A DNA stretch of 38,302 nucleotides from Kiritimatiellia bacterium (GTDB taxonomy: Bacteria; Verrucomicrobiota; Kiritimatiellia; RFP12; UBA3636): NCBI GenBank assembly GCA_017481725.1, contig JAFUOX010000078.1:1-38302 (forward strand), in the 5' to 3' direction. The first letter of the stretch is position 1; each line of letters starts with the position of its first letter. The notes beneath the pieces were generated by a model, which saw nothing but the letters and a program-made list of their open reading frames with translations, did not search any database and was not told the DNA's origin. Made by a program: the position numbers and the translations under genes. Shown here in pieces: positions 1-38,302 of this stretch.

Positions 1-92
1 CGCTAGTGTTTATTTCGGCATCACGGCTCTGCGACCTCTGCGGCCTCCGCGTCTCTGCGTCCCTTCGGCGTCCCGTGCGTCACGTGCATCAC
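1..92 (-). repeat. ACGCAGAG-rich repeat module, copy 1
   Basis: This stretch is GC-rich and low in complexity. Its reverse complement runs through GGGACGCAGAGACGC and ends in AACACTAGCG at position 1. It matches 34761-34841 in inverted orientation, with scattered mismatches, and shares its core with 38147-38195. Short open frames cross it on both strands, but they are arginine-rich by-products of the repeat and I do not call them genes. The module appears to continue to the left of the window. Confidence 0.8.
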
Positions 93-111
93 GTGCAGGA
101 AGAGTATGGAG

Positions 112-147
112 AAGCGACTTCCAGTCGCTTTGCGTGCGGTAGCATGC
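112..147. repeat. Two adjacent short hairpins (H1/H2 repeat module)
   Basis: AAGCGACT-TCC-AGTCGCTT (112-130) is a perfect 8-bp stem. It is followed after one base by GCGTGC-GGTA-GCATGC (132-147), a 6-bp stem with one G-T pair. The same pair, inverted, is at 35209-35244. There the second hairpin differs at 2 of 16 bases, while the first has a different but still self-complementary stem. Bases 148-261 continue the non-coding island and include GTGCGAAG followed by GGGACGC, a module also seen near 34932 and 38119. Confidence 0.65.
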
Positions 148-261
148 TTCAAAAGTGCGAAGAAGGGACGCTGCGACGCGGAGGACGCAGCGGACGAGAT
201 TAGACGCGACAGCAAAAAACAATGGTCTAGCATCTAAATGGTTGGGGGGTGTTTACAAGCT

Positions 262-285
262 TGCGAGTTGGCGAGTTTATTGACA
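262..285 (+). repeat. Short octamer array touching a stop codon
   Basis: Two clear 8-base units, TGCGAGTT and GGCGAGTT, and a weaker third run directly into the stop codon (277-279, minus strand) of the deacetylase-like gene. TGCGAGTT is also two units of the array at 19657-19712. The array is short, so assignment to the octamer family rests on exact unit identity and on the matching setting at a gene 3' end. Confidence 0.5.
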
Positions 286-2907
286 ATCTAGGGTAATACC
301 CCACTCAACCGATTGACCTACAGTCAAACGTCCTTCTCCTCCCCAAATACATGTATTATTAGGAACTACTCGCAGGCTTATAGAATTTTGATTCCATTGG
401 CGACGATCCAAAAAGCCAACATTCACCGCATTGATAAAATTTAATTTTATTTTAGGATTTACCCCATATTCCATTGCCTCTAAATTTACGGGCTGAAAGC
501 TTCCGTCAAATTCAGCTGGGAATTTCATAGTAACTGCATCCTTACCTTTTTGCTTGTAAATAAAATCACTACCAATAATTAAATCTAATGGGATATAAAC
601 ATCTGTATCTATTAGCTTACCTGTCCAAGAAATATCTTTCTCAGCAACAAGCTTATACTTGATAGAAAAAATTCCTTCCTCAACCTTTGCTTTTTGATAA
701 AGCGTGAAAGCCAGTTCCCCATCTATCTCTATAGGATATTTTGCTGAAGCTACTAACTCATCTCCAGCTTCTTTTACAAATTTGGTAAGCTTTGTTTGCG
801 AAATAATTTTACTCCAATCAAAGCTCTTCCCTTCCAAGCTGCCAGTCAGCTTTGGCGAACCAGTAATTGCTAAACGCCCTAACATTGACGTACCCTTGTA
901 CTTTAGACTTTGCAGCTGACCATCTAGCCCAAATTCTGCCGACATACCATTCGGATTATCAATAACATTATCTGGAAGCTTAACCTTTGGCTTTAAGAAT
1001 TTTACTGGATTTTCCAATTCACCATCGTAGATTGCAAAAAGTACGGTATTTGCATGATAATTATTTGGCATCGGCACATTGAGAACTAAGCGGTTTCTCC
1101 CTTTTTTGGCATTCAATGTATGATATTTACCTTTAACCGTTGTTTTCACGCCATTAAGATAAATGTCAAAAGCCTCCCACTGTGCCTTATTTATCTTTAG
1201 AGTTAGCTCGCCATCCTTTGGCGAAATAAAATCTGTTGCAAGAAGGCGAACCCCATTCTTATTCGCAAAAGGACCTATTGCCTCCTTATAAGCCTTATCA
1301 ACTGTCCATGGAATATATGCAATTGCAGCATAACCAAAGCGAGAGGTATCTGGTGTGCAACGCCATTGCTCATTAGGTGCAACACCAAAGTTTTCAAGCT
1401 CTGCATCTGGTGTTGCCATCTTGAGAAAAGCAGCTTCATCAAAGCTCTCACGCGAAATTGGGCCAAGCACATGAGCAGTATCACGAGGAGTATCTCCAGA
1501 AATATTCTTCTCGCACAACTCTGGAATAATCTCTGTAAGATATACGCGGAATGGCTTTGAATTATAGAAGAAATCTACACATGCTGCAAAATATACCTTG
1601 CCAGGCATTTTATTTGGGTTCTTGATTAGTGCTCCCAAATTTGCAGCGATTGTTGCCTCTCCACTTATTTCACTATTAGGGTCAGAAGTTTTCACAATAC
1701 GTGCATTTTCAAAAGCAGGAGGAAGGAAAAACGTAGTATGAGCACCAACAATAGGATTACTTGTGCTATTCTTAATTTGGATACTCATCTGCTTAAAGCC
1801 ATTACGAACAAGCTTGAAGCTGATGCCTGGAAGCTCCTGCTCAATCTCAGCATCCCGTAAAACAGTTAATGCACCAGTAAATTCAGATGAATGTGGCAAG
1901 GTGTAAAAGCCACGTTCAGTTTTACCGACTACCTGATTATCCAATTTTACCTCAGTAGGTGCCCCAGAAAAAGAAATACTCAATGGATAATCGGAGCCAA
2001 GCTGAAGAGGCATGAAGCGTGTCAATCTCCAAACAACGGTATTCCCTCGAGAACTTATCTTTTCAAGCTTACTATGGTAGTATTGATAACGATAGGCACC
2101 ATACTGGTTATCATTAGCATAAAACCAATCAGGATTATTTCCATGACGCTTCAACCATTCGCATTGCTTTGCGAGCTCCTGCTCATCACACCAGGAATGG
2201 ATACCAAAGCTTATACGTGGATATTCTGGAGTCCCAATTGCTTTCTGAATATTTGAGGAAAGATTATTTTCAAATAGTTCCTCATTAGGATTAGTATCAT
2301 TTGCTGAAAACAGATGAGCTGTCATCCATGTATCTACAGGAACATCGCAATTTTCCACAACCCAATCCCCAGAAACATAATGCCCGGTACCAATAATTAT
2401 CTTTCTCAAAACGGAGGGACGAGATTCATCAATTTCAGACTCCCAGTTAAATGGAGCACCGAAAGAGACACATGAAGTATCGCAAATTGATTCAATAGCT
2501 ATTTTATTTTCAAGCACCTCAATATGCATTTCATTATCTTCGATTTGCATTAAGAAAGGATGCGTGGCACTATGGTTTGCCAAGGCACTTCCCTCTTTAA
2601 GCATTTCTATTGCCTCTTTTTTATAAAAATCTTCATTTTTATTTAAGAAAAATGTGGCAGTGTAGCCAATTGAATTATACATTTTAGCACGTTGGACATG
2701 ATTAGGATTTGAGTCATCCCAACGGGAGGTAAATGCAAGAACTGCCCCATTAGGCAGTGGGGGAATAGAAGCAGATGCATTTGCGGCTTCTGCTGCTGTT
2801 GGGTATTTTACCACAAGCTCTTGCGAATAAGTCTGAAACCCCAGAGGGTTAGCAAGAGCAGCTCCTGTGCTAATTGCTAAGAGAGAAATACTGATATTTT
2901 TTTTCAT
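277..2907 (-). CDS. Secreted polysaccharide deacetylase-like protein (NodB fold)
   Basis: An 876-residue protein with a Sec-type signal peptide (about residues 1-19, cleavage near GAALA|NP). The N-terminal third resembles a NodB/CE4 catalytic domain. Residues 59-68 (FTSRWDDSNP) fit motif 1, with Asp64/Asp65 as base and metal ligand, and NHSATHP (111-117) fits the zinc-binding motif 2, H(S/T)xxHP. Such enzymes remove N- or O-acetyl groups from glycans. The remaining 500 or so residues look beta-rich and I do not recognise them; they could be carbohydrate-binding or surface modules. The substrate is unknown. The gene starts 14 bases after the stop of the LRR gene upstream on the same strand, so the two are probably co-transcribed and both exported. 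The GAAAGGA upstream of the start is a reasonable ribosome site. Confidence 0.7.
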   Translation of the reverse strand: MKKNISISLLAISTGAALANPLGFQTYSQELVVKYPTAAEAANASASIPPLPNGAVLAFTSRWDDSNPNHVQRAKMYNSIGYTATFFLNKNEDFYKKEAIEMLKEGSALANHSATHPFLMQIEDNEMHIEVLENKIAIESICDTSCVSFGAPFNWESEIDESRPSVLRKIIIGTGHYVSGDWVVENCDVPVDTWMTAHLFSANDTNPNEELFENNLSSNIQKAIGTPEYPRISFGIHSWCDEQELAKQCEWLKRHGNNPDWFYANDNQYGAYRYQYYHSKLEKISSRGNTVVWRLTRFMPLQLGSDYPLSISFSGAPTEVKLDNQVVGKTERGFYTLPHSSEFTGALTVLRDAEIEQELPGISFKLVRNGFKQMSIQIKNSTSNPIVGAHTTFFLPPAFENARIVKTSDPNSEISGEATIAANLGALIKNPNKMPGKVYFAACVDFFYNSKPFRVYLTEIIPELCEKNISGDTPRDTAHVLGPISRESFDEAAFLKMATPDAELENFGVAPNEQWRCTPDTSRFGYAAIAYIPWTVDKAYKEAIGPFANKNGVRLLATDFISPKDGELTLKINKAQWEAFDIYLNGVKTTVKGKYHTLNAKKGRNRLVLNVPMPNNYHANTVLFAIYDGELENPVKFLKPKVKLPDNVIDNPNGMSAEFGLDGQLQSLKYKGTSMLGRLAITGSPKLTGSLEGKSFDWSKIISQTKLTKFVKEAGDELVASAKYPIEIDGELAFTLYQKAKVEEGIFSIKYKLVAEKDISWTGKLIDTDVYIPLDLIIGSDFIYKQKGKDAVTMKFPAEFDGSFQPVNLEAMEYGVNPKIKLNFINAVNVGFLDRRQWNQNSISLRVVPNNTCIWGGEGRLTVGQSVEWGITLDCQ

Positions 2908-2921
2908 AACAAATCCTTTCT

Positions 2922-4589
2922 TTACTTAACTATAATCATTGTTGAGTTAATCGATGGACGCCAAGGTCTAATCCACATTTCAGCTTCATTAGTAATCCAT
3001 TTTGATGTGCTATCTGGAGCTTCACCATCATCAGTTACTGCAGCCCAAGTAGAAAGATATGTTTCATTTACATGGTGAGTTAGTTTTCCTGCATTTATAC
3101 CATAGAAAATTTTAACAGTTTCATCAATTGTTGGGCATGGTCCATAATAATAAACATCTGTTAATTTCTGTGAACCATATGCAACTGTGTAAATTTTTTC
3201 AGAAAAATTTTCTAAGCATGCACGATAAGTAATATTTGTTACACCAGAACCTGTAATAATGTATCTACCTACTGACTTTGCAGGTAGCTCAAGCTCCTTT
3301 AGTGAACTGCATTTTGCAAATGTCATTTCTCCAAATTCACATGGAGCAGCATTTTTAGGGAATTCAACCTTTGCTAGCTTTGTACAATTAAAGAATGCAC
3401 CCTTATCCCAGCCACCGGCAATCATTGTTAAACAAGCGCCAAAATATACTTCTGTAATTGGCTGATTAGCAAATACGCTTGCTCCTATTGTTTTTACACC
3501 ACGAAGATATAGCGGTTGCTCAGGGAAGGTTACACCACCAAATGCATTTGCACCAAATGCTTCAAGTGTATCTGGGAACATTGGAGTGATTGATACAAGG
3601 TTTGTGCAATTATAAAAAGTATTATTACCAATAGAGGTTAAATCCTCTGGCAATATGATGCTCTGTAGATCGCCACAGTCTTCAAAAACACCAACAACAC
3701 TAGATGATGAGATAACACCTAGCACATTAGTTGTGTTTGACAAATCAACTGCTGTTAGCTTTGTTTTTGCAAAAGCACCAGCGGACAACATACATTCTGA
3801 TTCAAAGCATAATTCACCAGTTAATGCTGTATTGTAGAATGCCTGTTCACCCACATTGAGTACTGAAGAAGGAAGCATTGGGGTAACTGTTGTAAGCATT
3901 GAGCAATTCTTGAAGGCTCGTGTAGGGATTGACGTTATTGAGTTATTGAGAGTAACGGAGGTTAGGCTTTTACAATTTTCAAAAACACCAGAATAACTAT
4001 TATGACTACCAATGGAAGTTACACCTGACAAATCTGCGGTTGTAACCTTTGTATTTGCAAATGCGCAATAGCCGAGGTCACAATTACCCTCTGAAATATC
4101 AATATCGCAAGCTAGTGCAGAATTTTCAAATGCGCCACGATTAATTTCTAGTATTGTGCTTGGGAAGCTAGAGATATAGGTTAAATTTGTACAATTCCAA
4201 AAAGCAAATTCTCCGATTACTTCAAGGGTATCAGGAAAAATAATTGAGGTTAAATTAGTTGCATTGGCATTACTGGCACCTGTCCATCTATTATTGAATG
4301 GGGAATAAATTTTACGGATTTTCATTTGTAGGTTAGGCAAACCAGAGCCATTATTTGTAATATCGCCAGTAAAATCAAGATTTCTACCATCGGTTGGGGA
4401 TTCAATGCAAGCACCGACCTGAATTCCATAATTACTATCTAGAGAAGAAGCCTTAAATGCCCAGCCTTGATCAGTATCACGTAGAACAAGAGTTTGAGAA
4501 CCATTCAAATCAATTTTTGTAAACTCCCAATCAGCAAAGCTTGTTATAGCGATTAGTGTTAGACTAGCAACGATTAGATTTTTTTGCAT
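2922..4589 (-). CDS. Secreted leucine-rich repeat (LRR_5/BspA-like) protein
   Basis: A 555-residue protein. I chose the ATG at 4589 because GAGGGA lies about 6 bases upstream and the product then begins with a clean signal peptide (MQKNLIVASLTLIAITSFA). A start at 4601 would add four residues. From about residue 120 to 470 it has irregular LRR_5 units of about 23 residues of the type FxNCTNLxxIxxFPxTLxxIGxxAF. These form a curved repeat surface used for adhesion or glycan/protein binding in BspA-like proteins. The C-terminus (WIRPWRPSINSTMIIVK) resembles the tails of the LRR proteins at 30409-32404. It is the first gene of a likely two-gene operon with the deacetylase-like gene. The ligand is unknown. 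Confidence 0.85.
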   Translation of the reverse strand: MQKNLIVASLTLIAITSFADWEFTKIDLNGSQTLVLRDTDQGWAFKASSLDSNYGIQVGACIESPTDGRNLDFTGDITNNGSGLPNLQMKIRKIYSPFNNRWTGASNANATNLTSIIFPDTLEVIGEFAFWNCTNLTYISSFPSTILEINRGAFENSALACDIDISEGNCDLGYCAFANTKVTTADLSGVTSIGSHNSYSGVFENCKSLTSVTLNNSITSIPTRAFKNCSMLTTVTPMLPSSVLNVGEQAFYNTALTGELCFESECMLSAGAFAKTKLTAVDLSNTTNVLGVISSSSVVGVFEDCGDLQSIILPEDLTSIGNNTFYNCTNLVSITPMFPDTLEAFGANAFGGVTFPEQPLYLRGVKTIGASVFANQPITEVYFGACLTMIAGGWDKGAFFNCTKLAKVEFPKNAAPCEFGEMTFAKCSSLKELELPAKSVGRYIITGSGVTNITYRACLENFSEKIYTVAYGSQKLTDVYYYGPCPTIDETVKIFYGINAGKLTHHVNETYLSTWAAVTDDGEAPDSTSKWITNEAEMWIRPWRPSINSTMIIVK

Positions 4590-4608
4590 AATTTCCCTCA
4601 TTTCCCGA

Positions 4609-4623
4609 CTGCAAACATTGCAG
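4609..4623 (-). promoter_or_regulatory. Inverted repeat in the 5' leader of the LRR gene
   Basis: CTGCAA-ACA-TTGCAG is a perfect 6-bp inverted repeat with a 3-base loop. It lies just downstream of the expected transcription start and upstream of the ribosome site of the LRR gene. It could be an operator half-site pair or an mRNA-stabilising 5' hairpin. The sequence alone does not decide. Confidence 0.4.
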
Positions 4624-4633
4624 TGATATAATA

Positions 4634-4663
4634 AAAATACTATATTTCCGCTTTTAAAGTCAA
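4634..4663 (-). promoter_or_regulatory. Probable promoter of the LRR-deacetylase operon
   Basis: Read on the minus strand: TTGACT (4658-4663), an 18-base spacer and TATTTT (4634-4639). The -35 box is good and the -10 box is weaker. The start site would fall near 4627, giving a leader of about 40 bases. Confidence 0.45.
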
Positions 4664-4728
4664 TAAAATTTTGGAAATAAATACGTTGCGAAAGTATTGG
4701 TAAAAATAAAATAAAGCAAAATATTTTC

Positions 4729-4757
4729 TTTAAACTCTCACATTTATAATATATAAT
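4729..4757 (+). promoter_or_regulatory. Probable promoter of the patatin-like gene
   Basis: Two perfect TATAAT hexamers lie at 4745-4750 and 4752-4757. The second has TTTAAA 17 bases upstream (4729-4734). The start site would be near 4764, followed by a strong ribosome site (CGAGGAG) just before the ATG at 4785. The divergent LRR promoter lies about 100 bases away. Confidence 0.5.
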
Positions 4758-4784
4758 TTAACGCAAATTTTATCGAGGAGAAAA

Positions 4785-5645
4785 ATGATAAATGCAGGTC
4801 TAATTTTAGAGGGCGGTGCCATGAGAGGCCTTTTTACCGCTGGCGTATGCGATGTATTGATGGAAAACAATATTGATTTTCCATGTGCTATGGGCGTATC
4901 TGCTGGTGCTCTCTTTGGCTGCAACCTAAAATCAAAACAAATTGGTCGCGTTGTTCGTTACAATACAACCTATTGTAATGATTCTAGATACTCTAGCCTT
5001 ATTTCCCTTCTAAAAACTGGCGATCTCTACAACTATGAGTTTTGCTACAAAACTCTAGTTGATGAACTTGATATTTTTGACAGAGAAACCTACAACAAAA
5101 ATCCTATGCAATTCTTTGCTGTGGCAACTAATGCTATAACAGGAGAGCCAGAATACCATGATTGCAAAATTGCTAATACAGAAACACTTGATTGGTTCCG
5201 TGCTTCAGGAGCAATGCCACTTGCTGCTCGCCCTGTCAAAATCGGCAACAAGATTCTAGTTGATGGTGGAATTTCTGACTCAATTCCTCTAAAAAAAATG
5301 CAGGATATGGGCTTTGCTAAGAATGTGGTTATTCTTACTCAGCCAGCTGATTACATAAAAAAAGAAAACAAGCTTCTTCCTCTATTAAAAATCAATCTTC
5401 GCAAATATCCAAAGGTCATTGAAGCCATAAAAGATAGGCATATACGCTACAACAACACACTCGATTTTATTCGTCAAGAAGAAGCAAATGGCAATGCCTT
5501 TGTTATTCGACCTCCTGCTAAGCTGAAGGTTGGCATGCGAGAAACGAATCCCGAAAGACTAAGAGCAATCTACGAAATAGGTAGAAAGACAACAATTAGC
5601 ATTCTTCCACAGCTTAAAGCTTGGCTAAGACTGCACATCTCTTAG
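4785..5645 (+). CDS. Patatin-like phospholipase family protein
   Basis: A 286-residue protein with the complete patatin Ser-Asp dyad. The oxyanion-hole motif GGAMRG is at residues 10-15, the nucleophile elbow GVSAG at 37-41 (Ser39), and the catalytic Asp in DGG at 160-162. It has no signal peptide, so it is probably a cytoplasmic or membrane-associated lipid acyl hydrolase. Length and motifs resemble the bacterial YjjU/RssA-type patatins; the natural lipid substrate is not known. The start is well supported by GAGGAG about 5 bases upstream. The last 21 bases overlap the 3' end of the convergent ribokinase gene, so the two transcripts are antisense at their tails. Confidence 0.88.
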   Translation: MINAGLILEGGAMRGLFTAGVCDVLMENNIDFPCAMGVSAGALFGCNLKSKQIGRVVRYNTTYCNDSRYSSLISLLKTGDLYNYEFCYKTLVDELDIFDRETYNKNPMQFFAVATNAITGEPEYHDCKIANTETLDWFRASGAMPLAARPVKIGNKILVDGGISDSIPLKKMQDMGFAKNVVILTQPADYIKKENKLLPLLKINLRKYPKVIEAIKDRHIRYNNTLDFIRQEEANGNAFVIRPPAKLKVGMRETNPERLRAIYEIGRKTTISILPQLKAWLRLHIS

Positions 5646-6521
5646 CATAGGGATTGATGGTGCGGCACCAGCCTTGCTTACACAAATTGCAGATGCACGA
5701 GTGGCAAGCTGCATTGCCTCTGGAATCGTTGCTCCAGCAGCAAGCTTAGCCAAGAAATAGCCAATAAATGTGTCGCCCGCAGCTGTTGTATCAACTGCAA
5801 CCACCTTTTGGGCTGGCTCAAAATGATGGATTCCATCCACTCCGCTATAGACACTGCCACGAGAACCAAGTGTTAGCAACACACTTGTTGTTGGGAAGCT
5901 TTGCTTAAGCATTGCTAGCAAAGCTTCATAATCATCATAAGAAGCAGCTCCTACTAGCTCTGCTGCCTCTACCTCATTTACAACAAGAACTTCAACTGCT
6001 CGTAAATCAATTTCACGGATAGATTTATCCATTGGTGCTGGGTTAAACACAACCTTTAAGCCTCGTTCAGCACCCAATGCAATAAGCTCACGCACTGCTG
6101 AGGTTTCATTCTGCAATAGCATATAATCACCTGCCACAAAGCCCAATGCCTCAACTGCTTTTGCTGCATCGGCAACTGTAACACTGCGATTTGCTCCACC
6201 CTCAATTAAAATACAATTCTGCCCTTCTGCATTCACTTGAATGATTGCATGACCCGTTGGCCCATCAACCTCTGTCAAATGTGAAGTGCCAGCACCCTCT
6301 GACTTTAAAAAATCTACTAACCAAGCACCATCTGCACCAACGTGTCCTACATGGTGCACCACTGCTCCAGCTCGAGCAAGTGCAATACTTTGATTAAGTC
6401 CCTTACCACCAGGATGGCGAGCATACCCCGTAGAAGAAAGTGTTTCACCTGGCTGAACAAAATGTGGAACCTGATAAACATAATCAATATTCAACGAACC
6501 TACGTTAAGAATTTTCTTCAT
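5625..6521 (-). CDS. rbsK: Ribokinase (PfkB family)
   Basis: A 298-residue PfkB-family sugar kinase, the usual ribokinase length. Signature 1 is PGGKGLNQ (residues 37-44). Signature 2 is DTTAAGDTF, with the catalytic Asp at 250 and the anion hole formed by AAGD. The N-terminus, with NVGSLNIDYVYQVPHFVQPGET, is typical of RbsK, which phosphorylates D-ribose to ribose 5-phosphate in the cytoplasm. A related specificity such as deoxyribose cannot be excluded. GAGG lies 7 bases before the ATG. It is the last gene of a colinear minus-strand run, 38 bases after the RlmI-type gene. No ribose transporter is nearby. Its 3' end overlaps the patatin-like gene. Confidence 0.85.
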   Translation of the reverse strand: MKKILNVGSLNIDYVYQVPHFVQPGETLSSTGYARHPGGKGLNQSIALARAGAVVHHVGHVGADGAWLVDFLKSEGAGTSHLTEVDGPTGHAIIQVNAEGQNCILIEGGANRSVTVADAAKAVEALGFVAGDYMLLQNETSAVRELIALGAERGLKVVFNPAPMDKSIREIDLRAVEVLVVNEVEAAELVGAASYDDYEALLAMLKQSFPTTSVLLTLGSRGSVYSGVDGIHHFEPAQKVVAVDTTAAGDTFIGYFLAKLAAGATIPEAMQLATRASAICVSKAGAAPSIPMLRDVQS

Positions 6522-6559
6522 AATGAAACCTCTTCTTCAACCAAAAAATTAGTTATAAA

Positions 6560-7744
6560 TTACTCTACGTGGCAGAGTATACCCTTCAAATATAAGCCCT
6601 CAGGGAAGGACATTGCCACTGGATGATCTGGAGCCTGCATAAATCTGCGTTCCATACGCACAATGCGCTTTGAATCAAGTGCTGCATCTGCCACAACCTT
6701 TTGGAACAGCTCTGGCATAACACTTCCAGAGCAAGAATATGTGGCAAGGTAGCCTCCTGGACGAAGCAGCTTAAATGCCAATAAATTAATATCTTTATAG
6801 GCACGACAAGCTCGCTCAACATGCCCCTTGGAATCAGCAAACTTTGGAGGATCAAGAATAATAACATCAAAGGTGCGTCTTGAATCGCGGAATTTTCTTA
6901 AAGCAGCGAATACATCAGCACATTGCACCTCAAGCTTTGCTTCATCAAATCCATTTAGAGCAACATTGCGCTTTACATTCTCAATTGCCTCTTCAGAGGA
7001 ATCAATAGAACAAATTGTCTTTGCACCACCCTTTAATGCATAAAGAGTAAAACCACCATTGTAACAGAAGGTATCCAGCACATCTGCATCCTTGCAAATA
7101 TTACCAACCTCCTGCCAATTATCAACCTGATCAAGATAGCAGCCAGTCTTTTGACCCTTCTCCACATCTACTAACCAATGCACGCCATCTACAGAAACCT
7201 CGACTAATGGCGAACCAAAATCTGGGGTAAGAGGTCCTGTTCGCTCCTCTAACCCTTCAAGTGCACGCATTGGCGTATCTGAACGCTCGTATAACCTGCA
7301 CTCTGGGAAGAGCTCCTGAAATGCTTCGACCAATTCCTTACGCATTGCTTCAAATCCAGCAGAAAGAATTTGAATTGAGATAACATCTACAAAACGGTCA
7401 GCTATAAGCCCAGGAAGTCCATCTGACTCACCATGAAGAATGCGCACAGCATTATGTGTGGCAGAGTCCCAACGATTTGCACGCATTGACCATGCAGCAG
7501 AAATGCGATTTTTCAAAAAAGCTTTATCTATTTCTTCTGATTTATCAAATGACAAAATGCGTACAACAAGCTGAGCATTTGGTGAATAAAAACCACGTCC
7601 AAGAAATTCGCCATTGCTCGCAACAACATCTACGACAGAGCCAACAGCAGCACCTTGAGGGAAGCGTGCAACAGCACCAGAAAACACCCATGGATGCTTG
7701 CGTAGCAAGGATTTTTCTTTACCTTTTTTTAATACGATATTCAT
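6560..7744 (-). CDS. rlmI: Class I rRNA (cytosine-5) methyltransferase, RlmI type
   Basis: A 394-residue protein from the ATG at 7744; an upstream TTG at 7753 would add three residues. The N-terminal 75 residues form a PUA-like RNA-binding domain (GKEKSLLRKHPWVFSGAV). A linker follows, then a Rossmann methyltransferase domain with DTFCYNGGFTLYAL (AdoMet loop), SIDSSEEAIE (acidic residue binding the AdoMet ribose) and IILDPPKFADSKG (catalytic-loop DPPxF). A TYSCSG segment holds a candidate catalytic cysteine. This is the COG1092/RlmI architecture and length; E. coli RlmI makes m5C1962 in 23S rRNA. The exact target here is inferred. It lies between the gspF-like gene (57 bases) and rbsK (38 bases) in one direction. 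Confidence 0.85.
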   Translation of the reverse strand: MNIVLKKGKEKSLLRKHPWVFSGAVARFPQGAAVGSVVDVVASNGEFLGRGFYSPNAQLVVRILSFDKSEEIDKAFLKNRISAAWSMRANRWDSATHNAVRILHGESDGLPGLIADRFVDVISIQILSAGFEAMRKELVEAFQELFPECRLYERSDTPMRALEGLEERTGPLTPDFGSPLVEVSVDGVHWLVDVEKGQKTGCYLDQVDNWQEVGNICKDADVLDTFCYNGGFTLYALKGGAKTICSIDSSEEAIENVKRNVALNGFDEAKLEVQCADVFAALRKFRDSRRTFDVIILDPPKFADSKGHVERACRAYKDINLLAFKLLRPGGYLATYSCSGSVMPELFQKVVADAALDSKRIVRMERRFMQAPDHPVAMSFPEGLYLKGILCHVE

Positions 7745-7801
7745 AATGCTCAAATTTTTCTAATTTAGCTTTTAAAAAAATACTTACTTTACTCTCGCCC
7801 A

Positions 7802-8983
7802 TTAGAAGCCAAAGCTCTTGGTCATTTGTAATAGTGGTAATAAAACAGCTATTGCAATTAAAAATACAAAACCACCAATAGAAACGAGCATAATTGGTTC
7901 TAGCAATGCAAGCCTTACAGACATATATTTTTCCCACATCCGGCGTGATTTGCTTGCAGAAACCTCAAGCATTTGAGGCAAGCATCCACCTGTTTCGCCT
8001 ACGCGAGCCCAGCCAGTCAATTCATTACGTAAAACCGGGATTGCATCGATTGCTTCAGACACAGCAACACCATTTCTTACGCGTTCCGTTTGCTCAAGCA
8101 CAAGCTTCTTAAGCCAGCGATTTCCTGTTCCCTCTCCTGCAATAGGCAATGCATTAACAATTGGCATACCAGCATCAGAAAGCACAGAAAGAATTGCAGC
8201 AAAGCGCATGCTTACTAAGCCAGCCATAGCTTGCCCACCAAGCCTACACAAAACAAATTTATCAAATTTCTCAGCAAATTTTTCATTGCGCCTTGCATAG
8301 AAGCTAGAAGACACCCATGCAACTAGGCTTCCCACAAGTGCCACTGCAGCTCCTATTACAATAGTTTTTGCGATAACAATAACCACCTTACTCAATGTAG
8401 GAAGCTCAGCACCAGAATTTGTGAGCATATTTACGGTGTGTGGCACCACAAATCCAAGCATCACTATGCCAATAATAAAACCAAGAGCAAGAACAAAGCT
8501 TGGATATATCAATGCAGAGTGCAATCTATCACGCACCGCCTCCATAGCTTCAATAAATTCTGCTGCCTTTGAGCAAAGCTCCGGCAGTTTACCTGCCTTC
8601 TCTGCTGCGGAAAGTGCTGCCAATTCAAAGCTTGAGACACTACCACAATATTCACCTATTGCAGCAGAAAGGTCTGCCCCCTCTCGTACACGCTGCAACA
8701 CACCAGTAAGAAGCTTTGCAGCCGCATCGCCCTCCGATTTAATAAGAAGTTCAAGTGCTGCATCTAATTGTATGCCGGCAGATAATAATGCACTTAACTC
8801 ACGATAAATTGCGGCTCGTGTAGCTGCAGAAATCTGCCCAGTAAGCCTTGCTGGGCGGACATATTCTGCAACAATTCCCTTCTCTATAAGTATACGAAGT
8901 GCTTGCTTCTCTGAGCTCGCATCAATTGTTCCAGAGCAAGCTTCACCAGTAGCAGTATACCCCTTATAATCGTATATCGGCAT
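7802..8983 (-). CDS. Type II secretion / type IV pilus inner-membrane protein (GspF/PilC family)
   Basis: A 393-residue protein. The start at 8983 is fixed by a strong GGAGGA 5-6 bases upstream and by the family-typical N-terminus MPIYDYKGYTATGE. Two T2SSF domains are visible: one at about residues 70-195 and a second at about 270-390. The three expected membrane segments are at about 165-190, 215-240 and the C-terminus (LEPIMLVSIGGFVFLIAIAVLL). Members sit in the inner membrane and connect the assembly ATPase to the pseudopilus or pilus. No GspE/PilB ATPase, pilin or secretin gene is within this window, so the rest of the machine must be encoded elsewhere. It is co-directional with the DJ-1 gene upstream (31 bases). 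Confidence 0.9.
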   Translation of the reverse strand: MPIYDYKGYTATGEACSGTIDASSEKQALRILIEKGIVAEYVRPARLTGQISAATRAAIYRELSALLSAGIQLDAALELLIKSEGDAAAKLLTGVLQRVREGADLSAAIGEYCGSVSSFELAALSAAEKAGKLPELCSKAAEFIEAMEAVRDRLHSALIYPSFVLALGFIIGIVMLGFVVPHTVNMLTNSGAELPTLSKVVIVIAKTIVIGAAVALVGSLVAWVSSSFYARRNEKFAEKFDKFVLCRLGGQAMAGLVSMRFAAILSVLSDAGMPIVNALPIAGEGTGNRWLKKLVLEQTERVRNGVAVSEAIDAIPVLRNELTGWARVGETGGCLPQMLEVSASKSRRMWEKYMSVRLALLEPIMLVSIGGFVFLIAIAVLLPLLQMTKSFGF

Positions 8984-9014
8984 TGCTTCCTCCAGAAAAA
9001 ACAATTTTAACTAT

Positions 9015-9572
9015 TTAGCAAATAAGCATTCCCTCTGCTACCGCACTAGCAACCTTATGTCCCTGCAATAGCTCAAGAATTAAAATAGCAAACATCATTG
9101 CTGTAGCAGGGCCTTGTGAAGTAATAATGTTTCCATCAACAAGCACCTTATCTGTAGCAGAATATTTTGCTTCAGGCATTCTATCCTCCAAGCCCGGATA
9201 GCAAGTAACGCGGCGGCCATTTAATACACCTGCCTCATACAAAGCAACTGGAGAAGCACAAATAGCCGCAACAAATTTGTTCTTATTTGATGCAAAGCGA
9301 GAAATCGTATTCTGCACGCGAGTATCCTCACAAAAAGCTTCCATACCCCCCATGCCACCAGGAAGAATAATTATATCTGCATCCTCTACTGCTTCCTCAT
9401 TCCACATTTCATCAGCAACAAGTCCAACTCCACGAGAGCCCTCGACATCTAGTCCAGCATCCTCGTCAATAGATAAAGCAATAACTTCTACTCCGCCACG
9501 ACGTAAAACATCAATAATTGTAACTGTCTCTAATTCTTCTACACCACTTACTACTGGAACAATTGCTTTCAT
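9015..9572 (-). CDS. DJ-1/PfpI family protein
   Basis: A 185-residue cytoplasmic protein. I start at the ATG at 9572 because the product then begins MKAIVPVVSGVEELETV, as in DJ-1/YajL, with AGGTG 6 bases upstream. A GTG at 9581 is a possible alternative. The family Glu is present (VEELE) and the redox-active or catalytic Cys is in AAICASP. YPGLEDRM and SQGPATAM match the end of the DJ-1 fold. Members act as glyoxalase or deglycase-like enzymes, redox-sensing chaperones or ThiJ/YajL-type proteins. The sequence does not choose between these. It lies 86 bases downstream of the unknown membrane-anchored gene. Confidence 0.85.
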   Translation of the reverse strand: MKAIVPVVSGVEELETVTIIDVLRRGGVEVIALSIDEDAGLDVEGSRGVGLVADEMWNEEAVEDADIIILPGGMGGMEAFCEDTRVQNTISRFASNKNKFVAAICASPVALYEAGVLNGRRVTCYPGLEDRMPEAKYSATDKVLVDGNIITSQGPATAMMFAILILELLQGHKVASAVAEGMLIC

Positions 9573-9658
9573 AAATTTCACCTATTTCCTACTTGTTACC
9601 TAAAAAAGACTTTAAACTATCGACCTCTTGACCACAGAATATAGAACAATGACTATAT

Positions 9659-10318
9659 TTAGAAACCTAGAGCACTTAGAAGCTTATCCTCTAAGTTGTA
9701 CAATCTAGTCCCCCTAAGCACTGATCTTGGACTCATAGAGTAAGTAAACACGAAATCGGTCTTCGGTGGAACACGACCACTTAAGTTAATGTCAAAATAA
9801 ACCTTTTCTCCCTTTTCAAACTCTCTTGAAAGCAACTCTCTTTCAATAGCTTCATCCGTAAAAGAGATTGGTTTAATATCGCATTCTACCTCAAAATTTG
9901 TTGTTAGATTAACATTATCAACTCCATAACGGGTTTGAACACGATTTAGAGGCTTTGCAATATTTTGGACTAATTTAAAATTAAAGGATTGACCAGGCTT
10001 ATTATTTTTGTATTCTTCCTCTGTGCGTACAGTGAATACGCCTGTAATTCTATTTGCAATAGAACTTGCTTCAACCTCTGTTAATTCAGAACAACGCAAG
10101 CGAACTGACATTCCTTCAGAGCGAAAACGAATCTCATTAAATAAGCGTTGATTAGAGCCCTCATGAACACCCTTACTTGATGTAATAATCGCATTTAGGC
10201 GTGTCATTGGATTGTATTGGCTATCATAGAAGTTTACCATCCACTCAACAATGAATGGCAATAAAGCCAATACAATAATATAAATTAAAATTTTAAAAAT
10301 TAGCTTAACAATACTCAC
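9659..10318 (-). CDS. Membrane-anchored protein of unknown function
   Basis: A 219-residue protein I do not recognise. It has one strongly hydrophobic N-terminal segment (about residues 6-27, LIFKILIYIIVLALLPFIVE), then a soluble domain of about 190 residues, mostly beta-strand and charged, probably outside the membrane. No catalytic motif or lipobox is visible. It starts with a GTG that overlaps the stop of the sugar kinase gene by 4 bases, so it is probably translated by coupling. The pairing with a KDG-kinase-like gene is unexpected for a membrane protein and could be simple operon packing. The C-terminus is hydrophobic (LEDKLLSALGF). Confidence 0.75.
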   Translation of the reverse strand: MSIVKLIFKILIYIIVLALLPFIVEWMVNFYDSQYNPMTRLNAIITSSKGVHEGSNQRLFNEIRFRSEGMSVRLRCSELTEVEASSIANRITGVFTVRTEEEYKNNKPGQSFNFKLVQNIAKPLNRVQTRYGVDNVNLTTNFEVECDIKPISFTDEAIERELLSREFEKGEKVYFDINLSGRVPPKTDFVFTYSMSPRSVLRGTRLYNLEDKLLSALGF

Positions 10319-11421
10319 CGCATCACCCTACCAGAAGCATTACCATTCATTAGTGAAGCAACCTCGCTTACTGTAACACGATTATAATCACCATAAATTG
10401 AATGCTTTAGACAGCTAGCTGCAACAGCAAAAGCAAGTGCCTTCTGTGGCTCTGAATATTCAGGCGTATTTAGTGCATAAATTAGCCCCGCAGAGAAGGA
10501 ATCTCCTCCACCAATTCTATCAAGAATATTTTCGATTCTATATGAGCAGTAGCTACCATCAGCGGCTAGTGGTGCTAGGTATGATTTTTCAGATGCAACA
10601 TCATATAGCATTGCTCCCCAATTATTATGATCCGCAGAATAGCTCTCACGTAGAGTAATTGCTATCTTTGATGCTTTAGGGAAGCGAGCTGCCAATGCCT
10701 GAGCGACCTCTGTATATGCAGCAATATTCAACTGACCAGCCTCAACAGATGTTCCCTTTGCAGAAATACCAAAAACATCTGATGCATCCTCTTCATTGCC
10801 AACAATAACATCAACATAAGGAACGATTTGACCCATGCACTCTGCTGCTAATGCCTTTGGTGCTGTTCCCTCACGCCACTTCCAAAGCTTTTTACGGAAA
10901 TTTAAATCACAAGAAATCTTAATTCCCTTCTCAGTTGCAAGCTTTGTAATAGCAAGTGTTGACTTAAATGCAGCCTCAGAAAGAGATGGTGTAATACCTG
11001 TAATATGCAACCAAGTAACGCCAGCTAGCATTGCTTCAAAATCATATTCCTCTGGCTCTGCAAGTGAAATTGATGAGAATGCACGGTCATAAACAACTGA
11101 TGAACCTCGCTGATTTGCACCGGTCTCTGCAAAATAAATTCCTAAGCGTCCCTTAGATGTCTTAAGGATTTTTGAGGTGTCAACACCCAAGCCACGCATC
11201 TCACATAGCATTGCATCAACAATTGCATTAGAAGGGAGTGCTGTTAAATAACGTGTTGAAAGCCCAAACTGTGCAATACTTGCACAAACATTTGCTTCTC
11301 CGCCACCAAATACGGCTTGTAGTGTTCCTGGCATTGCCTGAGAAAAGCGTAGGCTACCAGAAGGAGATAAACGAAGCATAACTTCACCGAAACCAGCAAT
11401 ACAAATTGGACTATTTTCCAT
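10315..11421 (-). CDS. PfkB-family sugar kinase, 2-keto-3-deoxygluconate kinase-like
   Basis: A 368-residue PfkB kinase. The ATG at 11421 has AAAGG 8 bases upstream; an in-frame GTG at 11436 is less likely. The N-terminus (GFGEVMLRLSP, then FGGGEANVCASIAQFG) matches KDG kinases better than ribokinases. The catalytic signature near the C-terminus is RIGGGDSFSAGLIYAL with the conserved GGD. The likely reaction is ATP-dependent phosphorylation of 2-keto-3-deoxygluconate to KDPG, the step after mannonate dehydratase, which is encoded at 36385. Specificity is inferred. At 368 residues it is longer than typical KDG kinases (about 310-345). It lies 34 bases downstream of tRNA-Ser on the same strand and overlaps the next gene by 4 bases. 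Confidence 0.75.
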   Translation of the reverse strand: MENSPICIAGFGEVMLRLSPSGSLRFSQAMPGTLQAVFGGGEANVCASIAQFGLSTRYLTALPSNAIVDAMLCEMRGLGVDTSKILKTSKGRLGIYFAETGANQRGSSVVYDRAFSSISLAEPEEYDFEAMLAGVTWLHITGITPSLSEAAFKSTLAITKLATEKGIKISCDLNFRKKLWKWREGTAPKALAAECMGQIVPYVDVIVGNEEDASDVFGISAKGTSVEAGQLNIAAYTEVAQALAARFPKASKIAITLRESYSADHNNWGAMLYDVASEKSYLAPLAADGSYCSYRIENILDRIGGGDSFSAGLIYALNTPEYSEPQKALAFAVAASCLKHSIYGDYNRVTVSEVASLMNGNASGRVMR

Positions 11422-11455
11422 TGCGATACCTTTCACTGCACTACTACAAAAAAAA

Positions 11456-11547
11456 TGGCGGAGAGGGGGGGATTTGAACCCCCGGTACAGAATTAACTGT
11501 ACGACGAATTAGCAATCCGCTGCCTTCAGCCACTCAGCCACCTCTCC
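11456..11547 (-). tRNA. tRNA-Ser(GCU)
   Basis: A class II tRNA of 92 bases. The acceptor arm GGAGAGG pairs with CCTCTCC (11460-11466), with discriminator G and a genome-encoded CCA (11456-11458). The anticodon stem GCGGA/TTCGT encloses the loop TTGCTAA with anticodon GCT. A long variable arm follows (GTACAG/CTGTAC) and the T loop is GTTCAAATC. A run of eight T follows the CCA directly. It reads serine codons AGC and AGU. Confidence 0.97.
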
Positions 11548-11585
11548 GCAAAGCATATTCTTTTATATGCATTTGTTATTTGCGT

Positions 11586-11614
11586 ATAATACAAAAATGC
11601 TGCTCATGATTCAA
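11586..11614 (-). promoter_or_regulatory. Promoter of tRNA-Ser
   Basis: On the minus strand: TTGAAT (11609-11614), exactly 17 bases, then TATTAT (11586-11591). This would start transcription near 11579, about 30 bases before the mature 5' end. Transcripts reading past the tRNA would enter the KDG-kinase-like gene. Confidence 0.65.
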
Positions 11615-11928
11615 GCAAAAAATAAGAAAAATACGTTAGAATCATACATTTTTTTATTTTAAGCAAAAATCTAGCTTACTTTCGCTACGGACATAAATAA
11701 TAAATATGCAAATATGCTAAATTGCTTCGACAATAACTAAATATTTTTGCGACCAACTTTTACATGTTGTTTAAATAATTAGTCAATAATCCCACATTAA
11801 CAAATATTTGCTCCTATACATAATCAACAACTATATTTAATTAATTGCTTTAATTTATTGCAAATAAGGAAGTTTTGCTAATTTTACAAAAAAATTATGC
11901 ATTTTCTCGCATTTTTCGCAAAAAGCTG
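11615..11928. other. AT-rich spacer between divergent tRNA genes
   Basis: About 310 bases, very AT-rich, with no open frame that looks coding and no hairpin I can support. It separates the divergent tRNA-Ser and tRNA-Thr promoters. I see no clear DnaA-box cluster that would argue for an origin. Confidence 0.6.
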
Positions 11929-11957
11929 TTGACTTACAATCTGCGTTTTGCTATACT
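11929..11957 (+). promoter_or_regulatory. Promoter of tRNA-Thr
   Basis: TTGACT (11929-11934), exactly 17 bases, then TATACT (11952-11957). It is the best sigma70-type promoter in the window. Transcription would begin about 10 bases before the tRNA. Confidence 0.8.
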
Positions 11958-11974
11958 TTGCACATATTTTTAAC

Positions 11975-12050
11975 GCCGGAGTAGCTCAATCGGTAGAGCA
12001 ACTGATTTGTAATCAGTAGGTTGCGGGTTCGAGTCCCATCTCCGGCTCCA
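11975..12050 (+). tRNA. tRNA-Thr(UGU)
   Basis: A 76-base tRNA. The acceptor arm GCCGGAG pairs with CTCCGGC (12040-12046), with discriminator T and encoded CCA (12048-12050). The D arm contains AGCTCAATCGGTAGAGC. The anticodon stem ACTGA/TCAGT encloses TTTGTAA with anticodon TGT. The T arm is GCGGGTTCGAGTCCCAT. It reads ACA and probably other ACN codons. A run of seven T follows CCA. Confidence 0.98.
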
Positions 12051-12193
12051 TTTTTTTGCCCTAAAAGCATAAAATTTCTGCTAAATTTAATTATTAGCAA
12101 ATTAGTTTATCATTCTCTCACCTACCTATTCCTTTTATGCCTATACCAGCATCTAGATTGCTTACCTCTAAAATCAATCATTATTTTACAAAT

Positions 12194-12236
12194 AAAAAAA
12201 TGCCCATCTTGCGTTTTTCAAGATAGGCATTTTTTA
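12194..12236 (-). terminator. Rho-independent terminator of ilvD
   Basis: An 11-bp core stem (TGCCTATCTTG against CAAGATGGGCA on the minus strand) with loop AAAAACG is flanked by A and T tracts on both sides. The single irregular position is a G-U pair when transcribed from the minus strand but an A-C mismatch from the plus strand. The hairpin is therefore better suited to ending ilvD, whose stop is 22 bases away, than the tRNA-Thr transcript, though it may work in both directions. Confidence 0.85.
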
Positions 12237-12258
12237 TTTATTTTAAGCTACTTAAGGC

Positions 12259-13929
12259 TTACTTTAGAGTTGCACCGCTGCTAGCATTACCAACAAGCTG
12301 TGAATATCTACGCAACCAACCAGTAAATTGACGTGGAGACCACTCTGGCTGATTCTTTCTGCGCTCTTCAAGCTCTGCCGCTGTTAAGCGAACACTTAGC
12401 TTGCGGCTATTGATGTCTATATCAATAATATCTCCATCCTTTAGCAAACCAATTGGACCACCTTCAGCTGCTTCTGGAGAAACGTGACCAATGCAAGCAC
12501 CATGTGTTGCACCAGAGAAGCGTCCGTCTGTGATCAAAGCAACAGACTCACCTAACCCTGCACCAATGATGTATGCTGTTGGAGCAAGCATTTCTTGCAT
12601 TCCAGGACCACCCTTAGGACCCTCATAACGGATAACAACAACATTACCTGGCTTTACCTTACCATCAAGAATACCCTTGCAAGCCTCTTCCTGAGAATCA
12701 AAGCAAATTGCCTTTCCAGAGAATACCATCATTGATGGATATACGCCAGCCTTCTTAACAACAGCACCCTGCTCACAAAGGTTACCTGTTAGAATTGCTA
12801 AGCCACCATCATTTGAATAAGCCTGCTTGATTGGACGAATTACTGTCTCATTCAAAATCTTTGCACGGGCAATAATTGAACCAATTGTCTTGCCTGATAC
12901 AGTCGGGCACTTCTTATTTAGCAAGCGAGGAATCTCACCTATACGCTTTAGAATTGCAGGAACACCGCCGGCTGCATTTACATCCTCAATATGATAAGCA
13001 CAAGAAGGAGCAACCTTGCAAACATTTGGGCAACGCTTTGAAATGCGGTTTATGCGCTCTAGGTCATATGGAATGCCTGCTTCGTGGGCGATTGCCAATG
13101 TATGAAGCACAGTGTTAGAGCTGCCACCCATTGCCATATCAAGAATAAAGGCATTGTCAATGCTGCTCTCTGTAATTAGCTCGCGAGGACGAGGTCCCTC
13201 TGCCTTTGCCATCTCAACAACGCGCTTTGCTGCTGTTTTCCATAGCTTCTTACGCTCTGGAGCAATTGCTGGGATTGTACCGTTACCAGGTAGAGCCAAA
13301 CCAATTGCTTCACACAAACAGTTCATTGAATTTGCAGTAAACATACCTGAGCATGAACCACAGCCTGGGCAAGCATTCTCCTCAATTGTCTGAAGCTCTT
13401 CCTCGTCAATAATTCCATTCTTCTGAGCAGCAACAGCCTCAAAAACAGAGTTAAGATCAAGAGCCCTACCTGTCTTTGGATGCTTACCAGCCATCATAGG
13501 TCCACCACTAGCAAAAATGGTAGGAACATTAGCTCTGATAGCACCAAGCACCATACCAGGAACAATTTTGTCACAGTTTGGAATGCAAATAAGTGCATCA
13601 AATTTATGTGCTGCAACCATTGACTCTACACAGTCTGCAATTAACTCACGAGAAGGTAGTGAATACTTCATACCTGTATGAGCCATTGCAATACCATCAC
13701 AAACGCCAATTGTATTAAACTCAAAAGGCACACCTCCTGCCTTACGAATCTCTTTCTTAATAAATTCAGCAACCTTATTTAGGTGTACGTGACCAGGAAT
13801 TACCTCAACGAAAGAATTACAAACACCAATAAATGGCTTATCTATATCCTCTCTTTTTACGCCATCTGCGTATAAAAGACTTCTATGTGGTGCTCTCTCA
13901 AACCCTTTTTTAATTGTATCACTATTCAT
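12259..13929 (-). CDS. ilvD: Dihydroxy-acid dehydratase
   Basis: A 556-residue protein of normal IlvD length. The ATG at 13929 has AAGGAT about 7 bases upstream; in-frame codons further upstream would give an atypical N-terminus. The iron-sulfur and metal ligands are all visible: CNSF (Cys37), CDGI (Cys77), CDK (119-121) and [11 protein letters not shown] (187-197). The C-terminal signature [19 protein letters not shown] carries the serine expected at the active site. It dehydrates 2,3-dihydroxy-isovalerate and 2,3-dihydroxy-3-methylvalerate to the keto acids, the third step of valine and isoleucine synthesis, in the cytoplasm. It stands alone with its own promoter and terminator; no other ilv or leu gene is in the window. 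Confidence 0.96.
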
Positions 13930-13980
13930 GTTTATATCCTTAAAAACAATAAGTTTCTTTAACAAAAATTGATTAAGAAA

Positions 13981-14009
13981 ATAATACTACAAAAAATGAT
14001 GAAATGCAA
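13981..14009 (-). promoter_or_regulatory. Promoter of ilvD
   Basis: On the minus strand: TTGCAT (14004-14009), 17 bases, then TATTAT (13981-13986). The leader would be about 45 bases, with no room for a long attenuator and no leader peptide rich in branched-chain codons that I can see. Confidence 0.6.
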
Positions 14010-14065
14010 GCACGCATGCCATTAATCATTAAATCAAGTTGTTTTTTGCAAAAAATATTTACTGC

Positions 14066-14094
14066 TTTTAAAAAGACAATTTATATGGTAAAAT
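14066..14094 (+). promoter_or_regulatory. Possible promoter of the SIS-domain gene
   Basis: TAAAAT (14089-14094) is a fair -10 box. The sequence 17 bases upstream (TTTTAA, 14066-14071) is a poor -35 box. A ribosome site (AGGGGAAAA) follows near 14130. Confidence 0.35.
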
Positions 14095-14141
14095 AAGAGT
14101 GTAATTTTTCTATAACCAATATTTAAAAAGGGGAAAAACTA

Positions 14142-15143
14142 ATGAAACCTGACTCAAATTTCAATTTAGTAAAAGAAATGCTAGAAACCGCTAAGGTAAT
14201 CAAAAATTTTGATTTTTCTCAGACATCAGCAATCGCAGAAGAAGTAAAAGCAGCTGGCAAACTAATGCTTACAGGAGAAGGATCTAGTCGCATCTTCCCT
14301 GCAAAGAACCTTATGTACCTCTTCCAAAAGAAGGGCGTAGACATCGCTGTAAATACCGATGGTGCATATCAAGCTTCTGAATACGATCTATCTAAAAGTG
14401 CTGTAATGGTTGCTTCAAATAGTGGCAAGACAAAGGAAGCTGTAACACTTATCAAGAAGCTACAGGCAGATGGCCACCAAAAGATTTATGGTGTAACAGC
14501 AACAGCAAATACTCCAATTGCTGACCTACCAAATGCAAGTATAGTTCTTTCTTGCGGTCCAGAGGAGGCAGTTGCTGCAACAAAGAGCGTTGTTGAGCAG
14601 GCTCTTGTTTATCAATCTGTATTCGCAAATATTGTTGATTGCAAATGCGTTACAAACAACCAAGAAAAAGCTGCTGTGCTAGCTGAACAGATTATGATGC
14701 AAGAGTACGATGCAGAGCTAATCAACAAGCTTGCAAATGCTCGCATGATTTTCTTTGCTGGCCGCAATGATGGTGTTGCTGAGGAGCTAACACTAAAGAC
14801 AAATGAAATCACACGCAAGCGTAGCGACTACCTTGAAGGCACATATGCTCTTCACGGAATTGAGGAAGTTATGCGCGAGGATGATGTAATCATCTTTATC
14901 GAACCTTGGGAAAGCGAATTTGAAAAGATGCAGAGCATCTTTGAGAAGAATATCGGTGCAACAATTATCGCTATTTCCTCAAAGGACACACCATTCCCAA
15001 CAATTAAGCTACCTGAGCTATGTGGCTATAACACATATTTCCGCTTGATGGCTGGCTGGAATCTACTTGTTCAGACTGGTATCGCTCTAGGTGTTGACTT
15101 AGATCACCCTACTCGTGCTCGCAAGATTGGTAACGCAATATAA
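14142..15143 (+). CDS. Double-SIS-domain sugar-phosphate isomerase/deglycase-like protein
   Basis: A 333-residue cytoplasmic protein with two SIS (sugar isomerase) domains. The first, at about residues 25-165, has the phosphosugar-binding loops GEGSSR and SNSGKTKEAV. The second is at about 190-320 (FFAGRNDGVAEELTLKTNE, then YALHGIEEVM). This layout is that of the isomerase half of GlmS and of stand-alone relatives such as FrlB-type deglycases and AgaS-type enzymes. No glutaminase domain is present, so it is not full GlmS. The substrate is probably an amino- or keto-sugar phosphate. The ribosome site AGGGG is about 9 bases upstream. Codon use looks constrained (many AAG, CTA, GCA), which may mean high expression. 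A strong hairpin follows. Confidence 0.8.
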   Translation: MKPDSNFNLVKEMLETAKVIKNFDFSQTSAIAEEVKAAGKLMLTGEGSSRIFPAKNLMYLFQKKGVDIAVNTDGAYQASEYDLSKSAVMVASNSGKTKEAVTLIKKLQADGHQKIYGVTATANTPIADLPNASIVLSCGPEEAVAATKSVVEQALVYQSVFANIVDCKCVTNNQEKAAVLAEQIMMQEYDAELINKLANARMIFFAGRNDGVAEELTLKTNEITRKRSDYLEGTYALHGIEEVMREDDVIIFIEPWESEFEKMQSIFEKNIGATIIAISSKDTPFPTIKLPELCGYNTYFRLMAGWNLLVQTGIALGVDLDHPTRARKIGNAI

Positions 15144-15156
15144 AAGCTCCTTAGCT

Positions 15157-15194
15157 ACTACGCCACAATGTCTTTTCTCTATTTGTGGCGTAGT
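15157..15194 (+). terminator. 12-bp hairpin after the SIS gene
   Basis: ACTACGCCACAA (15157-15168) pairs perfectly with TTGTGGCGTAGT (15183-15194) around a 14-base loop. It is followed only by a weak T-rich stretch (CTATTGTAATTACTCTT). It probably ends or limits the SIS transcript before the next gene. It could also be an mRNA-processing hairpin because it lacks a true T run. Confidence 0.6.
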
Positions 15195-15244
15195 CTATTG
15201 TAATTACTCTTGCAAAATTGATTTTCTTTCAACAGGATTACACT

Positions 15245-16099
15245 ATGAATAAAGGCTACGAATTACTTGATAGCGGTAATGGTAGAAAGCTAGAGCGTTT
15301 TGGTGAAGTTGTTCTTGCAAGACCATGCGCTCAGGCCGTATGGAAGCCTACCCTGCCACGTAGCGTGTGGGAACAGGCAAATGCCTCATTTGACCGTGAG
15401 GATGGCAATCGTTGGCATGGCAGAGCAAAGCTTCCTGACCATTGGATTCTTGAAGATAGAGGAATGAAATTTCACTTATCCACAACAGACTTTGGTCACT
15501 TGGGTATCTTCCCTGAGCAGCGTGCACAGTGGGCATGGATTCGCGAAACTGTAGCTGAAGCAGTTGCAAAACGCAAACGCGAGGTCACTGTACTCAACCT
15601 TTTTGCATATAGTGGTGGCTCCACCCTCGCTGCAGCTATGGGCGGTGCAAAGGCATGTCACCTTGATGCTTCTCGTGGCATGGTGCAATGGGCAAGCGAA
15701 AATGCAGCTCTAAATGGGCTTGAAGGCATTCGCTGGATTGTTGATGATGCACACAAATTCATGCAGCGAGAAATTCGTAGAGGTCGTAAATACGATGGCA
15801 TAATTCTTGACCCTCCAACCTTTGGTCGTGGCGAAGGTGGTGAAATGTACAAGATTGAGCGAGATCTAATGAATACACTCAAGCTTTGCCGTGATCTTCT
15901 AACAGATGACCCACTTTTTATTCTGCTTAGCTCGCACACACCTGGCTGCACTCCTCAGGTGCTTGAAAATGTTATTTTCCAAGCAACCGCTGGCATTCCA
16001 GGAAATGCTGAAAGCGGAGAAATGCTCCTAACTGGAGAAGACGATGTATTCCCTCTCCCAAGCGGAACCTTTGTTCGCTGGACAGCTAAAAGCAAATAA
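15245..16099 (+). CDS. Class I SAM-dependent methyltransferase (COG1092 type)
   Basis: A 284-residue protein. The ATG at 15245 has AGGA 7 bases upstream. After a 75-residue N-terminal part ([20 protein letters not shown]) comes a Rossmann methyltransferase domain: [20 protein letters not shown] (AdoMet loop), [12 protein letters not shown] (ribose-binding acid), [14 protein letters not shown] (DPPxF catalytic loop) and ILLSSHTPG. This is the Methyltrans_SAM/RlmI-like family without the N-terminal PUA domain found in the gene at 6560. The target is probably RNA but not known. The LSSHT segment lacks the Cys seen in RlmI. It is followed after 14 bases by a glycosyltransferase gene, which looks like operon packing and not a functional link. 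Confidence 0.8.
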
Positions 16100-16113
16100 T
16101 ACGGCAAATTTAA

Positions 16114-17226
16114 ATGAAGGTATCTGTAATTGTTCCAACATATAATTCAAGTTCAACTCTGCACAGAACTATCGCATCCCTTAAGGCACAAACGCTAGAG
16201 GGGTGCGAGTTTATTTTTATTGATGACTTTTCAAGCGACAATACAGTCGAGATCGCGAAAAGCCTTATTGAAGATGATGCAAGGTTCACTATTGTATCTC
16301 AACCTCATAGAACAGACCCATTTCAAGCTCGCCAGCGAGGAATAAGCCTTGCAAAGGGCGAATATATTATGTTCCTTGATGCTGATGATGAATTTATTCC
16401 TACTGCATGCGAAAAAGCTTACAATATAGCAAAGGAGCAAGCAGTAGATATATTTTGCTTTGGTTCAACCGTTATCCCTGCTAAAGGTACATCTGAGCTT
16501 GAGCTGAGGCACACCCAAAAGCATTTAGACTCCTTTGAAAATTTTACTGGTAAAATAGAAGGACAAAATGCCGTCCGTAGCTTCTATTTTAAGCACAACC
16601 GATTTGGCACATCAATTTGTCTTTGGAAAAAAATTTTCCGTCGCACAGTCCTGCATGAGGCTGTAAAAGATATTATCCCTACTGCTCCACTTCGTTATGG
16701 GCGAGACCTTTTTCAGTTAATTTTGACTATGCTCCATACCTCAAGTTTATATGTAGATAATTCAATTAAACTCCATAAATATCATCTGGGAGCAGGTGGC
16801 ACACAGCAGGGTTCTGGCTCGCTAGCTCTGACAAACTTTGAAAGAATGCTAACAACAAAAAATTCATTCATCTGCCTCATTAACTACTTCGACAATCATA
16901 ATTACGACAGTTCAATAGCTAAGCGAGCCATCAAGCATTCTAAGCACTCATATTTGAACACATGTAGCGGCAATTTCTGGTATCTTAAAGATAATGAGCT
17001 TCTTGAGGGATTTAACAAGCTATTTTCTACTTGGGGCGAAGAAATCTACACTACCCCATTCTTCTACTCTCCAACAAATCTTCTCCGCTTCAAAAATTAT
17101 GTTGTCGCAAAGCTGGAGCAGAATAATCCACTACGTCCTAAGCTAAGCAAAAGGCTTTATGTCCTCTTTTTATCAATTCCATTTTACAAAAGTAAATTGT
17201 ATTTTAAACTTTTATTTAAGAGATAA
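16114..17226 (+). CDS. Family 2 (GT-A) glycosyltransferase
   Basis: A 370-residue protein. The N-terminal 220 residues form a GT2 domain: VSVIVPTYNSSSTLHRTIASLKAQ at the start, DDFSSDNT binding the nucleotide, and the DxD-type metal site in MFLDADDEF. The next 150 residues are less typical and end in a basic, hydrophobic tail (YVLFLSIPFYKSKLYFKLLF) that could touch the membrane without being a clear transmembrane helix. Such enzymes transfer sugars from UDP- or GDP-sugars to cell-surface polysaccharide or glycolipid precursors. No other polysaccharide-assembly genes are next to it. It is 14 bases after the methyltransferase and 3 bases before the beta-helix gene, so the three are probably one transcript. 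Confidence 0.88.
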   Translation: MKVSVIVPTYNSSSTLHRTIASLKAQTLEGCEFIFIDDFSSDNTVEIAKSLIEDDARFTIVSQPHRTDPFQARQRGISLAKGEYIMFLDADDEFIPTACEKAYNIAKEQAVDIFCFGSTVIPAKGTSELELRHTQKHLDSFENFTGKIEGQNAVRSFYFKHNRFGTSICLWKKIFRRTVLHEAVKDIIPTAPLRYGRDLFQLILTMLHTSSLYVDNSIKLHKYHLGAGGTQQGSGSLALTNFERMLTTKNSFICLINYFDNHNYDSSIAKRAIKHSKHSYLNTCSGNFWYLKDNELLEGFNKLFSTWGEEIYTTPFFYSPTNLLRFKNYVVAKLEQNNPLRPKLSKRLYVLFLSIPFYKSKLYFKLLFKR

Positions 17227-17229
17227 TTT

Positions 17230-19587
17230 ATGTTCATCACATACATCACTCTACAAAAAGATAAGCTAACCGCAATGCTTATCAACGCAGCAGAATGTCA
17301 ATCCATTTTTTCAAGTGATTTAAAGTATTTTGAAATATTTTCTGATGAAGAAGTTGCAAAGGCTAGACTCGGCAAATTTGTTGAAATAATTTTTTTAAAA
17401 ACGCCTGATTCTGCATTAGACACTTTTTATAAGTGCACGGCTCCTGGATTTATTTGCACAAAAGGCGAAAATTCAAGCAAACTAACCATAAAAGTTAAAT
17501 CTGGAATATACTATTTTAATGAACCAATAAAATTAACCAACCTTGAACACCTCACAATTAAAGCAGATGGTGATGTATATTTCAGAGGCACAGCAAAGCT
17601 TGGTGCGTGGCAGGGTGAAGCCAATGGCATATACGCTACCCCCGCACCTACTGGCTCCGATGCTCTTTACCTTGGCAATAAAAAATACCGTATGGCTCGC
17701 TTCCCCAAATTTAACCTAGCAAGTCCAATCTTTAACGGCTTCAGCAGGCTTGCAACATCACCAGAAAAAGTGAGCGAGTGGGCAAACCCTGAAGGAGCAT
17801 ATCTTCACGCCATGCACCTACACAATTGGGGAGGATTCTCTTATGCCGTAAAGGGAAAAACAGAGGCTAATGAGCTAATCCTCGAAGGTGGCTGGCAAAA
17901 CAATCGCCAAATGGGTATGCACAAGGACTTTAAATTTATAGAAAATATAAGGGAAGAGTTATCTGAACCAGGTGAGTGGTTTTTCTCCGCAAAAGAAGAG
18001 CGAGCATACGTCATCCCAGAAAACACAACAGAGCTTCAGAATGAAGCATCTGAGGTTGCAATCAACCACGCATTTTTTGATATAAAAAACTGTTCAAACA
18101 TACAAATTAAAGGCATACAATTTGAACGCTCAGCACGTACATTTATGCTCACAAAGGAGCCTCTACTTCGTAGCGACTGGACGATCTTCCGTGGTGGAGC
18201 TATTTATTTCAACAATTCTGAAAATTGCTCAATCACAAATTGCAATTTCTTTGATGTCGGATCAAATGCCATATTTGTTGATGGGAAAAATAGCGAAATT
18301 TCTGTAAGCAAGTGTCACTTTAATAATATAGGTGCAAGTGCAGTATGCTTTGTTGGTCGCAGCGACTCAGTGCGTAGTCCTCTCTTTGATGCAACTAAAT
18401 CGCAAAAATTTAGCGATATTGATTTAACACCAGGTCCTTGCTCTGATAATTATCCCCGCCATTGTCATGTAGAGGATTGCCTTATTGAAAAGGTTGGGCA
18501 GATTGAAAAGCAAGCAACCGGTGTTGAGCTATCAATGTCTTATGCTTGCTCAATTATAAACACAAGCATTTACAACACCTCACGTGCAGCAATCAACATT
18601 TCTGAAGGCACCTTTGGTGGGCACTTAATTGATGGGTGCGACTGCTTTGACACAGTAAAAGAGACTGGTGACCACGGCAGCTTCAACTCATGGGGCAGAG
18701 ACCGCTATTGGCATCTTGAAGGTTTACCTGATGAAGAATGCGGAAAATATGTACACCTAGATTGCCTTGGCAAAACAATTATACGTAACAGTCGCTTTAG
18801 ATGTGACCGAGGCTGGGATATTGATTTAGATGATGGTTCATCAAATTATGAGATATACAATAACCTATGCTTAAATGGCGGAATTAAACTACGCGAAGGC
18901 TTTAATCGTCATGTTCACCACAACATAACAATTAACAATTCGATTCATTTCCATGTGTGGTACAAGAATAGTGGAGACATCGTTGAGAACAACATTGTCT
19001 TCACTGAATATCAGCCAATTTTAATGGAGAATGGTTTTGGTAATCGTGTTGACTACAACATTTTGAACAAGCGAAAATGTTGGCGACCTCAGCCAGCGAA
19101 AGTACTAGCTGAGCAGACTGGGCTTGACGCTCATTCAATTCTTTTAGATTGTCAAATTCAGCCTGGCACATATCGTGTTGGCAACAAGCAGCTCACAGAC
19201 TTTAAAAATTTCCCTACGCGCTTTGGTGTTCGATATCGTCCTTTACGCAAGCTTGCAAAGCAGCCAGTGCTTCCTGAATTACTAGGATCAACGCATAAGG
19301 TTGAAGGCAACATAACAAAGCATCTTGCAATGAAGTTAAAAAACATTGAGACAGATGGCGAAATGTCTGCTCTTGCCACAGCTGGTCATTCAGGTGTAAT
19401 TGTTGTAGATGTTGAGCAATTTGGCATAGGCACAAGCAAAGGACTATTGCCTCTCGATGTAATTGTTCAAGTTGGTGAAGAAGAAATCACCTGCGTAAAT
19501 GATTTCCTAAAAATCAACAAGGAGCAATTTGCAAATACGCCTATAACCATCCTACGCCGCTTACAAGGACGCATCACATTAGCATAG
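17230..19587 (+). CDS. Right-handed beta-helix protein with C-terminal PDZ-like segment (GH141-like)
   Basis: A 785-residue protein with no signal peptide in the predicted reading. About residues 80-290 hold an N-terminal beta module with the segment LSEPGEWFFSAKEERAYVIP. That wording (EW, aromatic, then a charged turn and aY.P) is seen in GH141/GH120-type glycosidases with beta-helix folds. About 290-620 contain short parallel-strand repeats such as CSITNCNFFDVGSNAIFV and YEIYNNLCLNGGIKLREGF, typical of a right-handed beta-helix. About 705-785 resemble a PDZ domain (GLLPLDVIVQVGEEEITCVNDFLK). It may be a glycan-cleaving enzyme, for example on fucosylated or xylan-type chains, but this is inference. 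No clear Shine-Dalgarno site; the start is 3 bases after the glycosyltransferase stop, suggesting coupling. Confidence 0.6.
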   Translation: MFITYITLQKDKLTAMLINAAECQSIFSSDLKYFEIFSDEEVAKARLGKFVEIIFLKTPDSALDTFYKCTAPGFICTKGENSSKLTIKVKSGIYYFNEPIKLTNLEHLTIKADGDVYFRGTAKLGAWQGEANGIYATPAPTGSDALYLGNKKYRMARFPKFNLASPIFNGFSRLATSPEKVSEWANPEGAYLHAMHLHNWGGFSYAVKGKTEANELILEGGWQNNRQMGMHKDFKFIENIREELSEPGEWFFSAKEERAYVIPENTTELQNEASEVAINHAFFDIKNCSNIQIKGIQFERSARTFMLTKEPLLRSDWTIFRGGAIYFNNSENCSITNCNFFDVGSNAIFVDGKNSEISVSKCHFNNIGASAVCFVGRSDSVRSPLFDATKSQKFSDIDLTPGPCSDNYPRHCHVEDCLIEKVGQIEKQATGVELSMSYACSIINTSIYNTSRAAINISEGTFGGHLIDGCDCFDTVKETGDHGSFNSWGRDRYWHLEGLPDEECGKYVHLDCLGKTIIRNSRFRCDRGWDIDLDDGSSNYEIYNNLCLNGGIKLREGFNRHVHHNITINNSIHFHVWYKNSGDIVENNIVFTEYQPILMENGFGNRVDYNILNKRKCWRPQPAKVLAEQTGLDAHSILLDCQIQPGTYRVGNKQLTDFKNFPTRFGVRYRPLRKLAKQPVLPELLGSTHKVEGNITKHLAMKLKNIETDGEMSALATAGHSGVIVVDVEQFGIGTSKGLLPLDVIVQVGEEEITCVNDFLKINKEQFANTPITILRRLQGRITLA

Positions 19588-19656
19588 CTTCAAATATGCG
19601 AAGAGCTGTGTGGTGGTTAGTGGTCTAAACACCCGCTACCAAAAACCGAAACCATT

Positions 19657-19712
19657 TGCGAGTTTGACAGTTTAACAATTTTGAAGTTTGCGAGTTAGGC
19701 AGTTTCGGAGAT
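19657..19712 (+). repeat. Octamer array between convergent genes
   Basis: Seven consecutive 8-base units share the core AGTT in the same phase: TGCGAGTT, TGACAGTT, TAACAATT, TTGAAGTT, TGCGAGTT, AGGCAGTT and the degenerate TCGGAGAT. It is followed by a stretch (to about 19780) that resembles the DNA after the array at 35045-35124, including GCCGCCC and GGCAAGGT. It lies between the 3' ends of the beta-helix and PHP-like genes. Confidence 0.75.
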
Positions 19713-19752
19713 GAGTGTTGCAAAGCCGCCCAGTATTCCAAAAACGAAAAGA

Positions 19753-19788
19753 GGCAAGGTTTAGGCATTCCTAGCCTAAACCTATGCC
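19753..19788. terminator. Hairpin between convergent genes
   Basis: GGTTTAGGC pairs perfectly with GCCTAAACC around ATTCCTA, and flanking GGCA/TGCC and AAGAG/CTCTT extend the stem with small bulges. A true T run is missing on both sides. Its place between two gene 3' ends suggests a two-way terminator or transcript-end stabiliser. Confidence 0.55.
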
Positions 19789-19838
19789 ACTCTTAAGCAT
19801 CACCATCAAAACCTTGCTTGGACAATGGTGCGTTGCTA

Positions 19839-21443
19839 CTATAGGCTTATAGAGAACTCCTCCATCATGCCTGCTACATCGTCCAGACGGAACACCGCAA
19901 CAGGAACCTGGCCTGCCACGCACTCAGGATATTGCTCAAGGAATTTTCCTGAAGCAATGCCCTCTAGATATGCTCTAAGCTCCTTATTCTCCATTGAGAA
20001 TGGGATAATTGTCTCAACATTATCACTATCGTAAAGCTTCAATAGAGACTCTGGAGATGTTGTTACAACATGGCTACCAGCCTCAAGCTTCTTGCGCTCT
20101 GTGACATTACCATATAAATCGTCAATCACATACTCACAACCACAATATTTTGATGTCGCAGATACATTAATTGTAATCTTAGACTGCATTGGCTTATGCC
20201 ATTCAACAGCACTTGTTGCAAAGAAGAATGGATTTGTTAATGCACAATGCTTTATTTGCTGCTGACGCATTGTTTCTGGGTCATCGCCCTCACCAAAGCA
20301 GCGAGCTACAATGTATGTATAATCAAGGTCTGCAGGTAGATCAACATCAAACTCAATAATTCCGCCAGCAAAATCCTTTACCTCATAAATAACCTTGTTA
20401 TTCAAAGTAACTAGCTGTACACGAGAAAGCTTTGTCTGCTCAGGTGCAGGTTTAGCAATAAGCTTACCATGGAATTTCTTCTTGTTATCAGATGAAATGG
20501 TTGAGCCCATAGGCATTCCATCAATTGTCATCACAAGTGTTGGTCCACTTGTGATATAATGGTGACCTAAGCGATACTCCTCCTTAAACTCATCAATAGT
20601 AAGCATCTTTTTTGTTTCCAAAGGAATTGCATTCTTAAAGAGACCTTTTTCCTTGGATGGCATACCAGCAAAGCCTCCGTCAAGCTCAGCATATGCAGGA
20701 ATTCGCCATTTTCTATCAAGAAGAGCAAACCATAGAGCTTGATAATCAACATGATATGCATCATAGCCAATAACAGTAATTCCATCAATATGACCATTAC
20801 TTATTAAACAAGGCATAAGCTCAGCAGCAATATTAGTTGTAAAATTGCGTGTATCTGCTGGATGGAACCACCAGCTTGTTGGGTGAGCCCAAACAGCAAG
20901 TGCACCCGCATTATGCTGCTCAGCTATTACTTGAGCATATGTTCTACGAAGCTGCACTCCATCCTTATGAAGTGGATTTGGATCACGAATTTCATCCAAT
21001 GGAGAAAATGAAACTGGCTTGTCCTGAGAATAATCATGCCAAGCAGGCACCTTATAATCAAACCCAACATACCATAGATGACCAAAACGATTTTTAGGAG
21101 TTTCATTATCTATATAAAAGACGGTATGATCCTGCTTATTTAACTCATCTATTACAGCAAAAATTTCTTCTTTATCCATGATATCTTCTGGCTTAATCAA
21201 TCCAGCAAAATATTCACTACGCTTCTCCCCCTCGCATTCTGCATAATGCTGACCAGAAGCATTTGTCCATGGAGACCCTACGCCAAATGCCTGATATCCA
21301 CAATCCTTACACCACTCCTTAGCATACTTAATTGACTGTGGAACATCACTTTTAGAATTACGAACAAAGTGAGAATGTCCACCCATATTAAAAGAATATG
21401 TTGGAACTGCCTCGTTAGAAATTGTTGTATTTGAGATTTTCAT
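19839..21443 (-). CDS. PHP/CehA-McbA-like metallohydrolase
   Basis: A 534-residue protein without a signal peptide. The N-terminal half has features of a PHP-type metal-dependent hydrolase of the CehA/McbA kind: GGHSHF near residue 21 (metal-binding HxH), AHPTSWW near 190 (metal-binding His), YDAYHVDYQALWFALL, AELDGGF and the late motif HYITSGPTLVM. This domain often hydrolyses phosphoester or carbamate-type bonds. The C-terminal part (from about 330) looks like beta-sandwich domains. The true substrate is not known; the large aromatic content and neighbours give no clue. AGGA lies about 7 bases before the ATG. It is the second gene of a likely two-gene unit with the histidine phosphatase (69 bases upstream). 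Confidence 0.65.
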   Translation of the reverse strand: MKISNTTISNEAVPTYSFNMGGHSHFVRNSKSDVPQSIKYAKEWCKDCGYQAFGVGSPWTNASGQHYAECEGEKRSEYFAGLIKPEDIMDKEEIFAVIDELNKQDHTVFYIDNETPKNRFGHLWYVGFDYKVPAWHDYSQDKPVSFSPLDEIRDPNPLHKDGVQLRRTYAQVIAEQHNAGALAVWAHPTSWWFHPADTRNFTTNIAAELMPCLISNGHIDGITVIGYDAYHVDYQALWFALLDRKWRIPAYAELDGGFAGMPSKEKGLFKNAIPLETKKMLTIDEFKEEYRLGHHYITSGPTLVMTIDGMPMGSTISSDNKKKFHGKLIAKPAPEQTKLSRVQLVTLNNKVIYEVKDFAGGIIEFDVDLPADLDYTYIVARCFGEGDDPETMRQQQIKHCALTNPFFFATSAVEWHKPMQSKITINVSATSKYCGCEYVIDDLYGNVTERKKLEAGSHVVTTSPESLLKLYDSDNVETIIPFSMENKELRAYLEGIASGKFLEQYPECVAGQVPVAVFRLDDVAGMMEEFSISL

Positions 21444-21512
21444 AATTTTATCCTGATATCGTAGAACTATGCCACATTATTAAATCAATGTATTATTAGT
21501 GTTAAATTTTTC

Positions 21513-22172
21513 TTAATATTCATCATACGGCAAAGGAATTTGAAGTGAGGTATAGTACACACCCTTGCGTTCATTGAAACGAATATCTGCACAAGCTGTA
21601 TGCGGCAGACTAAAACGCCCCATTGGAGAAGGCTGAACCCCTAAAAGAAATGAGAGCATTACATTTAAAGAACCACCGTGAGCAAAAATTGCAACAGTTT
21701 TATCCTTTGACTCCTCTGTTGGAACAAAGCCACCTCCAGTTGCCTTCCAGCCTACACTAGCAAGAATTTCAAGTAATGCAGGAACTATACGAGCATACAT
21801 ATCAAAGAGCCCCTCTCCAAGCTCTGTTTTCCAAGTTTCAGCAATATCACGGTCTGCATCGCGCTTTGACATTGCTTCTGCCTCTGTAGAAGTAGCATTT
21901 CTATATTCCTCAGAAGGATTCCACTCGTGAATATTTTTAACAATCTTGATTGGTGCACATTCCGAATGACCCTCCAAAGCTATTTCAGCAGTCTGAATGG
22001 CACGCCCGTAGGTTGAGGAAAAAGCATAATCGATTTGTGTTGATTCAAGCATCTTTTGTAGGTTCTTTGCTTGCTTAATTCCAGAATCTGCAAGGCAACC
22101 TGTTACTGGCATTTCTGGTTCAATATAGGGATCTCCCTTCATTCTTCCGTGACGAATCAATAGTAAACGCAT
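21513..22172 (-). CDS. Histidine phosphatase (phosphoglycerate mutase-like) family protein
   Basis: A 219-residue cytoplasmic protein of the branch 1 histidine phosphatase superfamily. RHG at residues 7-9 carries the phospho-accepting His. SSTYGRAIQTAE has the second Arg, and the late motif AHGGS has the second catalytic His. An acidic residue in the NIHEWNPSEEY region can act as proton donor. Members include cofactor-dependent phosphoglycerate mutase, CobC-type and SixA-type phosphatases; the length fits a general phosphatase. The substrate cannot be read from the sequence. GGAGA is placed correctly before the ATG. It lies upstream of, and in the same direction as, the PHP-like gene. Confidence 0.85.
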   Translation of the reverse strand: MRLLLIRHGRMKGDPYIEPEMPVTGCLADSGIKQAKNLQKMLESTQIDYAFSSTYGRAIQTAEIALEGHSECAPIKIVKNIHEWNPSEEYRNATSTEAEAMSKRDADRDIAETWKTELGEGLFDMYARIVPALLEILASVGWKATGGGFVPTEESKDKTVAIFAHGGSLNVMLSFLLGVQPSPMGRFSLPHTACADIRFNERKGVYYTSLQIPLPYDEY

Positions 22173-22405
22173 AATGCTTCTCCATAATATGTATTTTAAA
22201 TTATTTCACTAGCAACAATATTCGTTGTTCTTTTTTAATATGATATAAAATAAACAATATACAAACAACAACAAATTCAATAAAAAAAACAAAAAAAACT
22301 TTTTTTGCCATAAACCCAGCATCTAATAGCTAAATTATAGTCTAACGAATAGTCAAATTTACTCCGGGAAAAACGCCCATAGCAGAACACAAAAGAGTAA
22401 ATTTC
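22173..22405. other. AT-rich spacer between divergent genes
   Basis: Very AT-rich DNA with long A and T homopolymer tracts near 22280-22310. It must carry the promoter of the histidine phosphatase on the minus strand, but I cannot point to convincing boxes. No coding frame is supported. Confidence 0.5.
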
Positions 22406-22435
22406 TTGAATACTTATACACGCATATGATACAAT
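22406..22435 (+). promoter_or_regulatory. Probable promoter of rarA
   Basis: TTGAAT (22406-22411), 18 bases, then TACAAT (22430-22435). Transcription would start near 22442, about 54 bases before the chosen ATG. Confidence 0.5.
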
Positions 22436-22495
22436 ACAAATTAAATAACAAATACACAAAATGCTAGATTTATAACAATAATTTTGTTTGACCAT

Positions 22496-23824
22496 ATGGA
22501 AGAAGGTAGCTTATTTGAAAATTTTAATTCAGAGGCAACGATAATTGAGCATCAGCCTCTTGCAGCACGCATGCGCCCAAGAAAATTGGACGACATTGTG
22601 GGTCAGGACCACATTGTCGGCCCAGGCAAGTTATTGCGTCGCGTAATTGAAGCTGACCGCCTTTCTAGCATTATCCTTTTTGGACCTCCGGGATGCGGAA
22701 AAACCTCCATAGCAGAGGTTATCGCTGGCTCCACAAATCGCCATTTCCAGCGGGCAAGTGGTGTTACCTCCAATGTTGCCGCCCTACGCTCTATTATGGA
22801 AAATGCCCGCTTGATGGGTGGCAAAAAGGGGACAATTCTTTTTGTTGACGAAATTCATCGTTTTAACAAATCTCAGCAGGATGTGCTTCTTCCTTATGTT
22901 GAGGATGGTAGTGTAACACTTATTGGTGCGACCACCCACAATCCTCAAATGTTTATTAACACTCCTCTCACCTCTCGTTCTCTTGTTTTTGAGCTTAAGC
23001 CAATAACTGAAGAAGGCATTATCTCTCTTCTAAATAGAGCTCTTACGGATGAGGCGCGTGGCTACGGAAATTGTCAAGTTGAGGCAGAGCCAGAGGCACT
23101 TGCTCACATAGCAAACATTTGTGAGGGTGATGCAAGAAAATCACTAAATGCGCTTGAGCTAGCAATTTTAAGTACTGAGCGCGATAAGGACAATATCTGT
23201 CACATCACGGTTGATGTTGTTCAAGAGTGTGTTCAAAAGCGAATCATTGCTTATGACCACGATGAAGATGGGCACTACAATACTATTTCCGCTTTTATCA
23301 AATCAATCCGTGGCTCTGACCCTCATGCAGCAATCTATTGGCTTACAAAAATGATTGAAGCTGGGGAAGACCCTCGCTTTATTGCTCGCCGCCTAATTAT
23401 TTCTGCATCCGAGGATATTGGCAATGCAGATCCTCGCGGCATATCAATCGCTGTTTCTGCAATGCAGGCTGTTGAATACATCGGCATGCCTGAGGCAGCC
23501 ATCACATTGGCACAAGCAACAACCTACCTTGCCACTGCACCAAAGAGTAATGCCTCATATATGGCACTTAATAAAGCCCGCGAGGATATTCGCTCTGGCA
23601 GAATAATGCAGGTTCCCGAGCATCTACGAAATGTACACGTAAAATCAGTTGGCAAGGATGCCTTTGATGATTATAAATATCCTCACGACTACGAGAACCA
23701 TTTTACAGCTCAGGATTATTTGCCTATCGATTGCGAATACTACACTCCAACAAAAATGGGATATGAGGATACCATTTCAAAGCGTATGGAATGGTGGAAA
23801 CAGCAAAAACAAAAAAAGGGCTAA
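22496..23824 (+). CDS. rarA: Replication-associated recombination protein A (AAA+ ATPase)
   Basis: A 442-residue AAA+ protein of normal RarA/MgsA length. The N-terminus (PLAARMRPRKLDDIVGQDHIVG) is diagnostic. The Walker A motif is GPPGCGKTS (about residue 62), Walker B ILFVDEIHRFNKSQQD (about 114), sensor 1 is in LIGATTHNP, and the MgsA-type C-terminal domain has YDHDEDGHYNTISAFIKS and RGSDPHAAIYWL. RarA acts at stalled replication forks with RecA and the clamp-loader machinery. I chose the ATG at 22496; an in-frame TTG at 22484 is possible. Neither has a recognisable Shine-Dalgarno site. It is followed 33 bases later by mfd, a sensible repair pairing. Confidence 0.95.
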   Translation: MEEGSLFENFNSEATIIEHQPLAARMRPRKLDDIVGQDHIVGPGKLLRRVIEADRLSSIILFGPPGCGKTSIAEVIAGSTNRHFQRASGVTSNVAALRSIMENARLMGGKKGTILFVDEIHRFNKSQQDVLLPYVEDGSVTLIGATTHNPQMFINTPLTSRSLVFELKPITEEGIISLLNRALTDEARGYGNCQVEAEPEALAHIANICEGDARKSLNALELAILSTERDKDNICHITVDVVQECVQKRIIAYDHDEDGHYNTISAFIKSIRGSDPHAAIYWLTKMIEAGEDPRFIARRLIISASEDIGNADPRGISIAVSAMQAVEYIGMPEAAITLAQATTYLATAPKSNASYMALNKAREDIRSGRIMQVPEHLRNVHVKSVGKDAFDDYKYPHDYENHFTAQDYLPIDCEYYTPTKMGYEDTISKRMEWWKQQKQKKG

Positions 23825-23857
23825 TTCTCTACTAGCCGTTGTGCAAGAATTGACAAA

Positions 23858-26800
23858 ATGAAAGCAGCCTTTGGAACAATGCTTTTCCCAAAGCCAGAAA
23901 ATTGTAAGGAGCTCACTCTGCCACAGCAGCGTAAGCTCTCTATTCCTGATTTGCCAGGAGCAGCCCCTGCCTTTCTCGCAAATCATCTTGCAACAAGCAA
24001 AAGCCCTAACTGCATAATTGTTGTTTATCCAAACCCTATCATTGCACAGCAATTCCCTACTGACTTTTCTGCATTTTCTCAATACTCTGCCACATATTTC
24101 CCAATGCAAAATGCTGTTGAGGAAAATGGTGAAGAAAACTCCACTCGCCTTTTAATTGCCCGCGAGTTGGCGTCGCTCAACTCAGAAATCGCAAGTGGCT
24201 TATCAAAAGAAGAAACGCTAGCTAAGCACAATGGTCCAATAATCATTAGCTCAAGTGCCCATGCTTTGATTCAGCCAATTCCTGACGTGGAAAAAACAGA
24301 GCTAAATTCATTAGTTATTAAGCCTGATGAGGATTGCAATCAGGAGGAATTTATCACATGGATAATGGAGCATGGATACAAACGTGCCCCTGAGGTATTT
24401 GACAAATGCGTTGTTGCAATTAAGGGTGGCATTATTGACATTTGGCCACCAACAGAAAAGCAGCCCCTCCGCATTGAGTTTTTTGATGATATTGTTGAAT
24501 CAATCCGCACATTTGATGCAGAAACCCAGCGCTCAGTAAAAAAGATTTTCTCGGCAACAATTGTTCCTGCCTCTATTCCTCGACAAAAAAAGAAGCTCCT
24601 GACAGATCTTCTTCCTCCAGATACTATCATTTTGTGGGAGGATAGTAATGGTATTGATGAAAATAGCAGTAGCTTCCCTATCCCTGCTGATGCTATTGCG
24701 GCAGGGCATTCCTTCGCTGGGCTAAGGGAGCGACTTGACCGGCGCGAGGACATTTGTGAGCTATTCTCTGGAGACCCTCCTCCACCGGGAATACCAACTG
24801 CCTCCCTACCAATCTCAGCAAGCGGACTTCAAGCAATAGAAATTGGACATGGCTCACATAGCATTGATCCAGAACTTATTTCCACGCAGAGACAAATCAT
24901 CATTGATTCGCTCACAAAGCAATGCGCTGACAAGAATACAAGCGTTCATATCTGCCTTGACACAGAGGGAACGCTTGAGCATCTAGCAACTGAGCTTGGC
25001 GAAACTCCGCTAAAGCTTCAGCTTGCCCCTATTTCTGGGGGCTTCACCTATAAGGCTGGCAAGCACCGCTTTGTTTATCTCTCTCAAGCAGATTTGTATG
25101 GTCGATCAAAACGCCCTGTGAGCGAAATAAATGCGTATGGAGAGAGCGTGCAGCTATCCACTCCTAAGCATGGCTCTGCTGCAGAAACTTCTCTCGGGCT
25201 TTTCTCTCTTGAGCATATCGAATACGGAGATTTAATTGTCCATGCAGAGCATGGCATCGGCAAATACATCGGCATTTCCGAAATGCTTTTCGGTGGGAAG
25301 CATTCAGAGGTAATCTGCATTGAATATGCAGACAGCGAGCGCTTATACGTGCCAGTCACAAAGGCGCACCTCGTTTCACGATATTCTGGAACAAACGAGG
25401 GAGTGATAAAGCCAAATTCACTTAAGAGTAAAGTGAAATGGGACAAGAAGAAGGATGAGGCACGCAGAGCTATTCAGGAGCTTGCTATATCAATGCTCAC
25501 AACCCAAGCAAAGCGCTCTGGGCTTAAAGGCCACGCCTTCAACGAATACACTCCATGGCTACACGAATTTGAAGCGACATTCCCATACACAGAGACCCAA
25601 GGCCAGCTTGAATGTATTGCAGCTGTGAAGCAGGACATGTATTCCTCCCGACCTATGGACAGACTTATTTGCGGAGATGCTGGCTTTGGTAAAACAGAAA
25701 TTGCAATCCGTGCAGCCTTCATTAGTGCGATGCAGGGTAAGCAGGTGGCTGTTCTTGTACCAACCACTGTTCTCGCTCAGCAGCATTATGATAGCTTTGT
25801 AGAACGCATGCAAGCATATCCACTAAACATAGCACTACACTCACGCTTCTGCTCACAAAGGGAACGACAAAAAACTATTGAGGGGCTTGAGAGCGGTGCA
25901 GTGGATATTGTTATTGGCACCCACGGAATTATTCAGCCAAGTGTAAAATTTAAGGATTTAGGGCTTGTAATCATCGATGAGGAGCAACGCTTTGGTGTAC
26001 GCCATAAAGAATTTTTAAAATCAATTAAAACACTTGTTGATGTTATTACCCTATCAGCAACGCCAATTCCTCGCACACTTTATCTAGGGCTTTCTGGTGC
26101 ACGCGATATGTCGCTTTTGCAATCACCACCAAAGGAGCGCCAAGCAACTGAAACAAAGGTCGTCCGTCAAACAGATGAAGTCATCACAGGTGCAATCAGA
26201 AACGAGCTCTCTCGTGGTGGGCAGGTATTTTACCTACACAATCGCGTGATGTCGATAGACATTATCCGCAAGCGCCTTCAGCAGCTTGTCCCAGAGGCAC
26301 GCGTGTGCGTTGCTCACGGGCAAATGAATGCAAACGAAATTGAGGCACGCATACGTGCATTCTCAGAGGGACAATACGATGTGCTTCTCTCAACCACAAT
26401 CATTGAGAATGGCATAGACATACCTCGAGCAAACACAATCATTATTGACCGTGCAGATCGCTTTGGTATAGCTGACCTTTATCAGCTTCGTGGCAGAGTC
26501 GGTCGTGGCACGGTCAAGGGCTACGCATACTTGCTTATTCCAGAGCAAGGGCAAATTGATTCTGATGCACGAAAGCGCCTAAAGGCTCTTCGCCAGCATT
26601 CAGAGCTAGGCTCAGGACTAAATCTAGCTATGCGTGATTTGAGCATCCGTGGTGCAGGAAACCTACTCGGTGCAGAACAAAGCGGTCATATTTCTGCAAT
26701 GGGCTTTACTCTATATTGCCAGCTGTTGCGTCAGGCAATAGCTGACCTAAATGGAGAGAAACTACCGACGATTCCAAATGTCGCAATCAATTTACCATTC

Positions 26801-27205
26801 ATCAACACCTCGCCAACAAATCACACTGATAGCGATGGTGCCACACTCCCCTACGATTATATCTCCGACGACTATCAGCGCATAAATTTCTATCGTCGCA
26901 TAGCGGAGTGCTATTCAGATGAGCAGCTTGAGCAAATTAAGCAGGATACAATAGATCGCTTTGGCAAGCTACCAAAGCCTGTTTCAAGGCTTTTCGCAAT
27001 CACTGCCCTAAAGCTTCTTGCAGGCAAATACGGGATAGATAGCATAAGCTACATCAATGGTGAGCTGCATATCTACTGCAAGGGAATTGTATATCGCACA
27101 GCCAACTACAAGCTTCCACGCCCATCAGGGAAAAACCCTGATGCACTTTTAACCTCAATCAAAAACCTTGTTAAGTGTGCTGGCCAAGCCATTGGCAAAC
27201 CTTAA
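23858..27205 (+). CDS. mfd: Transcription-repair coupling factor
   Basis: An 1115-residue Mfd with all expected modules. The UvrB-homologous N-terminal part, used for UvrA contact, is at about residues 1-350. The RNA-polymerase-interacting CarD-like domain is near 455-520 (YGDLIVHAEHGIGKYIGISE). The RecG-like translocase has Walker A GDAGFGKTEIA (about 605), the DEEQ box (DEEQRFGVRH, about 707), SATPIPRTL, and the second lobe YLHNRV and QLRGRVGRG. The C-terminal TRCF domain is at about 980-1090. It removes stalled RNA polymerase at lesions and recruits UvrA. The extreme N-terminus is a little short compared with E. coli (1148). No strong Shine-Dalgarno site is visible, so coupling to rarA is possible. 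Only 14 bases separate its stop from the convergent GH38-like gene. Confidence 0.96.
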   Translation: MKAAFGTMLFPKPENCKELTLPQQRKLSIPDLPGAAPAFLANHLATSKSPNCIIVVYPNPIIAQQFPTDFSAFSQYSATYFPMQNAVEENGEENSTRLLIARELASLNSEIASGLSKEETLAKHNGPIIISSSAHALIQPIPDVEKTELNSLVIKPDEDCNQEEFITWIMEHGYKRAPEVFDKCVVAIKGGIIDIWPPTEKQPLRIEFFDDIVESIRTFDAETQRSVKKIFSATIVPASIPRQKKKLLTDLLPPDTIILWEDSNGIDENSSSFPIPADAIAAGHSFAGLRERLDRREDICELFSGDPPPPGIPTASLPISASGLQAIEIGHGSHSIDPELISTQRQIIIDSLTKQCADKNTSVHICLDTEGTLEHLATELGETPLKLQLAPISGGFTYKAGKHRFVYLSQADLYGRSKRPVSEINAYGESVQLSTPKHGSAAETSLGLFSLEHIEYGDLIVHAEHGIGKYIGISEMLFGGKHSEVICIEYADSERLYVPVTKAHLVSRYSGTNEGVIKPNSLKSKVKWDKKKDEARRAIQELAISMLTTQAKRSGLKGHAFNEYTPWLHEFEATFPYTETQGQLECIAAVKQDMYSSRPMDRLICGDAGFGKTEIAIRAAFISAMQGKQVAVLVPTTVLAQQHYDSFVERMQAYPLNIALHSRFCSQRERQKTIEGLESGAVDIVIGTHGIIQPSVKFKDLGLVIIDEEQRFGVRHKEFLKSIKTLVDVITLSATPIPRTLYLGLSGARDMSLLQSPPKERQATETKVVRQTDEVITGAIRNELSRGGQVFYLHNRVMSIDIIRKRLQQLVPEARVCVAHGQMNANEIEARIRAFSEGQYDVLLSTTIIENGIDIPRANTIIIDRADRFGIADLYQLRGRVGRGTVKGYAYLLIPEQGQIDSDARKRLKALRQHSELGSGLNLAMRDLSIRGAGNLLGAEQSGHISAMGFTLYCQLLRQAIADLNGEKLPTIPNVAINLPFINTSPTNHTDSDGATLPYDYISDDYQRINFYRRIAECYSDEQLEQIKQDTIDRFGKLPKPVSRLFAITALKLLAGKYGIDSISYINGELHIYCKGIVYRTANYKLPRPSGKNPDALLTSIKNLVKCAGQAIGKP

Positions 27206-27219
27206 GCACACACACGTGC

Positions 27220-30159
27220 TTACACAACCTCAATTACTATATTCTTTGGTCGAGCATCTACCTCAACTGTCTGAATATATTCAGGACTATTTTCCTTCTC
27301 TGCCAAAAGAGCACCATCACCAAAAATTTGGAATTTAGAAGCCTTCAGACCATTGGACTTTGTAAAGCATACTATTGAACGGCTATTCTCAACAGGAACA
27401 GAAAATATGTCATATATTGGCTCATTTTCAGTATTTTCAAACGTAACCGTAAAATTGCCATAAACGCGTATTGAAATATATCCTCCATTTTGAATTGAGA
27501 AGAGTACCGATGAGCCATTAACCTCCAACGATTCTATTTCCTTACCATCAAGCGTTGTTTGAACAGCTCGAGTTGGAGCAAACGGTAGTGTCAGCTTTAC
27601 ATTCTTCCGCTCAACACCAGACTCCTCAGCAAATCGGAGAAGCAGCGAGCTTTCAGTGTCAACTCGACAGCACATTAGTCGTAAAGGAGCATCCACACAT
27701 AGCTGCGTAGGCTCACGCCCATCGCCAGAAAGCACTGGTTGCGCTAAGCAGCGACTCCAATGTGGAAGAACATCCTCGCAATGTCCATTATAAGGCAAAA
27801 TAGTCAAATGATATGTGCCATGCGCATCTTCTGGAGTACAGAAATTAAGATTATTGGTGCGGTTTGATGCCGCATACAAGTATATGTGTGATTTTGGAAA
27901 ATCAGGAGCTGACAAAAATCGATTGAAGTTTATTTGTGAAAGATGGAACACAGGCATATCTTCAGAACGAATTCCTATACCCCACTCCTCTCCTTCCACA
28001 GCAATCCATTCCTCTGAAATTGTAAAATCCATAGGACACATTTGTGCCTTCTCTGAAACACTATGCGCTCTTCCGCCTGCCAGCTGTGTATAAAATTGAT
28101 GCTTTTCTACATTAAAAGGAAACGCAAAGAAAATGTTTTTCTTGTAGCGATCGTAGAAATCACCCATTAGCCCAATAGCATTTGAGAAGCTTAACTCCAC
28201 ATCAATAGATGGAGCGTGCTTATAAAAAATAAATTGCGATTGTACATCTGCACCGCTTTGCTCCTCAAAGCCTTTTCGTGTGATTACAAAAGCAACATCC
28301 CCCTCCTCCACAGAGAAGCCTCGACACTTTGAAAGCTCGTACGAAAAATCTGCTCCAGTTTTACTTTCTGTTACTGTATAAATATAATCTCCGAGCGCAA
28401 AATCAGAATTCTGATCCAGAAGCTCCTTCCCTTGAATTTTATCAAAAATACTGCTTATTCTCTTTGTTAGAGGATCTGCAGCAACTCGATAAAAATCAGT
28501 TTCAAATGTAAAAGGAGCGGCTTTGCTTTCAGGTATTGGGAGGCTACGCTTTGAAAATTTCATCATTCCCATAGGCGAAAAAGAAAGAGGCTCAGTAATA
28601 ATAGAATTACCAACATTCTGCACAGCAATTCCCTCAGGAATAACATCTAAAGGCAATCTAACAGGATTCTGTCGTGAAGCTGGAAGAGTATTATAAAGAC
28701 CAATAACCTCCCCTGGCATTCCTATTGCAGTCTTAAGCTTCTCTTCAACTAATTCAAGCGCCAGCTCCGCGGAATGCTTCTTTGTAAAAGCAAGATTAAA
28801 GCGATGCATCTTTTGTGGATGCTTTGAAGAGGTTGCCCAACAATGCTCATCAAATAAGCAGCCATAGCGAACCACCCTACGAAAAGCCTCTGCATCATAT
28901 GGCTTCCCATTTATCGCAGCCAAAGCAGAAAATGCCTCCGCAGAAATCATTTGCCTCATAGCACGGCGCTTCATAGACATCCATTCTGGAGAAATTGTGG
29001 CAAAGTCGCCCCATTGATCAATAATATCTCCTGAAACAACAGGAAGCTTATCTATACTTTGCTTTTCGATTTCGGAGAACATTACCGTAGGCAATTCAAG
29101 AGAGAAATGAGGATATTTCCACTTTCTATTCATGTATTCACAAACCGTGAGCAGCATCTTTGTTGGGCGTTCTCTATCATCATAAAAACTATAAGGGAGA
29201 ATATCATAAGGAGCACTCTCTAAGTCATTCAACAATTTACTAAGCACTGCCTCTGTTTTCAGAGCCTTTGATTCATCAAAGAAGAATGTACCCTCTGGAT
29301 ATTGGCGCATAGTGTCGCACCAAATTCTACCTAATTGACCGCGATAGCTTGTTTGATACCACCCAAGCACGCTATCTCTTCCATTCTGCGCCATCCATCT
29401 AAATACAGGAGGAGGATTTCCCGAATGATCAGGCTTTCTAAATCCACCATTTTCAAGAAATCCCACATATCGGATTCCCTGTCCTGCATACGCCGATACT
29501 GTTTGCCATGAGGCTCCTGAAATATCAGTAAAAACAGCTGTTTTAGGAATTATATTCCAGACTGATGCAGCATCCTGAGATGCAAATTGTATTCCACAGA
29601 TTAGCTGCTCTGCTTCTGCCCAATGCGTATGATAACCACAATGAATTGCGTTTAATTCTATCTTTTGCTTTTCAAATAAGCAGCGCAATCTATCGCAATC
29701 GTCAGTAGAAGCATATCGTTGGAATGCCTCCAACCACCAAACATGCTCAATAACATATTTAAAGCCATCATACTCTTCACACAGCCTCATGGCTTCCAAT
29801 AAATATTGATACGATTCATATTCGAGCTTATTAACCCAACCACAGTAGCCTATATCTTCATGAGATGAATATACAAGCCCTATACGCCACCTTTTTGGTG
29901 GACGCAATCTATATGTGTAAATTACAGGTGAATCTTCAAAAGGAGCTACTATTACAGTACAATCATATTCCTTTATGGGTGTAGGAATTAAAACCGTAAA
30001 TGTATCCTGGAACACAGATGCTTCGTATAGCACCGCACCCTGTGCAGAAATCGTAATTCGAAAAGGATTACAATAATCCCAATCAGCTATTTTAATACGA
30101 ATCTGATTTTTTTCATCATGCGTAATAAAAGGTGTCTGTATAAACTCTACTATTCTCAT
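27220..30159 (-). CDS. GH38-like glycoside hydrolase (alpha-mannosidase superfamily)
   Basis: A 979-residue protein. The ATG at 30159 has GGAGCG about 5 bases upstream; longer in-frame starts add a poor N-terminus. Residues from about 88 resemble the GH38 catalytic (beta/alpha)7 barrel. RIGLVYSSHEDIGYCGW corresponds to the HxHxDxGW zinc motif, though the first His is Ser here. The FTDISGAS segment fits the region with the nucleophile Asp (DxFGHS in classical members). The C-terminal 450 residues look like the beta-sandwich part (PVFHLSQINFNRFLS, LTILPYNGHCEDVLPHW). Such enzymes release alpha-mannosyl residues and use zinc. The altered motif means divergent specificity or chemistry. No signal peptide is seen. 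A gap of 249 bases, with no clear promoter, separates it from the LRR genes upstream. Confidence 0.6.
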   Translation of the reverse strand: MRIVEFIQTPFITHDEKNQIRIKIADWDYCNPFRITISAQGAVLYEASVFQDTFTVLIPTPIKEYDCTVIVAPFEDSPVIYTYRLRPPKRWRIGLVYSSHEDIGYCGWVNKLEYESYQYLLEAMRLCEEYDGFKYVIEHVWWLEAFQRYASTDDCDRLRCLFEKQKIELNAIHCGYHTHWAEAEQLICGIQFASQDAASVWNIIPKTAVFTDISGASWQTVSAYAGQGIRYVGFLENGGFRKPDHSGNPPPVFRWMAQNGRDSVLGWYQTSYRGQLGRIWCDTMRQYPEGTFFFDESKALKTEAVLSKLLNDLESAPYDILPYSFYDDRERPTKMLLTVCEYMNRKWKYPHFSLELPTVMFSEIEKQSIDKLPVVSGDIIDQWGDFATISPEWMSMKRRAMRQMISAEAFSALAAINGKPYDAEAFRRVVRYGCLFDEHCWATSSKHPQKMHRFNLAFTKKHSAELALELVEEKLKTAIGMPGEVIGLYNTLPASRQNPVRLPLDVIPEGIAVQNVGNSIITEPLSFSPMGMMKFSKRSLPIPESKAAPFTFETDFYRVAADPLTKRISSIFDKIQGKELLDQNSDFALGDYIYTVTESKTGADFSYELSKCRGFSVEEGDVAFVITRKGFEEQSGADVQSQFIFYKHAPSIDVELSFSNAIGLMGDFYDRYKKNIFFAFPFNVEKHQFYTQLAGGRAHSVSEKAQMCPMDFTISEEWIAVEGEEWGIGIRSEDMPVFHLSQINFNRFLSAPDFPKSHIYLYAASNRTNNLNFCTPEDAHGTYHLTILPYNGHCEDVLPHWSRCLAQPVLSGDGREPTQLCVDAPLRLMCCRVDTESSLLLRFAEESGVERKNVKLTLPFAPTRAVQTTLDGKEIESLEVNGSSVLFSIQNGGYISIRVYGNFTVTFENTENEPIYDIFSVPVENSRSIVCFTKSNGLKASKFQIFGDGALLAEKENSPEYIQTVEVDARPKNIVIEVV

Positions 30160-30408
30160 AAACGCTCCATCAAGACAATATAAACTACTAACTATAAATT
30201 CACTCTCTACTTCGTAGGAACATATATCTATCCACACGTACGATTATGCTACGATAATCAACGATAAGGTGCAACTACTAATTCATGCAGGCAAAAGGAC
30301 AAACTAAATGCAACAACCTCTGCAAGTGGCGTAACAACGATGATTATCCACACATAGCTATTTTGCGGAAGAACAGTTCTACTATTCTTCGAGTAGATGG
30401 TATAAAAA

Positions 30409-31425
30409 TTACTGAATTATTATAGCAAGAGGCATTGGCTTCTTTTCTGGGTCCTGCCACCATTTTAAATTAACAATGCATGACCAATCATTCAAGCTAC
30501 CATCTGCATTCTGCTTACCCATTAAGCCTTCACCTGAGAAGGTTGCAGGGACATCCATATAGAAAACGGTATTTGTTTCTGCAAATTTTGTCCACTCCTC
30601 ACGATTACCCCATTCCATATGTATCGTCATAGCTCTTGATTTACCACCATCAAAAACCGAAGGATCAAATCCCCGTTTAGGGAAACATCTAAAATATATT
30701 TCCTGATTAACCTTAATAGCTCCGTTATCACCAAATGCTCTTCTTCCAGCATACTCAAATACATCAGAGAGCAAAATATAGGACAAATTTGTGCAATTGC
30801 CAAATGCGGCATATCCATCTATTGAAATTAAACCTTTTGGTGCTCTAAATGCAGAAATAGCTGTAGACGCAAAATCAGCCTTAATCGTTGTGAGGCCTTC
30901 TGGCCAATCAATTTCAACATTCAACGCTGTACAGCTAACAAATGCAGGGGAACCAAACGCTGTCAATGTTGATGGCAAACCAGAAAAATTCTTCAACGAA
31001 GGATTTGCTCTAAACGAATCACTAATAGAAACTAGGCCTTCGTTAAGTATCAGAGTTTCCAGATTTAACAAATTACAACATGCAAACCAGTCAACATACC
31101 TCATTGTACTTGGTAGAACCATATTTGTAATAGACAGATTTCCAGAAATAGAATTTCCTCCTATTCTGACAAGAGAATAACCATCCTCTATTCCAACAGA
31201 GAAATCTGCATTACGGAGCAATGTATTATCTATACCATTCGATCCATTGATTATCAATTCCTTGCCAACAGCTGAGACATTTGAAACAACATTTTCAAAC
31301 CCTGTTGAATCTGTCCACGACAAGGTTTTTGCTGTTGGATCATAGGTCCATGCCTCAGTTGAAGCCAAGACTGATATAGAAGCAATTCCGAAAAATGCTG
31401 TAAGCAACAAATTTGATGATTTCAT
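30409..31425 (-). CDS. Secreted LRR_5 protein, tandem paralogue A
   Basis: A 338-residue protein. The ATG at 31425 gives a signal peptide (MKSSNLLLTAFFGIASISVLAS). A conserved N-terminal beta module follows (EAWTYDPTAKTLSWTDSTGFENVVSNVSA), then LRR_5 units at about residues 95-250 such as LSGLPSTLTAFGSPAFVSCTAL. The C-terminal block with REEWTKFAETNTVFYMDVP ends in WWQDPEKKPMPLAIIIQ. The first 50 residues are almost the same as in the gene at 31451, and the DNA of that part is about 90% or more identical, while the centre and tail differ. It is probably exported and surface-bound, with a binding role inferred from the repeat. It starts 25 bases after the stop of paralogue B. Confidence 0.85.
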   Translation of the reverse strand: MKSSNLLLTAFFGIASISVLASTEAWTYDPTAKTLSWTDSTGFENVVSNVSAVGKELIINGSNGIDNTLLRNADFSVGIEDGYSLVRIGGNSISGNLSITNMVLPSTMRYVDWFACCNLLNLETLILNEGLVSISDSFRANPSLKNFSGLPSTLTAFGSPAFVSCTALNVEIDWPEGLTTIKADFASTAISAFRAPKGLISIDGYAAFGNCTNLSYILLSDVFEYAGRRAFGDNGAIKVNQEIYFRCFPKRGFDPSVFDGGKSRAMTIHMEWGNREEWTKFAETNTVFYMDVPATFSGEGLMGKQNADGSLNDWSCIVNLKWWQDPEKKPMPLAIIIQ

Positions 31426-31530
31426 TTTTAATCTACCCAAATGATTCTTTTTAACGAATAATCAAAAACATTGGTTCTGGTGCTCTATCTGGATCACGCC
31501 ACCACACTGTAACCTGAGAACCCCATTTAC
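31271..31530 (-). repeat. Direct repeat from LRR gene duplication, unit 1
   Basis: This block covers the 3' end of paralogue B, the 25-base spacer and the first 50 codons of paralogue A. It matches 32250-32508 at a constant offset of 979 bases with only scattered changes (about 5% in the 80 bases at the 3' end of the gene). The offset equals one gene plus spacer (954 + 25), the signature of unequal tandem duplication. Confidence 0.9.
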
Positions 31531-32404
31531 CATAACTAGAAAAATCCTCTGGCACCGTAAATGTAAACATTGTATTGGTTGATGCAAAATCTCGCCAAAT
31601 TTCACGATCATGCCATGCTAAATGATTTGTGATTGTATTACTATAAACATGGCCACCCATTGGATTTTTTGTCATTCCTTTAGAAGGAAAGCTTTTCCAA
31701 TATACATCACAATTTACATAACTATAGTCAAACCAATCTCCTCCTGCTGTTGTTTCCAAACAAGCAGAAAGAACCACATTTGTCAAATTAGGTGATCTGG
31801 CCAAGCAATTATTACCCATAGATTTAATTCCTAAGCCAATAAATGTATGAATAGATGTATCTATTATACCATAAAATGTAGGACAATTTTCTGGCCAAAC
31901 AACTTTACCGACAATTCCTTTGCTATTAAAACATCCAGAACCAATCTCTTTTAATGTTGATGGCAAATATAATTCTCCTTCAATCGGGCAACCATTAAAC
32001 ACCTGAGAACCTATCTTTTCCAAGCCATCATTCAATTTTAAATATTTTAAATTATAGCACCAACGGAATCTGTCATATCTCAATTCTTTTACCTTTGGAG
32101 GCATAATAAGAGTGGTCACACTTAGATTGTCCTGAAATATACCACTAAACTCCGTAATTTCATAGCCATCGGCAACTGGAACAGAAAAATCAAGTGTTAC
32201 GGATAATGGGTTATCTATATTATTTCCGATTGATAAAGAAGTTCCCTTTGCTGAGACATTTGAAACAACATTTTCAAACCCTGTTGAATCTGTCCATGAC
32301 AAGGTTTTTGCTGTTGAATCATAAGTCCATGCCTCAGTTGAAGCCAAGACTGATATTGAAGCAATTCCGAGAAGTGCTGTTAGCAACAATTTTGATGATT
32401 TCAT
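31451..32404 (-). CDS. Secreted LRR_5 protein, tandem paralogue B
   Basis: A 317-residue protein with signal peptide MKSSKLLLTALLGIASISVLAS. It has the same N-terminal module as paralogue A (EAWTYDSTAKTLSWTDSTGF). A central region of LRR_5 units follows at about residues 95-225 (LNDGLEKIGSQVFNGCPI, LPSTLKEIGSGCFN), then a C-terminal block REIWRDFASTNTMFTFTVP ending WWRDPDRAPEPMFLIIR. GGGGTAGATTAAAA before the ATG is the same leader as in front of paralogue A. Upstream by 25 bases is the stop codon of a truncated third copy (32430), so this gene may have lost its original promoter and leader gene. The ligand is unknown. Confidence 0.87.
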   Translation of the reverse strand: MKSSKLLLTALLGIASISVLASTEAWTYDSTAKTLSWTDSTGFENVVSNVSAKGTSLSIGNNIDNPLSVTLDFSVPVADGYEITEFSGIFQDNLSVTTLIMPPKVKELRYDRFRWCYNLKYLKLNDGLEKIGSQVFNGCPIEGELYLPSTLKEIGSGCFNSKGIVGKVVWPENCPTFYGIIDTSIHTFIGLGIKSMGNNCLARSPNLTNVVLSACLETTAGGDWFDYSYVNCDVYWKSFPSKGMTKNPMGGHVYSNTITNHLAWHDREIWRDFASTNTMFTFTVPEDFSSYGKWGSQVTVWWRDPDRAPEPMFLIIR

Positions 32405-32429
32405 TTTTAATCTACCCCATTGATTCTTT

Positions 32430-32507
32430 TTAACGAATAATCAAAAACATTGGTTCTGGTGCTCTATCTGGAACACGCCACCATACTGTTATCTGAGAAC
32501 CCCATTT
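32430..32507 (-). pseudogene. Truncated tail of a third LRR paralogue
   Basis: The minus strand here encodes KWGSQITVWWRVPDRAPE, then PMFLIIR and a stop. This is the last 25 residues of paralogue B with two substitutions, placed exactly one 979-base unit upstream. Similarity ends near 32508. The frame stays open a little further but reads unrelated sequence without a signal peptide. The rest of the third gene has been lost, probably by deletion or by the join with the ABC permease region. Confidence 0.9.
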
Positions 32508-32778
32508 ACTAAAAAACGTTAACATATCTCTGAATTCTATATGAGCACATTGTAACAGAGATAAAATCACAAACAACCATACTCATAAATTCTTATACTA
32601 AAACATTTTATCAACCATTAATATAAGAGAATATTACCACGTTAAAATATAATATGTCAACATAAAAGCATGGACAAGGAAAATTGCATAATTAAAAGTT
32701 ATGGTATGAATCTGTAGCATTTTATGGTAACATATTGCATTACTTAGAGTAAAACTAGTGTAAAATACAATTTTTTAA
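32508..32778. other. AT-rich junction region upstream of the permease gene
   Basis: A 270-base AT-rich stretch between the decayed LRR copy and the divergent permease gene. It must hold the permease promoter, but TTGCAT (near 32735) and TAAAAT (near 32762) are 20 bases apart, so I do not call it. No gene is supported. Confidence 0.5.
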
Positions 32779-33699
32779 ATGAAAAAGTACATTTTAAAAC
32801 GAATATTGCAGCTTATCCCGACATTGTTCGGCGTTGCCCTCATCACGTTTATTTTATTTAATGTTGTTGGTGGTTCTCCTGCATTATTGGTTTTAGGAAA
32901 AAATGCTACTGCAGAAGCAATTGCTGAATATGACCATATTCATGGTTATGACAAGCCGCTTCTAATTCAGTTTTTCAATTTTATTGGAGATTTGGTAACT
33001 GGTGATTGGGGAGAATCCATTGATTATCAGCAGCCTGTACTTGATGTTCTAAAGAATGGTGTTTTAATTTCATTGTCGCTTACACTCCCTATTTTAATTA
33101 TTGGCACACTCGTCGCAATAGGTATAAGCTTAATTTGTGCAGCCTTTGCAGGCAAATGGCAGGATAAGATAGCACTTGCTGGCACAACTATGTTAATGAG
33201 TGTAAACTATGTTATTTGGGTAACCGCTGGTCAGTATTTCTTGGCATACAAGCTAAAGCTATTTCCAATTTGGGGTTATGAGAATTGGACATACCTGTGC
33301 TTGCCAGTAATTATCGGTGTAATTAACGGGCTTGGTGGCGATGTTCGCTTCTATAGAACTGTGATTATGGATGAAATAAATAAGCCACACGTCCGTACAG
33401 CAATATCCAAGGGGTTACGCCCTACTTATATTTTGTTAAAGCACGTTCTTCGCAATAGCCTTATCCCAATTACAACAAATATTAGTTTGTCTATTCCATT
33501 TCTATTTACAGGAAGCATTCTTCTTGAAAGCTTTTACGGCATACCTGGGCTTGGAGGCATTGGCTTAAATGCAGTCAACTCCTCAGATATTGCAATGGTT
33601 CGCGCCGTAGTAATTATTGGTGCAATTCTTTATCAGCTTTCAAATCTTATTTCAGATATAATTTATGCTTGGCTTGATCCTCGCGTTAGAATGGAGTAA
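32779..33699 (+). CDS. ABC transporter permease, DppB/OppB type
   Basis: A 306-residue inner-membrane protein of the peptide/nickel permease family. The N-terminal helix (ILKRILQLIPTLFGVALITF) is the classic DppB start, followed by a periplasmic segment with GDWGESIDYQQPV and five more membrane helices. The cytoplasmic EAA loop that contacts the ATPase is AISKGLRPTYILLKHVLRNS (about residues 210-229). The C-terminal ESFYGIPGLGGIGLNA is also conserved. Its partner permease (DppC type), ATPases and binding protein are not in the window; the next gene is a glycosyltransferase. It may carry peptides or oligosaccharides with partners elsewhere. No Shine-Dalgarno site is seen before the ATG (run of T and A). 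Confidence 0.93.
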   Translation: MKKYILKRILQLIPTLFGVALITFILFNVVGGSPALLVLGKNATAEAIAEYDHIHGYDKPLLIQFFNFIGDLVTGDWGESIDYQQPVLDVLKNGVLISLSLTLPILIIGTLVAIGISLICAAFAGKWQDKIALAGTTMLMSVNYVIWVTAGQYFLAYKLKLFPIWGYENWTYLCLPVIIGVINGLGGDVRFYRTVIMDEINKPHVRTAISKGLRPTYILLKHVLRNSLIPITTNISLSIPFLFTGSILLESFYGIPGLGGIGLNAVNSSDIAMVRAVVIIGAILYQLSNLISDIIYAWLDPRVRME

Positions 33700-33702
33700 C
33701 AC

Positions 33703-34707
33703 ATGCCAAAAGTTTCAGTAATTATCCCAGTATATAATGTTGAAAAATATCTTCGTGAATGCTTAGATTCAATAATAAATCAAACCTATTCTAATATTGA
33801 GATTATTTGCGTTGATGATGGTTCTACAGACTCCTCTGCTGACATACTTAAAGAATATTCCACGAGGGATAATCGCATCACAATTATCACCAAAGAAAAT
33901 GGGGGCTTAAGTAGTGCAAGAAATACTGGCATAGATATAGCCAGTGGAGAATACCTAACATTTTTAGATAGTGATGACTATTTAGAGAAGGAAGCTATAC
34001 AAACTCTCTATGACAAAGCATCATCAGAGCAGCTAGATATACTTCTTTTTTGTGGAAAATCATTTTGCGAAAAAGGCTTTTCAAATAAGGTAGCTGGCAA
34101 TTACAGTGCTTGTCCTTCTTTATTAACCAAAACAGTCTCTGGCATAAACTTTTTTATTTCCTCTTTTAAATGCGACAATCATATTGGAACAGCACCACTA
34201 AAGCTATTTAGGACAGCATTCCTTAAAGAGAATAAGATAAGATTTATTGAAGGAATTTTGCATGAGGATGAGCCTTTCTATTATGAGGCTATTTTAGCAG
34301 CTAAGCGTGTTGCTAAAACACCAGAGCAATTTTATATGAGACGCTACCATGCTGGCTCTATCACAACCTGTGAAAAGAATAGTAAGCACGTCATTGGTAA
34401 GCTTACAGGCATCTCCCGCATACTAGAGCTATCAAAGATACATCAGCTTACAGGTGCAGCACTTGAAGTGACTATGGAATTTATTTCTGATATTGCAAAT
34501 AACATTGCAAGCGATTATTATTCTCTCAAAGAAATGGAATTAAATAAGCTTAACTCCCTACCTTACGATCAACAGCATTTACTTAAATTAGTTTTAGGAC
34601 TTACAAATGGAAAAAGGCTTGCTATTATTGAGCAATCCTTTTCCTACAAGCTTGGCTTTGCTCTAACAAAACCAATTAGATGGATAATAGAGAAAGCACA
34701 TAAATAA
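33703..34707 (+). CDS. Family 2 (GT-A) glycosyltransferase
   Basis: A 334-residue protein with a canonical GT2 domain in the first 220 residues: KVSVIIPVYNVEKYLRECL, VDDGSTDSS (nucleotide binding), ENGGLSSARNTGI and the DxD-type site FLDSDDYLE. EGILHEDEPFYYEA fits the acceptor-side catalytic ED motif. The remaining 110 residues are helical and less conserved. It transfers a sugar from a nucleotide donor, probably onto a surface polysaccharide. It is similar in size and domain order to the enzyme at 16114 but the two are not close copies. It starts 3 bases after the permease stop, so the two are likely translated from one mRNA, an unusual pairing. Confidence 0.93.
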   Translation: MPKVSVIIPVYNVEKYLRECLDSIINQTYSNIEIICVDDGSTDSSADILKEYSTRDNRITIITKENGGLSSARNTGIDIASGEYLTFLDSDDYLEKEAIQTLYDKASSEQLDILLFCGKSFCEKGFSNKVAGNYSACPSLLTKTVSGINFFISSFKCDNHIGTAPLKLFRTAFLKENKIRFIEGILHEDEPFYYEAILAAKRVAKTPEQFYMRRYHAGSITTCEKNSKHVIGKLTGISRILELSKIHQLTGAALEVTMEFISDIANNIASDYYSLKEMELNKLNSLPYDQQHLLKLVLGLTNGKRLAIIEQSFSYKLGFALTKPIRWIIEKAHK

Positions 34708-34760
34708 ATCCATCCCTCCACTGACACAAACGCCGGCGACAATCATTCAACCCTTAACGG

Positions 34761-34841
34761 AACGCACGAGACGCCAAAGGGACGCAGAGACGCAGAGGTC
34801 GCCGAGGACGCAGAGCAATGACGCCGAAATAAACACTAGCG
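34761..34841 (+). repeat. ACGCAGAG-rich repeat module, copy 2
   Basis: GACGCCAAAGGGACGCAGAG begins the clearest part, followed by further ACGCAGAG-type units and GACGCCGAAATAAACACTAGCG. It matches the first 92 bases of the window in inverted orientation and the core at 38147-38195 in direct orientation. It runs directly into the long-hairpin element at 34832. The interval between this copy and copy 1 holds nearly all genes of the window. Confidence 0.8.
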
Positions 34842-34912
34842 TAGTGAGCTTTGCCTTAATCATTGCTTTATCTTTCGAAGCAATTGAGCAAATCTCATCC
34901 ACTAGTGTGCTC
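34832..34912 (+). repeat. Long-hairpin element (about 80 bp), copy A
   Basis: The ends are inverted (AACACTAGCG left, CTAGTGTGCTCG right). The centre is ATTGCTT-TATCTTTCG-AAGCAAT (34862-34884), and the arms between can pair with small bulges (GAGCTTTGC against GCAAATCTC). The 23-base centre is identical in copy B at 38218-38295. The arms differ between the copies but remain self-complementary. DNA from 34913 to 34983 is non-coding and contains GATGCGAAGGTTT and the small hairpin ATGAAGC/GCTTCAT. Confidence 0.75.
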
Positions 34913-34983
34913 GCCCATGAGTTTATTGAGATGCGAAGGTTTGCCACGCAAAATGAAGCTATGCTTCGCTTCATGCACAAAAC

Positions 34984-35031
34984 TTAACTATCAAACTTGC
35001 ATACTCGCATACTCGCATACTTGCAAACTAA
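34984..35031 (-). repeat. Octamer array, inverted arm
   Basis: Six 8-base units on the plus strand: TTAACTAT, CAAACTTG, CATACTCG, CATACTCG, CATACTTG, CAAACTAA. Read on the minus strand they are CAAGTTTG, CGAGTATG and the like, that is nnAGTWTG. They face the array at 35045-35124 in opposite orientation, 13 bases away. Confidence 0.8.
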
Positions 35032-35044
35032 TTCAATTCTTGTA

Positions 35045-35124
35045 TAGTTGGAGAGTTAGATAGTATGACAGTTTGATAGTATGATAGTATGATAGTATGA
35101 CAGTTAGATAGTTGGAGAGTGAAG
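35045..35124 (+). repeat. Octamer array, forward arm
   Basis: Ten consecutive 8-base units without a gap: TAGTTGGA, GAGTTAGA, TAGTATGA, CAGTTTGA, then TAGTATGA three times, CAGTTAGA, TAGTTGGA and GAGTGAAG. The core AGTWTGA is kept in phase. With the inverted arm at 34984-35031 it could form a long imperfect hairpin. Confidence 0.88.
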
Positions 35125-35157
35125 ATGAGGGTGGCTCTGCCGCCCGGTGTTGCTGGG

Positions 35158-35244
35158 GCGAGAGGTGGCAAGGTGCTAACCATTGTCTCCTCTCGCTTTC
35201 ACCTGAGAGCGTGCTACTGCACGCAAAGGGGCTGAAGCCCCTTT
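35158..35244. other. Cluster of three stem-loops in the repeat island
   Basis: GCGAGAGG (35158-35165) pairs with CCTCTCGC (35189-35196). GCGTGC-TACT-GCACGC occupies 35209-35224. AAAGGGGC-TGAA-GCCCCTTT occupies 35225-35244. The last two correspond, inverted, to the hairpin pair at 112-147. A structured RNA is possible but no promoter is visible, and a mobile-repeat explanation is as good. Open frames across 35033-35525 on both strands encode only repeat-derived peptides. Confidence 0.5.
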
Positions 35245-35440
35245 CTCCGATATTTTCCAAAACTCTCCGTGCCTCCGAACCTCTCTGTCCTCCGTGTTTC
35301 GCCCAAGGCTTGAGCGCAAGCAACAAATTGTTCTCTATGCCCCTTTCTCCGATATTTTCCAAAACTCTCCGTGTCTCCGTTCTCAGAAAAATCACACTAC
35401 GTGTGCTCCGTGTTTCGCCGAAGGCTCAAGCGCAAGCGAC
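35237..35440 (+). repeat. Tandem pair of CTCCGTG-type repeat units
   Basis: A 40-base stretch from GCCCCTTTCTCCGATATTTT onward occurs at 35237-35276 and again at 35339-35378 with one change, a period of 102 bases. The second unit continues through GTTCTCAGAAAAATCACACT and ACGTGTGCTCCGTG to about 35440, matching the 103-base repeats at 37732 and 37898. The first unit lacks the central part. DNA from 35441 to 35538 shows no feature. Confidence 0.82.
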
Positions 35441-35538
35441 AAATAAACCCTATATGGTCTTTTCGGAAGACAAAAGTAAATGCATACCTATTAATGATGA
35501 ATTAAATCATGCAACTGGCTTTTAAGAAGAAAATAATT

Positions 35539-36294
35539 CTAGTTAAAAAATTGCTCAAAAAACTCAATAACCTTTGCTGGGTCTTGTGGTCCATGTGGGT
35601 GATGTCCACATCCCTCCTTTGCCTCCACAACAAAAGGAATTTCGGTTTCCTCATATCGGCGAACAAGCTCTATCGCATTTTCTTCAAACGGCACGCATAA
35701 ATCCGCCGTTCCATAGGCTAAATAGATTGGTTTTCGGGCAGCTATAAGTGCATCTAGCTTATCAATCGGATGATTGCGATATAACAAAAGCTCACGCTTT
35801 GTCATACCATGTGCTTTTTCAAACTCCTGCCACATTGCCTCAGTTGTTTCTGGAGCATTGCCAAAGCCACCAGGGCAGCTCAAGAAATTCATCACCGGAG
35901 CGTCAAGATAAAGCCCACGAATTAGCTCTGGGTACTTTGCCGCAAGAAGAACAGAAATCATACCTCCACAACTCATACCAATCGTGATAACACCTGGCTC
36001 CAAATCAAACTCTTCAAATGCAAAGCGCAAGAACTTCTCTTGGTCTATAAGCTCAGACTCTGTTCCCCAGCGGTTTCTATTCTCAAGGAACAAAAAAGTA
36101 TATCCCTGACGTACAAACTCAAGTTGCAAAATCGGGAAAGCCCCAAAATACTCTGTTTTGAAAATTGCTCGCCCATTTCTATTTTCTTCCCTTGGAAGAA
36201 TTACAATAGCCTTTTTCCCTAAAAAAGTAAACTCAAGTTGCTCAAAGCCTTGATTATCATAACGGACAAGATTTTCTTCTTTTAATGTTTTCAT
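35539..36294 (-). CDS. Alpha/beta hydrolase family protein
   Basis: A 251-residue cytoplasmic protein. The ATG at 36294 has an AGGGTG ribosome site upstream. The catalytic triad is readable: the Ser nucleophile in IGMSCGGMISVLLA (about residue 115), Asp in YGTADLCVPFEEN and His in GCGHHPHGPQD. The GxSxGG elbow and the VILPRE-type opening fit prolyl-oligopeptidase-like or acetyl-xylan-esterase-like hydrolases. No signal peptide. Substrate unknown; next to uxuA it may handle an esterified sugar acid, but that is speculation. It lies 90 bases downstream of uxuA in the same direction, with a hairpin between. Its 3' end borders the large repeat island. Confidence 0.82.
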   Translation of the reverse strand: MKTLKEENLVRYDNQGFEQLEFTFLGKKAIVILPREENRNGRAIFKTEYFGAFPILQLEFVRQGYTFLFLENRNRWGTESELIDQEKFLRFAFEEFDLEPGVITIGMSCGGMISVLLAAKYPELIRGLYLDAPVMNFLSCPGGFGNAPETTEAMWQEFEKAHGMTKRELLLYRNHPIDKLDALIAARKPIYLAYGTADLCVPFEENAIELVRRYEETEIPFVVEAKEGCGHHPHGPQDPAKVIEFFEQFFN

Positions 36295-36317
36295 AAAAAC
36301 TACACCCTTACAACAAT

Positions 36318-36344
36318 GCCGCAAGAGGCAAAACCTCTCACGGC
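36318..36344 (-). terminator. Hairpin between uxuA and the hydrolase gene
   Basis: On the minus strand GCCGTGAGAGG pairs with CCTCTTGCGGC around TTTTG, 11 pairs including two G-U. From the plus strand the same places are A-C mismatches, so the structure belongs to the uxuA transcript. There is no T run after it, so it is more likely a partial terminator or an mRNA-stabilising element between the two genes. Confidence 0.5.
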
Positions 36345-36384
36345 ACTAAATTTGTTAAACAGTAATTTTTATCAACCGCAAAAA

Positions 36385-37566
36385 TTACTTATTGAACAAA
36401 GAATAAGCAATTCCCATCTCTAGGCCGCGAAGCTCTGCAATACCGCGCATACGGCCAATGCAGGAGTAGCCTGGATTTGTCTTCTTATTCAAGTCATCAA
36501 TCATCTGGTGTCCATGGTCTGGGCGTACAGCAATAGAAACACCGCGACGCTGCTCCACCTCAAGCAAAGCCTTCATTACACCATACATATCAACATCGCC
36601 CTCAAGGTGATTTGCTTCATGGAAATTACCTTCCTCATCACCCTGTGTGCTACGTAGATGTACAAAGTTAATGCGATCTCCGAAGCGGCGCATCATATCT
36701 GGCAAATCATTGTCTGCACGTACGCCAAATGAGCCAGTGCAGAAGCACAAGCCATTTGACTTATTAGGAACTGCATCAATAATTGCCTGAAAATCATCGG
36801 CTGTGCTCATAATGCGTGGCAAGCCAAGAATTGGATATGGTGGATCATCTGCATGGATAACTAGGCTTACACCAGCCTCATCAGCAACTGGGCAAATTTC
36901 CTTTAAGAACTCAATCAAATTGCCACGCAATGTATCTGCATCAACATCCTTATAGCGGTCAAGAGCCTGCTGGAACTGCTCAATTGTAAAGCTCTCCTCT
37001 GAGCCAGGAAGACCAGCAATCATATTGCGAACAAGAACCTTCTTCTCATCCTCGCTCATAGCATCAAAGCGAGCCTTTGCCTTTGCAATTTCTGCTTCTG
37101 TGTATGCAGCCTCAGCACCAGGGCGCTTCAAAATAAATAGCTCAAAAGCAACAAATGCTGCCTTCTCAAAGCGTAAGCCCTTAGAGCCATCTGGCATTGT
37201 GTATGCAAGGTCTGTACGTGTCCAGTCTAGAACTGGCATAAAGTTATAGGTAACAACCTTAACGCCACATGCACCCAAATTCTTAATTGACTGCTTGTAG
37301 TTATCAATATATCGCTGGAACTCACCCTCGCGTGTTTTGATATGCTCATGTACAGGCACGCTCTCAACTACAGACCATGTTAGCCCTGCAGCCTCAATCA
37401 AAGCCTTACGCTTTTCAATTTCCTCAACTGTCCAAACCTCACCATTAGGAATATGGTGCAAGGCATTAACAATACCTGTAACACCGGTCTGCTTAATATC
37501 TGCTAATGTAATTGGGTCATTTGGTCCATACCAACGCCAAGTTTGTTCACATAAAACTGGTTTCAT
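36385..37566 (-). CDS. uxuA: Mannonate dehydratase
   Basis: A 393-residue protein, the same length as E. coli UxuA (394). The ATG at 37566 is fixed by AAGGAG 6-7 bases upstream; an ATG two codons earlier lies too close to it. The (beta/alpha)8 fold carries the metal site: [32 protein letters not shown] (Cys ligand), [12 protein letters not shown] (His ligand) and VRPDHGHQM (Asp/His). The N-terminus [20 protein letters not shown] is characteristic. It dehydrates D-mannonate to 2-keto-3-deoxygluconate in glucuronate breakdown, in the cytoplasm. The next enzyme, a KDG kinase, is probably the gene at 10315. No UxaC or UxuB gene is in the window. Confidence 0.96.
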
Positions 37567-37626
37567 AAACATCTCCTTAAACTATTATACGTCTACTTAC
37601 ATATATATTAATCAAAATTTGCAGTT

Positions 37627-37656
37627 ATTTTACCACAACAAGAATATCACACGCAA
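37627..37656 (-). promoter_or_regulatory. Possible promoter of uxuA
   Basis: On the minus strand: TTGCGT (37651-37656), 18 bases, then TAAAAT (37627-37632). The leader would be about 55 bases. A perfect TATAAT at 37584-37589 lies too close to the ribosome site to be used for this start. Confidence 0.4.
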
Positions 37657-37731
37657 ATAAATAATTTATCAGCGAATAATTAAGTTATAAATCTAAAAAA
37701 CAACTCCATATTCCGTGCTTATCCGCCCATC

Positions 37732-37834
37732 AAACCCCCTCCGTGCCTCCGTTCTCAGAAAAATCACACTACGTGTGCTCCGTGTTCCGCCGAAGGCTTG
37801 AGCGGGAGCGTTTAAATCGTTACACTTGTTGCTT
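37732..37834 (+). repeat. 103-bp CTCCGTG-type repeat, copy 1
   Basis: It starts AAACCCCCTCCGTGCCTCCG and ends in CACTTGTTGCTT. A second copy begins 166 bases later (37898-38000) with about four mismatches. Inside is the small hairpin CACAC-TAC-GTGTG. Related shorter copies are at 35237-35440. It starts about 165 bases upstream of uxuA. Confidence 0.92.
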
Positions 37835-37897
37835 ACGCTTAACACGGAGTACGGAGGACAAGGGAGGAAAAATGCAAGCAATCATTACAACACCACT

Positions 37898-38000
37898 AAA
37901 CCCCCTCCGTGCCTCCGTTCTCAGAAAAATCACACTACGTGTGCTCCGCGTTTCGCCGAAGGCCAGAGCGGGAGCGTTTAAATCGTTACACTTGTTGCTT
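37898..38000 (+). repeat. 103-bp CTCCGTG-type repeat, copy 2
   Basis: Nearly identical to 37732-37834, with differences around CGCGTTTCGCC and GGCCAGAG. The 63 bases between the copies contain ACACGGAGTACGGAGGACAAGG, related to the same CCTCCGT units on the other strand. A frame of about 120 codons runs through both copies but only translates the repeat. Confidence 0.92.
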
Positions 38001-38008
38001 TCGCTACT

Positions 38009-38048
38009 GGAAGATTGGGAGTTTTGGAGATTAGGAGGCTTGAACATG
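38009..38048 (+). repeat. Degenerate octamer array
   Basis: GGAAGATT, GGGAGTTT, TGGAGATT, AGGAGGCT and a weak fifth unit share 8-base spacing and a GGAGnTT core. It resembles the other octamer arrays in period and in the AGTTT core, but with a G-rich variant. This is the least certain array. Confidence 0.45.
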
Positions 38049-38146
38049 TTATATTCATACAGATATTGTTATTTCCCGCAGAGACGCAGAGCCGCAGAGA
38101 CTTGTGTGGTCACTTGAAGTGCGAAGGTTGGACGCAGGGTGCGGAG

Positions 38147-38195
38147 CAGATGCACGTGACGCCGAAGGGACGCAGAGACGCAGAGGACGCAGAGG
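38147..38195 (+). repeat. ACGCAGAG-rich repeat module, copy 3
   Basis: GATGCACGTGACGCCGAAGG leads into several ACGCAGAG units. It matches the inverted copy at 1-92, including GCACGTGA, and the direct copy at 34761-34841. Further CGCAGAG units at 38076-38100 and the module GTGCGAAGGTTGGACGCAGG near 38119-38138 belong to the same island. Confidence 0.8.
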
Positions 38196-38217
38196 CTTGC
38201 GTGGTGGGTTCTGTGAT

Positions 38218-38295
38218 AACACTACCGCTTGTCGTTGCCTTGGTTATTGCTTTATCTTTCGAAGCAATAAGGCAACTTCCAAGCGCTAGTGTGTT
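38218..38295 (+). repeat. Long-hairpin element (78 bp), copy B
   Basis: The left arm AACACTACCGCTTG matches the reverse complement of the right end CAAGCGCTAGTGTGTT apart from small insertions. GTTGCCT and TATTGCTT pair with AAGCAATA and AGGCAAC, leaving a loop TATCTTTCG (38253-38261) and a 4-base bulge. The whole 78 bases thus fold as one hairpin. The centre is identical to copy A at 34832-34912. Confidence 0.8.
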
Positions 38296-38302
38296 CGACC
38301 AC

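Follow-up and report, generated by a model that had tools for sequence, protein, structure and literature searches.

Alignment with orthologues from two related genomes shows that gene A, one of two tandem genes for apparently secreted leucine-rich repeat (LRR) proteins in a Kiritimatiellae genome, is a chimera carrying the 5' end of its neighbour, gene B. Sequence comparison also shows that at least three genes of the relatives (A and C84 of G001, C46 of G002) have exchanged LRR centres across loci and species between ends that stay conserved, with strong results in mosaic tests. The chimeric A and the centre swaps in the genus together support a cassette exchange between conserved flanks, one of the two causes that the initial annotation had offered for near-identical starts beside diverse centres.

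The window, the whole stretch of 38,302 nucleotides that was analysed, is contig 50 of a 2.59-Mb Kiritimatiellae MAG (G000; 104 contigs, 88% complete). It was compared, on selected regions, with two congeners: G001, corresponding to Kiritimatiellae MAG RGIG990 (dairy cattle rectum), and G002, corresponding to RGIG9845 (yak rectum).

Layout of the array and the chimeric gene A

On the minus strand, the array reads from 5' to 3' as a promoter-like and leader stretch, a stretch of no recognisable origin (32515-32582), a tail remnant, gene A and gene B, with a gap of 25 nt between A and B (Table 1). A repeat search identified a direct repeat of 265 nt, whose copies differ at 16 of 265 sites and are spaced by exactly 979 nt, the period noted in the initial annotation. 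It runs from the 3' tail of A across the spacer into the next gene, where it takes in the signal peptide and the first 30 codons of the mature part. Differences between the copies are found in all parts (tail 6/82, stop and spacer 2/28, signal-peptide codons 5/66, mature codons 23-52 4/90). The longest exact run is 52 nt, while 100 dinucleotide shuffles of the 7-kb region reached at most 18 nt.

Table 1. Features of the LRR array; positions are those of the window.
Feature	Position	Strand	Description
Gene A	31451..32404	-	317 aa; secreted BspA-type LRR protein (predicted); chimeric: B-type start to ~32250, A-type body and tail
Gene B	30409..31425	-	338 aa; secreted BspA-type LRR protein (predicted); own start and tail
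Direct repeat copy 1	31271..31535	-	A tail, spacer and start of B
Direct repeat copy 2	32250..32514	-	Tail remnant, spacer and start of A; 979 nt from copy 1, 94% identity
3' tail remnant of a putative lost A-type gene	32430..32514	-	79% identical in protein to the end of A; differs from the A tail at 6 of 82 nt
Promoter-like and leader stretch of the putative lost gene	32583..32662	-	TTGACA-18-TAATAT, leader to an ATG
LRR centre of A shared with A of G001	31680..32257	-	97.5% identity, compared to ~79% in the core genes examined

The starts of A and B are indeed nearly identical and their centres different, identity falling to the level of paralogues just after codon 52. The wider description, constant ends with diverse centres, holds for the shared start and the differing centre only. 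The direct repeat covers the junction between genes, with an A-type tail, the spacer and a B-type start, and does not represent two constant ends per gene, because the 3' end of B differs. The tail of a third gene, placed one unit upstream by the initial annotation, was recovered (Table 1). Upstream of this remnant, 81 nt align with 75% identity to the promoter and leader of an LRR gene on contig C20 of the same genome, ending at its ATG. This leader contains a TTGACA-18-TAATAT site, a type of site no commoner in the region than in shuffles. The leader match and the tail remnant therefore suggest that promoter and tail of a lost gene remain.

In G001 and G002 the orthologues of A start with a promoter and signal peptide of another type (MKKFSICLAML...), which hardly differ between these two genomes, while the start of the B orthologues resembles that of both window genes. 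Window A has a B-type start and changes sharply to A sequence at 32250 (codon 52), which identifies it as a chimera. In a three-sequence test, none of 20,000 permutations reached the value observed for an ancestry switch at this position; the promoter columns in this test are not truly homologous, and the switch in the coding region is plain in the alignment itself. The promoter and start of A in G001 were found elsewhere in the genus only in the G002 orthologue. Those of B in G002 match the G001 orthologue and the two start copies of the window, all other matches being ~20-55 nt long. Divergence along A and B is not uniform. Synonymous divergence rises from 0.11-0.14 in the start to ~0.6 in the centre (pS 0.62, pN 0.48), with a step at codon 52, and such a synonymous step is not attributable to selection on the protein.

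Exchange of LRR centres across loci and species

In the Mfd region, taken as core, the window is 79% identical to either congener, and G001 and G002 are 96.75% identical to each other. Between G000 and the congeners, identity is 94-97% in some accessory genes, both LRR genes and others; genes have therefore commonly been transferred among these species in recent times. A and B each occur as a single gene in either congener, at loci unrelated to one another. The B orthologues (L059:6874-7884 and L060:7790-8800) have an adjacent rhamnosidase-like gene, and their neighbourhoods differ between G001 and G002. Gene number and order thus vary among the relatives; identical number and order, which together with uniform divergence had been named beforehand as speaking against the initial reading, were not found.

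In A of G001, the promoter, signal peptide and 3' end are G002-like, but the centre is 97.5% identical to window A and only ~66% to G002. In C46 of G002, both flanks are 95-98% identical to C23 of G000, and most of the centre is 92-100% identical to C31 of G001. C84 of G001 has ends like those of C23 of G002 and a segment of ~280 nt like C92 of G000. In these pairs (A of G001 and window A, C46 and C31, C84 and C92) one variable segment is common to alleles or species that otherwise differ. In the B orthologues of G001 and G002, bodies of 97-100% identity are combined with signal peptides of 72-80%, pointing to an exchange at the 5' end. These four cases indicate that the same kind of exchange recurs. 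C31 of G001 and C2 of G002, located beside the same flavorubredoxin-like gene, have common ends and centres that differ by ~35-45%. The 5' breakpoints of the exchanges lie at or shortly past the start of the mature protein. Recombination between conserved flanks, as proposed in the initial annotation, is thus borne out by the switch at 32250 and by the centre swaps.

A second remnant, the last 14 codons of a 1266-aa gene, lies behind the LRR gene on C23 of G000 (L102:6305-6350). The 1266-aa gene, glycine-rich and secreted, is intact in G002 (L098:7882-11682).

A 150-nt window of at most 75% identity beside one of at least 93% occurred in 2 of 11 LRR pairs and in 2 of 14 control pairs, the minima being deeper in the LRR pairs (0.55-0.63) than in the controls (0.73-0.75). 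LRR orthologue pairs are for the most part uniform from end to end, and mosaic structure also turns up in some of the neighbouring genes; a greater tendency of LRR genes than of others to recombine is thus not demonstrated. A count of windows resembling G000 (18/47 LRR ORFs, 6/35 controls) was set aside as biased by the choice of regions.

The interval between Mfd and the ABC permease is a variable island: GH38, B and A occupy 27220-32774 in the window, and other genes are found in G002 (C99:4996-16557, 11.5 kb). Further tandem three-gene LRR arrays are present in G002 (L153:2162-6538 and L163:2721-6546), some with nearly the same N-terminus. A third LRR_5 gene of the window (2922-4601) adjoins a polysaccharide deacetylase-like gene (277-2907). 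A dispersed intergenic repeat family was observed at 34764-35200 and 37736-38302 and also near 1-110. The repeat at 34760-35210 has 58 matches in G000 (70-93%), several of which lie at the ends of contigs; matches in the congeners are weaker. The only RNA families in the window are two tRNAs, far from the array.

Origin of the array

The array probably arose from a tandem pair of A and B whose 5' ends underwent unequal exchange, after which the older A suffered an internal deletion. The order of events, which we infer from sequence, would be as follows. A and B once stood in tandem. Unequal exchange at their similar 5' ends, at the motif around W-x-Y-D-x-T-x-K-T-L-x-W ... N-V-V-S-N-V, would have given A - A' - B, in which A' carries the start of B and both junctions are alike. 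The older, upstream A would then have been lost internally, so that its promoter, leader and tail remained. Homologous recombination of the same kind, with related gut species supplying DNA, would swap LRR centres, the likely ligand-binding part, while promoters, signal peptides and C-terminal tails are kept. Through the two direct repeats of 265 nt, A should be open to renewed loss, which would give B with the tail remnant. A single contiguous duplication predicts even divergence over tail, spacer and start, as was found. Neither an intact tandem A - A' - B nor an A - B pair lacking the duplication was found in the relatives.

This origin needs two steps, duplication and then deletion. The main rival needs only one: a local gene conversion without duplication, in which a tract copying the junction (A tail, spacer, B start) overwrote the 5' end of A, yielding the tail remnant and the B-type start together. 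If conversion ran through the conserved motif past the signal peptide, a switch at 32250 would likewise result. However, the upstream end of the tract has no visible homology inside A, apart from a 10-nt chance match, so conversion would require an unusual second end. The leader of the lost LRR gene upstream of the tail remnant also fits a deleted gene better. We therefore regard conversion as unlikely and retain unequal exchange with deletion as the preferred origin.

A dedicated surface-diversity system, a possibility raised in the initial annotation, would use the flanks as recombination sites, store cassettes in the genome and switch them in a programmed manner. Constant ends with exchanged centres in several genes would agree with this, as would the LRR_5 genes, of which each genome has dozens (97, 34 and 59 matches). 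Yet the silent cassettes with the same flanks that were looked for in G000 did not turn up; the only flank copies are the two in the window, and the next match is 26 nt. The array itself contains no recombinase. The G001 and G002 flanks are common to each other, not to many genes within one genome. Given also the uniformity of most LRR pairs and the mosaic neighbouring genes, we consider a dedicated system very unlikely. The observations resemble the outcome of ordinary homologous recombination within a family of surface proteins found in related gut species, with no dedicated machinery seen.

The fragmentation and incompleteness of the short-read MAG might suggest an assembly artefact, but similar mosaics and remnants occur at other loci and in two independent assemblies, and with a longest exact match of 52 nt and 16 differing sites the repeat copies are separable by ordinary k-mers, which makes an artefact highly improbable. 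The other cause initially offered, rapid positive selection acting on the LRR surface, here in an old tandem pair that had not recombined, has practically negligible probability and is refuted as the sole cause by the synonymous step: the recently exchanged centre of window A does differ from A of G001 by 14 non-synonymous and 3 synonymous changes (dN/dS 1.36, resting on ~17 changes), but orthologue dN/dS is ~0.15-0.2 and ancestry switches at 32250.

The encoded proteins and known systems

A and B match Pfam LRR_5 (PF13306) with 52.7 and 65.9 bits, respectively (cut-off 27.7), and both have what appears to be a signal peptide. Most of the LRR genes found carry a start and a signal peptide of their own. 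The predicted structure of A (pLDDT 86.5) places codon 52 in the last of the first beta elements, after which the LRR solenoid follows. In a fold search with this structure, the best PDB match was 4fs7 (E 5e-4, probability 1.00); the global TM-score is low (0.40) because solenoid length and curvature differ. The architecture of A and B comprises an export signal, a first beta element that is conserved, an LRR solenoid that varies, and a C-terminal tail that is short and again conserved. The conserved ends may be taken as the export start and the C-terminal tail, and the centre that is exchanged as the surface for binding.

Most likely, A and B are secreted proteins with a binding role, located at the surface or outside the cell. 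Glycoside hydrolase genes are neighbours of B in the window (GH38-like) and in the congeners (rhamnosidase-like), and of A in G002 (GH2-type); this neighbourhood suggests glycan-related binding. A C-terminal ending of a hydrophobic run plus one residue (such as TTIIIR or PSVIIIK) was observed in 47 of 76 LRR ORFs of the three genomes, compared to 9/68 other secreted ORFs and 3/229 ORFs without signal peptide. This ending may represent a shared sorting or anchoring tail; no sorting-signal model in NCBIfam matched it.

The array is a good example of mosaic surface-protein evolution, a known kind of process, and a clean case of family diversification: the export start of one paralogue joined to the binding domain of another makes a new gene. 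Binding domains also pass between related gut species. If this were general, surface binding of uncultured gut Kiritimatiellae would not be predictable from species identity, and LRR centres would be traceable in metagenomes as mobile units. A more far-reaching reading, unlikely in our estimation, is that the dozens of secreted LRR proteins of the genus form a cross-species cassette pool through which surface binding diversifies, with no silent cassettes involved. The promoter, the export start and the C-terminal tail would then stay fixed, and whole LRR solenoids would move between loci and related gut species. Among the papers searched, none joined Kiritimatiellota and leucine-rich repeats.

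Gene-conversion antigen systems, such as Neisseria pilE/pilS, Borrelia vlsE and vmp and Anaplasma msp2 (reviewed in PMC4534519), resemble the present case in their conserved flanks, variable centre and recombination in short conserved stretches. They differ in that here neither an expression site nor a silent archive was found, and the changes are seen between species, not within a clone. With the BspA-type LRR proteins (Bacteroides ovatus BACOVA_04585, PDB 4fs7; Treponema pallidum TpLRR, 6mlx), A and B share the LRR_5 match and fold, predicted secretion, a multigene family and tandem copies. In contrast to these, A has a short solenoid (317 aa) and a C-terminal tail common to other secreted proteins of the genome, and its orthologues reveal the formation of the chimera. 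The BspA-type family of Trichomonas vaginalis has expanded by tandem and ectopic duplication (PMC2843621). Wolbachia WSP has conserved and variable parts and forms chimeric genes by exchange with foreign DNA, in a genome without silent cassettes (PMC2843615), and the genes described here are alike in all three respects. WSP, however, is a beta-barrel with a single copy per genome, whereas here a multigene family exchanges whole domains, also between loci.
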